Shown here piece after piece: positions 1-64,000 of a DNA stretch of 64,000 nt. Position 1 is the stretch's first letter, and the number at the start of each line of letters is the position of its first letter. The translations under genes were made by a program, and so were the position numbers. The stretch spans positions 1-64,000 of the forward strand of contig JAQUAB010000003.1 of NCBI GenBank assembly GCA_028687475.1, read 5' to 3'. Source of the DNA: Candidatus Gracilibacteria bacterium. GTDB lineage: Bacteria > Patescibacteriota > Gracilibacteria > BD1-5 > UBA2023. The notes beneath the pieces were generated by a model. The model did no database searches. It was not told the origin of the DNA and saw nothing but the letters and a program-made list of their open reading frames with translations.

Positions 1-555
1 CACATTGATTCCATCGATAGTGATACCTGTCTGACTCGTTGTGCCTGTGTCTACAGGAGATCCAGCATACCCATAGAATGGGATATATCCGAGAGCACTA
101 CTATGCCCAAATCCCTCGAGAAGTCCTTTCGCAGGATTGTAGTAGACTCATGAACCACCATCGATGAATGCGCCAGAAAGAGCTATCCAGCCTGCATTTT
201 GGCTCCATGCATATCCGCTCACTGGACATGTAAGAGTTGTATTCCTGAATACTTCCTCAGAACAAAGAATACGTGGGCGTTCGACACCACCAACTTCATG
301 ATTAAATATTGCCCAACCGACATTTCCGAACCAAAAAGTACCAGAAAGATAGCCATCTTGGTCAATACCAGCTGCGAATCCACTATACGTCTCACCAATA
401 TCGAATGTTACCTTACCAGGATGTCCACCCGTCCAGCTTTCGTTGGGAATAAAATATCCACGAATACGAAAAAATTGTCCTTCTCCAAATACTTCAAAAA
501 GGAAGAATACACCGAAAAGTACCGATAGGATCGCAAAGAAAATTTTACGATTCAT
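1..555 (-). CDS. Secreted repeat protein, 3' end beyond window
   Basis: Starts at the ATG ending at 555 and runs off the left edge, so at least 185 residues are visible. An N-terminal hydrophobic segment (residues 3-24, ending VFGEG) looks like a signal peptide or anchor. The body holds two related tryptophan motifs, NVGWAIF and QNAGWIALSG, of the kind repeated in CPR surface proteins. A TGA at 148-150 is read as glycine and the frame continues to base 1 without TAA or TAG. No enzymatic motif is visible; probably a cell-surface or exported protein. Function unknown. Confidence 0.7.
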
Positions 556-690
556 AGAAATTGAATACTATCTGGATAAAAAAATGACTAAAAGAATGGG
601 CAAAAAGTACAGAAACTCGGCTTATCATATAGGAAATGTGCGGAAAATACAAAGAGAAAAGTCTTCCAAAAACCAAAATCTATTTTATCG

Positions 691-696
691 TATAAT
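691..696 (+). promoter_or_regulatory. Possible -10 box for lgt
   Basis: A perfect TATAAT lies 12 bases before the lgt ATG, with no convincing -35 hexamer. If used, the transcript would begin about six bases before the start codon and be nearly leaderless. Nothing else is visible in 556-708. Confidence 0.35.
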
Positions 697-708
697 TATT
701 GTGCACAT

Positions 709-1473
709 ATGAGTATATTTGACTTCTCATTTCTTGGCATCCACATCGCACCAACATGGTATTGATTGATGTATGCCATTGGCTTCATCGCATGCTACGA
801 ATATATCAAAAAAAATGGATACATTTCCACAAAAGATACTGATTCACTTCTTCTTTTTGTCTTCCTCGGTGTCATACTGGGTGGACGTATTGGCTATGTG
901 ATACTGTATGATTTCTCATATTTCCTCGAGCATCCTATGGAAATATTCGCAACATGGAATGGTGGAATGAGCTTCCATGGTGGAGCTATCGGCGTTATTA
1001 TCGCGATATTTCTTTTTGCTTGGAAGAAGAAATATAACGTATTCGACGTGTCCGATCCAATTGTAACGATACTTCCGCTTGCACTCGGACTCGGGAGAAT
1101 CGGTAACTATATCAATCAAGAGCTTCTCGGATTTTTCCCATATAGCTGACCTCTTGCTATCGAGAAAAATGGAATTTCCTATTTCCCGAGCACGCTTCTA
1201 GAAGCCTCTCTCGAAGGATGACTTCTTCTCATCGTCATGCTCGTTTGGAAGTATTTCGAGACGAAAACAGGCAGAAAACGATGATACGCTTCTGCCCTAT
1301 TTCTTGGATGATATGGAATATTTCGACTTTTCGCAGAGCTCTTCCGACTTCCTGATGTACAGATCGGATACCTCTTCTCGACGGATTGGATCACACTCGG
1401 GATGATGTATACGATTCCGATGATGCTCGGAAGTCTCGTAGTATTTTTCTTCGCACGGAATCTCCAACGATAA
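709..1473 (+). CDS. lgt: Prolipoprotein diacylglyceryl transferase
   Basis: 254 residues. Transfers diacylglycerol from phosphatidylglycerol to the lipobox cysteine of prolipoproteins; integral inner-membrane enzyme. Family motifs are clear: the HGG around residue 90 and GRIGNYINQE at about 129-138, the Lgt signature with its Arg, Asn and Glu. Several hydrophobic helices span the length. Standard reading stops at 1147, but TGA read as Gly carries the frame through the last helices to TAA at 1471. The start at 709 is chosen because SIFDFSFLGIHIAPTWYG resembles other Lgt N-termini. Convergent with the LemA-like gene, 2 bases apart. Confidence 0.95.
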
Positions 1474-1475
1474 GC

Positions 1476-1973
1476 TTATTGAACTTCTTGGTGTTTTTCT
1501 CCAGGAAAAAGAAGTCCGATAACGGTCATATTTTTTATTTTTATGAACGTATTCCAGTATCGGATAGCCTTATTGAGTCCAGAAAAATGCGAGCGCATCA
1601 TGCGTTCATATTCGATGACAAAATTGCGAATATAGACAAAATATTCATTTTTCTGAAGTGTGGGAATCCGTACAGAAAGCTGCATCAGAAAGAGAAAATC
1701 ATTCTGAAGTTTCGCGTTGAGCCCAAGAATATCATAGATAGAATGACATTCCTGAATCATGGCCTCTGTATGGAGCTCAATAATCGAATCAAATGCTTCT
1801 TCTTTCGCAACAAATGGACGCATAACTTCGATGAGTGCAGGAATTTTGGAAGTTTTCTGGAGAAAAATAGCAATCACCATTCATTCTTCAGATTTGAGAT
1901 ATCTCAAGAGGAAAAAGGCAACAAAGAGAAATATGACAACAATCAATGCAATGATGCCGAGAAAGATATTCAT
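1476..1973 (-). CDS. LemA-like membrane-anchored protein
   Basis: 165 residues: one N-terminal membrane helix (about residues 3-24, NIFLGIIALIVVIFLFVAFF) followed by a mostly helical domain. The C-terminal stretch NKAIRYWNTFIKIKNM, with VIGLLFPGEKHQEV at the end, fits the LemA pattern of a YN-rich helix and a final small hydrophobic segment. LemA proteins have an extracytoplasmic helical bundle of unknown function. An in-frame TGA near residue 32 is Gly. The usual LemA N-terminal motif is diverged, so the family call is tentative. Confidence 0.65.
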
Positions 1974-1985
1974 AGAAATAAGATT

Positions 1986-2228
1986 TTATAATATATTGAT
2001 TTTACCTGTCGCTCCTGAAATTCCTGTCATTCCTGACTTGTTCAGGAATCTAGTCTTTCTACTGTTCTCTTGCTTTATCTTTCCTGAGATTCCCATCATT
2101 CCGAGCAACGTCGAGAAATCCAATTTCCCAATTCTGTTCTTCACTATAAAAAGAAATTCCCTTTTTTCAAGAATGTTCTTGAAAAAAGTCCTACTCTCCA
2201 TATGCTGTAGGGAATAATTTTATTTTCC
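1986..2228. repeat. Intergenic repeat-rich spacer
   Basis: No gene. The spacer carries several copies of ATTCCTG/CAGGAAT-type sequence, including a perfect inverted repeat at 2029-2049 (ATTCCTGA, 5-base loop, TCAGGAAT) and a diverged copy near 2081-2105. It resembles the GTCAT-bounded palindromes found at 36444 and inside cysS and argS. A 71-residue minus-strand frame here is only translated repeat. Confidence 0.5.
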
Positions 2229-3662
2229 ATGAAACGGAGCGACATCAGCATATCAGCCATCACTCTCGTTGCCGAACTTTCAGGAATTACTGGACTTTTT
2301 TTCATCAGCTACAAGCTCCGATCTATCACTGACGGAATCCCATTCGTACAATTGCGGATACCATATATCAGCGAATCTCAGTTCTTGCCTTTTGTATTTT
2401 TCGGTGTACTACTCTGGTGTATCATATTCGCGAGTGGCAAACTCTACAACTATACTCCCGACAAACCTGTGCTCGAGACGGTACGAGAAGTTATCAGTCG
2501 GAGTTTTCTCTGGTTTCTGATTTATATTGGATTTGTCTATCTTTCGACGGGTTTCCTTTTCGAGAAAGAAATTCCGCGACTGATTATCTTCTATGTTTGG
2601 TTTTTCTCGACACTCTACTCGATACTCATCCGACTCACATGAATCGGGATTCTCAATACCTTGTATCAGAAAAATATTCTCTCGAAAAAAAGAATTCTCG
2701 TCATCGAAACAAAAGAAGAAAATCCATATCAGCTCACTCCTCATCCATCAATCGAATATATATCCATAGACGCGAGTCGCTATGCAGATATTTATAGTAT
2801 GATTCGTGAGAAAAAAGTCGATGCAGTTCTCTCTATGCTCGGGAAAAGAGAAACGAAGAATACCATCGAGATAATAAAACTCTGCGAAATATATGGTATC
2901 AGTTACGCATATCCGAAGATACTCCCACATGTATATGAACTTCCTCGACAAGATGCATTCATCGGCTGAATTCCAGTGGTAGAGAGTATTTCTGTTTCGA
3001 TATCTGGATGGGAAAGGATTATCAAGAGAATTTTCGATATTGTTATTTCATTTTTTGGGATAGTATTTCTTTCTCCTCTTTTTCTCATCATCGCGATTCT
3101 CATCAAACTCGAAGATCCCTCATGACCGATACTCTACAAGAATCGACGTGTTGGCATCGGAAAATCGGAATTCTATCTCTACAAATTCCGCTACATGTAC
3201 TGGAAATATAGTGTGAAGGATGCCTACGGAATCAATGAAAAAGAAGATAACGCACTCAAATTCGAAGAATCACTGAAGCAATCCAACGATACTCGTTCAT
3301 GACCACTCTACAAGATCGCCGATGATCCTCGTCGCATGAAGATCGGAAAATTCCTCGAGCGTCTCTCTCTCGATGAACTTCCGCAACTCATCAATGTCCT
3401 CATCGGAAATATGTCCCTCATAGGACCACGCCCACACCAACCGCGCGAAGTACGTGAATATGCGGAACGTCATTACCAAGTCCTCACTATCAAGCCTGGA
3501 ATTACGGGAATGGCACAAGTCTACGGACGAGAGAAAAATACGTTCGAAGAAGAAGTTGCCCTCGATACCTACTACATCGAACATTATTCTCTGATTCTTG
3601 ACTTTGTCATATTCCTTCGCACCATTCTCGTAGTATTCACACGAGCTTTTACGAAGAAATAA
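2229..3662 (+). CDS. Undecaprenyl-phosphate sugar phosphotransferase, polyprenol transferase family
   Basis: 477 residues. Initiates an exopolysaccharide or glycan repeat unit by moving a sugar phosphate from a nucleotide sugar to undecaprenyl phosphate at the membrane. Architecture: four hydrophobic N-terminal helices, a CoA-binding-like middle (about 145-250), one further membrane helix (about 265-290), then the catalytic bacterial sugar transferase domain. Signature elements seen are KRIFDIVIS, FYLYKFRYM, LERLSLDELPQLINVL, GPRPHQP and KPGITGMAQVYGR. TGA codons occur at IRLTG, AFIGG, EDPSG and DTRSG. Substrate sugar cannot be read from sequence. Confidence 0.9.
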
Positions 3663-3663
3663 T

Positions 3664-3690
3664 TTGCAAAAACGCAGAAAAGCATATAAT
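3664..3690 (+). promoter_or_regulatory. Promoter upstream of the valS leader
   Basis: TTGCAA at 3664-3669 and TATAAT at 3685-3690 with a 15-base spacer (16 if TTTGCA is used). It would start transcription near 3697, giving about 150 bases of leader before valS. Confidence 0.55.
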
Positions 3691-3696
3691 CCAACT

Positions 3697-3827
3697 ATGT
3701 TCTATAAAAATACAACATCTGTGGTGGTGAAGGCATAATCTCGAGAGAGCTTGCTTTTATCATGACAGAGCGCTTCCTCTCGAGATTTTCGGGAGGATTT
3801 TTATGAGAAATCCATCCTCACTTTTTT
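3697..3827 (+). ncRNA. Structured leader or small RNA before valS
   Basis: Untranslated stretch between a good promoter and valS. It contains a perfect 11-base inverted repeat, AATCTCGAGAG pairing with CTCTCGAGATT (about 3737-3787), then GAGGAT pairing with ATCCTC followed by a T-run (to 3827), which looks like an intrinsic terminator. An alternative pairing GGATTT/AAATCC overlaps that terminator stem, as expected of an attenuator. No T-box sequence is present. It may be a free small RNA or a cis-regulator of valS; neither is proven. Confidence 0.4.
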
Positions 3828-3849
3828 CTAACTCCTAACTCATTCGTCT

Positions 3850-6654
3850 ATGTCCGATTTCCCAAAACAATACAATCCGAAAGATGCAGAAAAATCGATG
3901 CAAGACCTCTGGGAGGCGAATGATTGTTTTTCTCCACGCGAATCCACAACAGGAGAAAAATTCTACATTCCCATTCCCCCTCCGAATGTGACGGGAAACC
4001 TCCATCTCGGACACGCGCTCACTCTCACGCTCGAGGATATCATGACTCGTTATCATCGAATGCGCGGAGATAGTACACTCTGGGTTCCAGGAACGGATCA
4101 TGCAGGTATTGCTACACAGGCAAAGGTAGAAGAAAAACTCATGAAAAATGGAATCCGTCGCCAAGACTTGGGACGTGAGAAGTTCCTTGAAGAGATGTGG
4201 AAATGGATGGAAGAATACCAATCAAATATTTCAAACCAGATACGAAAGATGGGTGCCTCTGTGAGCTGGAAGAATGAACGATTCACACTCGATACAGGGA
4301 GCAATAAACTCGTGGAAGGAATATTTGTCGACCTCTACAACAAGTGACTCATATACCGCGGTGAGTATATGGTGAATTACTCTCCTGCTCTTGAATCTGT
4401 GATTTCTGATATCGAAGTCGACTATCAGGAAATCGAAGAGAAAATGTACTATATCAATTATTTCGTGTCAGGAAGTGACAAGGAGCTCCTCGTTGCAACC
4501 ACTCGTCCAGAGACACTTCTCGCTGACCAAGCAGTTGCGGTTCACCCGAAAGACAAACGCTACAAGAAACTCATCGGAAAATCAGTCATCCTCCCAATCG
4601 TGAATCGTGAGATTCCTATCATCGCCGATGAAATGGTCGATATGGAATTCGGAACTGGAGTAGTGAAGATCACTCCAGCGCATGATCCAGCGGATTTCGA
4701 AACAGCGAAACGTCATGGACTCAAGGTCGACTATCGTGTGATTGACAAGAATGGTATCATGACCAAAGAAGCGGGGATTTTTGCTGGACTTCCTGCGAAT
4801 GGAGAAGCGAGATCCAACGTCGTCGAGCTCCTCAAGAGCAAAGGAAATCTCGTGAAGATAGAACCATACACCCATAAAGTCGGATTTTGTTCTCGTGGAA
4901 AATGTCGTATCGAATCCGTCGTCTCAACCCAATGGTTCGTCCGTGCTTCGAAGATGGCAGAAAAAGTGATTGCCGGATACAAGAACAAGGAATTCGAGAT
5001 TATCCCAGAACGATTCAATAAAACGTTTGAGGATTGGATTTTCAATCTTCGCGATTGGTGTATCTCCCGTCAGCTCTGGTGGGGACATCAGATTCCTGCA
5101 TACTATGATCTCAATACTGGTGAACTTCTTGGTGTTACTCTAGATCCAACCGAATTGATCCAGAATCAATGTGAGAAATATAATATTACCTATACGGAAA
5201 ACTGGAAAAATACTCAAAATGGAAGGAATTCGAGCGAAAATCGAGCACCGCAATGAGCTGTATCTAGTAATACAGCGAATAAGGAAGCGGAGATTTGAGC
5301 TTGAAGAACGACATTTTCAGAATTTTTCATGAGGAGGGATGATGATGTTCTCGATACGTGGTTTTCGAGTGCTCTTTGGCCTTTTTCAGTTCTCGATTGG
5401 GATTTCGAAGACCCTGCAGAACTCTTCCAGAAATTCTATCCTGCAGATGTCCTCGAAACGGGTCATGATATTATTTTCTTCTGGGTAATTCGCATGTTCC
5501 TCATGGGATATGAATATACAGGACAAACTCCATTCAAGAAAATATACCTCCATGGACTCATCCTCGATGAGAGTGGACGAAAAATGAGTAAAAGTTGGGG
5601 AAATGTGATCGATCCACTCGTGGTGATCGACCAGTATTCTACCGATGCACTTCGCCTCTCAGTTGTCCTCGGAAACACTCCTGGAAACAATCTGAATTTC
5701 TCGATGAAAACCGTGGAAGAATACAGCTTATTCTTGAATAAATTCTGGAATATTGTTCGTTTTTCTTGGATGAATGTCGGTGATATCACGGAAGAAAGAG
5801 CTGAACTCGAAACTCGCATCATCCAGTGAGAAAAAAATCTCCTCCCATATGAACGATGGATACTCTCACGACTTTCGAACATCATCGAAAAAATCACAAC
5901 TGGAATGAACGAATATACATTTTCTTCGACTGGAAGCGAACTGCTCGCATTTATCCGTGATGAATTCGCAGACTTCGCTATCGAGGCATACAAGATCGAA
6001 AAAGATTCCAGTATCCTCGGAAAAGATGTCATGAAGCTCTGCATTCTGGATATCATCGCGCTCCTTCATCCATACACGCCACATATTACAGAATCCCTCT
6101 ATGGATTCGTCACTGGTGGAAAAATCCTCATGACGAGTGTATGGCCAAAAACAGAACTCAAAGTCGAAAAAGAAAGTGAACACCTCATGACTCTCGTGTT
6201 CGATATCGTTCGTACGATTCGCAATATCCGCGCAGAGTCGAAGATTCCACCATCAGAACTGCGTGATATCCATATCGTTTCTCCTGAATGATACCGCGAA
6301 TGAATCGAAGCAAATGCGCGTATCATCACTGGACTCACACGTGGAAGCTCTCTCGAAATCGGGAAAAAACCTGGAAAAGGACTCGGATTCGCCTATGGAG
6401 TTATTCACGGGGTCGACATCTATGTCGATGCACATATCGATGCATCGAAAATCGAAGAAGAAAAAGCTCGTCTCATGGAACAAATCGAAGACAAGAAGAA
6501 TTATCTCCGAGCGCTCAATGCGAAACTCCAGAACAATTCCTTCGTCGCGAATGCTCCAGAGAAAATCGTCCGCGCAGAAATGGACAAAAAACACCAAGTA
6601 GAAAATGAACTCGCGAAACTCGAAGAGAAATATCATTCACTCGCTGGAGAATAG
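3850..6654 (+). CDS. valS: Valyl-tRNA synthetase
   Basis: 934 residues. Class I synthetase charging tRNA-Val with valine, with an editing domain that removes mischarged threonine. Seen: PPPNVTGNLHLGHAL (HIGH-type motif, residues 52-55), the editing-domain motif TTRPETLLADQAV, NLRDWCISRQLWWGHQIPA, DVLDTWFSS, KMSKS at 578-582 and a C-terminal coiled coil that ends the protein. Eight or so TGA codons interrupt the standard reading but fall inside conserved blocks. A low-complexity segment at about 5206-5325 (NTQNGRNSSENRAPQ and onward) replaces the usual zinc-knuckle region before DVLDTW. Confidence 0.97.
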
Positions 6655-6671
6655 AAAATTTCTCCCAAACT

Positions 6672-6696
6672 AAAATCCCCAATTGGGGATTTTTTA
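6672..6696. terminator. Bidirectional terminator between valS and the M23 hydrolase
   Basis: AAAATCCCC, 4-base loop, GGGGATTTT, followed by Ts. The symmetric A/T flanks let it serve the converging minus-strand gene too; that gene's TAA lies within its 3' arm. Confidence 0.8.
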
Positions 6697-8673
6697 GTCT
6701 GTCACACGGAAGTTATAATCATCTTCTACATATTTTCATTTCAGTGCGCCGAGACATCGGATAATATTATTATGCCAGTTTGCATTCGATGAAGCATAGA
6801 TTGGTCATTTCTCATTTCCCCATCGAGAGAGATCACTGACGCGAGAGTATTTCGAGAGAAACTTATTATTGAAGGTTCTTCCCATCCAATCCAGTCCTTC
6901 TGATGGACTTCAGAAAACATAAACACTTCCACTATCAGTATTCCCGATATTTCCTATATTGTATGCTGTCTTGAGATGGTTTCCGAGAGTTGTCTCAGCA
7001 AGTCCGACACACATGAGAAAACTTGGGTCTACTTTATTTTCGAGAGCAGTATCAATCCACATATCCCAACTCTGAAAATCAGGTGTTGCATAGGTTTTGA
7101 GAAGATATTTCTGACGATCTTCTTCTGTAGTTCATTTGAGTGAGAATTTCACTTCATAACCACTCAGATCGGTTCCCGTTCAGAATGACTCCACCATATC
7201 AGAGAGAAACTTCTCTTGGTACTTCGAAGGCAGATTCTCATAATCAATCGGAGCAAGAGAAAGTACACGAAGTGGATCAATCACCTCATTTCTATGCCAT
7301 ACCTCGAAATGAAGGTGTGGACCACTCGTCATTGGACCAGCACCAGGAGTTCCTGGGGCGCCTCCACTTTTTGCAATTACCTGACCCTTCGTGACGAACT
7401 GATATGGAAGTACACTGATTTCTGAGAGATGCCCATAAACCGTCACATATCCATCAGGATGACGAAGTGCGAGATACGAGTAACCTCATTCGGTCGGAGG
7501 AAGAATATAGTAGACATATCCATCCAGGGCAGCATATACATCACTTCCTTGGTTCACAGGAATATCGATAGCATCGTGCTGACTCCCGAGTGTGCCAAAA
7601 TATGAACTGTCGCGAAAATGAGTACTGATACGATTCGAGACCACTGGCCATTGCATAATATTCGTTGTACCCGTGAGAACATCTATATTTCTGAGAGCAT
7701 GTTCATTTCGATAGAACGCCTGCATCATAGAGCATTTCTCAGAAATACTGGCTCATGAGGCATGCAAATCACATCCACTCTTCTTCAGAATCATCTCAAG
7801 AGAATCACTATATGCCTTACTCGCATCTTGCCATGCTGACTCCACTTCCAGAGTTGCCTGAACTTGTGAATCAATATATTTTTGGAAAAGATCTTCCTGT
7901 CATTTTGTGATTTCGAGCAGTTTCTCACGTTCATTTTTTTGATTGAGAAGATTTGTTTTCTGTCTCTCAAGTATTGACTGTATGTCTTGAAGTTCAGCGA
8001 TTTCTTCTTTATTTCTGAGAGTGATACGATAATATTCCTTGATCAAGGATTTGTATTCATCGACGAATTTCTGTCCGAGCTGACTCACGAGCGACTTGTA
8101 GGTAATGTCAGCAACAATGGTATCCGTACTAGAATCGGACAGAATCAAGCCCTGGAACATGTCGATCGAATCATTATTATCATAGATCAGGGAACCCTCG
8201 GAATGAATATTCGCAAGGTAGGAAAAAATAATAGTACGATTTTTGAGGATTCTTCGTTTGAGCTGAAGTGAGGTAGATTGATATTCTTGGATTTTTCCCT
8301 GTTTTTCGAGGATAGAATTCTCACTATTTGTGATATCACTTTGTGTTTTTTCGATGGCAGAATCGAGAGATTCGATAGCATCTTCCAGTGATGTTCTTTT
8401 TTCTGTGACAAAAGACTTTTTCGTCTCGTATGTTTGCTGCATACTCGCAAGTTTATTTTTGAGTCATTCCAGACCATTCATACGATATTCGTGTTCGAGA
8501 AGTGCTTCCGAACCAGTCTGATTGATAGGAAGAGTCTCAAAAAGAATCTTGTATTCACTTTCTTTGAAGTTATCGAGGATTCGACCTGAAGTTGTCGTAT
8601 CGATCGCAGTAACCAGAAGTGGAGACAGGGCAGAAAAAACCAAACACGAGATGAAAATATTTTTGTACTGCAT
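6694..8673 (-). CDS. Modular peptidoglycan hydrolase: coiled coil, M23 peptidase, lysozyme-like domain
   Basis: 659 residues. Signal peptide (residues 5-22), long coiled coil (about 60-260, EnvC/NlpD-like), then an M23 (LytM) domain with zinc ligands H366 and D370 (HDAIDIPV) and H453/H455 (GPHLHFEVW). The C-terminal region has SFLMCVGLAETTLGNHLKTA with E560, a lysozyme or glucosaminidase-like motif, then NIGNIGNTDSG. A peptide and a glycan cleavage activity in one exported protein is inferred. Six or more TGA codons are Gly. The M23 call is firm; the second catalytic domain is by motif only. Confidence 0.85.
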
Positions 8674-8771
8674 GAACCAATGGTATCATGTTCCTGGAGA
8701 GGAAACAACAAAACGCTCATAAAATATACAAAAATACCCTTGCACAATGACAAGAGTATTTTCTATTATTT

Positions 8772-10154
8772 TTATTCATCGGAAATACTGGAGAAAAATA
8801 CTTCTTTTTTCTTCATCCATTCTCCCGACTGACGACAGAGAAGTTTCTCATCTACAGGTTTATTCAAGAATTTCTTGATTCCTTCTTCGAGAAAAATGGT
8901 ATTCTGACTTCACTTCACATAGACAATAGTCGGTTTTTTTTCACCATCCGACAGAATCTTTCTGATAGTTTCCCCCATCTTCCGACTAGAGAGAGAATAG
9001 TATGTCGGATATCTTTTCTGAAGCGAAGGAACAATATATTTCTCCATATATGGACCAACGAGAAAAAACTCTACGTCATGCTGTTCGTCCACATGTTCGG
9101 TGATATACGCCACAAGAGAATGGTGCATACTCTCTGTATGCTCACCGAGTTCCCGCATATCCCCGAGGAGAAAAAAAATCCGATGCGTCGCACAAAAAGG
9201 AAGAACCGAATCAATCCCACGACAAATCGATTCGTATCATCCATTGTAACTTCCATCGATAATAATAGCGCTTCATTTCCCAGCAAGAATGCTAGACCTT
9301 CCTGCTTCTGGGATAAACTTATGAGAACAATTCCCGATACACGACGGATCGACACCAAGAATATGCGCTACACCATATACCGGAAGGACATTTTCTATCT
9401 GATATGCCCCAAATGCTGGAACAAAAATATCGTATACCAATTCCTTGAGTGAGACCTGAGCACGAATGCCATCGACCGACATATGAAGGTGAAAAGCATC
9501 AATATCTGACATTCATCCCATACTATAATACAGAGCTTCACGGTCGATATATTGTCGCAATCCTTCATATGCAATCAGTCTTTTTGCAGATTGTCCGAGA
9601 AGAAGCTTCTCATTGCGATAATTATCGAGTGTTCAGAATTGTTCGAGATGATTCGGAGCAATCGGAGAAATAATTCCAATATCTGGAACAGCGATAGAGA
9701 GAAGAAAGTCCATCTCTCACGGATGATCGATTCCGTATTCGAGAATGAGATATTTCGGATAAGAACGAAACCAGCGAGAGAATGCTACTCAGAAAATATA
9801 TAACCAACGAAATGGATTTTTTCATCCTGTTTTTGTACCAATAATAGAGAGTGGAAGCCCGAATTCTCCATTGTAATGATATGGCGAAATCATCACATTC
9901 GCTTCTCCGAATTGGGATGCAAGAAATGTTGCTATATGAGTCGAGATAGTTGTCTTCCCTACTGTTCCAGTAACGCCGATAATATACGGCCTTTTCAATC
10001 GAATAATCGTACGAGCGAAGAATCCGAGAAAGAAGAGAAAAAATGTTTGCATAAGAGTTTTTGGAGAAAATACTAGGAAAAAGAGACAAGAAATCAAGAA
10101 AAAATAGAAAAGCAAACCTTCATAGAAAGATTTTTCAGAGAAATTCCAATTCAA
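8772..10154 (-). CDS. murF: UDP-N-acetylmuramoyl-tripeptide:D-Ala-D-Ala ligase (MurF-like)
   Basis: About 460 residues. Adds D-Ala-D-Ala to the UDP-MurNAc-tripeptide in cell-wall precursor synthesis. Seen: P-loop GVTGTVGKTT (60-69), LILEYGIDHPGEMDFL, ISPIAPNHLEQFG, RSSILAG then IDGSYNGGYESI (the MurF DDSYNANP counterpart), and a C-terminal Rossmann region FFLLGDMRELGEHTESMH. Unusually, a hydrophobic N-terminal stretch (about 14-50) precedes the ligase, suggesting membrane attachment instead of the usual soluble N-domain. The start is uncertain: TTG at 10154 is used; no in-frame ATG exists after the TAG ending at 10211. Confidence 0.85.
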
Positions 10155-10253
10155 AAAGTTCGTTTTCAGAAAGCCATAATCTCCTCGAAACTTTCATTTG
10201 CATAAAAACTAAACTTCCATACAATTTCTCTATCATTTTTTCTCTATTTACTT

Positions 10254-10631
10254 ATGGCACAAGTTACTCGCAATGACTTCACATTCACGATTCTCGATGA
10301 GATACAGGCTCAATATCCAGAACTGGTTGATCTCGTTCTCGGAAGTGAATCGATCGACAACAATGAGAAACAATATTGGTTCGATATTATGCCATCTATG
10401 ACGGATGATCAGATTGATCGACTTTTCAATATTCTCATGACGGAACGTCGCCAACTCGAAGAACTCAATGTGAAATACCAAGAAGAAATCAAAACTCTGA
10501 ATGAGAAACACCTTATCCAATGGCAAAGTCTCCAGTCTCAAAAGACAAAAGAGAAAATAGAACAGGCAGAAAAATCTGACACTTCCAAGAAAGATGCAGA
10601 TGACGCACTCGGCATGCTCGATGCTATTTAG
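10254..10631 (+). CDS. Hypothetical helical protein
   Basis: 125 residues, no in-frame TGA. The acidic first half (PELVDLVLGS, PSMTDDQIDRLFNILM) is followed by a charged coiled-coil segment (about 62-115) and a C-terminal ALGMLDAI. No catalytic motif. It precedes the PP2C-like membrane protein by 31 bases and is probably co-transcribed with it. Function unknown. Confidence 0.75.
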   Translation: MAQVTRNDFTFTILDEIQAQYPELVDLVLGSESIDNNEKQYWFDIMPSMTDDQIDRLFNILMTERRQLEELNVKYQEEIKTLNEKHLIQWQSLQSQKTKEKIEQAEKSDTSKKDADDALGMLDAI

Positions 10632-10662
10632 TTTTTCTTAGATCTTAATCTTCTATCAGCCT

Positions 10663-12585
10663 GTGCTTTCTTCTCAAAATATTGACATCATCCGGCATAT
10701 TGATCCAGAAAGTACTCATGCGATCCGATCGCATGTTCTCCATCCACATGACGATATTACGGTTATCTGTATGGTGGGATCGCCGAGAGAAAATATCGTA
10801 AGTGTTCTCGAGGATCATCTTCTCGAATCTATTTCTTCCACGGGTTGGAATCACGGTGATGAAGAAGCAGATTTCGCATATATTACTGAGAAATATAATC
10901 ATTTTCAGAGAAATCTAGCAGCAACAGATATTCGCGATATGAGTGCACTTTTTGCAATCATTTTCGAGAATGAGATGATGATCTCTGTTATCGGAAGCAT
11001 GTGTGCTGTTCTGAGAGAGAAAAATGGAGACCTCAATACTATCGCTGAAAATCAAGAAGAAGATACAGAATTCACATCAGTTTCTAGTGGGAAGATTCCA
11101 ACTGGTGCGCAATTTTTTCTGAGTTCACAACCACTTTCTTCATTTCTTTCAGATGATTTTTTCGATGAATGTACCGAATTATCACATGATTCATTCACGG
11201 AAACACTCGAATGAATCCTCAAAAGAGAAACGCATGAAACAATTCATATCATACGCATCACGGGACCAAAGATACCAGAAAAAACATCTCGTCCTTTTTT
11301 TCAATCTTCTCAGAAAGTGAGCAAACAGATCGATATTGCGCGTGGATTCCTAGAGAACGCTCGGGAATCTATCAGATATAATCGTCGTATTGAGCGAGTA
11401 TTCGATGAGATACGACTATTCATCAGCAAGAAAAATACACATATTTTGATTCTATTTCTTCTGGTAGGCGCGACTCTTTTTTTCGGACTGATTTATGTTC
11501 TTGTTAGTGCACTTTTCCATGTCAGCAACAATCCATCAGTAGATACCAAGAACCAGATTATCCAAGCAAAAACACTCATCGAGGAGAGTCAGAAGCTCAC
11601 ATCCAATTCCGAAGCATTCAATAATAACATTAGGCAAGCCGAAGATATTCTCTTCAAGATACGTGACAAGCAAGAATACATGAAAGATACTCAACAATTG
11701 TTGCAGCGTATCGAAGCGATGAAAAAAGAAATGTACGATATACAAACAGTGGATCTGACGAAACATACAAGCATTGTTCCATTCGATTCGACACAATTCT
11801 CTCCACTATGAGTCTTTGAATTCAACAAAAAACTGAACCTCATAGGGAAAGATTCTGCTATTCTTGGGTATATCCAAGGAAATAGTCTACCAACTCCTTC
11901 GACATATCCACCTGGTGAAGAAGTTACTGACTTTGATATGACAGATGATGGTACTTTCTACTTTCTGACGAAGAATAATAGAATCCTTTCGACCAAGAGA
12001 AATGAAGTCACATATGCCAATGTGACCGGACAAGATTCTTGGGAAAATGCCTCAGGAATCCAAACATTTAATAATAATATTTATCTGACTAATAATTCAT
12101 GAGGTCAGATCTATAAACACAAACCTGGAACAAATGGATTTTCCCAAAAAATTGAAGTACTCCCAAGTACATTGTCTGGAATTCTCGATATTGGAATTGA
12201 TGGTGGTTTTTATATTCTGACAGATGAACCGAAAATATACCGCATGATCTCGAAGGACAATGGATCTCCAAGTGGTATTATTCTCAATAAAATACCTGGT
12301 GAATATACTGCGGGCAAGAATGGTGATGTTCAGATAGTTGTCCGATCGAATCTGAATCTCATCTATCTTTTGAGTGGCAATAGAATCTGGATCTTCGAAC
12401 CTGATTCGAAACGCTTCCAGGATGTACGATCTTGGACATATCTCGCACAACTCGAAATATCAACTGCAGAAGAAATACGAACTATATCTGTTCCAAGAGA
12501 TGGACTGATTTATATCACTACCAATTTGGGAGTTTATAGTGTACCATTCGAGTTCGTCGATAAGAATATCATACTAAAAAACTAA
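10663..12585 (+). CDS. Membrane protein with degenerate PP2C-like domain and extracellular propeller-like domain
   Basis: 640 residues from a GTG start. Residues about 1-215 resemble a PP2C phosphatase fold (SALFAIIFENEMMISVIGSMCAVLR; GAQFFLSSQPLSSFLSDDFF), but the metal-binding GD..R and DG motifs are missing, so it is likely catalytically dead. One membrane helix follows (about 263-288), then a coiled coil and a C-terminal beta-rich region with repeated YFLTKNNRI, YILTDEPKIYR, IYLLSGNRIWIF, IYITTNLGVYS units suggesting a beta-propeller. In-frame TGAs are Gly. Fold assignments are inference; a sensor or scaffold role is possible. Confidence 0.6.
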
Positions 12586-12587
12586 AC

Positions 12588-13193
12588 ATGTTTCGAACTC
12601 ATGCTATCGTCTTGTACATTCAGAAGATTCGAGATAATCAGAAACGCATAATTCTTTTTTCCCGAGATTATGGGAAAATCACCTGTTGGAGTAAAAAAAA
12701 TGTATTACCAGATATAGGGAATGTTGTCTCTGTTGTCATCGAACGAAGAGGAAATGAGAATCATGTTAAGACTATTGATACCATAGATTCGCTTGGTGAT
12801 ACATTCGAGAATTATGAACAAGTATACAACTTTCTCACACTGATTGAGACACTCTATAGACTTCTACCAGATGCACTAGAGCATCGGAATATCTATGATG
12901 ATATTCTCGAACTTGTACAATGTATGAGCCAGAGGTATAAAAAAGAATGAAAAAATCCAGAAATATGAAAAATACAACTATTCATACTCATAAATATTCG
13001 TATTCTGAAAAGACTTTGATTTTTGAGACAGGAGGTTTTCTTGGAATCCAATATTTTGGATTATATCTATAGAAATATAGAGAAAAAAAGTATCTCCGAC
13101 ATTGCCCAGTGAAAACACCTAAGTAATGATGTAATAACATCACTCCGAGAAATTATTCTTCATACACACTACAATTTTCATTACTGACTCTAA
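12588..13193 (+). CDS. recO: DNA repair protein RecO
   Basis: 201 residues. RecO helps load RecA onto SSB-coated single-stranded DNA. The N-terminal OB-fold opening FRTHAIVLYIQKIRDNQKRIILFSRDYGKIT matches the family start (T-AIVL...YGKI). A helical middle, YNFLTLIETLYRLLPDALEHRNIYDDIL, follows. The usual zinc cysteines are not evident. TGA codons after residue 120 are read as Gly. Two bases after the previous gene, so likely translationally linked. Confidence 0.7.
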
Positions 13194-13199
13194 TCAACT

Positions 13200-14153
13200 A
13201 TGACTCTTTATTTTGTTATTCTTTTTATTCTAGGAACGGTTTTCTGAAGCTTCTCAACGGTACTCATAGAACGCTGGAAAAATGGTAAATCCGGGATTAT
13301 AATGGGGCGAAGTGAGTGCCCGAAGTGCAATCACACACTTTCAGCATGGGAACTTATTCCTCTTTTTTCATATATATTCCAGCATGGGAAGTGTCATAAT
13401 TGTCACTCGAAGATTTCGCCATTTTATCCGATTGCAGAAATCTCTATCGGCATTATATTTGTCATCATGTGATATGCGGGGATGAACCTCGAACTGGAGC
13501 CACTCTCCGTAGAGATGCTTATTTTTCTCATTCTTGGTTTTATCACAGGTATCTACATTCTCTATGATGCTCGTTATATGGAGATTCCTGATCAGATAAT
13601 GATTCCATGAATTGTATGATATATCTTACTTATCATACTTTGATACTTTTCTCCAGAAATGAGAACACTGATTTTTGATAGCAATACGTACACAGATTAT
13701 TCGACACTGATTTTTGATCACATTCGTGCGGCTGTGATTATATATTCATTTTTCTATTTGCAGATACTTATACCTTGAGGATTCTATCTCTTGAGAAAGA
13801 AAAAAAGTCGAGAATTCGTGGAACTACTGGTGTCTTATTTCCTATTTCCATTGAGCCTGATTTTCGGAAGAATAGGGAAAAACGAAACAAAAGAATCTAA
13901 TGAAATAGATATTCCAACATGGGTTGGTGGTGGAGATTTGAGAATTGCACTTTTTATCGGACTCACTCTCGGTAGTATCCATACTGTTAGCACGCTTCTA
14001 TTTGCCTATATACTTGGTTCTCTTATTGGAGTGATTCTCATTGTGAAACGAGGAAGAAAAAATTCACAAATTGCATTCTGACCGTTCCTTGGAATGGGGT
14101 GGTTTCTCTCCATTGTTTTTTATTCTGATATACTAAATATCTTTAATATATAA
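13200..14153 (+). CDS. pilD: Type IV prepilin peptidase / N-methyltransferase
   Basis: 317 residues. Membrane aspartyl protease that removes the leader of type IV prepilins and methylates the new N-terminus. Seen: N-terminal helix with VFGSFSTVLIERW, a zinc-type cytoplasmic loop with C40, C43, C65 and C68 (CPKCNH, CHNCHS), the first catalytic Asp region YDARYMEIPDQIMIP and the second GGGDLRIALFIGL, within seven or eight membrane helices. Several TGA codons lie in the membrane segments. The prepilin gene at 16294 supplies an obvious substrate. Confidence 0.93.
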
Positions 14154-14289
14154 ATATTAATTAAGTCAATTCTTTTTCCTCTTCTTTCGGGGTTTTATCT
14201 CGACAGATACGAAAAGAAACATATAATTCGTGGACTCAAATCTTACAAAAGTCAGATTGAGCATTTCTATATTTTTTCGATATACACAT

Positions 14290-14820
14290 ATGGACGAACA
14301 AAAAATAAAAGCTCTCCGAGATCTCATTCATTCCGCTCAGAATTCTATCCATTCAGCAAAAAAGATTCTCAATTCTCTTTTGGGAGAAGATGAATCTACT
14401 GATACTTTCGATCTCAATACCGAAGGGCTCACTTCGTATAATTCATGAAATGACAAAATTATTGAAGGTGTTTTTACGGGTGAATCTATGCTTGGGTCCG
14501 ACGGCAATATCTATCCTGTGCCCCAGAATTATGCATCAAAATCCCTCCTCGTCCAATGAAGCAAACTCAAAGCACTCATCAATCCAAATGGAAAAATCGT
14601 CTACAAAATTATCGGAGAAATTCCATTCGAAAGTGCTGTGGGAATTATTACAAAAAATGGTGAAAAATATCAAATCGCCACTGATACAAAAGTCTATAAT
14701 GTCCTATTGGCTGCCATAACTTTTCATCACTGTAATGTCGGAGATACCGTGAGTATCCGTATCCCCGAAGGAAAAGATGCAACCTATGCCGTCATCGAAA
14801 CTGTAATTCCAAAAAAATAA
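14290..14820 (+). CDS. Conserved-looking hypothetical protein, helical N-terminus and beta C-terminus
   Basis: 176 residues. The N-terminus is amphipathic (ALRDLIHSAQNSIHSAKKIL); from about residue 65 a beta-rich domain follows (FTGESMLGSDGNIYPVPQNYAS, KIIGEIPFESAVGII, GDTVSIRIPEGKDATYAVIETVIPKK). No signal peptide or membrane helix, so probably cytosolic. The ATG at 14290 is chosen over an upstream TTG because the preceding sequence is AT-rich and non-coding in character. Function not recognised. Confidence 0.7.
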
Positions 14821-14845
14821 ATTTATCTCTTATCTTCCGAATTCT

Positions 14846-16255
14846 ATGCGAACTGCTTCCAATCACAGAATGCCTCGATCACAATTCCAGATTCCTTGGA
14901 AATGGATTATTATCATTGCAACTCTTATTGGGATACTTTTCTTGAGTTCTGCACTTTCGAAGAAAAATACATGAACATGAGATGGATCTGCACTAAAGGT
15001 TGTAGTACAGTCATGAAGCGAGGCATACATCACACCAGCAAATGGATCACAAAAACAAATTACTGGAGAACAGAGTCTGTATACTTCTGATAATTCCCTT
15101 TCAGTATCAAATGGTACCGTACAACTTACTTCTTCATTGATTGATGCCTATATTGTCGCCTCTTCTGACCAATCATATAGAACAACTGAGATTGCCTACA
15201 AAGAGCACACAATCGAGAGTGAGAAATTGGAACTGATTCGTGGACAAATATGGATCGAATCACATGGACAGATTACTCTTCAGGCGAAGAATTTTGAGGC
15301 AAGTATTATGGATGGGAATATCGTACTCGTAGAACAAAATCCAATAGTGAGCACTCTCTACGCACTAAAATGAGACATACCTCTCACTACCGAAGGAAGA
15401 AGCTATACACTCACAGCAGGCAAGAAAATCATGATATCCAAGTCTGATCTCTCCAATCCAGGAACAACACTTGATATGCTTTCGATTGCTATTGGTGATT
15501 CTCTCGCGCAGAATCCTCTTTTTCTCATGAGAAATGGCTCCACACTCCTCCAGAATACAGGAATTGATAGCAATCAATGAACTCTATCAGGTGATGTATT
15601 ATCCAACTCTGGTGGTACTCTCATAGGATCAAGTATTCGCTATATAGAAATCACTACCCCGACCGATCTCGCAACTGTCTCAACTGCTACTATTGATATT
15701 GCATGAAAGATTCTCTCGAAAGACGTGACTCGTGTGACAATCGATGATGTTGATGCTATAGTAAGTCCAGTTGATGAATCATTTATCCTGAGAAATATAC
15801 CTATGAGTGGTGATATCATGAATATCGTCTACAAAGCATACTCAAAAGATTCGACTATTCTGGAACGCTGAGTCTTGACACTCTATCCGAAAAATAAACA
15901 ATCTGGAACCGATAAGCTCACACCGAACAATTTTCCTGTCAATGATAAAGATTACCATATCAATAGTCCAGTCGAAAATCCATACAAAACCACTGATTCT
16001 ACTGTGACAGTGAGTGGAACTGTTCCACGAAATACAGTTCAATATATCATGGTCAATAATTTTCGTCTCAAAAAGTTTGTACCAAATTCAACGACATGGT
16101 ATTACTATGCCAGTACTGACTATGATACTATGAAAGATGGAATAAATCTCTACGAAATTGTTTTCTATGGAAGCAATAACCAAATCCTCTACAAACAACT
16201 CTTTACTATTGTAAAAGAAGCAAAGGGTTCCGTCTCAGGAGAAACCATTCAATAA
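14846..16255 (+). CDS. Membrane-anchored FecR-like surface protein
   Basis: 469 residues. Single N-terminal membrane helix (about 18-36) with an extracytoplasmic remainder. Residues 48-150 have the FecR-type pattern (ITGEQSLYTSDNSLSVSNG, ELIRGQIWIESHGQITLQA, GNIVLVEQ). The C-terminal part (about 380-460) is an Ig-like or glucodextranase-B-like domain with STVTVSGTVPRNTVQYI and DGINLYEIVFYGSNNQ. TGA codons read as Gly throughout. Lies between prepilin peptidase and prepilin genes, so it may belong to pilus or surface assembly. FecR call by pattern only. Confidence 0.7.
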
Positions 16256-16293
16256 TTCATCATTCCATTCCGCAAAAAAGATTCTCAATATTT

Positions 16294-16932
16294 ATGGCTT
16301 TTTCTCAATCTCTCTGGAAACATCGGTGAGCAACAATGATAGAACTGATGGGTGTTCTCGCAATTATGGGACTCGGAATTGCAGCACTCCTTGAGACTAT
16401 TGGATGAGGTATTTATTTCGCGAAAGATACAGAAAATAATATCAAAGCGATCAATCTCGCACGTGAATGAATAGAGTGAATGACGAATATTCGAGATACG
16501 AATTGGATGCGGTTTTCGAGTGATAGATGAAATTGTTGGAAGACGAAAGATTACAACGGACTCTGTATCAATGATACCTCATTCGCTTGAATTATCTGAG
16601 ACTGATCATACATCCTCTATATAAGGAATGGGGCATGGTATCTCTCTGGGATTTCTACTACACCATATACTACCAATTGGACAGCATATTCCAAAGCATT
16701 CAAAGTAGGCCTCGATGATAAAGGATTCTGGACACAGACGGGAGTAACTACCACGACGTTGTGTAATTCACAAACACAGACAGGATGCTTATCTCCCTTC
16801 ACGAGAGAAATCACTGTCAAACTCGTTGGAACTGGAACAATGAATATCCAGAGCATTGTCAGATGGCAAGGAAAACGCATGAGAAACGTCACCCTTGAAA
16901 CAGTTTTGACGAATTGGAAGTCGAACTTCTAA
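16294..16932 (+). CDS. Type IV prepilin
   Basis: 212 residues. Short basic leader then the prepilin cleavage motif RGATMIELMGVLAIMGLGIA: cleavage after G12, with Glu at +5 (E17) and a hydrophobic helix to about residue 35. The cleavage-site glycine is itself encoded by TGA. The remainder is a small globular domain with two cysteine pairs (about NCW/LCI and LCN/GCL). Read by the standard code this gene vanishes into fragments. Expected substrate of the prepilin peptidase at 13200. Whether major or minor pilin cannot be told. Confidence 0.9.
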
Positions 16933-16997
16933 ATATTTGCGAGAAATATAACTTTGTGTTATGCTAAGGTGGAATACCAATATAAATTCCACCTTTT

Positions 16998-18476
16998 ATG
17001 TTCAAATACTCACAATGGCTCTCATGAACTGTGACGTTCATATGGATATGTAACTGTCTTCTTGCCAGTATGATTGCTGTGCGCGAAATATGGATTCCAT
17101 ATATGGATGCTGGGGGTGATTCATATACGAAAATCACCAGTGACCCCTTCGATGGCACAACGATGCCTATTGCCTATGTTCCTGACTGGACAAAGACAGA
17201 AAACCAAGACAAATCAAAACGATTCGAAGATATTTCTATCAGCGATTATGTATCCATTCCTCTATACAACCAACTCGCACTTCTCAATGATATAGAAAAT
17301 ACCTCAAAGGCATCAACCATCCTTCATTATACATATACCGTACCATATATGGGAAGTTATAGCCTCAATTATAAGGAAAATGATGGGAGTCATCTTGGTG
17401 TTGATATTCGCGCACCTATAGGAACTCCCGTACTCTCTATGGCAAATGGGGTAGTGATTCGTACGGTTGAAGCTGATGCAACTGGGAACAAATTCATCGT
17501 CGTTCGGCATGATAATGTTCCTCTGAATGGAGTGAACCAAACTCTGTATTCATCTTACCTTCACCTCTCAGAGATTCTGATTCCAGAAGGAACAAAAGTG
17601 AAGAAAGGCGATATGATAGGACGAGTCGGCATGACAGGAATTGCCACAACACCACATCTTCATTTCCAGATCGATAATACGAATGCACCATTTCATCCGT
17701 ATTGGCCATTCACAACATCGGATTCACAAAAAGCAGGATTAAGTTTTTATGAATCAGTAAATGCTGGTCTCGGAAAAGAAAATGCACTGAAATACACAAT
17801 AAATCCTATGAATTTTGTGAACACGTATCTTGGCGGCCTCCAACAAGATACATTTTCTAGTGCACCAACTCAAACTTCTACCAGTACATCTTCGACTTCT
17901 ACTGCACAATCTAATTCTCCACAAACAGTCATAGCATCATATGTATCGACGAATCTCGAGGCATGCTCCCAAAAACGATACAATGATGTCAGTACAAAAA
18001 GTACTCTCGGAAAGATGCTCTATACACTCATAGATGATAAATGTCTATTCCAAGGATATGGATGAAATTTCTCAGCCAAAACAACAGTCACGAAAAAAGA
18101 AGCACTGGTGGCGATTATGAAATACTACGGAATCCAACCATCGAATGGAACCAGTCCATTTCTCGATATTGCCATCGGAGATAACTTCCAGGGATATGCT
18201 GTGATCGCATACCAACGATGAATCATCGAGGGAAACTACGCGTATCCTGATAAAATCATCACAAAAGGAGAATTCATAGATCTCCTCGTCAAGGTAGCTC
18301 GACCAACAAAAAATACCTCCGGGATAGCTATATTCCGAGATATCAATAGTACGAATATATACTATCAGAGCGCTCAAGATTATGGTTATATGATTCATGT
18401 AAATGGAGGAAAACTCTATCCAAACACTCTCATGACTCGGTCGAATCTCGTACAGATTCTCTACAGACTTCAATAA
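16998..18476 (+). CDS. M23 peptidase with C-terminal SLH-type domains
   Basis: 492 residues. N-terminal signal or anchor helix (about 10-28), M23 peptidase domain with HLGVD (H132, D136) and PHLHFQID (H220, H222), a Thr/Ser-rich linker (about 300-320), then two SLH-like repeats (FLDIAIGDNFQGYAVIAYQRGIIEG; FRDINSTNIYYQSAQDYGYMIHV). Cleaves peptidoglycan cross-bridges or stem peptides while held to the wall by the SLH part (inference). TGA gives Gly at SG near residue 11, at the linker and inside an SLH repeat. Confidence 0.88.
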
Positions 18477-18532
18477 TAAAGTAGATTTTTCTATGAAAAT
18501 AAATACAGTGTCAAAGTTATTCATTCTTATGT

Positions 18533-19888
18533 ATGTCATCAAGTAAAATCATATTCCTTTCTCTTGTTGGAACAATAATCATCTGAATTTTGATTGCTTT
18601 CTGGATGCTCAGTAGGAATTCGGATTCGACGAGTACAGTAGAGAAATGATCTCTGACTGTCTGGATTGTGTGAGATACAACAGAATGATATGATACCCTC
18701 ACGACTGGATTTCATGAATATGCACCAGAATACAAGAATATCAGTATTACATTCAAGAAGTTCAGTGACTATGCATCATACCAAAAAATACTTCTCAGTA
18801 CTCTTGCAGATCAAAAATGACCAGACATATTCATGGTCGATGCAGGAGCAGACAATATTCTCCGTGATAAAGTCGAACCCATTCCTTCTGAATACATAAA
18901 TACATCCGACTTTGCCAAAAGATTCGATGATATATTTCTCCCTCTTCTCGAGAGCTCAGGAAGCACTAAATCTGCGACCACATATTTGCGATGAGTGCCA
19001 CTTGGATATGAGACGCTTGGGATTTTCTACAACAAGTCGCTTCTCGTGAATATTCCAAGAACATGGAATGATATTAGTGCTATGTATACCGATGGAGCAA
19101 GTCCAGATATTTTTCCAGTGAATATCGGAATGACTCCACGATATACTCCCTATGCCACCGATATTATTGGACTTTTTCTCTTGCAGGATGGATCCGAGAG
19201 TTATACAGAGCTATGATCATATGAAAAATCAATTCGAGACTATCTCTCATATGGATATAGCTCTATTCTCTGATCCCAAGAATGAGATGCAAAAACCCTG
19301 AATGAGATGGAGAATACTCTTTCTGCATCAAAATTCACAACCCTTGATCTCTTTATACGTGGACAGATTGCATTCGTTATCGGATATCCGAGCATGATAC
19401 AGGAATTAGAAGATGCAAAAAAACGTGCAGGAACAGAGGCGATAAATAGTATTGTTCTCACGGAAAAAATCCCACAAAAATCAAACGGTAGCAATGGGAC
19501 GAATATCGCAAAATATCGATATTTCTGACTCTCAAAAACCTCCCAAAATTCTCTTCTCTGAGCGAAGTTCCTAGACTATCTACTCACGGAAGATGCCGAG
19601 AAACGCTTTCTCGAAGCGTTTCCTCTCTATATTCCCGCCCAACGAGCATTCTACGAAAGTGCACAAGATACCGTACTCTCGAATATATTTTCGCGAGCCA
19701 AACTCGATAGTTTTATCCCATCTGTCAATCAAACACTCCAGACATTCGACTACGGGAACAAGATAGAATTCGAAAAGATTCTCTGGGATAATATTGACAG
19801 AAATGGAAAAATAGATACAAATAACATTATTAAGCTTTTTGAATCCTCTATCTGATGTGAAATCACGACTGAAAAATGTGAGAAGTAG
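18533..19888 (+). CDS. Membrane-anchored extracellular solute-binding protein (family 1-like)
   Basis: 451 residues. N-terminal membrane helix without a lipobox cysteine, so anchored by the helix. The body follows the family 1 solute-binding pattern: LTVWIVGDTTEGYDTL, ITFKKFSDYASYQKILLSTLADQKGPDIFMVDAG, YETLGIFYNKSLL, RTWNDI, FIRGQIAFVIGYPSMIQEL and FLDYLLTEDAEKRFLEAFPLYIPAQ. These usually capture sugars for ABC importers, but no permease or ATPase genes are nearby. Ten or so TGA codons interrupt the standard reading. Confidence 0.82.
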
Positions 19889-19904
19889 GCTTTTGTTCGA
19901 AGAA

Positions 19905-19933
19905 TTGCAAAATATAAAAGAATCTGCTACAAT
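19905..19933 (+). promoter_or_regulatory. Promoter of the VirB2-like gene
   Basis: TTGCAA at 19905-19910 and TACAAT at 19928-19933 with an exact 17-base spacer, 27 bases before the ATG at 19961. Confidence 0.6.
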
Positions 19934-19960
19934 CTCTTTGTTATCACCTCTTTCAAAAAT

Positions 19961-20401
19961 ATGCAGAAAAGAATTCTCACATATGTACTTCATAGTATTG
20001 TTATTTTTCTCGGACTAGTTATGAGTCCTTTCGTTTTCGCAGACTGTAGTGGATGGTTCAGCTTCGGAAGTTGCGAAGTCAAGCCACCAATATGCAACGA
20101 CAATAGTTGTAGTCTCAGTGGCGGTGTCGAAGCTGTGGGAAACGCCGTGAGCGGATTTGTCACGAAAAAAACACTCACAGCATACGTACAAGATATTATC
20201 GTATACCTTCTTGGTTTTATCTCTTTGATTGGAGTGATTTATATCATGTACGCTGGGTTCCAGGTTATGACTGGAGCTGGAGATGAAGAAAAACTCAAAA
20301 AAGCAAGAAATATTATTATCTACGTCATTCTCGGTATAGTACTCATGTGGATTGCTTATTCTCTAGTGAATTGGAGTATCAACTTCGTGAATGGAAAATA
20401 A
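19961..20401 (+). CDS. VirB2/TrbC-like two-helix membrane protein
   Basis: 146 residues. Signal peptide (about 8-27), a small cysteine-bearing ectodomain (DCSGW, SCEVKPPICNDNSC), then two membrane helices (about 77-101 and 116-141) separated by a short charged loop GAGDEEKLKKARN. This layout matches the pilin-like VirB2/TrbC proteins frequent in CPR genomes. No TGA codon is used. It has its own promoter and sits just before the large PKD gene. A structural role in a secretion or pilus-like apparatus is inference; no VirB4 or VirD4 is in the window. Confidence 0.65.
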   Translation: MQKRILTYVLHSIVIFLGLVMSPFVFADCSGWFSFGSCEVKPPICNDNSCSLSGGVEAVGNAVSGFVTKKTLTAYVQDIIVYLLGFISLIGVIYIMYAGFQVMTGAGDEEKLKKARNIIIYVILGIVLMWIAYSLVNWSINFVNGK

Positions 20402-20448
20402 CATCCAATTCATACTCAACTAAAAATACATTTCGAAATTAACTCTCT

Positions 20449-23400
20449 ATGCACCCTATCTCTACACGAATCATTTCTCTCATTACCCTCTCTCTTCTTG
20501 TTTTCTCAAGTACAAATATTATTTTTCTTGGGAATCTTTCTATAGAAACTGTTTCTGCCTACACCGAAAGTGATGCGAATACATTCGCATACTATCAGAG
20601 AATTCTTCAGGGATCTATGGAGGAATTAGAGAGTGAATTTCGAATCAACTCAACCGTCAGTACGAGCACACTCCAGAATATCAAGAATCTTGTCCAATCA
20701 GCATACGATAGACTTCCTGATTCATCTGATGTTGCTACAGAAAATGCGAGTGCCAAAAGAGGGACTGATCTCGCGATCGACCTCGCTATGAAAAATCCTT
20801 CTACACAAACTCATGTTAGCAATGCAGTAACCGCCATCCAGAAATTTATCACGAGCAGTAAGATTGGGAAGATCACTGGGTCTATCAGTGCGAATCCTTC
20901 TTCAGGAAATGCTCCACTCACTGTGTCATTTCTCGCTACTAATGTCAGTGATCCTTCTGGAGTGAGCCCAACTGCGAGCAATTACGTCTGGTGGATACGT
21001 GAAGATGGTGGATATCGTCGAGAAATCGGCCGTGGAGCGAGTCTCACATACACTTTCAACCAAGAAGGAAGCTATCAGGTTTTTCTCGATGTTATTTCTG
21101 GAAGTCGAAATAAGAAAGGATATACTGATGTTCTTCCGCTTTCTATATCCCAAAATATCCAAGTCAAACCACGACTCGGAGAAATCACACTTCTCGTAAA
21201 TGGGGTCAATGTGAGCACTCTCTCGAAACTCAAAGTCAACCCTAGCGTTGGAAAGATAGGAATCATTCTCGATGCTACAGCATCACGCGCTGTGAGCAAT
21301 GGTACTATTCTGAGAACCAAATGGGATTTCGGAAATGGAAACACTATCGAGTACAATGGATCCCCTGTTATCGAGAGACAAATATATGCCAATGAAGGAA
21401 CGTATACAGTATCTCTAGAATTGACGACGAATGAAGGAACATCATTCAGAAAGGAAATCCAACTCAATATCGTTGATCCTGCCGCTGTAATATCGAGTGA
21501 TAAGAATATTGGATTCGTAGGAGAAAACTTCCAGATGAAGGCACAGACGTATTTCAGTAATACGAAAAATGTGGACTACACATGGACTGTTCAATCAGTA
21601 GATTCCACAAATTCGAGCCCACTGTATACACAAGAATGACAAGCGTTCAGTTACAAATTTCCACAAGTAGGAGATTATATTGTCACATTGATGACAAAAA
21701 ATCCAAATGGATCCGAAGATCGAGATAGTAAAACTATCACTATAGAATCCCATGAACCAATTGTGAATCTGGATGCACCAAGACCAGTTTCATCTGAGAG
21801 ACCAAATACGATACTTTTTGACGCATCCAAGAGTATGGATGCTGATACAAATACTTCAAAAGACCTCACATACAAATGGTCTATCGACGGTAATCTCATT
21901 GCACTCGATAATTCTGAAAAGAATGGTGCTATTGGAACACATGTTTTCAGTGAAAAAGGAACTCATACCGTTTCTCTGACGGTCGCGAATAAATATGGAA
22001 AAGTAAAAACTGTAGACAAAACATTTGATGTCGCATCAACTCTTGCAGTCAATGTAAATATTGTTCCTCGTGCGGCTCCAATTGGAACACTCGTCAGCTT
22101 CCAGGCAATTGCACCAAGAGCAGCATTTTTCGAGTGGAATCCTGGAGATGGATCTGCACCAGTCAATGGTCAGATGGATAATATCGATCATATCTATAAG
22201 AAGACTGGCATTTATTCTGCAACACTGACAGTGAAAAATGTCGATGGAAGTGAGACGAATTCCATAACTCGAAAGGTATATGTCACAGATGCAAGCACAC
22301 CTTTTGCTCTGATTGATGTAAAAAATGCTTCGAATTCCGTGATAGAAGATGAGAACGCATGTGGAGCAGGTGGAGCATATCTCGTCAATCGTTCTGAATG
22401 AACTACACTCGATGGATCAAATTCGATTAATATCGACGGAAATAATACAGGACTTTCGTATACATGGAAATATCTCGACCGTGTCAAGACGGGACCAACT
22501 CTTTCTGAGAAGTTCACAGAACTCGGATGCTTCCCAGTAACACTCACCGTAAAAAGTGCGACAAATGGCGCAAGTTATACGAGCAAACGATATATCCAAA
22601 TAAAAAATATTGTACCAAAACTTACTTCTATTTCTACAAATATTGACCAAAACAAGCAAAGTAGCCAAAAAGTTATTGTAAATGTGACGGCTGATGGCGC
22701 GAGTGATCCTGATGGAGTCATCACAACTTATATTTGGTATTACAAGACAGCGAGCGATGATGAACCACAGAATATAAAAATAACTCAGAGTCCAACAACC
22801 ACTTTCGTTCTTCCAAATGTTACCGAAAAATATACATTCTGAGTGATTCTGGAGGATAATGACGGTGCTCAGACCAATTCCATCGATGTCATAAAAGATC
22901 AAGCTCCTCTCCTTATCAGCAATGAAGATGGAAATTTGAGTATGCCTCTTATTACTCTCACGATTCCAAAAAGTCAGGTACTGGCCGGAGAAAGTGTGGA
23001 CTTTGTCGCGAGTGCCAAGACGATCGTATGAATGGATATAACAAGCAAGAGTGAATATCAGTGGGATTTCGACGGTGATGGAAAAATCGACAAAAAAACG
23101 ACAGAGGCTCGTACCAATTACACCTATAAAAATGCTGGAACATATACAGCGAAAGTAAAAGTGACCTACAACGGTGTCAGCAACTCGAAATACCAGACTA
23201 TCATCGTGAAAAATGAACTGAAAGCGAAAGTAATAGGATATCGATCTGATGATGCTGTATATCTCATCAATACGAGTGCTGGAGTATACGATACTACTTC
23301 ATGGCAAGTCGGAGAAATCCGATCTGATGCGTTGTATAGTATTTCTGTTCCTACAGATATATTCAATGCCGGTAATCAATCATCCAAGATACTCACTGTC

Positions 23401-25419
23401 TCAGCAAATGGAAACGAAAGCTCTAGTGTAGAGATTACACTGAGTGCAATTCAGGATATCAATAATACGCTTTCTGGTGGTATATATCTTCAGTCATACC
23501 CTGTTATCGAAAATGATACGATTCATGTGGCATCGAGGGGAGAGAATGTATTACTTTCACTCTATGGAAATGCTGGAACAAACTATGCCATCGATACGAA
23601 TACGAATATCGATTCTGACACCAATGGCACACCGAATGATGATATTGATAACAAGGACTTCCCTTCTTATATTGATGGTTCTGTCTTTGTTTTTGATAGC
23701 ACGAACATGAAGACTCATTCACAGAAAATGAAACTTTCTGTACTAAAAAATGGAACAATTATCGGAAGTCGAGAAGTAGAAATTATTGCCGACTTCATCG
23801 CTGATACTTCAGACAGCACAACACGCGATATTTCTGGAACTGGATCTGAAGGATTTTCTCAGAAAGATAAAAATAATCTCGAAAATCTCCAGGCAAAAAT
23901 CCGAAATCTCGAGTCCGATGATCGTATTATTCTCACCCAAGAATACAATAGCCTGATAGAAAACTGGGATGATGAACTCGAACGTACGAAAAATCTGATC
24001 GGTATCCAAGAAGAAGTCGAATCAAGCGCTGGCATGACCGATAGTCAAAAGAAAGAATTTGCTACTCTTATTGATACGATTCTCGTAGGTGATGCGACTG
24101 CGACTGATGAGGTCACTGTAGCAACAAAAGTGATCGAGAGTTTGATTCCTGCAGATAATCCGAACAAAACAATCATCACGGAAAAGCTCGAAGCCATAAA
24201 ATCTCACCCTGGAAATCTCACAGAAAATAAGACACTCGGAACAGCGATTCTCGAACTCATCAAGGATGACACGTCTATCGAAGATAAGTATAAACTCATC
24301 ATCCGAAGTCAGCTACAGATTATCGTGAATGGTGGACAAGAAAGTGTCCCAACAAATGAAATCACAACCACAGATTCTGGAAGTAGTGGCATTATGGGAT
24401 TCATAGTAGGAATAGTGAAAGTGTTTGGATTTATTATGCTTATCATTCTTGTGATTGTTTTGGTTGGATTTATTTTCTACCGAGTCACGAAGAAAAAAGA
24501 TGATATTGGTTTCCAAGATTTTCTGATTGATTCTATTTTTCACTCAAGAAATAGAGAAAAAATAGTCACAACAGGAATCACTCAGAATCAGAACAAAGCG
24601 GAAATAAAAGAGTTTTCTGTAGAAGTTGATCCACTTTCAGCGATAAAACCTGAAGAAACCAAAGTATCAGAAAAAGTTGATCCAATGGCATCTTTTAGTC
24701 AAGATGTTCCATCGATAGCTACTACTACATCTCCTGAATGAGAAAATAATCTATGAACTCCTCTTCTACCCGAAGAGCAGGCAAATATTCCTGATTGGCT
24801 CAAGCCACAAGATAGTGCAAATACACTGCCAGAAACAACAACTCTAGCGGAAAGTTCTGAAACAAAATCACAATCAGAAGAACCAATAGAAATAGATCCT
24901 CTACCCACAGAAGTAGATCCTCTGTCTATGGAAAATGGTAGTGTTCCAGATTGGCTCAAAACGCCTTCAGAAACACTCTCAGAAACAATTCCTGAAGCTC
25001 CTGAGACTCCAGAAAATTCTGAAACAACTCCAGAAAATTCTGAAACTCCGAATATACCAGAAGAAAGTTCAGATTCAGAAATTCCGACATCGGATGAAAA
25101 TATTCTCTCAGAAGAGACTCTCACTCCTGATGGAGAGACTGAAAAAAATCGGGCACAGGAAAAAAAAGAAGATGTCTCAGAAACTCCGCTCACCACCAAC
25201 ACAACTCCATGAGAGACACTTCCCGATTGGCTCATAGATTCTGTGTCGAACTCTGAACCAGAGAAGAAACTCGATGAAAAACCAGAAAAAAGTAAACAAC
25301 CTCCACAAAAACAGAAGAAACCAAAAGAAAAAAGTGAAAAAAAGAATGAAGTCACAAAAGAAACTCCGAATACTACTCCCAATACAGATGCATCAGATCT
25401 TCCCGATTGGCTCAAGTAA
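20449..25419 (+). CDS. Giant PKD-domain surface protein with PDWL-repeat cytoplasmic tail
   Basis: 1656 residues. Signal peptide (about 8-37), a helical region (45-135), then a tandem series of PKD/Ig-like domains (about 140-1020; e.g. TKWDFGNGN, FEWNPGDGS, YQWDFDGDG, each ending in a G-TY-V-L-V strand), a helical region (about 1120-1290), one membrane helix (about 1325-1348) and a 300-residue acidic, Pro/Glu-rich tail. The tail carries IPDWLK, VPDWLK, LPDWLI and LPDWLK. The ectodomain suggests adhesion; the tail motif suggests a repeated intracellular docking site. TGA is Gly at about ten places, including the tail. Confidence 0.85.
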
Positions 25420-25423
25420 AACG

Positions 25424-25462
25424 AAATCCTCTAAGAATATTTTCTTCTTAGAGGATTTTTTT
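25424..25462 (+). terminator. Terminator after the giant PKD gene
   Basis: A 14-base perfect stem, AAATCCTCTAAGAA with TTCTTAGAGGATTT, a 7-base loop and a T-run. Very strong intrinsic terminator. Confidence 0.9.
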
Positions 25463-25511
25463 GACGGGAAGAGCCATTCTCTGTATACTGTCGACAATTA
25501 ACTTTTTTTCT

Positions 25512-27857
25512 ATGACAGAACGAGCTCCAACCGATTCAGAATGAATGCCAGAAGAAAATACAGAATCTCTTCTCGCTGAGATTCTTGCATCACAAGAACA
25601 GAAACAAGATATCACGAATAATGATACTCTTTGATGAGAGCAGACCAATATTTCTCCTATATCTCCAGATACTGAGAATTGAAACAAGACTCCAGCTCCG
25701 AAAAAACCACAAGAACCGATTTCTCTTGGAACTTTTCTGAAGCTCGTAGTATCTATATTTTTTGTAGCTATAGTATTCCTCGGAAGTATTGGAGCATATA
25801 TTGTTCTCAATCCAGAAGATGCTGTTTTTCTCATAAAAAATCTGAACATTAACCCGAATGATGTTGCAATTCGACTGAAACAACTCATAAACGGAACTTT
25901 TGGGTCGGTGATGTTCGTTCTATCCATTATATGGATTATTTCACTTTTCCGAGCGTTCTGGACCCCGAAGGACCTCAAGAGAAAAAGAATATTCGCATGG
26001 CTCATAGCAGGAATACTAGCTGTTGTTTTCTTTTCTACACTTACTTTCTGGATATATATATACGGGAAAATCCAGACTATTGACTTCATCAATCTCTCTG
26101 GAAATATACTCATGTACGACAATGACCTCTATAATCATGAAGAAAGTCGAGACAACGCACAAATAACGAGTGGAACAAATATCATTGGTCCAATAACTAT
26201 AATGTTCGATATTCGAGCCAATGCTAAAGCTATAAGCAAAGAATATCTCGTAGATATTCAGAGTTATTCGATAGATAGCGATGGATGAGTATGTAATGAT
26301 GGAACATCAGTAGTTATAGGTAACAATGCACTGGAAGAAAAAAGTATCGTTTGTTCATTCAATCAGGTGAAAACATACAATGTAAAAGGAATTTATAATA
26401 CTATTTCTCAGATTGGAGAACGACAAAAACAAGCAATCCCAATGCGGATCGATCCTATAGAAATCCGAGGAATTGTCTCTATCAAACAGGGGGTAAATAT
26501 ACAAGGAAATAAAATTATCACGCTCGATGCGAGCGGTCTGAAAAAACTCGGAACACCACGATGGATATATACACAATCGAACATCATTGCAGAGGGTATG
26601 AGTATCACAGAAACCCTTTCTGATATTCCACAATATGTTTGTTTCCGGTTATTTAGTGACGTTTGTGATAGAATCTTTGTTCTCGAAGATGCTGAGCAGA
26701 AAGATATACAATGAAGCATTACGAGCGTTCAAGATGAAGTAGATCCTCTTTTATTTCATCTCTCACTTTCTGGAACAAACATCAATCAGAATCAGATTAC
26801 CCAAGTACAGTGGCTGACTATCAACGAACTCTGATGAAAAACATCTATTTGTACGAAATGAAGCTATGCTTGTGAGTATCATTCTTCATCATATGGAACT
26901 CAAAATATCCAGGCGATTGTCGAAATGGCTGACGGACAAAAATATACGTTCGAAACTACTATTCAGATACAAGAACCACTTCGTCTCATGAATAATATGA
27001 AAGTCCTCGATGCAAAGGGTAATCTCCTGAATACAAAAGACACGTACCAAAGTACCCTAAAAGCGTATGTTATAGAGAATGTTCTCACTCCTCCAGCTGT
27101 TCTCACACTCGATGGACGAAATATCGGGATCACAAACCCATGATATTCACTCGAGAATATATCATGGAAAATAGAAAGTCAGAAAGGAATTGAAGAAAAA
27201 CAAGGTGATCTTGTCAGCATCACACTCGACAAACCTATCCGATATACCATCAAGTGAACATATAGTTTTCGAAAACTAAGCACCAATACTCTGGAAGAAG
27301 CACGAGATATTGTGATTATCGATATAGAAAAGAAAAACCTCGTGCCAAGAATCGATATAACAACTTCTTCTGACTATATTCCATCTGTTGTGACCGTTGA
27401 TGCCTCTCAGTCAGAATCGACAAATGGTGAAATCAAGAAATTCATTTTTGATTTCTGAGAAGGAAAAACACCAATCGAATGAGATGCTATCCAACAATAC
27501 GAATATATCACCTCCGGTGACAAGGAAATTTCTGTGACTATTGTCTCAGCGAGCGGCGAACGAGCCACTACAAAAAAAACAGTAGTACTCAAAGATGCTG
27601 TCAAAACTGTGGGATTCACACCAAGTATTACTCCTGGAATTATGAATATGCCTGTCGATTTTGAAGCGACTGGAACAAATGGGCAAGTACAAGACTATAT
27701 ATGGAATTTCTGAGATAATACCCAAACAACCCGTTGATATAGCACAACACATACATTCACGCAAACAGGAGCGTATTCTGTTTCTCTCACTGTGATATAC
27801 ACAGATGGAACGAGAAAAACAGACACAAAAAGATACGAAGTAACGAGTGAAATATAG
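25512..27857 (+). CDS. PKD-domain membrane protein
   Basis: 781 residues. Acidic cytoplasmic N-terminus (about 1-75), two membrane helices (about 78-103 and 131-180 region), then a long extracytoplasmic beta-rich part ending in PKD domains: FIFDFGEGKTPIEG and YIWNFGDNTQTTRGYSTTHTF with GAYSVSLTV. In both, the glycine of the canonical DFG/NFG turn is encoded by TGA. Over a dozen TGA codons in total, including TGA TGA doublets near 25632 and 26831. Follows the giant PKD gene after a terminator, so probably separately transcribed. Likely a surface structural or adhesion protein. Confidence 0.82.
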
Positions 27858-27894
27858 ACTTGCTTATTCGAGGGATTTCTGCATTGGTATAGGA

Positions 27895-28626
27895 TTATAT
27901 TTTTCTCTCGTCTTTCGCATGGACAAAAGTTCCGACAATATCTTCGGAACATATTTTATCGATATCCTCAATACGACAGACATATATTGGCATTGCCTCA
28001 TCCTTCGCTAGAGCAATAGCTGCCTGATCCATAACACGAATATCATTCTGGATAACTTCATGCAGATAGAGTGAATCATGGCGAACAGCGTCATGATGTT
28101 TTTTTGGGTCCTTATCATAGATTCCATCTACTTTCGTCGCCTTCACGACCACATCACACTGGAGTTCAAGAGCACGGAGAACCGCACAAGAATCAGTAGA
28201 AAAATATGGATTCCCTGTTCACCCAACAGATATCACCACTCTTCATTTCTCCATATGACGCAGGGCTCTTCTTCGAATGAATTCCTCAGCAACACGTTGG
28301 GATGGAAGTGCACTCATCACACGAACATCTACTCACTCATCTTCGATAGCTTCCCCGATAGCAAGACCATTGATAATAGTCCCCATCATTCCCATATAAT
28401 CCCCTGTTACACGATCGAATCCACCAGCCTCAAGCTCTATACCACGAAAAATATTCCCACCTCCTACTACAATAACGATTTCCAGATTCTCCACTTGCAC
28501 GAGATGTACGATTTTTTTTGCGAGAAATGAGAGAAATTTTGGATCGATTCCATATCCTTGTTCACCTTGAAGTGCTTCACCAGAAAGCTTAAGAAGAATA
28601 CGTTTTGGAGTGTGATATTTTTTCAT
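27895..28626 (-). CDS. pyrH: UMP kinase
   Basis: 243 residues. Phosphorylates UMP to UDP with ATP in pyrimidine nucleotide synthesis; cytosolic hexamer in the amino-acid kinase family. Seen: RILLKLSGEALQG, IVIVVGGGNIFRG, DYMGMMGTIINGLA, SVGGTGNPYFSTDS (two TGAs within), VVVKATKVDGIYDKDP and VMDQAAIALAKD. Last gene of the minus-strand run beginning at 35141; 8 bases separate it from the HTH-TM gene. Confidence 0.96.
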
Positions 28627-28634
28627 GAGAAAGA

Positions 28635-29240
28635 TTAATTAATGGTGAAGCCCCGAGTAAAAAGAAAGAATACTACAGAAAAAGCAAGTACGAGAATAAA
28701 GAGAATTGTAAGTCCGAGAATCATGGAATTTCGTTTGAGAATCTCTTTCTCAAGTGTAGTTACTTTTTCCGAGAGTCACTTCGTGTCTTCATCTCCTTTT
28801 GCCTTCGCACTTTCGAGAAGATATGTTGCCTTCTTGTATTCTGTGAGAGGAATGGAATTCTGAAGTTCTGTCTCACTCTTTCCGAGACGATATGAGAGAT
28901 CTTGTATTATCTCATCTTTCTTGGTAATTATTGCTTGTGTCTCCTCGAAAAATCGAGCAAAATCAGGAAGATTCTGACGATTCCCCGGATGCACAATCTC
29001 ATGAGAAAAATTACTTTTTCCCTCATCTTTCTCTTCTTCTTTATCGAGAATCACGATATAATCCTCTTCCCGTCTCGATGGATCCATCATACGAAGTGTC
29101 TCTACATCTGAATCTTCGAGAAACATTTTTTTCCCGATGCGACGAGTACGAATACGATTTGCCTGAATATGTCGGTCAATAGTACGTGTAGAAACCCCGA
29201 GGCGCTGTGCTGCCTCCACTCGATCAATAGCAAAAGCCAT
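28635..29240 (-). CDS. HTH (MerR/excisionase-like) protein with C-terminal membrane helix
   Basis: 201 residues. N-terminal winged-helix or excisionase-type HTH: RVEAAQRLGVSTRTIDRHIQANRIRTRRIGKKMFLEDSDV. An acidic linker and a coiled coil (about 95-170) follow, ending in one membrane helix (about 175-196, MILGLTILFILVLAFSVVFFLF). A membrane-tethered DNA-binding protein is the straightforward reading; it may anchor DNA or act as a membrane-bound regulator. One TGA joins the coiled coil to the final part; the standard reading loses the helix. Confidence 0.8.
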
Positions 29241-29314
29241 AGAAAAATATGCTAGATAAAAACGAGCTGTATTTTATAAAAAAACTGTGAAAAAACAAAT
29301 TGCTTTCGGAAAAT

Positions 29315-30304
29315 CTAAGTAAAACTATACAATAAGACGATTGTGGCAATATAGACGAGAAATATCGCTACCGCATCCCAAGCAAGAATGAGTTGCTTTA
29401 TTTTTGACTTGTAAGTGAGACCAATGATGACAATTGCAGACATGATGACAATCCCGAAAACCGTGATAAGATTGGTATCACTCACATCCGAGAGAAAACG
29501 TCATTTTGTATAGAAAATGTCATCGATAAAGAGAATAAAGACGTTGAAAATATTGCTTCCGAGAAGATTCCCTACTGAGAGATCAATAGAGCCCATACGG
29601 ATAGCCGCGAGTGATATAGCAATCTCTGGAAGTGACGTAGAGATAGCGAGAAATATCGAACCAACGAATGATTGTCCGAGTCCTGTCATGATAGATATTT
29701 TTTCTGCGAAGTGTGGGAGGAACAACGCTGCACCAACGATGATAGAAGCAAATCCGATATACCGAATAATTACCTGTCTGAGCGTGAATTTGTGTTCCTT
29801 GATCTCATCATGAATATCATCAGATTGTTCTCGCTTGGTATACTGATAGATGAGTCGCATCGAACCAAGATACATGATCATAAAAAGTACGCTGATTACC
29901 CCAATTCCTCAGATATTGAACTCTGTAGGGAGAAAGAGTCCAATCCCCACAATAGCTATCAGGATGAGTCCGAGAGCTGCTGCGAGTACGTGACTCTGAG
30001 AGGAATTTGCCAAAAGTGGCTTATCTTTCGGGAGAAATGCATCCATCACCGCAAGAATCCCGAGATTGACAAGACAACTTCCGAGAATGTCACCCGCAGC
30101 CAGATCAGCCGATTGTACGATAGCTGAAGAGCTAATTCCTACCATGAGCTCTGGAAGTGAGGTCACTCCCGCCATGAGAATGAGCCCAATCCACGCCTTC
30201 CCGAGACCAGTCATCTCCGCGAGGAGATCACCATAATAGGAGAGCTTTTTTCCAGCGAAAAATATGAGTGCCGCCGCGGTGAGAAATCAGAAAATATCAG
30301 ACAT
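29315..30304 (-). CDS. Ca2+/cation antiporter (CaCA family, YrbG-like)
   Basis: 329 residues with about ten membrane helices in two inverted halves. Each half has the alpha-repeat signature: TSLPELMVG with GDILGSCLVNLG in the first, TSLPEIAISLAA with GNLLGSNIFNV in the second. These carry the ion-binding glutamates. Expected to exchange Na+ or H+ for Ca2+ at the inner membrane. TGA codons at residue 6, between the halves and before RFLSDVSD are Gly. Starts 12 bases after the CphA-like ATP-grasp stop. Confidence 0.92.
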
Positions 30305-30316
30305 GAGAAGAAGAAA

Positions 30317-31297
30317 TTAGAGAGTAAAAAGTTTTTCGAGTATTCTCTTTCCTGTGTTAACCGAAGTGAGTTCACGGTCACCACCAAGACCCGGAGTTGC
30401 ATTCACTTCGAGGATGACTCAACCTGTTTCAGAAAGTGATTTCGTAAAATCAGAGGATAAGATATCCACTCAGCAAATTCCGAGTCCGAGTTCTTTTGCT
30501 ATACCTACACATACCTCCTTGATACTTGGATGAATAGTATCAGTAATATCTTCTAGTGTTCCACCTGTACCTAGATTGGAGTTTCATCGAAGTTGTAGTT
30601 GCACTCAGCTTGGAAGAATCTGATTGAGCTCATGTCATTGTTTAGCAACAAAATGTATAAGCTCTTCATTTTCTTCGATAAAAGCTAGTGGAGAATTATA
30701 TCCTTCTCCCCGCAATGAATTGTTTTTATTCTCATAAGAAATAAGTTGGTGAATGGTTGATTCTCCATTTCACTTAATAACAGGAGGATTCCTCTGAATA
30801 GCAAGTGTCACTTCCCCAAGAACCACCAATACTCGACACTCATCTCATGAAATCTGTTCCTGAACAATCATTCTCGGATATTTTTCAAATGATTCTCAGA
30901 GCTTCTTTTGGAGCTCAGAGATAGAGGTGATATTCATCTTGACTCCATCACCGTGAGCCCCATCTATTGGCTTGATAACCAGAGGGAAATGAAAATCTCC
31001 AAATACTGTCCAATCGTATTTTGGAAAATCCTGTTCATCGATATATCGTGTCTTTGCTATCGGGAAATGATGTCTCTCCAAAAATGAATAACAGAGTTCC
31101 TTGTCATTGGATATCTTGAAGCCAAGAGATGAGTTCTGTCAAAAATCCGTACTCTTGAAAAGTATCTCTTTTCCATTTCCTTTCACGAGAAAGAAGTTCT
31201 TCTCAGGAATAAGGAGTTCTGTCTTGAGTCCGAGCTTTTCAGCTTCTTCGATGAGTACTTGAGATGAGACAGACCAATAGGTCATAGGTTTTGACAT
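30317..31297 (-). CDS. ATP-grasp ligase, cyanophycin synthetase / GshF-like
   Basis: 326 residues. A stand-alone ATP-grasp domain closest by pattern to the cyanophycin synthetase and GshF central domain: FPLVIKPIDGAHGDGVKMNI, ECRVLVVLGEVTLAIQRNPP, NGESTIHQLI, QLQLRGNSNLGTGGTLEDIT, LGLGICGVDIL and GGVILEVNATPGLGGDREL (metal-binding Glu and Asn). Such enzymes make amide bonds on carboxylates via acyl phosphate. No Mur-ligase domain as in true cyanophycin synthetase. It sits 18 bases behind the 7TM gene and with it and the fused ATP-grasp/peptidase forms an operon. Substrate unknown. Confidence 0.85.
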
Positions 31298-31315
31298 ACA
31301 AGAAGTGTAAAGAAA

Positions 31316-32806
31316 TTATTCTTCCTCGTTCAGCTTTCGCAGAAGTGGAGAGAACCGGAAGTATTCAAAAAGCTGGAGTCACATATATCGTCCGACGAGA
31401 ATATTGAGAACCACTACGAGAATGATGATATCAGGATACGAAATCAGAAAATACTGAAGCGTCTTGTAATCCAGCAAGAGATAAATAATCCCTGTGATAA
31501 TCACATATTGTACAAAATCAAAAATCCCCGCTCGGCTAAACATATCAATATCTTCCTGAAAAACCTTATCAGAAAAGACAATCGTAACAAAAAATGGAAA
31601 AATAATCAGTGAATTATCGAAGATAGCATAATTGATGAGAGAAAGCTCGAAGAAGTTGTCAATACCCAGAATAAAAAGAAATATGGCGATATAAAAACTA
31701 ATAAGGAGAGCGCGTTTCGCATGGAGAAGAAGATGTATCTTTTTCGTGAATAAGTTCACCGCAATAATAGAAACAAGTCCAATAATAATAAATATCATCG
31801 AAGATGAAAAACCGAGCACTACCAGTGTAATAGCGAGAAGAATCGGATAATAAATCCCAAACACATTGAATCCGATAACTTGCTTCAATATATTCAGAAT
31901 CAACACAGCAAATGTAATAGAAAGAAGAGAAGCGAGAAGCTGATAAGAAAATCCTGCATACGCGAGGAATTCGAGAAAACTACTCAGACTGTATATAGTT
32001 TTAGATTTTTCATACGAAATCTCTTGTCCGATGAGTATATCATCTTTTTCTCAGGATGATACGCGCGTCATCAATCCGTAAAACTGATCTTCCGAGATGA
32101 GAAACACTTTTGTTGCTCCAATCTGCGAAAGTGACGACGCGAGAACCTTCGAGAGAAGCGAACGAGAAAAACTCGAAATAATATAGATTTTCTTTTTCGT
32201 GAAACTGATAGGTTTTGTCTTCTGGAGCTTGGTGATATCCGAGAAAAAACCAAGCACATCAGAAGTTCCTACGACAAATATATCACTCTGATCGATATTT
32301 TCCCATATATTCTGACTCTCTTCCGAATTTGATATACTGACTTTTCCCGTGAAGCCTTTGTAGAGGATGTTATTTTTCTCGAAAACATCGCGAATCCCCG
32401 TCTCGATACCAGATCTCTCAGTTCCAACATATGTAAAAACACTATCATATACTCGAATCTTTTGACTCACAATGCCTTCGCAGGAATTATCCTGGGTTGT
32501 GACTTTTGCCTCAAGTGTTACTTCTCCTGGCGTTGTGAAATACCGGAGATATTTTTCCCTATCCTTGACGGTTTCCACCACTTTCTTGTCTCTCCGCAAG
32601 GTATATACGACACTTCCAGAAAAGTCAGAACCACTTCCAGAAGAAAGGATAAATTCATGAGTCGACCCGACTTTGACTTGATCGGGTCAAGTGATCGAAT
32701 AGAGAGTACTACAAGAAATGGGCGCAACCTCAACTACATCCCCCGTCGCTGCGAAGGCAAAAACAGGAATAAAAAGGAAAAAAATGAAAACAAGTATACG
32801 AGTCAT
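31316..32806 (-). CDS. 7TM_transglut-type membrane protein
   Basis: 496 residues. Signal peptide (about 4-20), a beta-rich extracytoplasmic region (22-115) and an alpha/beta region (about 115-245, IFVVGTSDVLGFF, KKIYIISSFSRSLLSKVLA), then about seven membrane helices from about 270. ILKQVIGFNVFGIYYPILLAI followed by LGFSSSMIFIIIGLVSI resembles the 7TM domain elsewhere found fused to an inactive transglutaminase and next to RimK-related ligases. Begins 10 bases after the fused gene's stop. Likely transport, export or membrane coupling of the ligase product (inference). Confidence 0.72.
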
Positions 32807-32816
32807 AAGGAAAAAT

Positions 32817-35141
32817 TTAGAGAAATTCGATGATTTTTAAGTCTTGTATTTTTATTTTTCAGAAAAAGAGTTTCTCGGCATTCCCACCTTCTTTTTCTAT
32901 CCAGTCCTTCACTCGCATATATCCATCGAGATACATTTTATCTTTTTGGTATGTAGTTCATGGAATTCCGCGAGTTCCAGAATGAATGATTCACCGCTTG
33001 AGTCTGACTGCATCAGAAAAAAGAGATTCGAGTGTTTTCTCAGGATACAGAGTTCTCAGAAGATCAATCGTCTCAGAAAATGAAAGTGTATCAGTCATTC
33101 CGAGAAGATAATATTTCACATACATTGCATTTTTCTCATATCATGCAGGAAGATGAGAAAAAGATCTATAAATGGCGAATCACTCTTCATCAGCAAGATA
33201 ATACCCCGTACCGTATTGGAATAATTTGAGTCATTGTGTTTGTCCTGCGAGATATCTCTTGAAGTGTGTTCCTATCTCATGGGTGAGAATCGCATCGATT
33301 TCTTTTTCTCGTATAACTGCATTTCGAGAAATATGAATCTTCACATCTTTCCCGTATGAGACCGACATCCGCGAGAGGTTCCCGCTCTCGATACTTATAG
33401 GAATTTTCTTGATATTATGTGTCTCAAAATATGCATGAATAGCACTAATAATCTGATCCAGAGTCAGAATTCTTCATAAAATTGCATCATCAGTTTTGTT
33501 TTGTTGACCCAACAACACTTTCTCTGTGGCTATCTGGAGAAGTTCCGTGTTCGTTTCTCAGAAAAGAAGAGAATTATAACGAAGTATCTCTTCATGATTT
33601 TCTGTTTTATATGCTTGTACCAAGGAAAGTTTGTTCTGAATTTCCTCGATTTTTTCTCGATACAATTCCGCTATATCGAGTCATATTGACCGAAATCAGA
33701 GCGCTTTTTCCATGAGAAGATCGAGAGAACTCTTGAGAAATTCTATTTTTTTGTCATCAGGGAAACGGTAACGAAAGACAGGATTGAAACCAATAGGATT
33801 CGCAATGAATTCATCGAGAAGAGCAAAATAATTTTCTGGTTTCAGGAGAGAAGAAAGGTTTATTTTTCGCGAAACTCGATACACTGCATCATCGAAATCT
33901 ATCAATTCTTTTGTCCATTTCACATCATTTTCGATTTTTCGATTGACGACGTATATGCTCGGATTAATCAGATAATCTTTCAGTATTTCTGTTCAGAGAA
34001 TTATCGTGTTTTTTTCATCTGAAACAATATCGAACTGATCGAGAAGCACAGAAACATGAGAATCGGTGAAAATATGAACTGGATGGTTTCAGAGAAAATC
34101 TATAATATCTTTTGAAACAGTGGAATTCTTTTTTTGAATATCTATTTTTACGATTACCTCCCTATCTCCGACAATACTATTCTGTTCGAGGTACAATATT
34201 TTTTTTCATTTCTCAGAAAAAAGCGTTTCTGTATGAAACAGGGTTTTTGCGATTTCGACTCATTTTTCTGGAGAAAGCACTTTGAGTCAGTCGATTTTCT
34301 TGAGTCGATTTTCGAGTGGAACGCGATTCACATTTTGGATTTTGAGTCCTGCACGAGCATTAATCTCGAGCAACTTGGGACCATTTTTGGTGATCACCCA
34401 ATCCATCCCAACAAATCCCAATCCAGAGAACATCTGAACTTGTGATGACAAAAGTAGAATATCATCCCAAAATGGAAGAGTCTTTCCTTTGAGTCCAGAG
34501 AATTCTGCAGGAAAAGCATGTGAATACGTTTTTTGATTCTGATAAAAACTCAAGATTTCTCCATTCGCAATATTGACACCAAGTCATATGGCTCACAAAT
34601 CGAGATTTGCCTTATTCCCAGATTCTGGCGTCGGAATGCGCACCATGGCAATGACAGGAACATAGTTGTACACCACAACACGTATATCCGCGAGCCCATA
34701 GCGACAATACCACTGGAAATCTGATCCAGGTGCGAGAAGTTCTTCGATAATAATCGTATCTGAAGATCCATGAAGTGAAAAAGATCCATGAAGAATATCG
34801 ATCATATGCAGTTTTATCTCCTCTTCGGTCCATATTTCATCCTGAATGAGAAAATTTCCTTTTTCTTTTTTTACTATCAATATTCCTCGTCCACGACTTC
34901 ATTTGTTCGGTTTTATCACAAAACTCGTTGCAGAAATTGACTGCAAAGAAAATGCATGAAGTTCCTGCTGAGATGCAATAGTGAAATATGTCTCTGCGAA
35001 CGGAATGCCCCGACTCGACAAAAAATTTTTGGTTTTGAGTTTGCTATCAGCCAAAGACATTGATTCGAGTGAATTCTTCGTTCGAATATACCGAAGATTT
35101 CGGGCATTCATCCCGAGAATGCCGTGAGAAAAAAATTTCAT
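32817..35141 (-). CDS. Fused RimK-related ATP-grasp ligase and DUF1704 (MATCAP-type) metallopeptidase
   Basis: 774 residues in one frame under code 25; I checked every codon from 34290 to the stop for TAA/TAG and found none. Residues 1-285: alpha-L-glutamate-ligase-related ATP-grasp (GILGMNARNLRYI, SKLKTKNFLSSRGIP, VIKPNKGSRGRGIL with K77, FVGMDWV, LLEINARAGL at 257-266). From about 330: DUF1704-like region with HEIGTH at 621-626 and EEGFA at 652-656, matching the HExxxH and QEGLA signatures; the glycine of EEGFA is a TGA. No membrane helix: cytosolic. First gene of the operon. Confidence 0.85.
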
Positions 35142-35222
35142 ACCTTCAACCTTATGAAATAAGCTGTTTTTGTCAAAGTAAATCTATTTTTGAAAACACT
35201 TTTTAGAGCAATCAGAATACAA

Positions 35223-35252
35223 AAAATAACCCCAATTTCTTGGAGTTATTTT
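35223..35252 (-). terminator. Terminator of the tmRNA gene
   Basis: On the minus strand, AAAATAACTCC pairs with GGGGTTATTTT across an 8-base loop and is followed by Ts, 18 bases after the CCA end. Confidence 0.75.
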
Positions 35253-35269
35253 CGTTTTGTGTTCAGAAC

Positions 35270-35691
35270 TGGTGGAGATGGCGAGAACTGCCCTCGCGTC
35301 TAAGAAGGTACCGACTTTGCATCTACTGTTCGTATTCTATTTTAGATACGATTCTGCGGCAGGAAAACAGACAAAAAAGCAGAAAAGCATTTATTCATAT
35401 ACTCACGCTCCTATGAAATAATGAGAACTTCAGAGAGTGGACTTATAAATACATTTTTATCTTATAAGTTTCAGATAAAAACGTTTGTAGCAGGCCATTT
35501 GGCACTCAGACAAGAGTCAGGCTACTATGACTACGCAACGTAAGCTGGAGTCATTGCTCCGCGAAATGCATTTTTAAGAGCAGTAAGTGGTGATTTTGCA
35601 CCTATTGGTTTCCCCTTTGATAACGAGGCGAGGCGCCCCGGAACAGCACAAAGCAAGTACGAGTCTTCCTATCGAATACTATATCATCCCC
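35270..35691 (-). ncRNA. ssrA: Transfer-messenger RNA (tmRNA)
   Basis: 422 bases. The 5' end GGGGATGATATAGTATTCGA and the 3' end CATCTCCACCA give the tRNA-like acceptor stem (GGGGATG with CATCTCC) with an encoded CCA. The 3' T-arm-like hairpin GCGAG/CTCGC is at 35280-35297, with an atypical loop. A tag frame starting at the resume codon GCA (35599 downward) runs 22 codons, beginning AKSPLTAL and ending PAYVA, to TAG at 35531. tmRNA frees stalled ribosomes and marks their products for proteolysis. The gene identity is firm from its ends; the tag frame is a prediction. Confidence 0.9.
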
Positions 35692-35767
35692 AGAATGTTA
35701 AAGTTCCTGAACGGGGGAATTATATGGAAATCTTTGTTTTTTCCAAACCGATTCTCATTTTCTAGAA

Positions 35768-35803
35768 CAAAAAACTCCCCCAATATACCAATAATTGGGG
35801 GAG
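35768..35803 (-). terminator. Terminator after the 35824 gene
   Basis: Minus strand: CTCCCCCAAT and ATTGGGGGAG form a perfect 10-base stem with a 9-base loop, followed by a run of Ts. It separates this gene from tmRNA. Confidence 0.88.
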
Positions 35804-35823
35804 AAACACTGATGATGGTGACA

Positions 35824-36297
35824 CTAACGCGAATGCAGAGTAGAGAGAATGGTCTTGGCACTCGGAGAATTGAGGTCTCACTCGATGACAGCAATCCCAT
35901 TTGAGAGGCGCGAATAAGCCCGGGGAGTGTCAGTAGGGAGTGAGGCTTCTATGGTGTCGATTGGAGTATCTTTGTAGAAAGTTACTCGCACTGTACCATC
36001 TTCCGAGGTCTTCATGCTCGATGGCTGAACCGTTACTTGGTCAGACTGAGCGTTTCCTGTACTTGTGTAGGAATCCCCTTCCACGGATCGGAATCCGTAT
36101 GCGAGATTCTCATTCCAGTATGGAGCAGCGACAGTGATTTTCTTTTCTCATCCTCATTGAGGCTGTGCCACAAGTGCACTATAAGAATCGAAGTTATCCA
36201 TGGAGCTGTATATACCGACAAGTACGAGGAGTGTGAAGATTGCTGAGATCCATTCCGTACCCTGATGACGTGTGTGTCGTTGGACAGGATGTTTCAT
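35824..36297 (-). CDS. Small membrane-anchored exported protein
   Basis: 157 residues. Basic N-terminus, one membrane helix (about 17-34, ISAIFTLLVLVGIY), then an extracytoplasmic beta-rich domain (NLAYGFRSVEGDSYTSTG, VRVTFYKDTPIDTIEASLPTDTPRAY). Glycines at QGGGEKK include two TGA codons. The stop is TAG at 35824. No family recognised. Transcribed toward tmRNA but separated by a strong terminator. Confidence 0.7.
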
Positions 36298-36585
36298 ATC
36301 TTTACAAAAAGAGCAAAATAATTATAGCACACTTTCTCCATGAGTCAATTATTTAATAATCTTTTTTATAATTGTCAAATATCATTTCTCGGAAAAAGTA
36401 GATTTTTGGCTTTTATTCGCTATATTGAGAACACCTTACTTTTGTCATTCCGTCGCGAAGCAGAGGAATCGCTTTTTTATTCGCTCAAGAGATTTGGTAT
36501 ATTTCCTTCTCAAACGTGATTTTGAAAGGGATCCCTTCGGGATGACAAGATTTCTCTTGTTAGACTTTTTTAGCCCTAGAAACCA
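36298..36585. other. Intergenic region upstream of cysS
   Basis: No gene seen. Divergent promoter region of the membrane protein and cysS: AT-rich near 36340-36380, then the palindromic repeat element listed separately at 36444-36546. Confidence 0.5.
36444..36546. repeat. GTCAT-bounded palindromic element, intergenic copy
   Basis: Begins GTCATTCCG and ends CGGGATGAC, an imperfect terminal inverted repeat, with GAGGAATCGC and GGGATCCCTTC internal segments. Same family as the copies within cysS and argS. Confidence 0.6.
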
Positions 36586-38217
36586 ATGTCGCTCCATCTC
36601 TACAATACCCTCACAAGAACACTCGAACCGTTCAAGCCACTGAAACAAGATGAAATGAAAGTCTATTATTGTGGGCCAACTCCGTACAATTTCGCCCATA
36701 TCGGAAATCTTCGTTCATATCTTTTCGAAGATTTTGTAATCCGTACACTCAGATTTCTTGGATACAAGGCACGAACCGTTATGAATATCACCGATATCGA
36801 TGATAAGACTATCCGTGACAGCCAGAAATCAGGAAAAAGCCTCCAAGAATTCACAGAATATTATACGAGTGAATTTCTCTCTGATCTCACGAAGCTCGGA
36901 ATCCAGAAAGCTGATACTATAGCACCAATCTCAGGACTCATTCCTGAGATGGAGAAACTTATCCAAGGTCTCCTCGATAAATGATATGCCTATCTCGCGG
37001 AAGATGGAAGCATCTATTACCGTGTGGAGAAATTCAAGAAATACGGAGAACTCGCGCACCTCGATATGAGTGGCATGAAGTCGAGTGTCCGCATCAACAA
37101 CGACGAATACGACAAGGATAATGTCGCGGATTTTGCTCTCTGGAAAGCGTATGATGAAGCGGCTGATGGCCCGAATCAGTGGAAGATTACACTCAATCTA
37201 CCGATAGGTACTATCATTCCTGCGAATGCAGGAATCCAGAATCTGGATCCTGAAACAAGTTCAGGATGACAAAGGATTCAATTAAGTGGTCGCCCAGGAT
37301 GGCATATCGAATGTTCCGCTTGTAACTATAGATTCTTCGGCGAACAGATAGATATCCACATGGGTGGCATTGACAACCTCTTTCCGCATCATCAGAATGA
37401 GGTCGCTCAGACCGAGGCATTCACTGGGAAACAATTCTCGAAATACTGGATGCACGGTGGACATCTTCTCGTAGATAACAAGAAAATGGCGAAAAGTGCA
37501 GGGAATTTCTATACACTTCGTGATATCGTAGATTCCGTCATCGCGAAGAATGAAGCGATCCAGGAAACAGGAAATGGATTGCTTCGTACCTCGCAATGAC
37601 AGGAACAACAAGAAACTTTAATCTACCGCGGATTTCGTCTCATGGCATTACAAAACCAATACCGTGAGAACTTCAACTTCACATTCGAACGTCTCGCAGC
37701 TGCCATCAACACCATAAAAGGTCTCGATGAGATGATGAAGCGTCTCGGTCGATACAAGTCTGCGCTTCCTGAAGGTGATGATCTCAGAAATGCTCATGGA
37801 AAAATGAAGTTCCACAATATCTCCCGCGAGTTCCGCGAGAATCAACAATACTTCATGCAGGAATTCATCGAAAAACTCGAGAATGACTTCGATACCGTGA
37901 GTGCAATGACGATTGTGTTCGAGTTCCAGAGCTATATCAACAGTGGAATCGATGATGAGCTTTTTTCTCTCGAAGAGACGAAGTCGCTCATTTCCCTTCT
38001 CGAAAGCTGGAATGAAGTCCTCGCGATTCTCGATTTCTCACTTCTCGAATCCAATATCGCGATTCCGAAAGAGATCGAAGCACTCGCAGTTGCCCGCACA
38101 GAAGCGAAAATGGCAAAAAACTGGGCAGAAGCCGACAATCTCCGCGATGAGCTCACAAGTCTCGGATGGAAGATGATCGATGAGGCTGGAGGAAAATGGA
38201 GAGTGGAGAAGATATAA
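36586..38217 (+). CDS. cysS: Cysteinyl-tRNA synthetase with two inserted peptides
   Basis: 543 residues. Class I synthetase charging tRNA-Cys. Seen: [19 protein letters not shown] (HIGH-type at 38-41), [62 protein letters not shown] (KMSKS variant at 300-304). Two stretches lack family resemblance: about residues 206-236, just before [11 protein letters not shown], and about 317-345, just after the KMAKS block. Both are translated palindromic repeats (37213-37270, 37537-37600) kept in frame. TGA codons inside each insert must be read through as Gly. Confidence 0.96.
37213..37270. repeat. Palindromic element inside cysS, copy 1
   Basis: TCATTCCTG at the left and CAGGATGAC at the right, with inner pairs ATTCCTGC/GCAGGAAT and GGATCCTGAA/TTCAGGAT. 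Translated as [19 protein letters not shown] within cysS. Confidence 0.75.
37537..37600. repeat. Palindromic element inside cysS, copy 2
   Basis: GTCATCGCGA at the left and TCGCAATGAC at the right; GAAGCGATCC faces GGATTGCTTC across the centre. An imperfect hairpin spanning the whole 64 bases, translated in frame. Confidence 0.8.
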
Positions 38218-38224
38218 ACACAAT

Positions 38225-38788
38225 ATGAACCTCGAAATCGAAGCAAAATTCATCAACATTGACCCTGAGACAATCCGAGAAAAACTCCTTTCTCTCGGAT
38301 TTTTCCAAGTGTATCCAGAATTCTTCGTCGAACGAGCAACATTCATCTGCGCGGACCACAATATGTCTCTCAGAGTGAGAAAAGAATATGGAAAGACGAC
38401 GATGACCTATAAGTATACAGATAAAGCAAAAGGAGCTCTCGGAACAGAAGAAATCGAGGTAGAAGTCAGCGATTTCGACCATGCGCTCGAGATATTGAGA
38501 CAAGCAAATAATCCTGAGAGAATCCTCTTCCAAGAATCAAAACGCGAACTCTGGAGAAAATGAGATATAGAAGTCTCGATCGATGAGTGGCCTGGCACTG
38601 GAAAATATATCGAAATCGAAGCCCCAACAGAAGAATTCCTCATGGAAACGAGCGAAAGTCTGGAACTCGATTATCGAGATGCGCTCTTCGGACGTGTTGG
38701 AGTTATCTATGAAGAGCTCGGATACAGTCTCGATGATATCAACAAAATCGAGAAACTCACATTTGAAAATCCGCCAAAACTCATATAA
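38225..38788 (+). CDS. CYTH-domain protein (triphosphate tunnel metalloenzyme)
   Basis: 187 residues. Begins with the ExExK signature (NLEIEAKF), followed by SLRVRKEYGKTTMTYKYT, EEIEVEVSDFDHALEIL, FQESKRELWRKGDIEVSIDEWPGTGKYIEIEAP and a final helix region. The alternating charged strands form the tunnel that binds triphosphates; members include class IV adenylate cyclases, thiamine triphosphatases and inorganic triphosphatases. Which reaction applies cannot be told. TGA at WRKG is Gly. Seven bases after cysS, 8 before argS. Confidence 0.88.
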
Positions 38789-38796
38789 TCCATCCC

Positions 38797-40575
38797 ATGC
38801 AAAATATCCAATCCTTCATCACAAACACGATAAAATCTCTCTACGGAGTGGATTTTTCACTAGAAATCTCCCCTGCGCCGAAAGCCGAACTCGGAGAATA
38901 CTGTATCGGAGTCTTCCAGCTCGCGAAACCAGTCGGAAAAGCTCCGAATATGATTGCTGAAGAACTCGCAACTGAGCTTGCGAAAAATACGGAATTCTTC
39001 GTTTCTACGAATTCTATCGGCGGATATGTGAATTTTTTTCTCACGGATTCTGTCTGGCTTTTACTTTTTGCTGACCTGAATCAATCTGGAAATAAACCCA
39101 CAAACCAACAAACCATCGTCGTCGACTATATTGGTGCAAACATCGGGAAACCTCTTCACATTGGTCACCTCTGTACTCCTTCCATCGGACAAGCAATTAT
39201 CAATATATACCGTTATCTCGGATATAAAGTCATAGGCGATACGCATGTGGGTGATTGGGGACTTTTCGGGAAACTTATCGCTGCACACAAGCTTCTCGGA
39301 CGAGCGAATGGACTCGAAGAAAAATGAGTGGAATACCTTCTCGAACTCTATATACAAATCACAGAAAAGTGTGAACAAGATCCAAATGTGGAAGAATATT
39401 GTCGCAATGAATTCAAGAAGCTCTCTGAATGAGACGAGGAAAATATGAGACTTTGGGGTGAATTTACAAGTACTTCATTGAAGGCTATGAATGCCATCCT
39501 TGCATTGATACATGTCGTTCCTGATTATGATATCGGTGAATCATTCTATGAGAATCTCCCACTTCCAAAAATTGGAAACCAACCAGCACTTCAGTACACG
39601 ATGAATGATATTATCGAGGAACTTCTCGAGAAAAAAATCGCTACAAAGAATGAAGATGGAAGTGTGGCAGTCATATTTCCTGAGGAGACCAAGCTCCCAT
39701 CGACAGTCATACAAAAGAAAAACGGAACGAATCTCTATATCACAGCGGATATTTGTGCCATCAAATATCGTCTCACCAACGGATGGAATCCTGCGAAAAT
39801 CATATATTCGGTAGATCTTCGTCAGCAACTGCATTTCAAGCAATGTTTCGAAATCTGTCGAATGGCAGGTTGGATCGATGGAGTGGAACTTTTTCACGCA
39901 GGAAATGGACATATTTCTCTTCCTGATGGAGCCATGAGTACGCGAAAATGAAATATTATCCGACTCGAAGATCTGGTTTCAGAAGGATTCGTTCGAACCA
40001 AGAAGATTCTTGAGGAAAAATGACGAAATCTTTCTGATGATGATATCCGAGAAATCACGGTATGAGCTATAAAGTATAGCTATCTCATGCAAGACCGCGA
40101 AAGAAATATCATATTCGACTGGAATAAAGCTTTGAGTTTCGAGGGAAATAGTGGACCATATATCCAGTACGCATATGTCCGAGCCAAGAAAATAAGTGAA
40201 ACTACTAGTGTTCGTCATCCTGAGCAAAGCGAAGGATCCAGGAATTATCCAGAAACACTGGATTCTTCAGCAAAGCCTCAGAATGACGGAACTAGATCTA
40301 ATCTTTCATCTTTTGACAAATCCCTCATCCAAACACTTCGTCGCATGGAAACGATTGTGCAAGAAACCGCAGAGAAGTACAAACCACATATTCTCGCGCT
40401 CTATTGCTATGATCTCGCTGTAGCATTCAATAGCTTCTACGTCCATACTCCGAAGATTCTCGAAGAATCTGATGAGAACCTCAAACAATTCCGACTCGCA
40501 CTCTGCGAACAATTCGTGAATCAGATTCGCACTGGATTCGAACTTCTTGGGATGAAAATGCCAAGCGAAATGTAA
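38797..40575 (+). CDS. argS: Arginyl-tRNA synthetase with inserted repeat peptide
   Basis: 592 residues. Class I synthetase charging tRNA-Arg. Seen: DYIGANIGKPLHIGHL (HIGH at 121-124), GDTHVGDWGLFGKLI, the YITADICAIKYRL region, GNGHISLPDGAMSTRKG, SYLMQDRERNIIFDWNKALSFEGNSGPYIQYAYVRAKKI and the C-terminal anticodon-binding region ending FELLGMKMPSEM. A 74-base palindrome at 40214-40287 adds HPEQSEGSRN...SSAKPQNDG between the catalytic core and anticodon domain. An 8-base duplication at 39100 encodes NKPTNQQT before the catalytic core. Several TGA codons are Gly. Confidence 0.96.
39100..39115 (+). repeat. 8-nt tandem duplication in argS
   Basis: ACAAACCA twice in direct succession, translated within NKPTNQQT. 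Same unit length and base composition as the murG repeats. Confidence 0.6.
40214..40287. repeat. Palindromic element inside argS
   Basis: GTCATCCTGAG on the left and CTCAGAATGAC on the right; GGATCCAG and CTGGATTC face each other near the centre. Translated in frame as part of ArgS (HPEQSEGS peptide). Confidence 0.8.
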
Positions 40576-40633
40576 TATTCCTGATTCGTATCGACTTCTT
40601 GCATTTCTCCGATTTCTCTCTAAAATCTTCCAC

Positions 40634-41800
40634 ATGCGACGTTTTCTCTTATTCATCTTATGAACTCTGTTCCTCTGGAATACCGTTTCCGCGAAGGAAT
40701 TGCCTTTTACAGATGTTCAGAAAACCGATAACTTCTACGAATGAGTACAGAATCTCTATAATTTTGGGATTATTTCCGATGATGGAAGTCATCTCTTCAG
40801 GCCTGCTGATCCTATCAATCGTGATATACTCGTAAGTATAGCGACTCGTGTCTCGTGCGGAGATTGTCTCACACCAGAGGGTTCTGAGTATCGAGAGAGT
40901 TCGTTTGTTGATCTCGACAAATCGAATCCGTATTATTCTTGTATCGCTTATGCGAGTGAGAAAAATATTATCCAGTGATATAGTCTGAACGCTGATGGAA
41001 GCTTCACGTGTGAAAACGGAGAAAAATATACGAGTAGTCCTTTCTGTGAAACCAATAAAACTTCTCGCATCGAAGCAGCAGCAATACTCTTGCGCCAGGC
41101 ACAACTCTGGGATGATGCGAAAAATACAGGATATATAAAGAAAATCAATATCACGGATGTTAGCGACTATTGGCAAGGATATGCTGAAAAGTGAATTGCC
41201 GCAGGAATCCTCACACTCTGATCTGACAATAGCATTCATCCAAACGATTTGATTTCTCGTGGAGAATTCGCGATGATGGCAGGGAAAATGCTCACGTTCA
41301 ACCAATGTCGAGCACCAGAGAATCACGAAAATACAACCGATAGCGATGGCGATAGCATGAATGATGATGTTGACCTCTGTATCATGGTACAATGACCGGC
41401 AAGCAATAATGGATGTCCTGTGATAAAAATCGGATGATATGGAAATATCGTGGATACCTTGCTCAGATGAGAATGGTGAGGAGCTTCGGGATGAAATGAT
41501 AGTGATGGCGATGGTATTATTGATAGCCAGGATTTCTGTATGAACTCTTCAGGAAGTACTCTGTATCATGGATGTTCGAGTGCCTCAATCCTCAGTGGAA
41601 TCACGAAGAATAAATGTCTCAACAATCAACTCAACACAAGAGGACTCATGATCGCAACTCCTGTTTGCAATACGTGTCCGTGTGAGAATTCTATCGATAT
41701 GGTGAGCCTCGCACGCACCTGTGATGTTCTCTTTCCTGCCATTCTCTCACCAGACCAGAGCAATATCTACGCTCGATGAGGATTCTATCAGATTCAATAA
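40634..41800 (+). CDS. Secreted SLH-domain protein with Ca2+-binding type 3 repeats
   Basis: 388 residues. Signal peptide (about 3-20), then three SLH-like units (FTDVQKTDNFYEGVQNLYNFGIIS; FVDLDKSNPYYSCIAYASEKNIIQG; ITDVSDYWQGYAEKGIAAGILTLG), followed by two thrombospondin-type-3-like calcium motifs (DSDGDSMNDDVDLC, DSDGDGIIDSQDFC) and a cysteine-rich end. Likely wall-bound surface protein. About a dozen TGA codons, many at conserved SLH glycines, so the standard reading destroys the gene. Confidence 0.85.
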
Positions 41801-41802
41801 CT

Positions 41803-42489
41803 ATGAAGCATCTCATCTATTTTCGCTCCGCCCAAGAGTGAACACACATGAATGAAGTTGGCTCTCGCCGAATCCGCGGGCAATCCAGTGAGATTCGATG
41901 AATCCGATGATATAGCATCGGAGATGATCCGCGCGATATTGCCTGGAAAAAATGAACAGGAACAGAAAATCTCTACACCAAAGAACGAGAATCTTCTCTC
42001 CATCCGAAAGTCTATCTTATTTCCCTTCTCGATGAGAAATATTCAGATTTCTCAACACAAGAAAATTCTCAGACAAAACAAGATTTTCTCACACGAATGC
42101 GAGAAGAAATACAGGAAAGTGCTCAGGTATTACGATTCCCATTTTTAGAACTTTCTCCAGAAAATGATTCTCTCACAGAAATGAGAATCGAAAAAAGCAT
42201 TATCTTGATTCTCGGTGATATCGATAGTATTCATGGCATAGAAAAATTCTCTCATGTATCGAGAAACAATGATGTTATTTTTCTTTTTCTTCTGCACCCA
42301 GAAGAGCTTTCTCCGAGTCATATTTTCGAGTCAAAAAAAGTAAAATCTTCATACCGCGAGGCACTCGAAAAACTTCAAGCTGAAACAGAAAAACAGGCAA
42401 GAAATCATAATATAGAATTCCTCCCTTGCACCACTGAAGATATGCCATCGCTTTTGTTGAATAATTTTTTCAAATACCGATATGTATAA
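41803..42489 (+). CDS. DUF58-family protein
   Basis: 228 residues. The N-terminal part has the DUF58 hallmark (GSRRIRGQSSEIRG then IRGYSIGDDPRDIAWKKGTG and YTKERE), followed by a vWA-like alpha/beta region (SIILILGDIDSI, DVIFLFLLHPEEL, NIEFLPCTT). Family members often pair with MoxR ATPases, none of which is present here. The arginine/glycine-rich DUF58 segment depends on three TGA codons. It starts 2 bases after the SLH gene and overlaps dprA by 8 bases. Confidence 0.75.
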
Positions 42490-43585
42490 TGCTCAGAAAT
42501 TGGCGCTCGTATGCCTTCTCCAATCTGGATTCACTCACAATGATCTGAAGAATCTCTTCCTCGAAGAATGAGAGAATACTCCAGAACTCGTCTGGGAATG
42601 AGTGAAAAATGAAGATATATCAGCTGATATTCCTGAGGAGAGAAAAAAGAAAATCCTCGAAAAATCGAAGAAAGTAAAAGTAGAAGAAATCGATGAAATT
42701 CTCATAAAAAGAGATATCCAAATCATTGATATGCACGATGCGGAATACCCAGATCGTCTCAAAACTATTGGACATGCCCCATTTTTTCTCTTTGTACGAG
42801 GAACTCTCCGTTCCGATATGCCGCTCATCGGCATTGTCGGATCACGAAAGAGTACGAACTATGCCGAACGGATTCTCGAAAAAATCATCCCAGATACTAT
42901 ACTTGCCAGGGTATGAGTGATTAGTGGATGAGCGACTGGTGTAGATAGTATGGCACATCATATCACGCTCGAGAATAACGGTTATACGATTGCTGTTTTT
43001 GGTACAGGAATTGATCGTTGTTATCCTGCAGGAAACAAGACTCTCTTCGAGAAGATTCTCTCTCATTGAGGCGCACTGATTTCGCATTTTCCACTCGGAA
43101 CAGGACCAGAAGTATACAACTTCCCTATCCGCAATGAGATCGTCGCGGCACTCTCGAGTGGTATCCTGATTCCTGAAGCGGCACTCTCGAGTGGCACACT
43201 CATCACAGCACAACTCGCACTCGAGCACGGACGTGATGTATTCGCTGTTCCTGGAGATATCGACCGCGCAACCAGTGAGGGTTCCAATATGCTCATCGCG
43301 ACAGGACAAGCGAAATGTGTCCGCTGTTCTGGAGATATTCTGGAAGAATATTTCGACCTCAAGAGTATCGGTGCCGGTATAACCCCAATCGTGAAGACAC
43401 CACCGACATTCGAGAACGAGACGGAGAAAATCCTCTATGAAGCAATCGAAAATGGAAATGATTCGGTCGACCTCCTTCTCGCTCATACACAGATCCCAAT
43501 GAGTGATATTCTCGTGAATCTCGCTATGCTCGAGATACGATGACATATCACACTGAGCCAGATGGGACGATATGAGATAGTCTAA
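42482..43585 (+). CDS. dprA: DNA-processing protein DprA
   Basis: 367 residues. Binds incoming single-stranded DNA and loads RecA during transformation. Seen: YPDRLKTIGHAPFFLFVRG, GIVGSRKSTNYAERI, VISGGATGVDSMAHHITLE, TIAVFGTGIDRCYPAGNKTLFEKI, ISHFPLGTGPEVYNFPIRNEIVAALSSG, GTLITAQLALEHGRDVFAVPGDI and a C-terminal winged-helix-like region. TGA supplies Gly at GVISGGATG. With the prepilin peptidase and pilin, it suggests natural competence machinery (inference). Confidence 0.95.
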
Positions 43586-43650
43586 TATCTTCTCGCTTTT
43601 TTCTCATTTTTCGATATGATTCGAGAGATTTTATTCCTCACTTTCATATC

Positions 43651-44133
43651 ATGTTATTCCCTGCTGTTGTCCGTGCTTTTATATTCAATCCTGAAGGTCA
43701 GATTCTCCTCACGCAACACCAGGAAAATACTCCATGGGTTCTTCCAGGTGGCCACGTCGAGAAAGATGAGTCGCTCCATGATGCTATGTTGCGAGAAGTT
43801 CGAGAAGAATTCAATATTGCAGCCCGATTTTTCGAAATCGATGATACAGAAATCCTCCACCACAAAGGAAAGAAACTCAACCACCATCCACTCCCCGTTG
43901 CCATCTATGACCTTGAGTACAAGAATGCGGAAGGAAAGGATAAATCCAGAACCGAATATATTTTTCTCATGGAAACAGATGATACTATCAATTCAACTCA
44001 AGTTGAGGAAATCCATGACTATAAATGGTTCGAAGTCGAAGATATCCTCTCCATGAAGCCGAATATCGAAGGATATGATTTCATGATAGAGATGCTCGAG
44101 AAAATCGTTGGAGATGAAGATGATGAAGAATAG
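43651..44133 (+). CDS. Nudix hydrolase
   Basis: 160 residues. Full Nudix box GGHVEKDESLHDAMLREVREEFNI (about residues 33-56) with the REVREE metal-binding segment. Hydrolyses a nucleoside diphosphate linked to another moiety; substrate unknown. No TGA codon. A long acidic C-terminus (IVGDEDDEE). Five bases before murG, so possibly in its operon. Confidence 0.9.
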   Translation: MLFPAVVRAFIFNPEGQILLTQHQENTPWVLPGGHVEKDESLHDAMLREVREEFNIAARFFEIDDTEILHHKGKKLNHHPLPVAIYDLEYKNAEGKDKSRTEYIFLMETDDTINSTQVEEIHDYKWFEVEDILSMKPNIEGYDFMIEMLEKIVGDEDDEE

Positions 44134-44138
44134 AAACT

Positions 44139-45200
44139 ATGCACCAAAAACTCTCAGAAACATTCGCGCAATACAATAAAATCATCCTCGTTGGATGAGG
44201 AACGGGTGGACATATCCAGCCGATTCTTTCGATTGCTCAGGAACTTGGGGGTCATGAGATTCTCTGGATCGGAGGAAAAGATTCGAATGAAGAAAAACAA
44301 GCAAAAGAAAATAAAACTCCTTTCGTATCGATTCCAACACTGAAGCTCGCAACTACAAAATCACCAAAAATATTACTCTACCCTTTTGTGCTTCTTCAAG
44401 GGATACTGGAAGCAAGAAAGATACTGAAGAAAGAGATTCTCGCTTCACAAGAATGACAAATAAATAATTCCAATCCACCAATCCACCAATCCACCAATCC
44501 ACCACTTTGTATTTTCTCAAAAGGTGGACCTGGTTCTGTTGCTATTGGAATTGCTGCATGGACGCTCGGAATTCCTCTCTATATTCATGAATCTGATACG
44601 ATTCCTGGTCGATCGAACGAGCTTCTCGGAAAAATAGCAACGAAAATTTTTCTCGGATTCGAAAGCGCGAAACAATACTTCGATACAAAGAAATGTGAAG
44701 TGGTCGGACAAATATTGGATCCTATATTCTCGAAGCAACCCACCAACTGACCAACTGACCAACCGACTATTTCTTGGAAGACCGATAAGAAACACATCCT
44801 TGTCATCTGTGGAAGCCAAGGTGCAAGATCGATTTTCGAGGCGATTCTTGAGCAATTCTCAGATGAGAATCCATATGAATGGATTATTTCTCTCGGAAAA
44901 CTCAATGGCAGTATGAAATCCGATTTTGGAAATATTCAAAATATCCAAGCGCTCGAATGGATAGATCAAAAAGATATTGCTTCGCTTCTCGACAATACGG
45001 ATATAGCCATCACCCGCTGAAGTGCAACGACACTTGCAGAGATTGATATATTTGGTGTCAGAAAAATCATCATCCCACTTCCCTCTGCAGCGAAGAATCA
45101 TCAATATTGGAACGCTCGCGAATACGAGCAAAAATGAGATATCCTTCTCGAACAAAAAAACCTCACTTTCCTTTCTGAAACACTCAAAAATCATGTCTAA
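44139..45200 (+). CDS. murG: UDP-GlcNAc:undecaprenyl-PP-MurNAc-pentapeptide GlcNAc transferase
   Basis: 353 residues. Makes lipid II from lipid I at the inner face of the membrane. Seen: IILVGGGTGGHIQPILSIA (one glycine by TGA), FSKGGPGSVAIGIAAWTLGIPLYIHESDTIPG, ILVICGSQGARSI, and ITRGSATTLAEIDIFGVRKIIIPLPSAAKNHQYWNA. Two low-complexity patches come from tandem octamers: NPPIHQSTNPP (44470-44507) just before CIFSKGG, and QPTNGPTDQPT (44739-44768) between the two domains. Overlaps the ABC exporter start by 8 bases. Confidence 0.95.
44470..44507 (+). repeat. 8-nt tandem repeat in murG, array 1
   Basis: Unit CCACCAAT, between four and five copies, in frame. A change of one unit would shift the murG reading frame. 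Confidence 0.85.
44739..44768 (+). repeat. 8-nt tandem repeat in murG, array 2
   Basis: Unit CCAACTGA twice, flanked by the diverged copies CCCACCAACTGA and CCAACCGA. One TGA within is read as Gly. Confidence 0.75.
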
Positions 45201-46968
45201 AAAAGAATCTTCGAAAATCAGCATATTCATCGAAATGACGAATCATCTCCAGAAACTCAAAAAAGACTGGAAGGTGCTTGGTTTTATGCTCATACTCCTC
45301 GTCGCATCCATCTCGAGCGAACCGTATTTTTATCGATGGCTCATCGGCAGTCTCGAACAACAGAAATGATTGAAGGATCTTTTTATTATTATCGGCATCT
45401 GGACGTGTGTGGGGATTTTTACAATATTCATCCGATATGCTTATGGGATGCGAATTCTGAATAAGGCTATGGAAGACTGGGGAATCTTTCTTATGCGTAT
45501 CATGAAGAAGATGCACGGGCTTCCGATAGAATATCATCGCAATATCCAAGCGGGAGAAAAACAGAAAATCGTCGATCGTTCTGCAGAAGCAGTCTGGTCA
45601 GTCGCAGACAATCTCATCCTTGCGGTTCTACCACAGATTCTTGTATTTATCACACTTCTTATTTCTGGACTCGTCATCGATCCGTTTTTCACGCTTATTT
45701 GTCTTCTTTTTCTACCAGTCGGAATTCTCGGTGTTTTCTATTTCGGTCGTCAGGCTCATAGCAACCAGCGTATTGCGAACAAGAAATGGGATCGTATGTA
45801 TGATCGGCTTGTAGATAGCATTATCAATCTTCCCGTTATCCGGATTTTTGCACGCAATGAGACAGAATACCATATCATGCAGGAACGGCTCGATGCTGGG
45901 AATCAAGCACAGATGTCCGTCCGAAAAAACTGGAGCCAATTCAATGCGTTCGGAAGATTTTTCACGATCCTTGCGAAACTTATCACTATCTCTGGTGGTG
46001 GAATTCTGATGTACATGGGAAAAACTGATTATGCGACTTTTTTCTTCTTCATCTCATTCACGGATCGCATCTATTCTCCGATAATGGAAATCTTCCAAGT
46101 GATTCAATGAAGCATGCGTGATATAGCCTACTATGAGAAAGCAAAGGAAGTGTTCGAGATGGAGAGCGAGAAAGATACTGGCACACGGATTCTCCAAAAG
46201 ATAGAGAAAAGTGTAACCTTCCAGAATCTCTTTTTTTCCTATCCTTCCAATGATCGTGAAGTACTTTCAGATATTGATTTCGAGATCAAAAAATGACAAC
46301 GCATCGCGCTCGTCGGACATACTGGAAGTGGAAAATCCACGATCATCCAGCTCCTCATGCGTTTCTATGAGCCAAGCAAAGGAAAGATTCTCATCGATGG
46401 AACGGATATTTATGATTTCTCACTCGAGAGTTATCGTCAGAAGTTCGCTGCCGTGTTCCAGGATACAACACTCTTCAATGAAACTATCCGACACAATCTC
46501 GAATACGTGCGCGATGGCATCACGGAGAAAGAGCTCGAAAAAGCAGCACGCCAAGCGAATATCTTGGAATTCATCGAATCTCTCCCAGAAAAATGGGAAA
46601 CCCAAGTCGGTGAACGCGGACTCAAACTCTCTGGAGGGGAGAAACAACGTATCGCTATCGCTCGTGCGATTCTCGCCAATCCTGAGATCCTCATCCTCGA
46701 TGAAGCAACCAGTGCACTCGATACCAAGACGGAGAAGCTCGTACAATGAGCTTTCGACAACCTCATGGAAGGCCGCACCAGTATCATCATAGCACATCGA
46801 CTCTCGACGATCATGAATGCGGATATCATCTATCTCATGGAAAAGGGTCGCATCCTCGCGAAATGAACCCATGCAGAACTCTATAAAATCTCTCCAGAAT
46901 ACCGTGAGATGGTCGATCTCCAGCATGATGGAATCGTCGGAGAAGAAGATGAGGAAAATAATTCTTAG
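45193..46968 (+). CDS. ABC exporter, MsbA-like (fused TMD-NBD)
   Basis: 591 residues. Five to six membrane helices in the first 330 residues, then the ATPase domain with Walker [10 protein letters not shown] (375-383), Q-loop FQDTTLF, signature LSGGEKQR (479-486), Walker [12 protein letters not shown] (500-510) and H-loop AHRLSTI. Probably a lipid, peptide or drug exporter working as a homodimer. Coupled to murG by an 8-base overlap, which hints at an envelope precursor. TGA is Gly before LKDLF, SMRDIA, QRIALVG, AFDNL and THAEL. Confidence 0.93.
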
Positions 46969-46980
46969 TACAAAAATATC

Positions 46981-47403
46981 ATGGAACACAGTATCCCTCC
47001 TTGCTTTTACCGCATTTCTATAAAAGCACTCATTCTCAATGAGGAAAAGAAGTTCCTCCTCTCCAAGGAAAAGAACTGAATCTGGGATCTTCCTGGAGGA
47101 TGACTGGATGAATGAGAAGATATATCAACTTGTTTGAAACGAGAATTACTTGAAGAAATGTGATTAGAAATTATTCAACATGAATCTCAACCCTGTTATT
47201 TCCTTAAATTTACAGGAAAGAGTTGAAAAGAAAAAGTGAATGCACTCTATGTAACTTCTGTAAAAGACCTCAATTTTATACCATCTGATGAATGTATAGA
47301 AATCGGATTTTATGACATTGAGGAAGCGAAGAGTCTCGAAACATATCCAAATGTGCAAGAATTTCTGAGTCTCTATAATCCGAACAATCATGGCAACCGA
47401 TAA
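46981..47403 (+). CDS. Nudix hydrolase, TGA-rich
   Basis: 140 residues. Nudix box GGGLDEGEDISTCLKRELLEEMGL around residues 41-64: the third, seventh and penultimate positions (all Gly in the pattern) are TGA codons, as is the Gly before IWDLPGG. This is one of the cleanest demonstrations of code 25 in the window, because no standard-code frame contains the motif. Substrate unknown. Overlaps the TfoX-like gene by 14 bases. Confidence 0.9.
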
Positions 47404-47716
47404 ATCCACTCTCGAATACTTTCTCGAACTTCTCTCCGATATTCCTGATCTTCATGCGAAAGCAATGTTCGGGGAATATGGGATATATTCCTGAGAAAAA
47501 ATGTTTGCACTTGCCTGTGACAATACCCTTTTCTTCAAGACTTTTCCAGAAACTGTAGGACTCTTCGAAGATACCGAGACAAAAGCCTATCCATGAAGTA
47601 AAAATACCGCGCCAATGAATGCTGACTGGATAGAAAATCGAGAAGAACTCACGAAAGTAGCACTTCTCACCATATCATTCGCACCGATCCCAAAGGCTAA
47701 AAAGAGAAAGTGTTAG
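47390..47716 (+). CDS. TfoX N-terminal-domain protein
   Basis: 108 residues. Pattern of the TfoX N-terminal domain: HAKAMFGEYGIYSGEKMFALACDNTLFFKT, then TAPMNADWIENREELTKVALLTI. TfoX/Sxy regulates competence in gamma-proteobacteria, but short stand-alone domains like this are widespread and of unknown function. Two TGA codons are Gly (IYSG, YPGS). Converges with the photolyase gene, their stop ends overlapping by four bases. Confidence 0.82.
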
Positions 47717-49032
47717 ACTCACTTATATCGTTCTCGTGCTTCCCTCGCACTCTCTTTTTGATCAATAATAGGAGGACAGTATCTTCCCTTCAGATTCAAT
47801 GTATGAATATCTTTCGGAGTGACTCATTCAAGCTCTGGGAGATATCTTTTTATGAATTTCGCCTCTGGATCAAATTTCTCTGACTGCAAAAGAGGATTGA
47901 ATATCCGCACTGGTTTCGGATCTGCACCAACCGATGCGCTCCACTGCCAGTTCCCAATATTCACCGCCTCATCATAATCGATGAGATATTTTTTGAACCA
48001 TTTTTCCCCGATTCTCCAGTCTATACCGAGATTTTTCGTGAGAAATGATGCGACAACCATACGAAGTCGATTATGCATCCAATTCGTCTCGATAAGCTGT
48101 CTGATAGCGGCATCCACAAGGGGATATCCTGTCTTTCCAGCTTCGAATTGTTGCCATTCATAACTCGATGTATCATTTTCCCAGATGATATTTCTCTTCC
48201 GCTCCTGGAATTCGAGGTCATATGTCCATGGAAAATAATACGCAATATGATACCAGAATTCTCTCCAGATAATCTCAGATAATAACACGGGATTGTCACA
48301 TACTTTGCTATATATCTCACGAATAGAAAATACCCCAAACCGTATATATGGAGAGAATTGAGTCGAACCATCTATCGATGGAATATTTCGCGTTTCCTCA
48401 TAGGAAGAAAAATCCTTTTCTATGCGAGTTAATCAGAATGACATACCCCAATATGGATGATGCGGAATAGTTATAACCTCAGATATCTCCTTTCTCTCGG
48501 ATGGTATGAACCACTTTGTACCACCTCACTGGAATTCTTTGATACCGAGTCTCTCTGGATGGGCAAGAAGGAATTTCTTCCACAACATCGAATACGGAGT
48601 GAATACTTTCCTCTGTTCGCATTCTTGAGGCTCTACCAGCAGAAAATCCTGAAAACTGTAAAAAACTACATTTTTCTGATCACAAATAGAAAGAATATTA
48701 TCATCTCGTATCTTTCCACGAGGAGAATACGAAGTATTCGTATAGATAGCATTGATCGAATACCGTGCAATCAGTTCAGACACAATTTCTTCTGGTTTCC
48801 CAGAATATACTGTCACCCTCCCTCAGAATTTTTGAAGCTCCTGATCTATATATTCCAGTGCCTCACGGATGAATCCAAATCGAGAATCACTCCTTCAGAA
48901 ATCCTCTATAGCTCGAATATCATGAATAAATATAGGAAATACCTCTTCTGAATTCTGCATGGCTGCAAGAAGAGCCGTATTATCTCTCGTACGAATATCC
49001 TGACGGAATATGAAGAGTGAACGCTTGTGCAT
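47713..49032 (-). CDS. phr: Deoxyribodipyrimidine photolyase
   Basis: 439 residues. Uses light and FAD to split pyrimidine dimers in DNA. Seen: N-terminal Rossmann antenna domain (SLFIFRQDIRTRDNTALLAA), TQFSPYIRFGVFSIREIY, SEIIWREFWYHIAYYFP, and the FAD-binding block GKTGYPLVDAAIRQLIETNWMHNRLRMVVASFLTKN, then YLIDYDEAVNIGNWQWSASVGADPKPVRIFNP. TGA gives Gly at four places. A light-dependent enzyme implies periodic exposure to light or retention of an acquired gene. CPD class I type is most likely. Confidence 0.95.
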
Positions 49033-49053
49033 AGGCATATAATATCCAAAAAC

Positions 49054-49080
49054 AAAAAGTCCTCAATGGACTTTTATAAG
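49054..49080 (-). terminator. Terminator of the cyclophilin gene
   Basis: Minus strand AAAAGTCC, 5-base loop, GGACTTTTTG. The stop codon of the cyclophilin gene lies in the upstream arm. Confidence 0.75.
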
Positions 49081-49547
49081 AGAACAGTTGCTTTTTCGAT
49101 TTTCGCTTCCATTTTTGGTCGATCATTCCCATCGACAGGAAGTCGTTCGATCTCATCCACCACATCCATCCCCTCGACCACTTGTCCGAAGATACTATGT
49201 TTCCCATCGAGAAAACTCGCATCCTCAGTCGTGACGATGAAGAACTGAGAACCATTCGTGTTACGACCAGCGTTCGCCATAGAAATCACACCACGTTTGT
49301 GAGTGAGATTGCGGTCAAATTCATCTTCGAAGGCACGATGCCAGAGGGATTTCCCACCACGACCTGTTCCTGTCGGATCCCCACCTTGGATCATGAAGTC
49401 ACGAATCACACGATGAAAAATAATTCCATCGTAGTATCCTTGTTTTGCAAGCCCGATGAAGTTCTCCACCGCCTTTGGTGCTGACTGTGGAAAGAGTTCG
49501 ATAGTGATATCTCCGAAGTTTGTGGAGAGAAGGATTTTTGGGTTCAT
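49074..49547 (-). CDS. ppiB: Peptidyl-prolyl cis-trans isomerase, cyclophilin type
   Basis: 157 residues, about the size of a bare cyclophilin domain. Seen: GDITIELFPQSAPKAVENFIGLA, YYDGIIFHRVIRDFMIQGGDPTGTGRGG, GVISMANAGRNTNGSQFFIVT and HSIFGQVVEGMDVVDEIE. The catalytic Arg lies in FHRVIRDF. No signal peptide, so cytosolic. No TGA codon. Assists protein folding at proline peptide bonds. Confidence 0.96.
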   Translation of the reverse strand: MNPKILLSTNFGDITIELFPQSAPKAVENFIGLAKQGYYDGIIFHRVIRDFMIQGGDPTGTGRGGKSLWHRAFEDEFDRNLTHKRGVISMANAGRNTNGSQFFIVTTEDASFLDGKHSIFGQVVEGMDVVDEIERLPVDGNDRPKMEAKIEKATVLL

Positions 49548-49879
49548 AAGAAAAATATGTATTAATTAAGTTATTGCTTCTTTATTTTGTTGAATTTCTA
49601 GATTTTCTCATCGAGAATTTCCGTAAAAAATCGAAACTGCTTGAGCGACAGCGAGTTTTTCGATTTTAGGAAATCGAGATAAAAGAAAATCAGAAATGAG
49701 ACAACGAAAGAAGGACTTTTGGTACTTTTGGTTACAAAAGTACAGATAGCAGAGGGAAAATAATCAAAAACAAGAAATTCGAGGAAGAAAAGTTTTTTCG
49801 ATAGGAGTTTACTGATTTTGTAAATGACTGAGAAAATAATTTTTCTGACAATGAGGTTCGAAGTTTTTCAGTATTTCTA
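49548..49879. other. Gene-free stretch between ppiB and ybaB
   Basis: 332 bases without a supported gene. AT-rich. Contains a short inverted repeat, GTACTTTTG with CAAAAGTAC (about 49720-49742), next to a direct TTTTGGT duplication, and AAAATCGAAAC/GTTTTTCGATTTT-type inverted segments near 49625-49670. No promoter was convincing. Confidence 0.45.
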
Positions 49880-50179
49880 TTACATTCCAGGAATGTTCAA
49901 TCCCATCTGACCCATAACCCCACGCATTCGATCTGCAGCGATTTCTTGAGCCTTTTTCATACCCTTATTGATGGCTTCAGTGATTGCTTTTTCGAGTTTT
50001 GCTTTATCCTTGAGGATAGACTCATCTTCGATAACTGTAGATACAACCTTGAGCTGACCATCTATAGTCACAACCACACCATCCACTTCTGCTTCGATGT
50101 GAGTATTAGAGAGCTCTTCTTGAATCTTCTGAGCTTGTTGTTGGAGCTTCATGAGCTCTTGTGCTTGTTTGAAATCCAT
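49880..50179 (-). CDS. ybaB: YbaB/EbfC nucleoid-associated protein
   Basis: 99 residues. Typical family layout: N-terminal coiled-coil helix (AQELMKLQQQAQKIQEELS), central sheet (IEAEVDGVVVTIDGQLKVVSTVI), and LEKAITEAINKGMKKAQEIAADRM. A small DNA-binding dimer, often next to recR or dnaX, neither of which is here. No TGA codon. Confidence 0.93.
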   Translation of the reverse strand: MDFKQAQELMKLQQQAQKIQEELSNTHIEAEVDGVVVTIDGQLKVVSTVIEDESILKDKAKLEKAITEAINKGMKKAQEIAADRMRGVMGQMGLNIPGM

Positions 50180-50244
50180 ATGAAAATATTAGGTTTTAGG
50201 ATGACGGAATCTTAGGGAAAAAATAAAAAAAAGCAATTTCTCTA

Positions 50245-50952
50245 TTATTTTTTCCAGAATGAATAGAGTATACTCATACATATGAGACTGCTCCAAAAAG
50301 CCAGAATCACTTCAAGATTCGGATGAGCTATCCAGATACCATAAGCAGCCCAAAAAAAAACGAAAGAAATAATATACGCACGATACCGGAACTGATAATA
50401 AAACACAAAAAGAGAAATAGAACTCAATGCTCCAATAGTCCAATATTTCTCTGGAATACTATTGCCGATAAATCCAATAGAAATAAGCCAAATAGTCATA
50501 TTCGCAAGTACTGCAATATTGATCCAACCAAACGTCAGTTCAATACTCCACTTCAATATTGGATGACTTTTTCGCGAAGACAAAAACACATCCATCATCA
50601 GTCCGAAAATCATCAATAAAATCATACACGCAATCCCCACCATGTTGAATCCCCATGGAATCAACCAGACGGCACTGAGAAAAATAGCAAATGCATACTT
50701 CGAAAGAATACGTTCCTCGGAAGAATTGCTCGCTTGAGCGAAGAACGCGAAATATATTCATACAAGAATCCATGATGCATATATCACTGACCAAATAGCA
50801 AATGTGATTCCAGCAGGCGTGATCTGAGTCGGATGCATCGCAGAAATATCTGCTTGTGTCATGCCTCAGATGAGATATGGAGAACCCGGAACACTCACCA
50901 AAGTACTGAATCCAATCACCAAGAGAGATGTGATAAGCAGAATATATTTCAT
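50245..50952 (-). CDS. TspO/MBR-like multi-helix membrane protein
   Basis: 235 residues with about seven hydrophobic helices. The N-terminal ADISAMHPTQITPAGITFAIWSVIYASWI resembles the opening of TspO-related, tryptophan-rich membrane proteins (PT-ITPAG-FAIW). The rest (LIPWGFNMVGIA, FGWINIAVLANMTIW) keeps the aromatic-rich helix pattern. TspO proteins bind porphyrins or sterols; ligand here unknown. Two TGAs are Gly (YLIGGM and the LVGI region). 27 bases before the miaB stop. Confidence 0.6.
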
Positions 50953-50979
50953 ACAAGAAAAATAATAGAAAACTAAAAG

Positions 50980-52473
50980 CTATTGAAGTACTTCTCCTCT
51001 GAGTGCCCATCCATCAAGTCGATCGATTTTCACTTTTACAATGTCGCCAACCTTTATCTCTCATCGTTCATCTCTCATCGTTCATCTCTCTATATACACT
51101 TCCTTCCAGTTCCGCGTCCGTCCGACGAGCATATCATCTTTTGCAGTTCCAGATATCAGGATATCTTCTTCTCGACCGACCATGAGGAGATTCCTCTCTC
51201 GCACAGTCTCACGGAGAATATCATTGAGAATATTCCATCTGCGAGCCTTCTCTGCTGGCGATATATCATCTGCATATTTATCAGTTGCGATGGTTCCAGA
51301 ACGTGGAGAATAGCGCGCGATAAATGCGAAATCAAACTGACATTCTCGCATCGCCGTTGCAGTTGCCTGGAATTCTTCCTCAGTCTCTCATGGAAATCCG
51401 ACAATAATATCCGTCGAGATGGAGAAAAGTGAATCACGACCTCGAAGATATTCTACCTGCGCCTTGAAATCAGCATAGGTATGCTTACGGTTCATTCGAC
51501 GAAGCATCGTATCGGAACCAGATTGGAGCGCAAAATGGAGATAATTGCACATTTTCGGAAGTTCGAAGTGAGCATCGAGAATATCCTTCGTCATATCATG
51601 TGGATTCGACGAAGTGAAGCGAATACGATCGAGTCCATCGATAGTATTTATTTCTTCAAGCAGTTCACGGAATGGTGTTTTCACATCCTTGTTCGTCCAT
51701 GTGAGTTCATCAGGATTCCAGAGCTTCGCCTTTGTCTCTTTTCCATAGCTATTCACATTCTGCCCGAGCAGTGTGATTTCTCGACTTCCGCCCTGCACTA
51801 CCTCCCGAATCTCTGTGATAATGTCTTCTTGTGCACGACTCACTTCCCTTCCGCGTGTATGGGGCACGATACAATACGTACAGAAGTTATCACATCCCGT
51901 CTGGATGATGATATTCGCACTCGCAGGGTTCTCCTGAAGCTGTCTGACGGCGAGATATTCATTGAACTTCGCATCATTTCCGATATCTTCACTCGTTATG
52001 AGCGAGAGAATCTTGGTGAGAAATGATACTTCCTCAATACGAAATGTAAAATCTATAGAATCTGAACGGAGAAAGAGTTCATCATCATAATTCGTCAGTG
52101 AATCTGATGACTCAAGGAGTGTAATATGCTTTGTTCCATGCCGTTTATACTGTTCATCATTCATCGTTCATCGTTTATTCACCAGGTATCGCTTCGCCAT
52201 TCCCGTCTTTCGTACCATACAACCCGTGATACCAAAAAGAACCTCCATTCCTGTCTTATGAGTCTTGTGATATCGTTCAATCTCGTGCATAAATCCAAAA
52301 ACGCGATCTTCTCCCTTTTGACGGACAGAACACGTATTCATGATAACAATATCCGCCTTCACAGGATCAATCACCTTGCGCAATCCAGCAGACATAAGGA
52401 TCATATTGATTTTCTCGCTATCAGCATAGTTCATCTGACACCCGAAGGTTTTGATGTGAAAGGTTTTGAGCAT
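50980..52473 (-). CDS. miaB: tRNA-2-methylthio-N6-dimethylallyladenosine synthase
   Basis: 497 residues. Radical-SAM methylthiotransferase modifying A37 of tRNAs that read UNN codons. Seen: FHIKTFGCQMNYADSEKI, VIMNTCSVRQKGEDRVFG, FGITGCMVRKTG (cluster cysteines), QTGCDNFCTYCIVPHTRGREVSR (radical-SAM CxxxCxxC), EITLLGQNVNSYG, LHFALQSGSDTMLRRMNRKHT, DIIVGFPGETEEEF and a C-terminal TRAM domain. Two heptamer arrays add VNKRGTMNDEQYK and ERGTMRDERGEI segments. TGA gives Gly in FPGE, a conserved position. Confidence 0.95.
51057..51090 (-). repeat. Heptamer tandem array in miaB, 3' part
   Basis: TCATCGT and TCATCTC alternate for four units plus a partial (plus-strand view). The coding strand reads GATGAACGATGAGA, lying just before the TRAM domain. 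Confidence 0.75.
52153..52173 (-). repeat. Heptamer tandem array in miaB, 5' part
   Basis: Three consecutive copies of TTCATCG/TTCATCA (plus-strand view), the same unit as the array 1.1 kb away in the same gene. Confidence 0.75.
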
Positions 52474-52576
52474 AAAAAGTTTTTGACATCGAAGTAGAGG
52501 CGAGTGTATCGAAAAACGTTATTTTGTAAACCTCGCATGAGTACAAAATGTGTATACGGGAGTAAAAAGAATAGCA

Positions 52577-52604
52577 TTGTAAAATCAACTTGGGAACATA
52601 TAAT
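52577..52604 (+). promoter_or_regulatory. Likely promoter of ftsA-ftsZ
   Basis: TTGTAA at 52577-52582 and TATAAT at 52599-52604 with a 16-base spacer, about 95 bases before the ftsA ATG. The intergenic region 52474-52699 shows no gene. Confidence 0.45.
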
Positions 52605-52699
52605 ATGTCTAACAAATTCACACACAAATACACATATTCGCTTCAGGAATAGCATTCCTAAGAGTAAAGATTTTATACACCTAATTTTCTCTACAATAT

Positions 52700-53938
52700 A
52701 TGGTATCTGGAGAACAACTCGTAGCCATAGATATAGGCAGCTCGAAAATAAAAGCCGTGATAGGCGAATGGAATGATGAAAAGAAACTCCGAATCCTTGG
52801 TGTTGGTATTGCGGAATCCCGCGGTATCCGCAAAGGAAATATCCTCGATATGGAGGAATTCAAGAATAATCTCGATATCGCCCTTGGTGATGCTGAGAAA
52901 ATGACAGGAGAACAAGTTTCTCATATCTGTCTCGGTGTTTCTGGTGTTCATATCGATATCACTCGTCGTTCTGGTATTGTCGCTGTCGCAGGACTCGACG
53001 TCACAGAAGATGACGTAAATCGTGCACTCGATATGAGTCAGAATGGTGTCGACCTCATGAATCGTAGTGTACTGAAGGTTATACCTGAGAGCTTTTCTCT
53101 CGATCTCGAGAGTGGTATCAAGAATCCTGTCGGAATGAGTGGAAAAAAACTCGAAGTTCGCAGTCATATTATTTCTATGGGAGCGAATATTCTCTCGAAT
53201 ATCAAGAAGTGAGTATTCGATGTTGGTGTAGAGATTATGGATATTTATCCGAATATTCTCGCAGTTGGCGAAGCAATGCTTTCTCGTCGTCAGAAAGAAC
53301 TCGGTGCTGTGGCTATCGATATTGGTTCAAGTGCTACCAATATTGCCGTCTATGAAGAAGGTGCACTTATATATGCGGCCGTTGTACCTATCGGTGGTGA
53401 ACATGTGACGAGTGATCTTGCTCTCGGACTTCGCATTTCTATCGATACTGCTGAACGTCTGAAGCTCGAATATGGAGATCTCAACTTCGGTGAAGGCATG
53501 AAGCCAGACTACGATGAAGAAATTGATCTCTCGAAACTCTCATCCATAGATACTACAACTGTATCTCGTCGATTCATGAATGATATCATCCGTGCACGAT
53601 ATGAGGAAATCTTCCATCATGTCATCATGGAACTCAAGCAAGTTGGTCGCGATGGAATGCTTCCTGAGGGTGCTGTTCTCACTGGAGGAGCTGCAAAAAT
53701 GCGTGGGCTCGTGGATCTTGCTCGTGATTATCTCAGACTTCCGGCATGTATCGGCGTTCCGGAAGAAATCGACGGAGTCAGTGGAACATCTATCAGCGAT
53801 CCAATCTATACCGCTGTTGTGGGCACATTGCTTCTCGCTCAGAAATACGGAGCAGCACGAAAACAATTCAAAATCAATTTTTCGTTTGGAAGTGCACTCA
53901 CCTCACTGAAAAATCTTTTCAAAAAAATTATTCCATAA
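52700..53938 (+). CDS. ftsA: Cell division protein FtsA
   Basis: 412 residues. Actin-like ATPase that tethers FtsZ to the membrane. Seen: LVAIDIGSSKIKAVIGEW (phosphate 1), GVSGVHIDITRRSGIVAV (1C domain), AVAIDIGSSATNIAVYEEGALIYAAVVPIGGEHVTSDLA (phosphate 2), GAVLTGGAAKMRGLVDLARDYL, and a C-terminal amphipathic helix (LTSLKNLFKKIIP) that serves as membrane anchor. Only one TGA (Gly, in KKGVFDVG). Operon with ftsZ, 36 bases apart. Confidence 0.96.
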
Positions 53939-53974
53939 AAGCTCAAAATCTATAATCCCTAATCATTCCTTTCT

Positions 53975-55285
53975 ATGTCTACTTCTTCCACTTCAAGTGA
54001 AGATCGTCTCAAGAAACTTCTTCGAACCAATATGAATCCTACTCCTACTCCCACTCCAACTCCTCAGACACATGTTGAAGTAAATGTTGGCTATATTTCT
54101 CCTGTTGCAAATATCAAGGTTGTTGGTATTGGCGGTGGTGGAAACAATGCCGTCAATCGTATGATTGATTCTGGTATTGAAGGTATCGAGTTTATCGCTG
54201 TCAATACTGATGCTCAGGCACTTTTCACATCGAAAGCTCCAACTCGCATCAATATCGGTCGAGCAACCACTCGTGGACTTGGTGCTGGTGCCAATCCTGA
54301 TACAGGAAAAAAAGCTGCAGAAGAATCAAGCGAAGAAATCAAACAAGCACTCACTGGTGCTGACATGGTATTCATCACTTGTGGACTGGGTGGTGGAACT
54401 GGTACTGGTGCTGCGCCTATCGTAGCCGAGATTGCGAAATCTCTTGGCGCACTCGTTGTGGGTGTTGTGACTAAGCCATTCGCATTCGAAGGTCAACGTC
54501 GTAGTGCTCAGGCATTCGAAGGATTCGAGACACTCAAGGAAAAAGTAGATACACTTATCACGATTCCGAACGATAAGATTCTTTCTATCATCGACAAAAA
54601 AACTCCACTTCTCGAAGCATTCCATGTTGCTGATGAGATTCTCAAGCAAGGTGTACAAGGTGTTTCTGACCTCATTACCCATCCTGGACTCATCAATGTC
54701 GACTTCGCTGATGTACGTTCTGTCATGGAAAATGCTGGTTCTGCTCTCATGGGAATCGGATATGGAAGCGGTGAGAATCGTTCTATTGAGGCGGCTCGAT
54801 CTGCTATCGAGTCTCCACTTCTCGAGCTCTCTATCAATGGTGCAAAGGGACTCCTCCTCAACATCACTGGTGGTACAGACCTTTCTATGTTCGAAGTGGA
54901 CGAAGCATCCCGTCTCATCACAGAAGCATGTGACCCAAATGCAAATATCATCTTCGGTACTTCTATCGATGAGCAATACACAGGTGAAATCAAGATTACT
55001 GTGATTGCAACAGGATTCTCAGAAGAAACCAATGCACAACTCGGAAGCATGAATCGTGGTGGATTCGGACAATCTGGAATCTTCGGAAAGGCTCCAGCTC
55101 AATCACAACCAAATCGTACAGAACCATCATTTGGTGCAGCTCGACCTATTGGCGGAGGACAGACTTCGCTCATGGGAAACAACAATCATGGCAATAACTC
55201 TCATACTCCTCAGCAAGCCCAAGCTCCAGTACCAGAAAATGACTACGATGTTCCAGCATTTCTCAGAAATAAACTTCAGAAGTAA
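53975..55285 (+). CDS. ftsZ: Cell division protein FtsZ
   Basis: 436 residues. Tubulin-like GTPase forming the division ring. Seen: [17 protein letters not shown], the tubulin signature [12 protein letters not shown] (about 138-148), [32 protein letters not shown] and a C-terminal tail DVPAFLRNK that matches the FtsA-binding peptide. A Thr/Pro repeat ([12 protein letters not shown]) lies at residues 21-32. Not a single TGA codon despite being glycine-rich. Followed by a strong terminator. Confidence 0.98.
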
Positions 55286-55290
55286 TAGAT

Positions 55291-55321
55291 AATCCCTCTC
55301 ACATCTTGAGAGGGATTTTTT
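55291..55321 (+). terminator. Terminator after ftsZ
   Basis: AATCCCTCTC, 7-base loop, GAGAGGGATT and a T-run: perfect 10-base stem. Confidence 0.9.
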
Positions 55322-55360
55322 ACTCATAGTTGTTCAAGACTTTCCTAAGTTAGATAAAAA

Positions 55361-55789
55361 CTATTTCATTTCACCTTCTGAAGTCTGTTCTTGAATTATC
55401 CTATTTATAGTGTTCCATAAGTCACCAAGTCAATCGACTTTATCTAAATAACTATATACTCTCTGGTTTTGATTCGCACTCTCTGGAGGATTTGCAGTCA
55501 AAACAAGAATGACTATATCATGAAATTTCGTACCTAAAATTTCCACAGCTTTGTCAGCATTCCATTGTGCTCGTTCTCAAATCTGAGTTGGAAAATTACC
55601 GTCAAGTATTGCAATATCAATGTGTTTATCTCGTATTGCTTCTTGCATAGCATGCAATGTACTTACAGAAACAAGTGTAGATCATTGAGGCATTCTACGT
55701 GGGAAAAACATCTGAACTGGCTCTAACCAATCGCGCTCATCATCTTCGACATGTAATACCCTGACAGCCTTTCAAATAGTCTCTGACAT
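55361..55789 (-). CDS. Stand-alone response-regulator receiver-like protein
   Basis: 142 residues, readable only under code 25 (five TGAs). Receiver-domain pattern: VRVLHVEDDERDWLEPV (acidic pocket), DIAILDGNFP (phospho-acceptor Asp region), IVILVLTANPP (Thr/Ala switch) and YLDKVDG (conserved Lys). No output domain, like CheY or Spo0F. No histidine kinase is in the window. Stop is TAG at 55361. Ends 40 bases from the ftsZ terminator, convergent. Confidence 0.8.
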
Positions 55790-55945
55790 AGTAAGATTAA
55801 GAATAAAGAATAAGTGCTTATGATTTTAATTGAGAGAGAGAATGTCAATTTTATTTTATAAATATAAGTATTGTCAACTCACACTTCCCATATAGCTCGA
55901 CTTTCTTCATTTTTTCGATAGAGTATTTCGCATAATACACCTTCT

Positions 55946-58255
55946 ATGATTTTTGTTGCACTCGATCTCGAAACCACATGACTCGACCCAAAAACAGATA
56001 CGATTATCGAGATTGCTGCTATTCGTTTTGAACTCGAAAAGAGGGATGGAAAATTCCTCATCATCAATAGTGAAGAGCGAACCATGCTCATCGACCCTGA
56101 TCGAGAGCTCAAGGAAGAAGTCACTATGATCACAGGAATCACGAGAGAGATGCTCGAATGACGTGAAAAATGGGGATCCGTCCGAGAACGTGTACGAAAT
56201 TTTATTGGTGATGCAATTATCGTCGGACATAATGTTCTTTTCGATATAGCCATGCTCAAAACACATGGAATCGATATATCGAGAAATATTACAATTGATA
56301 CTTTTGAACTCTCTGAGATATTTTCCCAAGATGTCGAAAGTCTCAATCTCCTCTTCCTTGCAACTCATTATGGAATACCTATAGAATGAGAACACCGCGC
56401 ACTCGATGATACCAGACTATCAGTATGACTTTTCATACATTATTTGGAATCCATATTGACGATGGGTGAAGAAGGGAAAAAAATATTCTCGTTCTTTCTA
56501 GGGAAAGATTCACACAAAATCATAGAAACTCTGGTTCAGCTTTGTGAAATCGAGAATATTTCATGATATTGCATTGATAATCCCTCACAGATTTCTGAAA
56601 AAATAACTAGTAATACTTTTCATACTAGTAAAATTCCGGTCATGGAATATAGAAACTTATCTGGAAATATAGATGAAGAACTCGAGCTAATCAAAAAAAC
56701 AAAGGAGGAATACGGAAAAATCCTTCTGGTAACGAATGGAAAAAAACAAAGCCTATTCTGGAAAGAGAAACTCAATACAGCTGGATATAAAGCGGAACTG
56801 ATCATCGAAACAAAGAGATATTGTTCGTTGAATACACTAGAATCTTTCATACAAAAATCCCTCCTCCAGAGAAAAGAGTTGATATTTTGTATCAAAATGC
56901 TCTTCTGGCTCCAAAATACAAAAACAGGGCTTCTCGATGAACTCAAATACTACGGAGAAGAACGCGAATGGATAGAATTTTTTCGACTAGATGAATCCGA
57001 GTATTCACACTTCCAGAAGAAACAAAAAGAGAATGCGCTCACAGCCGATATTCTCATCGGAGATCCTTGGATAGAAGAACTCCAGAAAAAACCATTTTTC
57101 TGAGAAAAATCTTGTACCATCGTGCGTGATATTATCGAATTGGAAGACACATTCAGGAAATCTGGAAGCCGAAGGATTTCCTTTCTCGAGATAGAAAATG
57201 ATATTGCATACTTGTATGGAAACTGAATTTTATCAGAAAATCTCAGAGAGAGAACACGGATGAGTATGGCATACTTCCAGTATCTCATCGAGAATCTCCA
57301 GGAACGTCCAGAATGACCTTCACCTATTCCTCCTGGAGATTATGGAGAGACCTATTATTTCGATCAAGAAGATCTCTGGAATCATGGAAATAAATGGATA
57401 CTCCTGTTCATGAATAACCTTCGAGATGTATTTTCTCAAGAAGCAATTCTCAGCAAGAAGCTCACTGGAATCGACAAAAAGATACTCCAACGACTCCTCA
57501 GAAATATCCGAACAATACAAGAAATAACACATTTCCAAAATACAAATCTCTGAATGATTGTTTCTATTCTGGAGAATAATACTATTCTCACTATTATTCC
57601 TCGAGATACTTCTCCCATCATAGAAAATTTTCTCAATATCCAATCTGGAGAAAAAATTATTCTCACTGGATATGGAATCTGATGACCAATCGTACAATCA
57701 TTTCTCCGGAATGAATGCCATATTCACTGGAAAAATAGTGAAGAAAGAAAGGGGGAATATCTACTACAAGTTACCACAAATCATTTCTCGATTATAGAAA
57801 AATCTTTGGCTACTGTTATTTTATCAACCAGCAATAAACACCTCCGCTCTCTCTCAAAAGATATTCAAAAACGTTATCCTGAAATAAAAGTATTTACCCA
57901 ATGAATCTCTGGTGGAAAATGAAAAATACTATCAATGTATGAAAAGTATGACTGAAAAAAAACACTTATTGGTCTTATTGATAGCTGGATTGATGAATCG
58001 AGTATTTGGGAAAAATCTGATAGCATAGTCCTCGCTAAAATGCCATTCGATCCACCCAGTGATCCGTATTATCTTGCTCGAACCATTGGCATGAAGAATA
58101 ATTTCGAGGAATATGGCTGTCCTCTTGCAATTGCAAAAATAAATACTCTTGTGGGAAGAATACGCAACGTGAATGAAGATGCTCCGATATATTGTCTCGA
58201 TGAGCGACTCACAGAAACCACATGGTGACAAAAACTCTACAAAGAAATACTATAA
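55946..58255 (+). CDS. DnaQ-type 3'-5' exonuclease fused to degenerate DinG-like helicase
   Basis: 769 residues. Residues 1-180: DEDDh exonuclease with FVALDLETTGLDPKTDTIIEIAAI, GHNVLFDIAMLKTHG and EHRALDDTRLSVG. The rest follows the DinG/exonuclease layout only in its end: SIVLAKMPFDPPSDPYYLAR, CPLAIAKINTLVGRIRNVNEDA and IYCLDERLTETTWGQKLYKEIL (motif VI-like). No Walker A GKT or DEAH box is visible in the middle, so the helicase half may be inactive or highly diverged. About twelve TGAs are Gly. Likely DNA repair or processing. Confidence 0.82.
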
Positions 58256-58345
58256 AATACTCATTTTCGATAGATTTATCGATATATATCATGACTCATA
58301 TTATTTTTTTGTAAATATATTCATCGGTTTTTCGCGGTGGAAGAT

Positions 58346-58373
58346 TTGAAAAGCAGGAACTTTCTTATATAAT
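58346..58373 (+). promoter_or_regulatory. Promoter of secA
   Basis: TTGAAA at 58346-58351 and TATAAT at 58368-58373 with a 16-base spacer, about 110 bases before the secA ATG. A palindrome TCGATA-GATT-TATCGA lies upstream near 58268-58283. Confidence 0.6.
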
Positions 58374-58487
58374 TGCGCAGATTTCAGAAAAGAAGATACA
58401 AAATAAATTCTATATCTTCTCGATAATATCATTCAGAGTGGATTATTTTTTCATTCGTGTAACTTACTTATATTTTTCCCAATACAT

Positions 58488-61235
58488 ATGTTTTCCCTCA
58501 TTACCAAAATATTCGGCGATCCATCAGAGAAAAAACTAAAGAAATACGCGAAAGATCTGGAAAAAATCAAAAAAATAGAAGAACGCCTTCTCGGTGAGAT
58601 AAAAACAATTGAGGAAGTACAAGCAAAAACTCATGCATTTCAATCACTTTTTGAAGGACTCGATATCGAAAAGGAAGATGATAGACCGAAAATCCGTGAA
58701 ATTCTGGAATCCATAAAATACGAAGCTATAGCACTTCATAGACGCGCTTGTGCACTCATTTATGGGAAGGAATTCGATTTCGGGAATGAAAAAAGAATCA
58801 CATGGAACATGATTCCGTATGATGTTCAGATTATTGGTGCTCTTGCCCTTCACGAAGGAAATATCGCAGAAATGCGAACTGGTGAAGGAAAAACACTCGT
58901 GGCTACCATTGCAGCCTATCTCAATGCTCTTATTGGTACCCCGATTCATATCGTCACAGTGAATGATTATCTCGCACGTCGTGATGCTATGGAAATGTCT
59001 ATTATCTATGGTGCTCTTGGTCTCACAACTGGAGTTATTACTCACAACCAGAGTTTTGATGAGAAAAAGAATGCCTATAATGCGAATATCGTATATGCAA
59101 CGAACAATGAGCTCGGATTCGACTACCTGAGAGACAATATGGCTATCAACAAGGAGCGTCGAGTAATGGGAAAAAAATGGTTCGCTATTGTCGATGAAGT
59201 GGACTCCATTCTCATTGATGAAGCTCGAACACCGCTCATTATTTCTGCACCAGATGCAGAACCAACCACCAAATATGTCCGATTTGCAGCTCTTGCCCGT
59301 TCTCTGGTGCATGAGAAAGATTATAAAATCGATGAAAAACAAAAAACCGCTACTCTTACAGAAGATGGAATCAAGAAAGTAGAAAGTTTTCTCGGTGTGG
59401 ACAATATTTATGTGAGTCAGCATTTCAATGATATACACCATGTAGAGAATGCTCTAAAAGCTGGAGCCGTATACCAGAAAGACATTGATTATCTCGTGCG
59501 GAATGATGAAATTCTCATTATTGATGAGCACACTGGACGTGTACTTCCTGGTCGTAGATATTCTGATGGTCTTCATCAGGCGATCGAAGCAAAAGAGAAT
59601 GTCACTATCCAACAAGAGTCAAAGACACTTGCGAGTGTAACTTTCCAGAATTATTTTCGTCTCTATCCGAAACTCTCAGGAATGACAGGAACAGCAAAAA
59701 CAGAAGAAGAAGAGTTCTATAAGATTTATCATCTGGAAGTTATCACTATCCCAACCAATAAACCGATCAAGCGTGTAGATCGTGGGGATTTGCTTTTCAA
59801 AAGTGAGAAAGGAAAATATACATACGTCGTGAAGCTTATCAAAGCGCTTCATGAAAAAGGTCAACCAATTCTCGTAGGAACTGTCTCTGTAGCCAAAAGT
59901 GAATATCTTTCTGCTCTGCTCCAGAAAGAAGGAATTCCTCATGAAGTCCTCAATGCAAAACAAGATTCACGAGAAGCAGAAATCATCGGTGCAGCTGGGC
60001 AATACGGCGCTGTCACCATTGCTACCAATATGGCAGGACGTGGAACTGATATCAAAATCGATGATCGTGTCCGAACACTCATAGGAACCGTCAAGATTGA
60101 AGGTGCTGCAGGTATCCAAGAGTATCCACTCGGTGGACTCTATGTTATCGGTACAGAAAAACATGAAACACGTCGCATCGACAATCAGCTCAGAGGACGT
60201 TCGGGTCGCCAAGGTGATCCTGGTCTTTCACAGTTCATGCTTTCTCCACAGGATGATATCATGCGTATTTTTGGTGGGAATAAACTTTTTGCGATTCTGG
60301 CAAGTTTCGAATCTCATCCTGAAGGAGATCCACTGATCGAGAGCAATATGCTCATGAAAAATATCATGACTATTCAGAAACAAGTGGAGGGTCGAAATTT
60401 CGATATTCGAAAACATATTCTCGAATATGATGATGTTCTCAATCATCACCGTCTTGCGATATATAACCGAAGAAACAAGATTCTCGAAGGAGTCGATATT
60501 CATGGTGAGATTCTCAATATGCTCGAGACTGAAGTTGCTCGCATCATCAGTATAGCTCAATGAGAAGAGAAAGAAGTGAGTATAGAGAGTCTCACGAGAG
60601 TTGTCGAGTGACTCAATGCTTTTTCTGAATCAGAAGGACTAGTTACTGACGATTTTGCGAATACGAAAAACTACGAAGAAGTAACTGAACGCGCATATTC
60701 CCTTCTATCAGGAAAGATAGAAAGCCTCCGAAATACAGGAACAGAAGAAGAATTTGCGGAATTCGAACGCAGACTGACACTCGCTGCTATTGATGAACTG
60801 TGGATGAATCATATCGACAGTATGGCACACCTTCGGGAAGAAGTAGCTTTTGAAGGATATGCCCAGAAAAATCCTCTTATTATCTACAAAGAAAGAGCCT
60901 ACGATAAATTCGTGGCCCTCATAGAAACTATCGGACTTCGCGTAACGAAGTGACTCCTTACAGCAAGACCAAAGGAAGCAATAGAAGAGGTAAACCTCGA
61001 AGAAACACTTCTCTCAAAATATGCAGAGTCTGGTGAGGCAACGTTCGATAATCATGCCTCATCAACAGCAAGTCGCCTCTGACATTCAGAATACAATGGA
61101 GGCGAAGAGATGGAATGAGTCAAAGTTATCCAAGCAAATAACGAAAAACGAAATGAATATGTCTGAGTATGACGTAACGATCTATGTCCGTGTGGAAGCG
61201 GAAAGAAGTACAAACAATGTCACGGAAAACAATAA
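58488..61235 (+). CDS. secA: Protein translocase ATPase SecA
   Basis: 915 residues. Drives preproteins through SecYEG using ATP. Seen: GALALHEGNIAEMRTGEGKTLVA (Walker A GEGKT at 132-136), VNDYLARRDAMEM, YATNNELGFDYLRDNMA, FAIVDEVDSILIDEARTPLIIS (DEAD-type), GMTGTAKTEEEEF, ATNMAGRGTDIKI, DNQLRGRSGRQGDPG, and a C-terminal zinc motif CPCGSGKKYKQCHG. In-frame TGAs occur only in the C-terminal quarter; the standard reading loses the wing, scaffold and zinc-finger parts. Own promoter upstream. Confidence 0.98.
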
Positions 61236-61270
61236 ACAGAACCCCTCTTTTATATTCTAAAAAATAATTC

Positions 61271-62089
61271 ATGTCTGACACTCAAGAAATATTCGAAACA
61301 ACAGAGTTCGATGAAGGAAACAAAACCGTCAAAGAAGTTATTTCTTTCTTCCGAGATCTTATCATTATTCTTCTCGTTGTGCTTTTCATTCGAATGTTTA
61401 TTGTCACTCCATTTCGAATCAATGGAAGCTCTATGGAAACAAATTATCATGACAAAGAATATATCCTTGTCGATAAGCTCTCCTATCTCAATCTTCCTGT
61501 TACCTATAATACAACTGGAAGTGGGGAGAACATGTGGACCAAGATAGAAAAAACGCTACTCTGAAATCTTCCCGTTCATGTATGAGATCCGGATCGTGGT
61601 GATGTGGTTGTAATTACTCCTCATATTGATAAAGAACGTGAATATTATATCAAGCGTGTTATTGCCCTTCCTGGAGACACTATCAAATTCGAAGATGGAA
61701 ATGTTTTTATTAGGAAGGCAAATAGTGGTTCTGGTGATTTTGTAGAGCTTGATGAGACCTATCTTTCCTCTTCGAATAAAGGCAATACCCGTCTCCCTGA
61801 CTCTGTAGAACAAAATATATTCACAATTCCTGAAGGATACTACTGGGTGATGGGAGACAATCGCAATAACTCTGCCGATTCTCGTCAGTGTTTCCAGAAC
61901 TGTTATGGAAACAGTGAAACTGCACATTTTATCGGACGAAAAGATATAGTAGGAAAAGTATTACTCAACTTTTGATACTTTAATATTTTCAATACAGGAT
62001 GACTTCTTCGTGACGGGAAATTCACATGGACACATCCACCACGATTCCTGAATCATCCCCGCACAGCAACGTATCCAGAACTCAACTAA
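61271..62089 (+). CDS. lepB: Signal peptidase I
   Basis: 272 residues. Membrane serine protease removing signal peptides after Sec export. Seen: N-terminal helix (about 29-46), NGSSMETNYHDKEYILVDK with catalytic Ser54, YYIKRVIALPGD with catalytic Lys128, and WVMGDNRNNSADSR. TGA codons are Gly at LLGNLPVHVGDPDRGDVV and in the C-terminal tail. 35 bases after secA, so an export operon is likely. Confidence 0.96.
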
Positions 62090-62106
62090 ACAACTCACTC
62101 TTCAAA

Positions 62107-62143
62107 AATTCAAGATTTCTCTCGTAGAATATCTTGAATTTTT
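62107..62143 (+). terminator. Terminator after lepB
   Basis: AATTCAAGAT and ATCTTGAATT form a perfect 10-base stem with a 14-base loop, followed by TTT. The T-tract is short, so strength is moderate. Confidence 0.6.
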
Positions 62144-62154
62144 ACTATTTAATA

Positions 62155-63024
62155 ATGTTTCTCATGTTTTATCTCATTGATAAACCAATTCAGATGACGA
62201 GTTTCGATGTGATACGAAAACTCCGAAAAATCCTGAATATCAAGAAAATCGGACATTCTGGAACGCTCGATCCACTCGCGACTGGTTGTCTTCTCATTGC
62301 TACGGGAAATAGTACAAAACTGATTCCAGAACTCGAGAATACATATAAACGCTATACTTTTCGTGTACGTCTCGATGGAAAAACAGATTCACTCGATCTC
62401 GGAACAGAAGTTATTCCAATGGATACCAAAAATATCCAAGAAAAAACCGCAGAAGAACTAAAAATATTTCTCGAAAATCAAAAAACGCAAATTCCTCCAA
62501 AATACAGTGCACTGCATGTTCATGGAAAACGTGCCTATGATCTGGTGCGACAAGGAATCGAATTCGAGATACAAGAAAGAAATATACATATAAAGGATGT
62601 GAAAATACTTGATTTTTCTCTTCCGGATACCATTTCTATCAGTCTGACTATATCTTCTGGAGGATATATCAGGTCCCTTGCTCCCACTATTAGTTCGTTT
62701 TTCGGACTCGAGAGCGGTTATATCAGTGAACTCCGGCGAACCCATATTTTTCTGGATAGAGGACATTATCTGGAGGAATCGATGTGTACCGATATCGAAA
62801 ACCCGACGCCCATTCCTTACGATATTCTTTTTCCACATATACCAACTATTTCGATAGAAGAACCGGTCTACCTCGATCTGAAAAATGGAAAAGAAATTTT
62901 CCTTCAAAATAAGCACTCAGCTCTTGCTTGAGGAATGAAAGTATTTCTCAAGTATTGAGATATTTTCCTTTCTCTTTGCCTTTTTGATGGAGAAAAATTC
63001 ACGGTTCTTCGGAATAATGTCTAA
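62155..63024 (+). CDS. truB: tRNA pseudouridine-55 synthase TruB
   Basis: 289 residues. Makes pseudouridine 55 in the T-loop of tRNAs. Seen: YLIDKPIQMTSFDVIRKL, KKIGHSGTLDPLATGCLLIATG with catalytic Asp39, YKRYTFRVRLDGKTDSLDLG, QIPPKYSALHVHGKRAYDLVRQG and SGGYIRSLAPTIS. The C-terminal part continues through two TGAs (ALAGGMKVF and KYGDIF) into a PUA-like end. The start could also be the ATG at 62164. Confidence 0.95.
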
Positions 63025-63087
63025 TCTTCACGGAAAATTTACATTGGAGATTTGCTTTTCTGAATATTGCGAGTACTCTTCAGCCCA

Positions 63088-63570
63088 ATGAAACGATTTC
63101 TTCTTTCCATCATTTTCTTTTTCTCCTTATTTTCTAGCATATTGATGCCTAGAAATAGTCTTTTTGCAGCCCAAGAAAATGAAGAAGTAACCAATGAGGT
63201 AACGACAGGAAGTGGAGAAGATATACTCGAAAAAAGTGCATCAGGCAGTATCACACCACAAGAAGATTCTCACATTATCACACCCGAGGAAGAGGAGCAA
63301 GTAAAGAAAGATCTCAATGAATATATCATCGAGTCATACAAAATTCAAGGGACAAAAATTCTCAAAGAACTCGATGCACAGCTCCAGAAGAGTTTACCTG
63401 AGGAGAGTGAAAGGAAGGAAGCCTACAAGAAAATACTAACATCACTTGAGTTACGAGAAAAACGTCTGGAAAAGATGAAAGTCAGTGAAACAAAAAAAGC
63501 GATTCTCAAAGAATTTCTCGAACATATGATATATATTCTCGAAAAGAAGGTGGAAAGTCTCCAAAAATAA
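63088..63570 (+). CDS. Secreted coiled-coil protein
   Basis: 160 residues. Signal peptide (about 3-27, ending SLFAAQ), an acidic Glu/Thr-rich stretch (28-70), then a long charged helix or coiled coil (about 75-158). No cysteine and no recognised domain. The ATG at 63088 is preferred over a TTG at 63067 because MKRFLLSIIFFFS makes a normal signal peptide. No TGA codon. Role unknown, possibly a periplasmic spacer. Confidence 0.7.
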   Translation: MKRFLLSIIFFFSLFSSILMPRNSLFAAQENEEVTNEVTTGSGEDILEKSASGSITPQEDSHIITPEEEEQVKKDLNEYIIESYKIQGTKILKELDAQLQKSLPEESERKEAYKKILTSLELREKRLEKMKVSETKKAILKEFLEHMIYILEKKVESLQK

Positions 63571-63601
63571 AACTCTTGTTTGCAATACAGGAGTTTTATT
63601 T
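63569..63601 (+). terminator. Terminator after the coiled-coil gene
   Basis: AAAACTCTTGT and ACAGGAGTTTT form a nearly perfect stem (one mismatch) with a 7-base loop, followed by ATTTAT. Confidence 0.7.
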
Positions 63602-63627
63602 ATAATGGCTCCATAATTTTGTATTCT

Positions 63628-64000
63628 ATGCACCACGATCTATCCATCTGGATCAAGAAAATCCTTATTCTTATTTTCATAGTCTTCGGATTTTATATTC
63701 TATATATTCTCTCCCCTATCATTCTCATAATAGGAATTGCAGGATTCATTACTATTCTCGTGAATCCGCTAGTAGAAAAATGGGAGAAGTATCATATTCA
63801 TGCAGGAGTGACAGTCATTATTGTATATATTATCATATTGCTTCTTGGAAGTATTGTGATTGGAACGCTTATACCGATTATTATTGACTATCTCACAGAT
63901 ACAGTGACTCTGGTGATCAATTGGGTGAACCAAGCTCAAGAGGTATATATGCGAGAAGGAATTACTGGATTTCACTTCAATGCATATATTGAGAAAATAA
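63628..64000 (+). CDS. AI-2E / PerM family transporter, N-terminal part
   Basis: 124 residues visible; continues past the right edge. Two hydrophobic helices early (about 10-47), the family landmark FITILVNPLVEKWEKY followed by VTVIIVYIIILLLGSIVIGTLIPIIIDYLTD, matching the PerM/YdiK pattern of the first four helices. Family members export small molecules or Na+ and H+; substrate not predictable. No TGA so far in the visible part. Confidence 0.8.
   Translation, partial: MHHDLSIWIKKILILIFIVFGFYILYILSPIILIIGIAGFITILVNPLVEKWEKYHIHAGVTVIIVYIIILLLGSIVIGTLIPIIIDYLTDTVTLVINWVNQAQEVYMREGITGFHFNAYIEKI

What the first reader, a model, noticed from the sequence alone, without database searches (positions are those of the whole stretch)
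30317..35141. Operon of a fused ATP-grasp/DUF1704 peptidase, a 7TM_transglut protein and a CphA-like ATP-grasp
Three genes 10-18 bases apart combine two unrelated peptide-bond-forming ATP-grasp types, a MATCAP-type metallopeptidase and a 7TM protein of the kind known beside RimK-related ligases. This looks like a complete make-attach-trim or export system for a poly-amino-acid or peptide tag. The combination, with ligase and peptidase in one polypeptide, is the best candidate here for an undescribed system.
Basis: partly seen in the sequence, partly recalled or inferred. Interest (0 to 1): 0.88.

Follow-up and report, generated by a model that had tools for sequence, protein, structure and literature searches.

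The report
Peptide make-and-trim enzyme cassette in CPR bacteria
[quoted passage not shown] it looks like a rebuilt version of a recently found Pseudomonas envelope-stress system, with the original protease replaced by a relative of the enzyme that trims tubulin in our cells.

Summary
The three genes are real, but open only under code 25 (TGA=Gly). Gene B (496 aa) = signal peptide, PKD and alpha/beta ectodomain, 7TM_transglut. Gene C (326 aa) = the ATP-grasp part alone of a cyanophycin-synthetase-like enzyme. A and B are an ancient unit: A matches in 204 and B in 191 of 288 genomes of the class, mostly adjacent, and the 7TM/ATP-grasp pair recurs in Pseudomonadota, Campylobacterota, Cyanobacteria, Omnitrophota and archaea. 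It is the Rlo operon of Pseudomonas (2025: RloA retropepsin, RloB 7TM, RloC ATP-grasp), remodelled. In other CPR genomes RloC carries a C-terminal RloA-type retropepsin; D[TS]G is kept in 27 of 27 with no MATCAP nearby. Where MATCAP is fused the domain persists but the motif is lost (3 of 65 keep it). Fusion arose at least twice, and a third lineage with MATCAP next door has Asp changed to Asn. I infer that MATCAP replaced the retropepsin. Likely role: synthesis and length control of a probably glutamate-rich peptide acting at the envelope through B; the product is unproven. C is an optional add-on. New variant of a known kind.

The parts
32817..35141 (-). Gene A, 774 aa: RloC-type ATP-grasp + pseudo-retropepsin + MATCAP
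   Evidence: ORF under code 25; Pfam/NCBIfam; found in 204 of 288 class genomes; fold model pLDDT 90.6
34272..35129 (-). ATP-grasp domain of A (residues 5-290)
   Evidence: TIGR02291 202 bits, PF14397 180 bits; invariant K77, P78, G81, G84, G86, D152, R154, D247, E259, N261, R263 in 29 relatives; RimK Z about 17
33951..34199 (-). Middle beta domain of A (residues about 315-397): retropepsin derived, catalytic DTG replaced by DIQ
   Evidence: Homology is transitive through relatives: PF05618 over cut-off in split relatives; profile chain window family - standard-code fused - stand-alone RloA; motif tally; strand pattern in model
32820..33854 (-). MATCAP metallocarboxypeptidase domain of A (residues 430-774)
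   Evidence: PF08014 76 bits; human MATCAP Z 24.6
33264..33281 (-). HEIGTH (residues 621-626), zinc-binding HExxxH of MATCAP
   Evidence: H621, E622, H626 invariant in 29 relatives; HExxxH in 76 of 77 fused proteins
33180..33188 (-). EEG motif (residues 652-654), third metal ligand of MATCAP
   Evidence: E653 and G654 invariant; motif as described for human TMCP1 (PMC10499314)
31316..32806 (-). Gene B, 496 aa: signal peptide, ectodomain, 7TM_transglut
   Evidence: PF14402 42 bits, NCBIfam RloB model positions 311-507 below its cut-off; 191 of 288 class genomes; model pLDDT 79
32423..32701 (-). PKD/Ig-like ectodomain of B (residues 36-128), followed by an alpha/beta domain to about residue 250
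   Evidence: PKD_4 in relative L102; PKD structures among fold matches; secondary structure of model
31322..31945 (-). 7TM part of B (residues 288-495)
   Evidence: PF14402; helices in model
30317..31297 (-). Gene C, 326 aa: CphA-like ATP-grasp, accessory
   Evidence: TIGR02068 225 bits at 159-448 of 862; linked copies in G182, G079, G245, G131, G285, G189, G173, G010
29315..30304 (-). Gene D, 329 aa: CaCA-type Na+/Ca2+ exchanger, 12 bp behind C; possible operon member
   Evidence: PF01699 95 bits; a homologue lies divergently beside B in L092-L094

Best explanation
Genes A and B are a Patescibacteria-type Rlo cassette. The ATP-grasp domain of A, in the cytosol, uses ATP to add amino acids (most likely glutamate or another acidic residue) to a growing peptide or carrier. 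The MATCAP domain on the same chain, an HExxxH metallocarboxypeptidase, removes residues from the C-terminal end of that same product and so sets its length or turns it over. It has taken over the job that a retropepsin (RloA) does in the ancestral system; the old retropepsin remains as a middle domain without its catalytic motif. B, a 7TM protein with an outward-facing PKD and alpha/beta ectodomain, carries the product, or its effect, across the membrane to the envelope. C is an optional second ligase that probably adds another residue or extends the product. Shown here by computation: domain content, intact catalytic residues in ATP-grasp and MATCAP, linkage, the retropepsin origin and decay, at least two fusion events. 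Inferred: same-substrate ligase/peptidase pairing, glutamate as residue, role of B in export or sensing, role of C.
For: A and B each occur in about two thirds of 288 genomes of the class, in standard-code and code-25 families alike, mostly adjacent. The 7TM gene precedes the RloC gene in 71 of 80 named loci of many phyla, with a canonical rloA-rloB-rloC order in Legionella adelaidensis and a direct 7TM-ATP-grasp fusion in Halobacterium sp. DL1. Split CPR relatives are RloC-RloA fusions (PF05618 E 7e-8 and 3e-7, over cut-off; 26 of 26 score above 15 bits with a stand-alone RloA profile, shuffled maximum 8.8). D[TS]G: 27 of 27 without MATCAP nearby, 10 of 13 intact split genes with a separate MATCAP (the other three read NTG), 3 of 65 fused. 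Fused forms have at least two origins on the ATP-grasp tree. Peptidase swap: G113, same order, has 7TM - RloC without MATCAP - membrane-anchored DTG retropepsin, while PF05618 is absent from the other 191 of 192 class genomes. In Pseudomonas RloA cleaves polyglutamate in vitro and loss of RloB or RloC suppresses loss of RloA (PMC12239564). Human MATCAP-family enzymes are carboxypeptidases, one also deglutamylating (PMC10499314). A QEGLA/MATCAP gene is 27.5-fold up at low salt in Photobacterium damselae (PMC10308900), and Rlo mutants fail at low osmolarity.
Against: No enzyme of this subfamily has been assayed and the product of RloC is unknown even in Pseudomonas. RloA is secreted, while MATCAP in A sits on a protein with no signal, so the trimming would move from outside to inside the cell; replacement therefore may be of function in the pathway, not of the exact step. 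The window's own middle domain is not recognised as retropepsin directly (1.4 bits; profile comparison not significant); the case is transitive. In 7 of 38 class loci no B was found near A. A sits below the NCBI cut-offs for RloC (202 against 314) and QEGLA (102 against 339). G113 RloC lies outside the fused clade, so its cassette was probably acquired whole and the swap is not a single-gene event.
Confidence: 0.6

Rival explanations
1. Cell-wall variant: the ligase adds residues to a peptidoglycan stem or bridge peptide (or a lipid-linked precursor), MATCAP trims it, and B helps to move or sense the wall precursor.
For: Bifunctional penicillin-binding proteins follow the cassette in L132 and L140; an L102-type Aminotran_4 gene precedes it in two families; Rlo mutants have cell-shape and beta-lactam phenotypes (PMC12239564); the fold of the ligase also resembles D-Ala-D-Ala ligases (Z 14-16).
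Against: PBP linkage seen in only 2 of about 60 mapped loci (not counted systematically); no Mur-type or lipid-carrier gene is regularly linked; sequence matches RimK/RloC, not Ddl or Fem enzymes.
Confidence: 0.2
2. Protein tagging: A adds and removes a residue at the C-terminus of a specific protein, a bacterial counterpart of the tubulin tyrosine ligase / MATCAP cycle or of RimK acting on ribosomal protein S6.
For: Ligase fold closest to RimK and ArgX/LysX, which act on protein carriers; MATCAP is the eukaryotic tubulin carboxypeptidase; ligase and peptidase in one chain give a switch.
Against: No conserved carrier-protein gene beside the cassette; the membrane partner B does not fit a ribosomal target.
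Confidence: 0.15
3. Storage or capsule polymer: A and C make a cyanophycin-like or poly-amino-acid polymer, with MATCAP as depolymerase.
For: C matches the CphA ATP-grasp part; L098 carries the CphA Mur-ligase half in the operon (151 bits); up to four ATP-grasp genes in one cassette (L100, L131).
Against: The Mur-ligase half was found in one mapped locus only; C lacks the N and M domains of CphA; C is absent from most genomes that have A and B; genomes of 1 Mb rarely store polymers.
Confidence: 0.12
4. Chance neighbourhood of independent enzymes.
For: Seven class loci lack B near A; C is often elsewhere.
Against: Adjacency across many phyla, direct fusions of 7TM to ATP-grasp and of ATP-grasp to retropepsin and MATCAP.
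Confidence: 0.02

Closest known systems
rloABC operon, Pseudomonas aeruginosa (Lormand et al., mBio 2025, PMC12239564)
   Same: 7TM_transglut protein next to a TIGR02291-type ATP-grasp, plus a peptidase; same gene pair and homologous ATP-grasp and 7TM parts.
   Different: No secreted retropepsin; its domain is fused behind the ATP-grasp and has lost the catalytic motif; MATCAP added; B has PKD and alpha/beta ectodomain where no inactive transglutaminase was recognised.
QEGLA (TIGR02421) clusters of Pseudomonadota: FGase, MATCAP and glutathione-synthetase-like ATP-grasp
   Same: MATCAP next to an ATP-grasp enzyme (L148, L149).
   Different: Another ATP-grasp subfamily (GSH-S), FGase beside or fused to MATCAP, no 7TM partner. 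One CPR operon, L126, joins both neighbourhoods.
MATCAP/TMCP tubulin carboxypeptidases with tubulin tyrosine ligase
   Same: Same peptidase fold and HExxxH + EEG motifs; ATP-grasp ligase as the opposing activity.
   Different: Both activities on one chain; no tubulin; target unknown.
RimK-RimB (ribosomal protein S6 polyglutamylation)
   Same: ATP-grasp with RimK fold and an opposing retropepsin of the same PF05618 family.
   Different: No membrane partner in Rim; RimK subfamily cut-off not reached (39 against 143 bits).
Cyanophycin synthetase CphA1
   Same: Gene C matches its ATP-grasp (G) domain.
   Different: N-terminal and Mur-ligase domains are missing in C.

Membership tests
Rlo operon | ATP-grasp homologous to RloC (TIGR02291), coupled to a 7TM gene | tested here: met
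   PF14397 180 bits; TIGR02291 is the best NCBIfam match at 202 bits; one continuous tree with RloC of Pseudomonadota and archaea; B adjacent
Rlo operon | RloC passes NCBI curated cut-off (314 bits) | tested here: not met
   202 bits
Rlo operon | 7TM_transglut domain | tested here: met
   PF14402 42 bits, cut-off 25
Rlo operon | Inactive transglutaminase ectodomain in RloB | tested here: inconclusive
   No Pfam match; PKD and alpha/beta domain predicted instead; B N-terminal profile does not hit Pseudomonadota RloB
Rlo operon | Separate secreted retropepsin RloA with DTG | tested here: not met
   PF05618 absent from the own genome; a decayed domain lies inside A
Rlo operon | Role in hypo-osmotic tolerance and cell shape | not testable with these tools
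   Known only from Pseudomonas (PMC12239564)
MATCAP (PF08014) | Profile and fold match | tested here: met
   76 bits, cut-off 27; Z 24.6 to 7z5g
MATCAP (PF08014) | HExxxH and EEG metal-binding motifs | tested here: met
   HEIGTH 621-626 and EEG 652-654
MATCAP (PF08014) | Carboxypeptidase activity | not testable with these tools
   Needs an assay
QEGLA proteins (TIGR02421) | NCBI curated cut-off 339 bits | tested here: not met
   102 bits
RimK (TIGR00768) | NCBI curated cut-off 143 bits | tested here: not met
   A 39 bits, C 74 bits
Cyanophycin synthetase (gene C) | ATP-grasp plus N-terminal and Mur-ligase domains in one chain | tested here: not met
   Only model positions 159-448 of 862 matched
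Retropepsin PF05618 (middle domain of A) | Significant profile match of the window protein itself | tested here: not met
   1.4 bits; homology only through relatives
Retropepsin PF05618 (middle domain of A) | Catalytic D[TS]G | tested here: not met
   DIQ in the window

The most novel reading that the evidence does not exclude
Across most of a class of CPR bacteria, envelope physiology depends on a non-ribosomal peptide that one three-domain protein both polymerises and trims, a bacterial write-and-erase enzyme analogous to the tubulin ligase/MATCAP cycle but joined in one chain, with a dead retropepsin kept as substrate guide, and with lineage-specific sets of up to four ATP-grasp ligases that diversify the peptide.
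Probability: 0.35. Interest if true: 0.8.

Novelty: new variant of a known kind. Interest (0 to 1): 0.62.

Why it matters
It shows that the Rlo system, so far reported as almost confined to Proteobacteria, is a core feature of much of the candidate phyla radiation and also occurs in Cyanobacteria, Omnitrophota and archaea. The replacement of a retropepsin by a MATCAP peptidase points to what both enzymes cut: the product of the ATP-grasp ligase. It gives a bacterial setting for the MATCAP family, whose bacterial members (annotated only as 'flavohemoglobin expression-modulating QEGLA') have no known role, and a single soluble protein on which ligase and peptidase can be assayed together.

Tried and rejected
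Iyer et al. 2009 on amidoligase gene neighbourhoods (PMC3268129) is not held, so whether it already lists DUF1704/7TM/ATP-grasp neighbourhoods could not be checked; from memory it describes related links and introduced the 7TM_transglut family. Literature search for DUF1704 found one unrelated paper; no held paper describes the fusion. Fold search with B gave no convincing match for its alpha/beta or 7TM part; absence of a transglutaminase match there is not evidence of absence. Direct profile comparison of the window family's middle domain with RloA was not significant; rejected as a stand-alone argument, used only through relatives. A single-gene peptidase swap in G113 was considered and rejected: the tree puts its RloC outside the fused clade, so the cassette was probably replaced whole. 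Graspetide/RiPP cassette rejected: no precursor-like small ORF recurs and the unit is near-universal in the class. The promoter scan found no more sites than shuffles.
Full report
OBSERVATION. The window is read with genetic code 25: ORF coverage is 0.91 with TGA=Gly and 0.61 with code 11. On the minus strand three ORFs follow each other with gaps of 10 and 18 bases: A 35141-32817 (774 aa), B 32806-31316 (496 aa), C 31297-30317 (326 aa); none is intact in code 11. A calcium/sodium exchanger gene D starts 12 bp behind C (30304-29315). Upstream of A lie a terminator-like hairpin (35253-35222) and a tmRNA gene (35691-35270), so A is probably the first gene of its unit.

DOMAINS. A: ATPgrasp_ST (180 bits) and TIGR02291 'alpha-L-glutamate ligase-like' (202 bits) over residues 5-290; MATCAP PF08014 (76 bits) and QEGLA (102 bits) over 417-772. 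Among 29 relatives the ATP-grasp residues K77, P78, G81, G84, G86, D152, R154, D247, E259, N261, R263 and the peptidase residues H621, E622, H626, E653, G654 are invariant. The peptidase motifs are those of human MATCAP/TMCP enzymes (HExxxH and EEG; PMC10499314). HExxxH is kept in 76 of 77 fused proteins. The AlphaFold2 model (pLDDT 90.6, pTM 0.54, so the relative placing of domains is unsure) aligns to human MATCAP (Z 24.6, rmsd 2.7, 275 residues) and to RimK/ArgX (Z about 17). B: 7TM_transglut at 289-488; N-terminal signal peptide, Ig/PKD-like domain and alpha/beta domain in the model (pLDDT 79), PKD recognised in relative L102. C: only the ATP-grasp part of cyanophycin synthetase (225 bits at model positions 159-448).

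DISTRIBUTION AND LINKAGE. In 288 genomes of the class A matches in 204 and B in 191, each in most families, code 25 or standard. In 38 mapped class loci B is within 250 bp of A on the same strand in 25, in the same gene run with one to several genes between in 6, not nearby in 7. In a scan of one genome per species 80 named loci were kept; the 7TM gene is directly adjacent to the ATP-grasp gene in 71, in CPR lineages (Gracilibacteria, Absconditabacterales, Peregrinibacteria, Peribacteria, Moranbacteria, Kerfeldbacteria, Shapirobacteria, Dojkabacteria and others) and in Gammaproteobacteria, Campylobacterota, Bdellovibrionota, a cyanobacterium, Omnitrophota and a Methanosarcinales archaeon. In Halobacterium sp. 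DL1 the 7TM and the ATP-grasp are one protein. C is found at E 1e-20 in 38 of 288 class genomes and sits with A/B in eight other genomes (G182, G079, G245, G131, G285, G189, G173, G010); in others it lies elsewhere. Similar CphA-like ATP-grasps are part of cassettes in other classes (L126, L131), and L098 has the CphA Mur-ligase half. Additional ligases are thus a recurrent but optional layer.

LINK TO RLO. Legionella adelaidensis carries the canonical order rloA (RimK/LysX family protein), rloB (inactive transglutaminase), rloC (alpha-L-glutamate ligase-like). In P. aeruginosa RloA is a secreted retropepsin that cleaves polyglutamate in vitro; loss of RloB or RloC suppresses the low-osmolarity and other defects of strains without RloA peptidases (PMC12239564). 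That paper reports RloB as 96% proteobacterial; the present searches show the 7TM/RloC pair to be much wider.

THE MISSED DOMAIN. Between ATP-grasp and MATCAP, A has an all-beta stretch with the pattern 'x(K/R)(V/I)Dxx ... (I/L)LGxxxLxxFLIDP'. In other CPR classes the ATP-grasp protein is about 470 aa long and its C-terminal part is PF05618, the RloA/RimB retropepsin family (E 7e-8 and 3e-7, over the cut-off). A profile from 18 stand-alone RloA domains gives all 26 split proteins over 15 bits (median 44; shuffled maximum 8.8), but 13 of 74 MATCAP-fused ones. Profile comparison: window family to standard-code fused, 99.9%, E 1e-34; standard-code fused to stand-alone RloA, 96.9%, E 1.6e-10; window family to RloA directly, not significant. 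So the homology of the window's domain is transitive. After removal of duplicates the D[TS]G motif is present in 27 of 27 split genes with no MATCAP in the locus, in 10 of 13 intact split genes with a separate MATCAP, and in 3 of 65 fused genes (for the two f49 loci, L131 and L144, the pattern may be met elsewhere in the stretch). The three split exceptions (L128-L130) have the MATCAP gene immediately behind and read NTG, an Asp-to-Asn change. The ATP-grasp tree (quick method, 127 rows) puts fused genes in one clade of 62 (support 97) and one separate pair, L136/L137 (100), whose motif reads DTS. Hence three lineages show loss or change of the retropepsin motif in company of MATCAP. Conversely, the only class genome of 192 with a PF05618 match, G113, has 7TM - ATP-grasp without MATCAP - a membrane-anchored DTG retropepsin in a row; its ATP-grasp branches outside the fused clade, so that cassette was probably acquired whole.

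MECHANISM. The simplest reading is that the peptidase in each version acts on the product of the ATP-grasp ligase: first the retropepsin, later the MATCAP carboxypeptidase, now on the ligase itself. Ligase and peptidase are cytosolic in A; B would connect the product to the envelope. Glutamate is the best guess for the residue, since RloA has a positively charged channel and cleaves polyglutamate (PMC12239564) and the relatives of both domains act on glutamates (RimK; TMCP2), but this is inference. A change of compartment (secreted RloA, cytosolic MATCAP) is the main weakness. A further lead: a QEGLA/MATCAP gene in Photobacterium damselae is induced 27.5-fold at 1% against 3% NaCl (PMC10308900), and Rlo peptidases are needed at low osmolarity. 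QEGLA genes stand beside another ATP-grasp (glutathione-synthetase-like) and with FGase; in L126 FGase and a CphA-like ATP-grasp follow RloB-RloC-MATCAP in one operon. MATCAP thus pairs with ATP-grasp ligases of at least two subfamilies.

NOVELTY. The parts are known and the Rlo core is known. New, as far as the held literature shows, are the fused ligase/pseudo-retropepsin/MATCAP protein, its near-universal presence in a CPR class, the evidence for peptidase replacement, and the accessory ligase sets. I rate it a new variant of a known kind. Iyer et al. 2009 could not be read and may contain part of the neighbourhood.

Noticed in passing
window 35270-35691, minus strand: tmRNA gene (Rfam 71.6 bits, full length) directly upstream of gene A; ARAGORN missed it. 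A terminator-like hairpin follows at 35253-35222.
   Followed up: partly
window 29315-30304; L092 4252-5208, L093 6387-7349, L094 4074-5051, L141 10040-10981: A CaCA-type Na+/Ca2+ exchanger sits behind C in the window and beside B in an order-level relative group; possibly linked to Ca2+ binding by PKD domains or acidic peptides.
   Followed up: no
L099 6994-8610, L100 10949-12637, L094 9102-10724: Second, longer MATCAP-like proteins (538-562 aa) near or in cassettes of code-25 relatives that already have the fused MATCAP; the L094 copy lacks the EEG motif.
   Followed up: partly
L100 8052-10865; L131 and L144; L132, L143, L145: Up to four ATP-grasp ligase genes in one cassette.
   Followed up: partly
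L126 (4013-12418): One operon joins RloB, RloC-retropepsin, MATCAP, N-formylglutamate amidohydrolase-like, ATP-grasp and CphA-like ATP-grasp, merging the Rlo and QEGLA neighbourhoods.
   Followed up: partly
L150 5164-6918: Halobacterium sp. DL1 plasmid: 7TM fused directly to the RloC-type ATP-grasp in an unannotated ORF of 584 aa.
   Followed up: no
L152 4872-7070: In G113 the 7TM protein (732 aa) has a long glutamate/lysine-rich low-complexity stretch in its presumed ectodomain.
   Followed up: no
L126, L132, L141 upstream of B: YebC and RuvC genes precede the cassette in several split-type CPR loci.
   Followed up: no
L095 8615-9520, L096 6160-7062: In one genus-level group an FtsX-like protein takes the place next to A where B normally stands.
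   Followed up: no
L118 8761-11155: Gene A is broken into two overlapping ORFs in G017, by a frameshift or an assembly error.
   Followed up: no
window 20449-25419 and 25461-27857: Large PKD-repeat proteins (1656 and 798 aa) encoded nearby on the plus strand.
   Followed up: no
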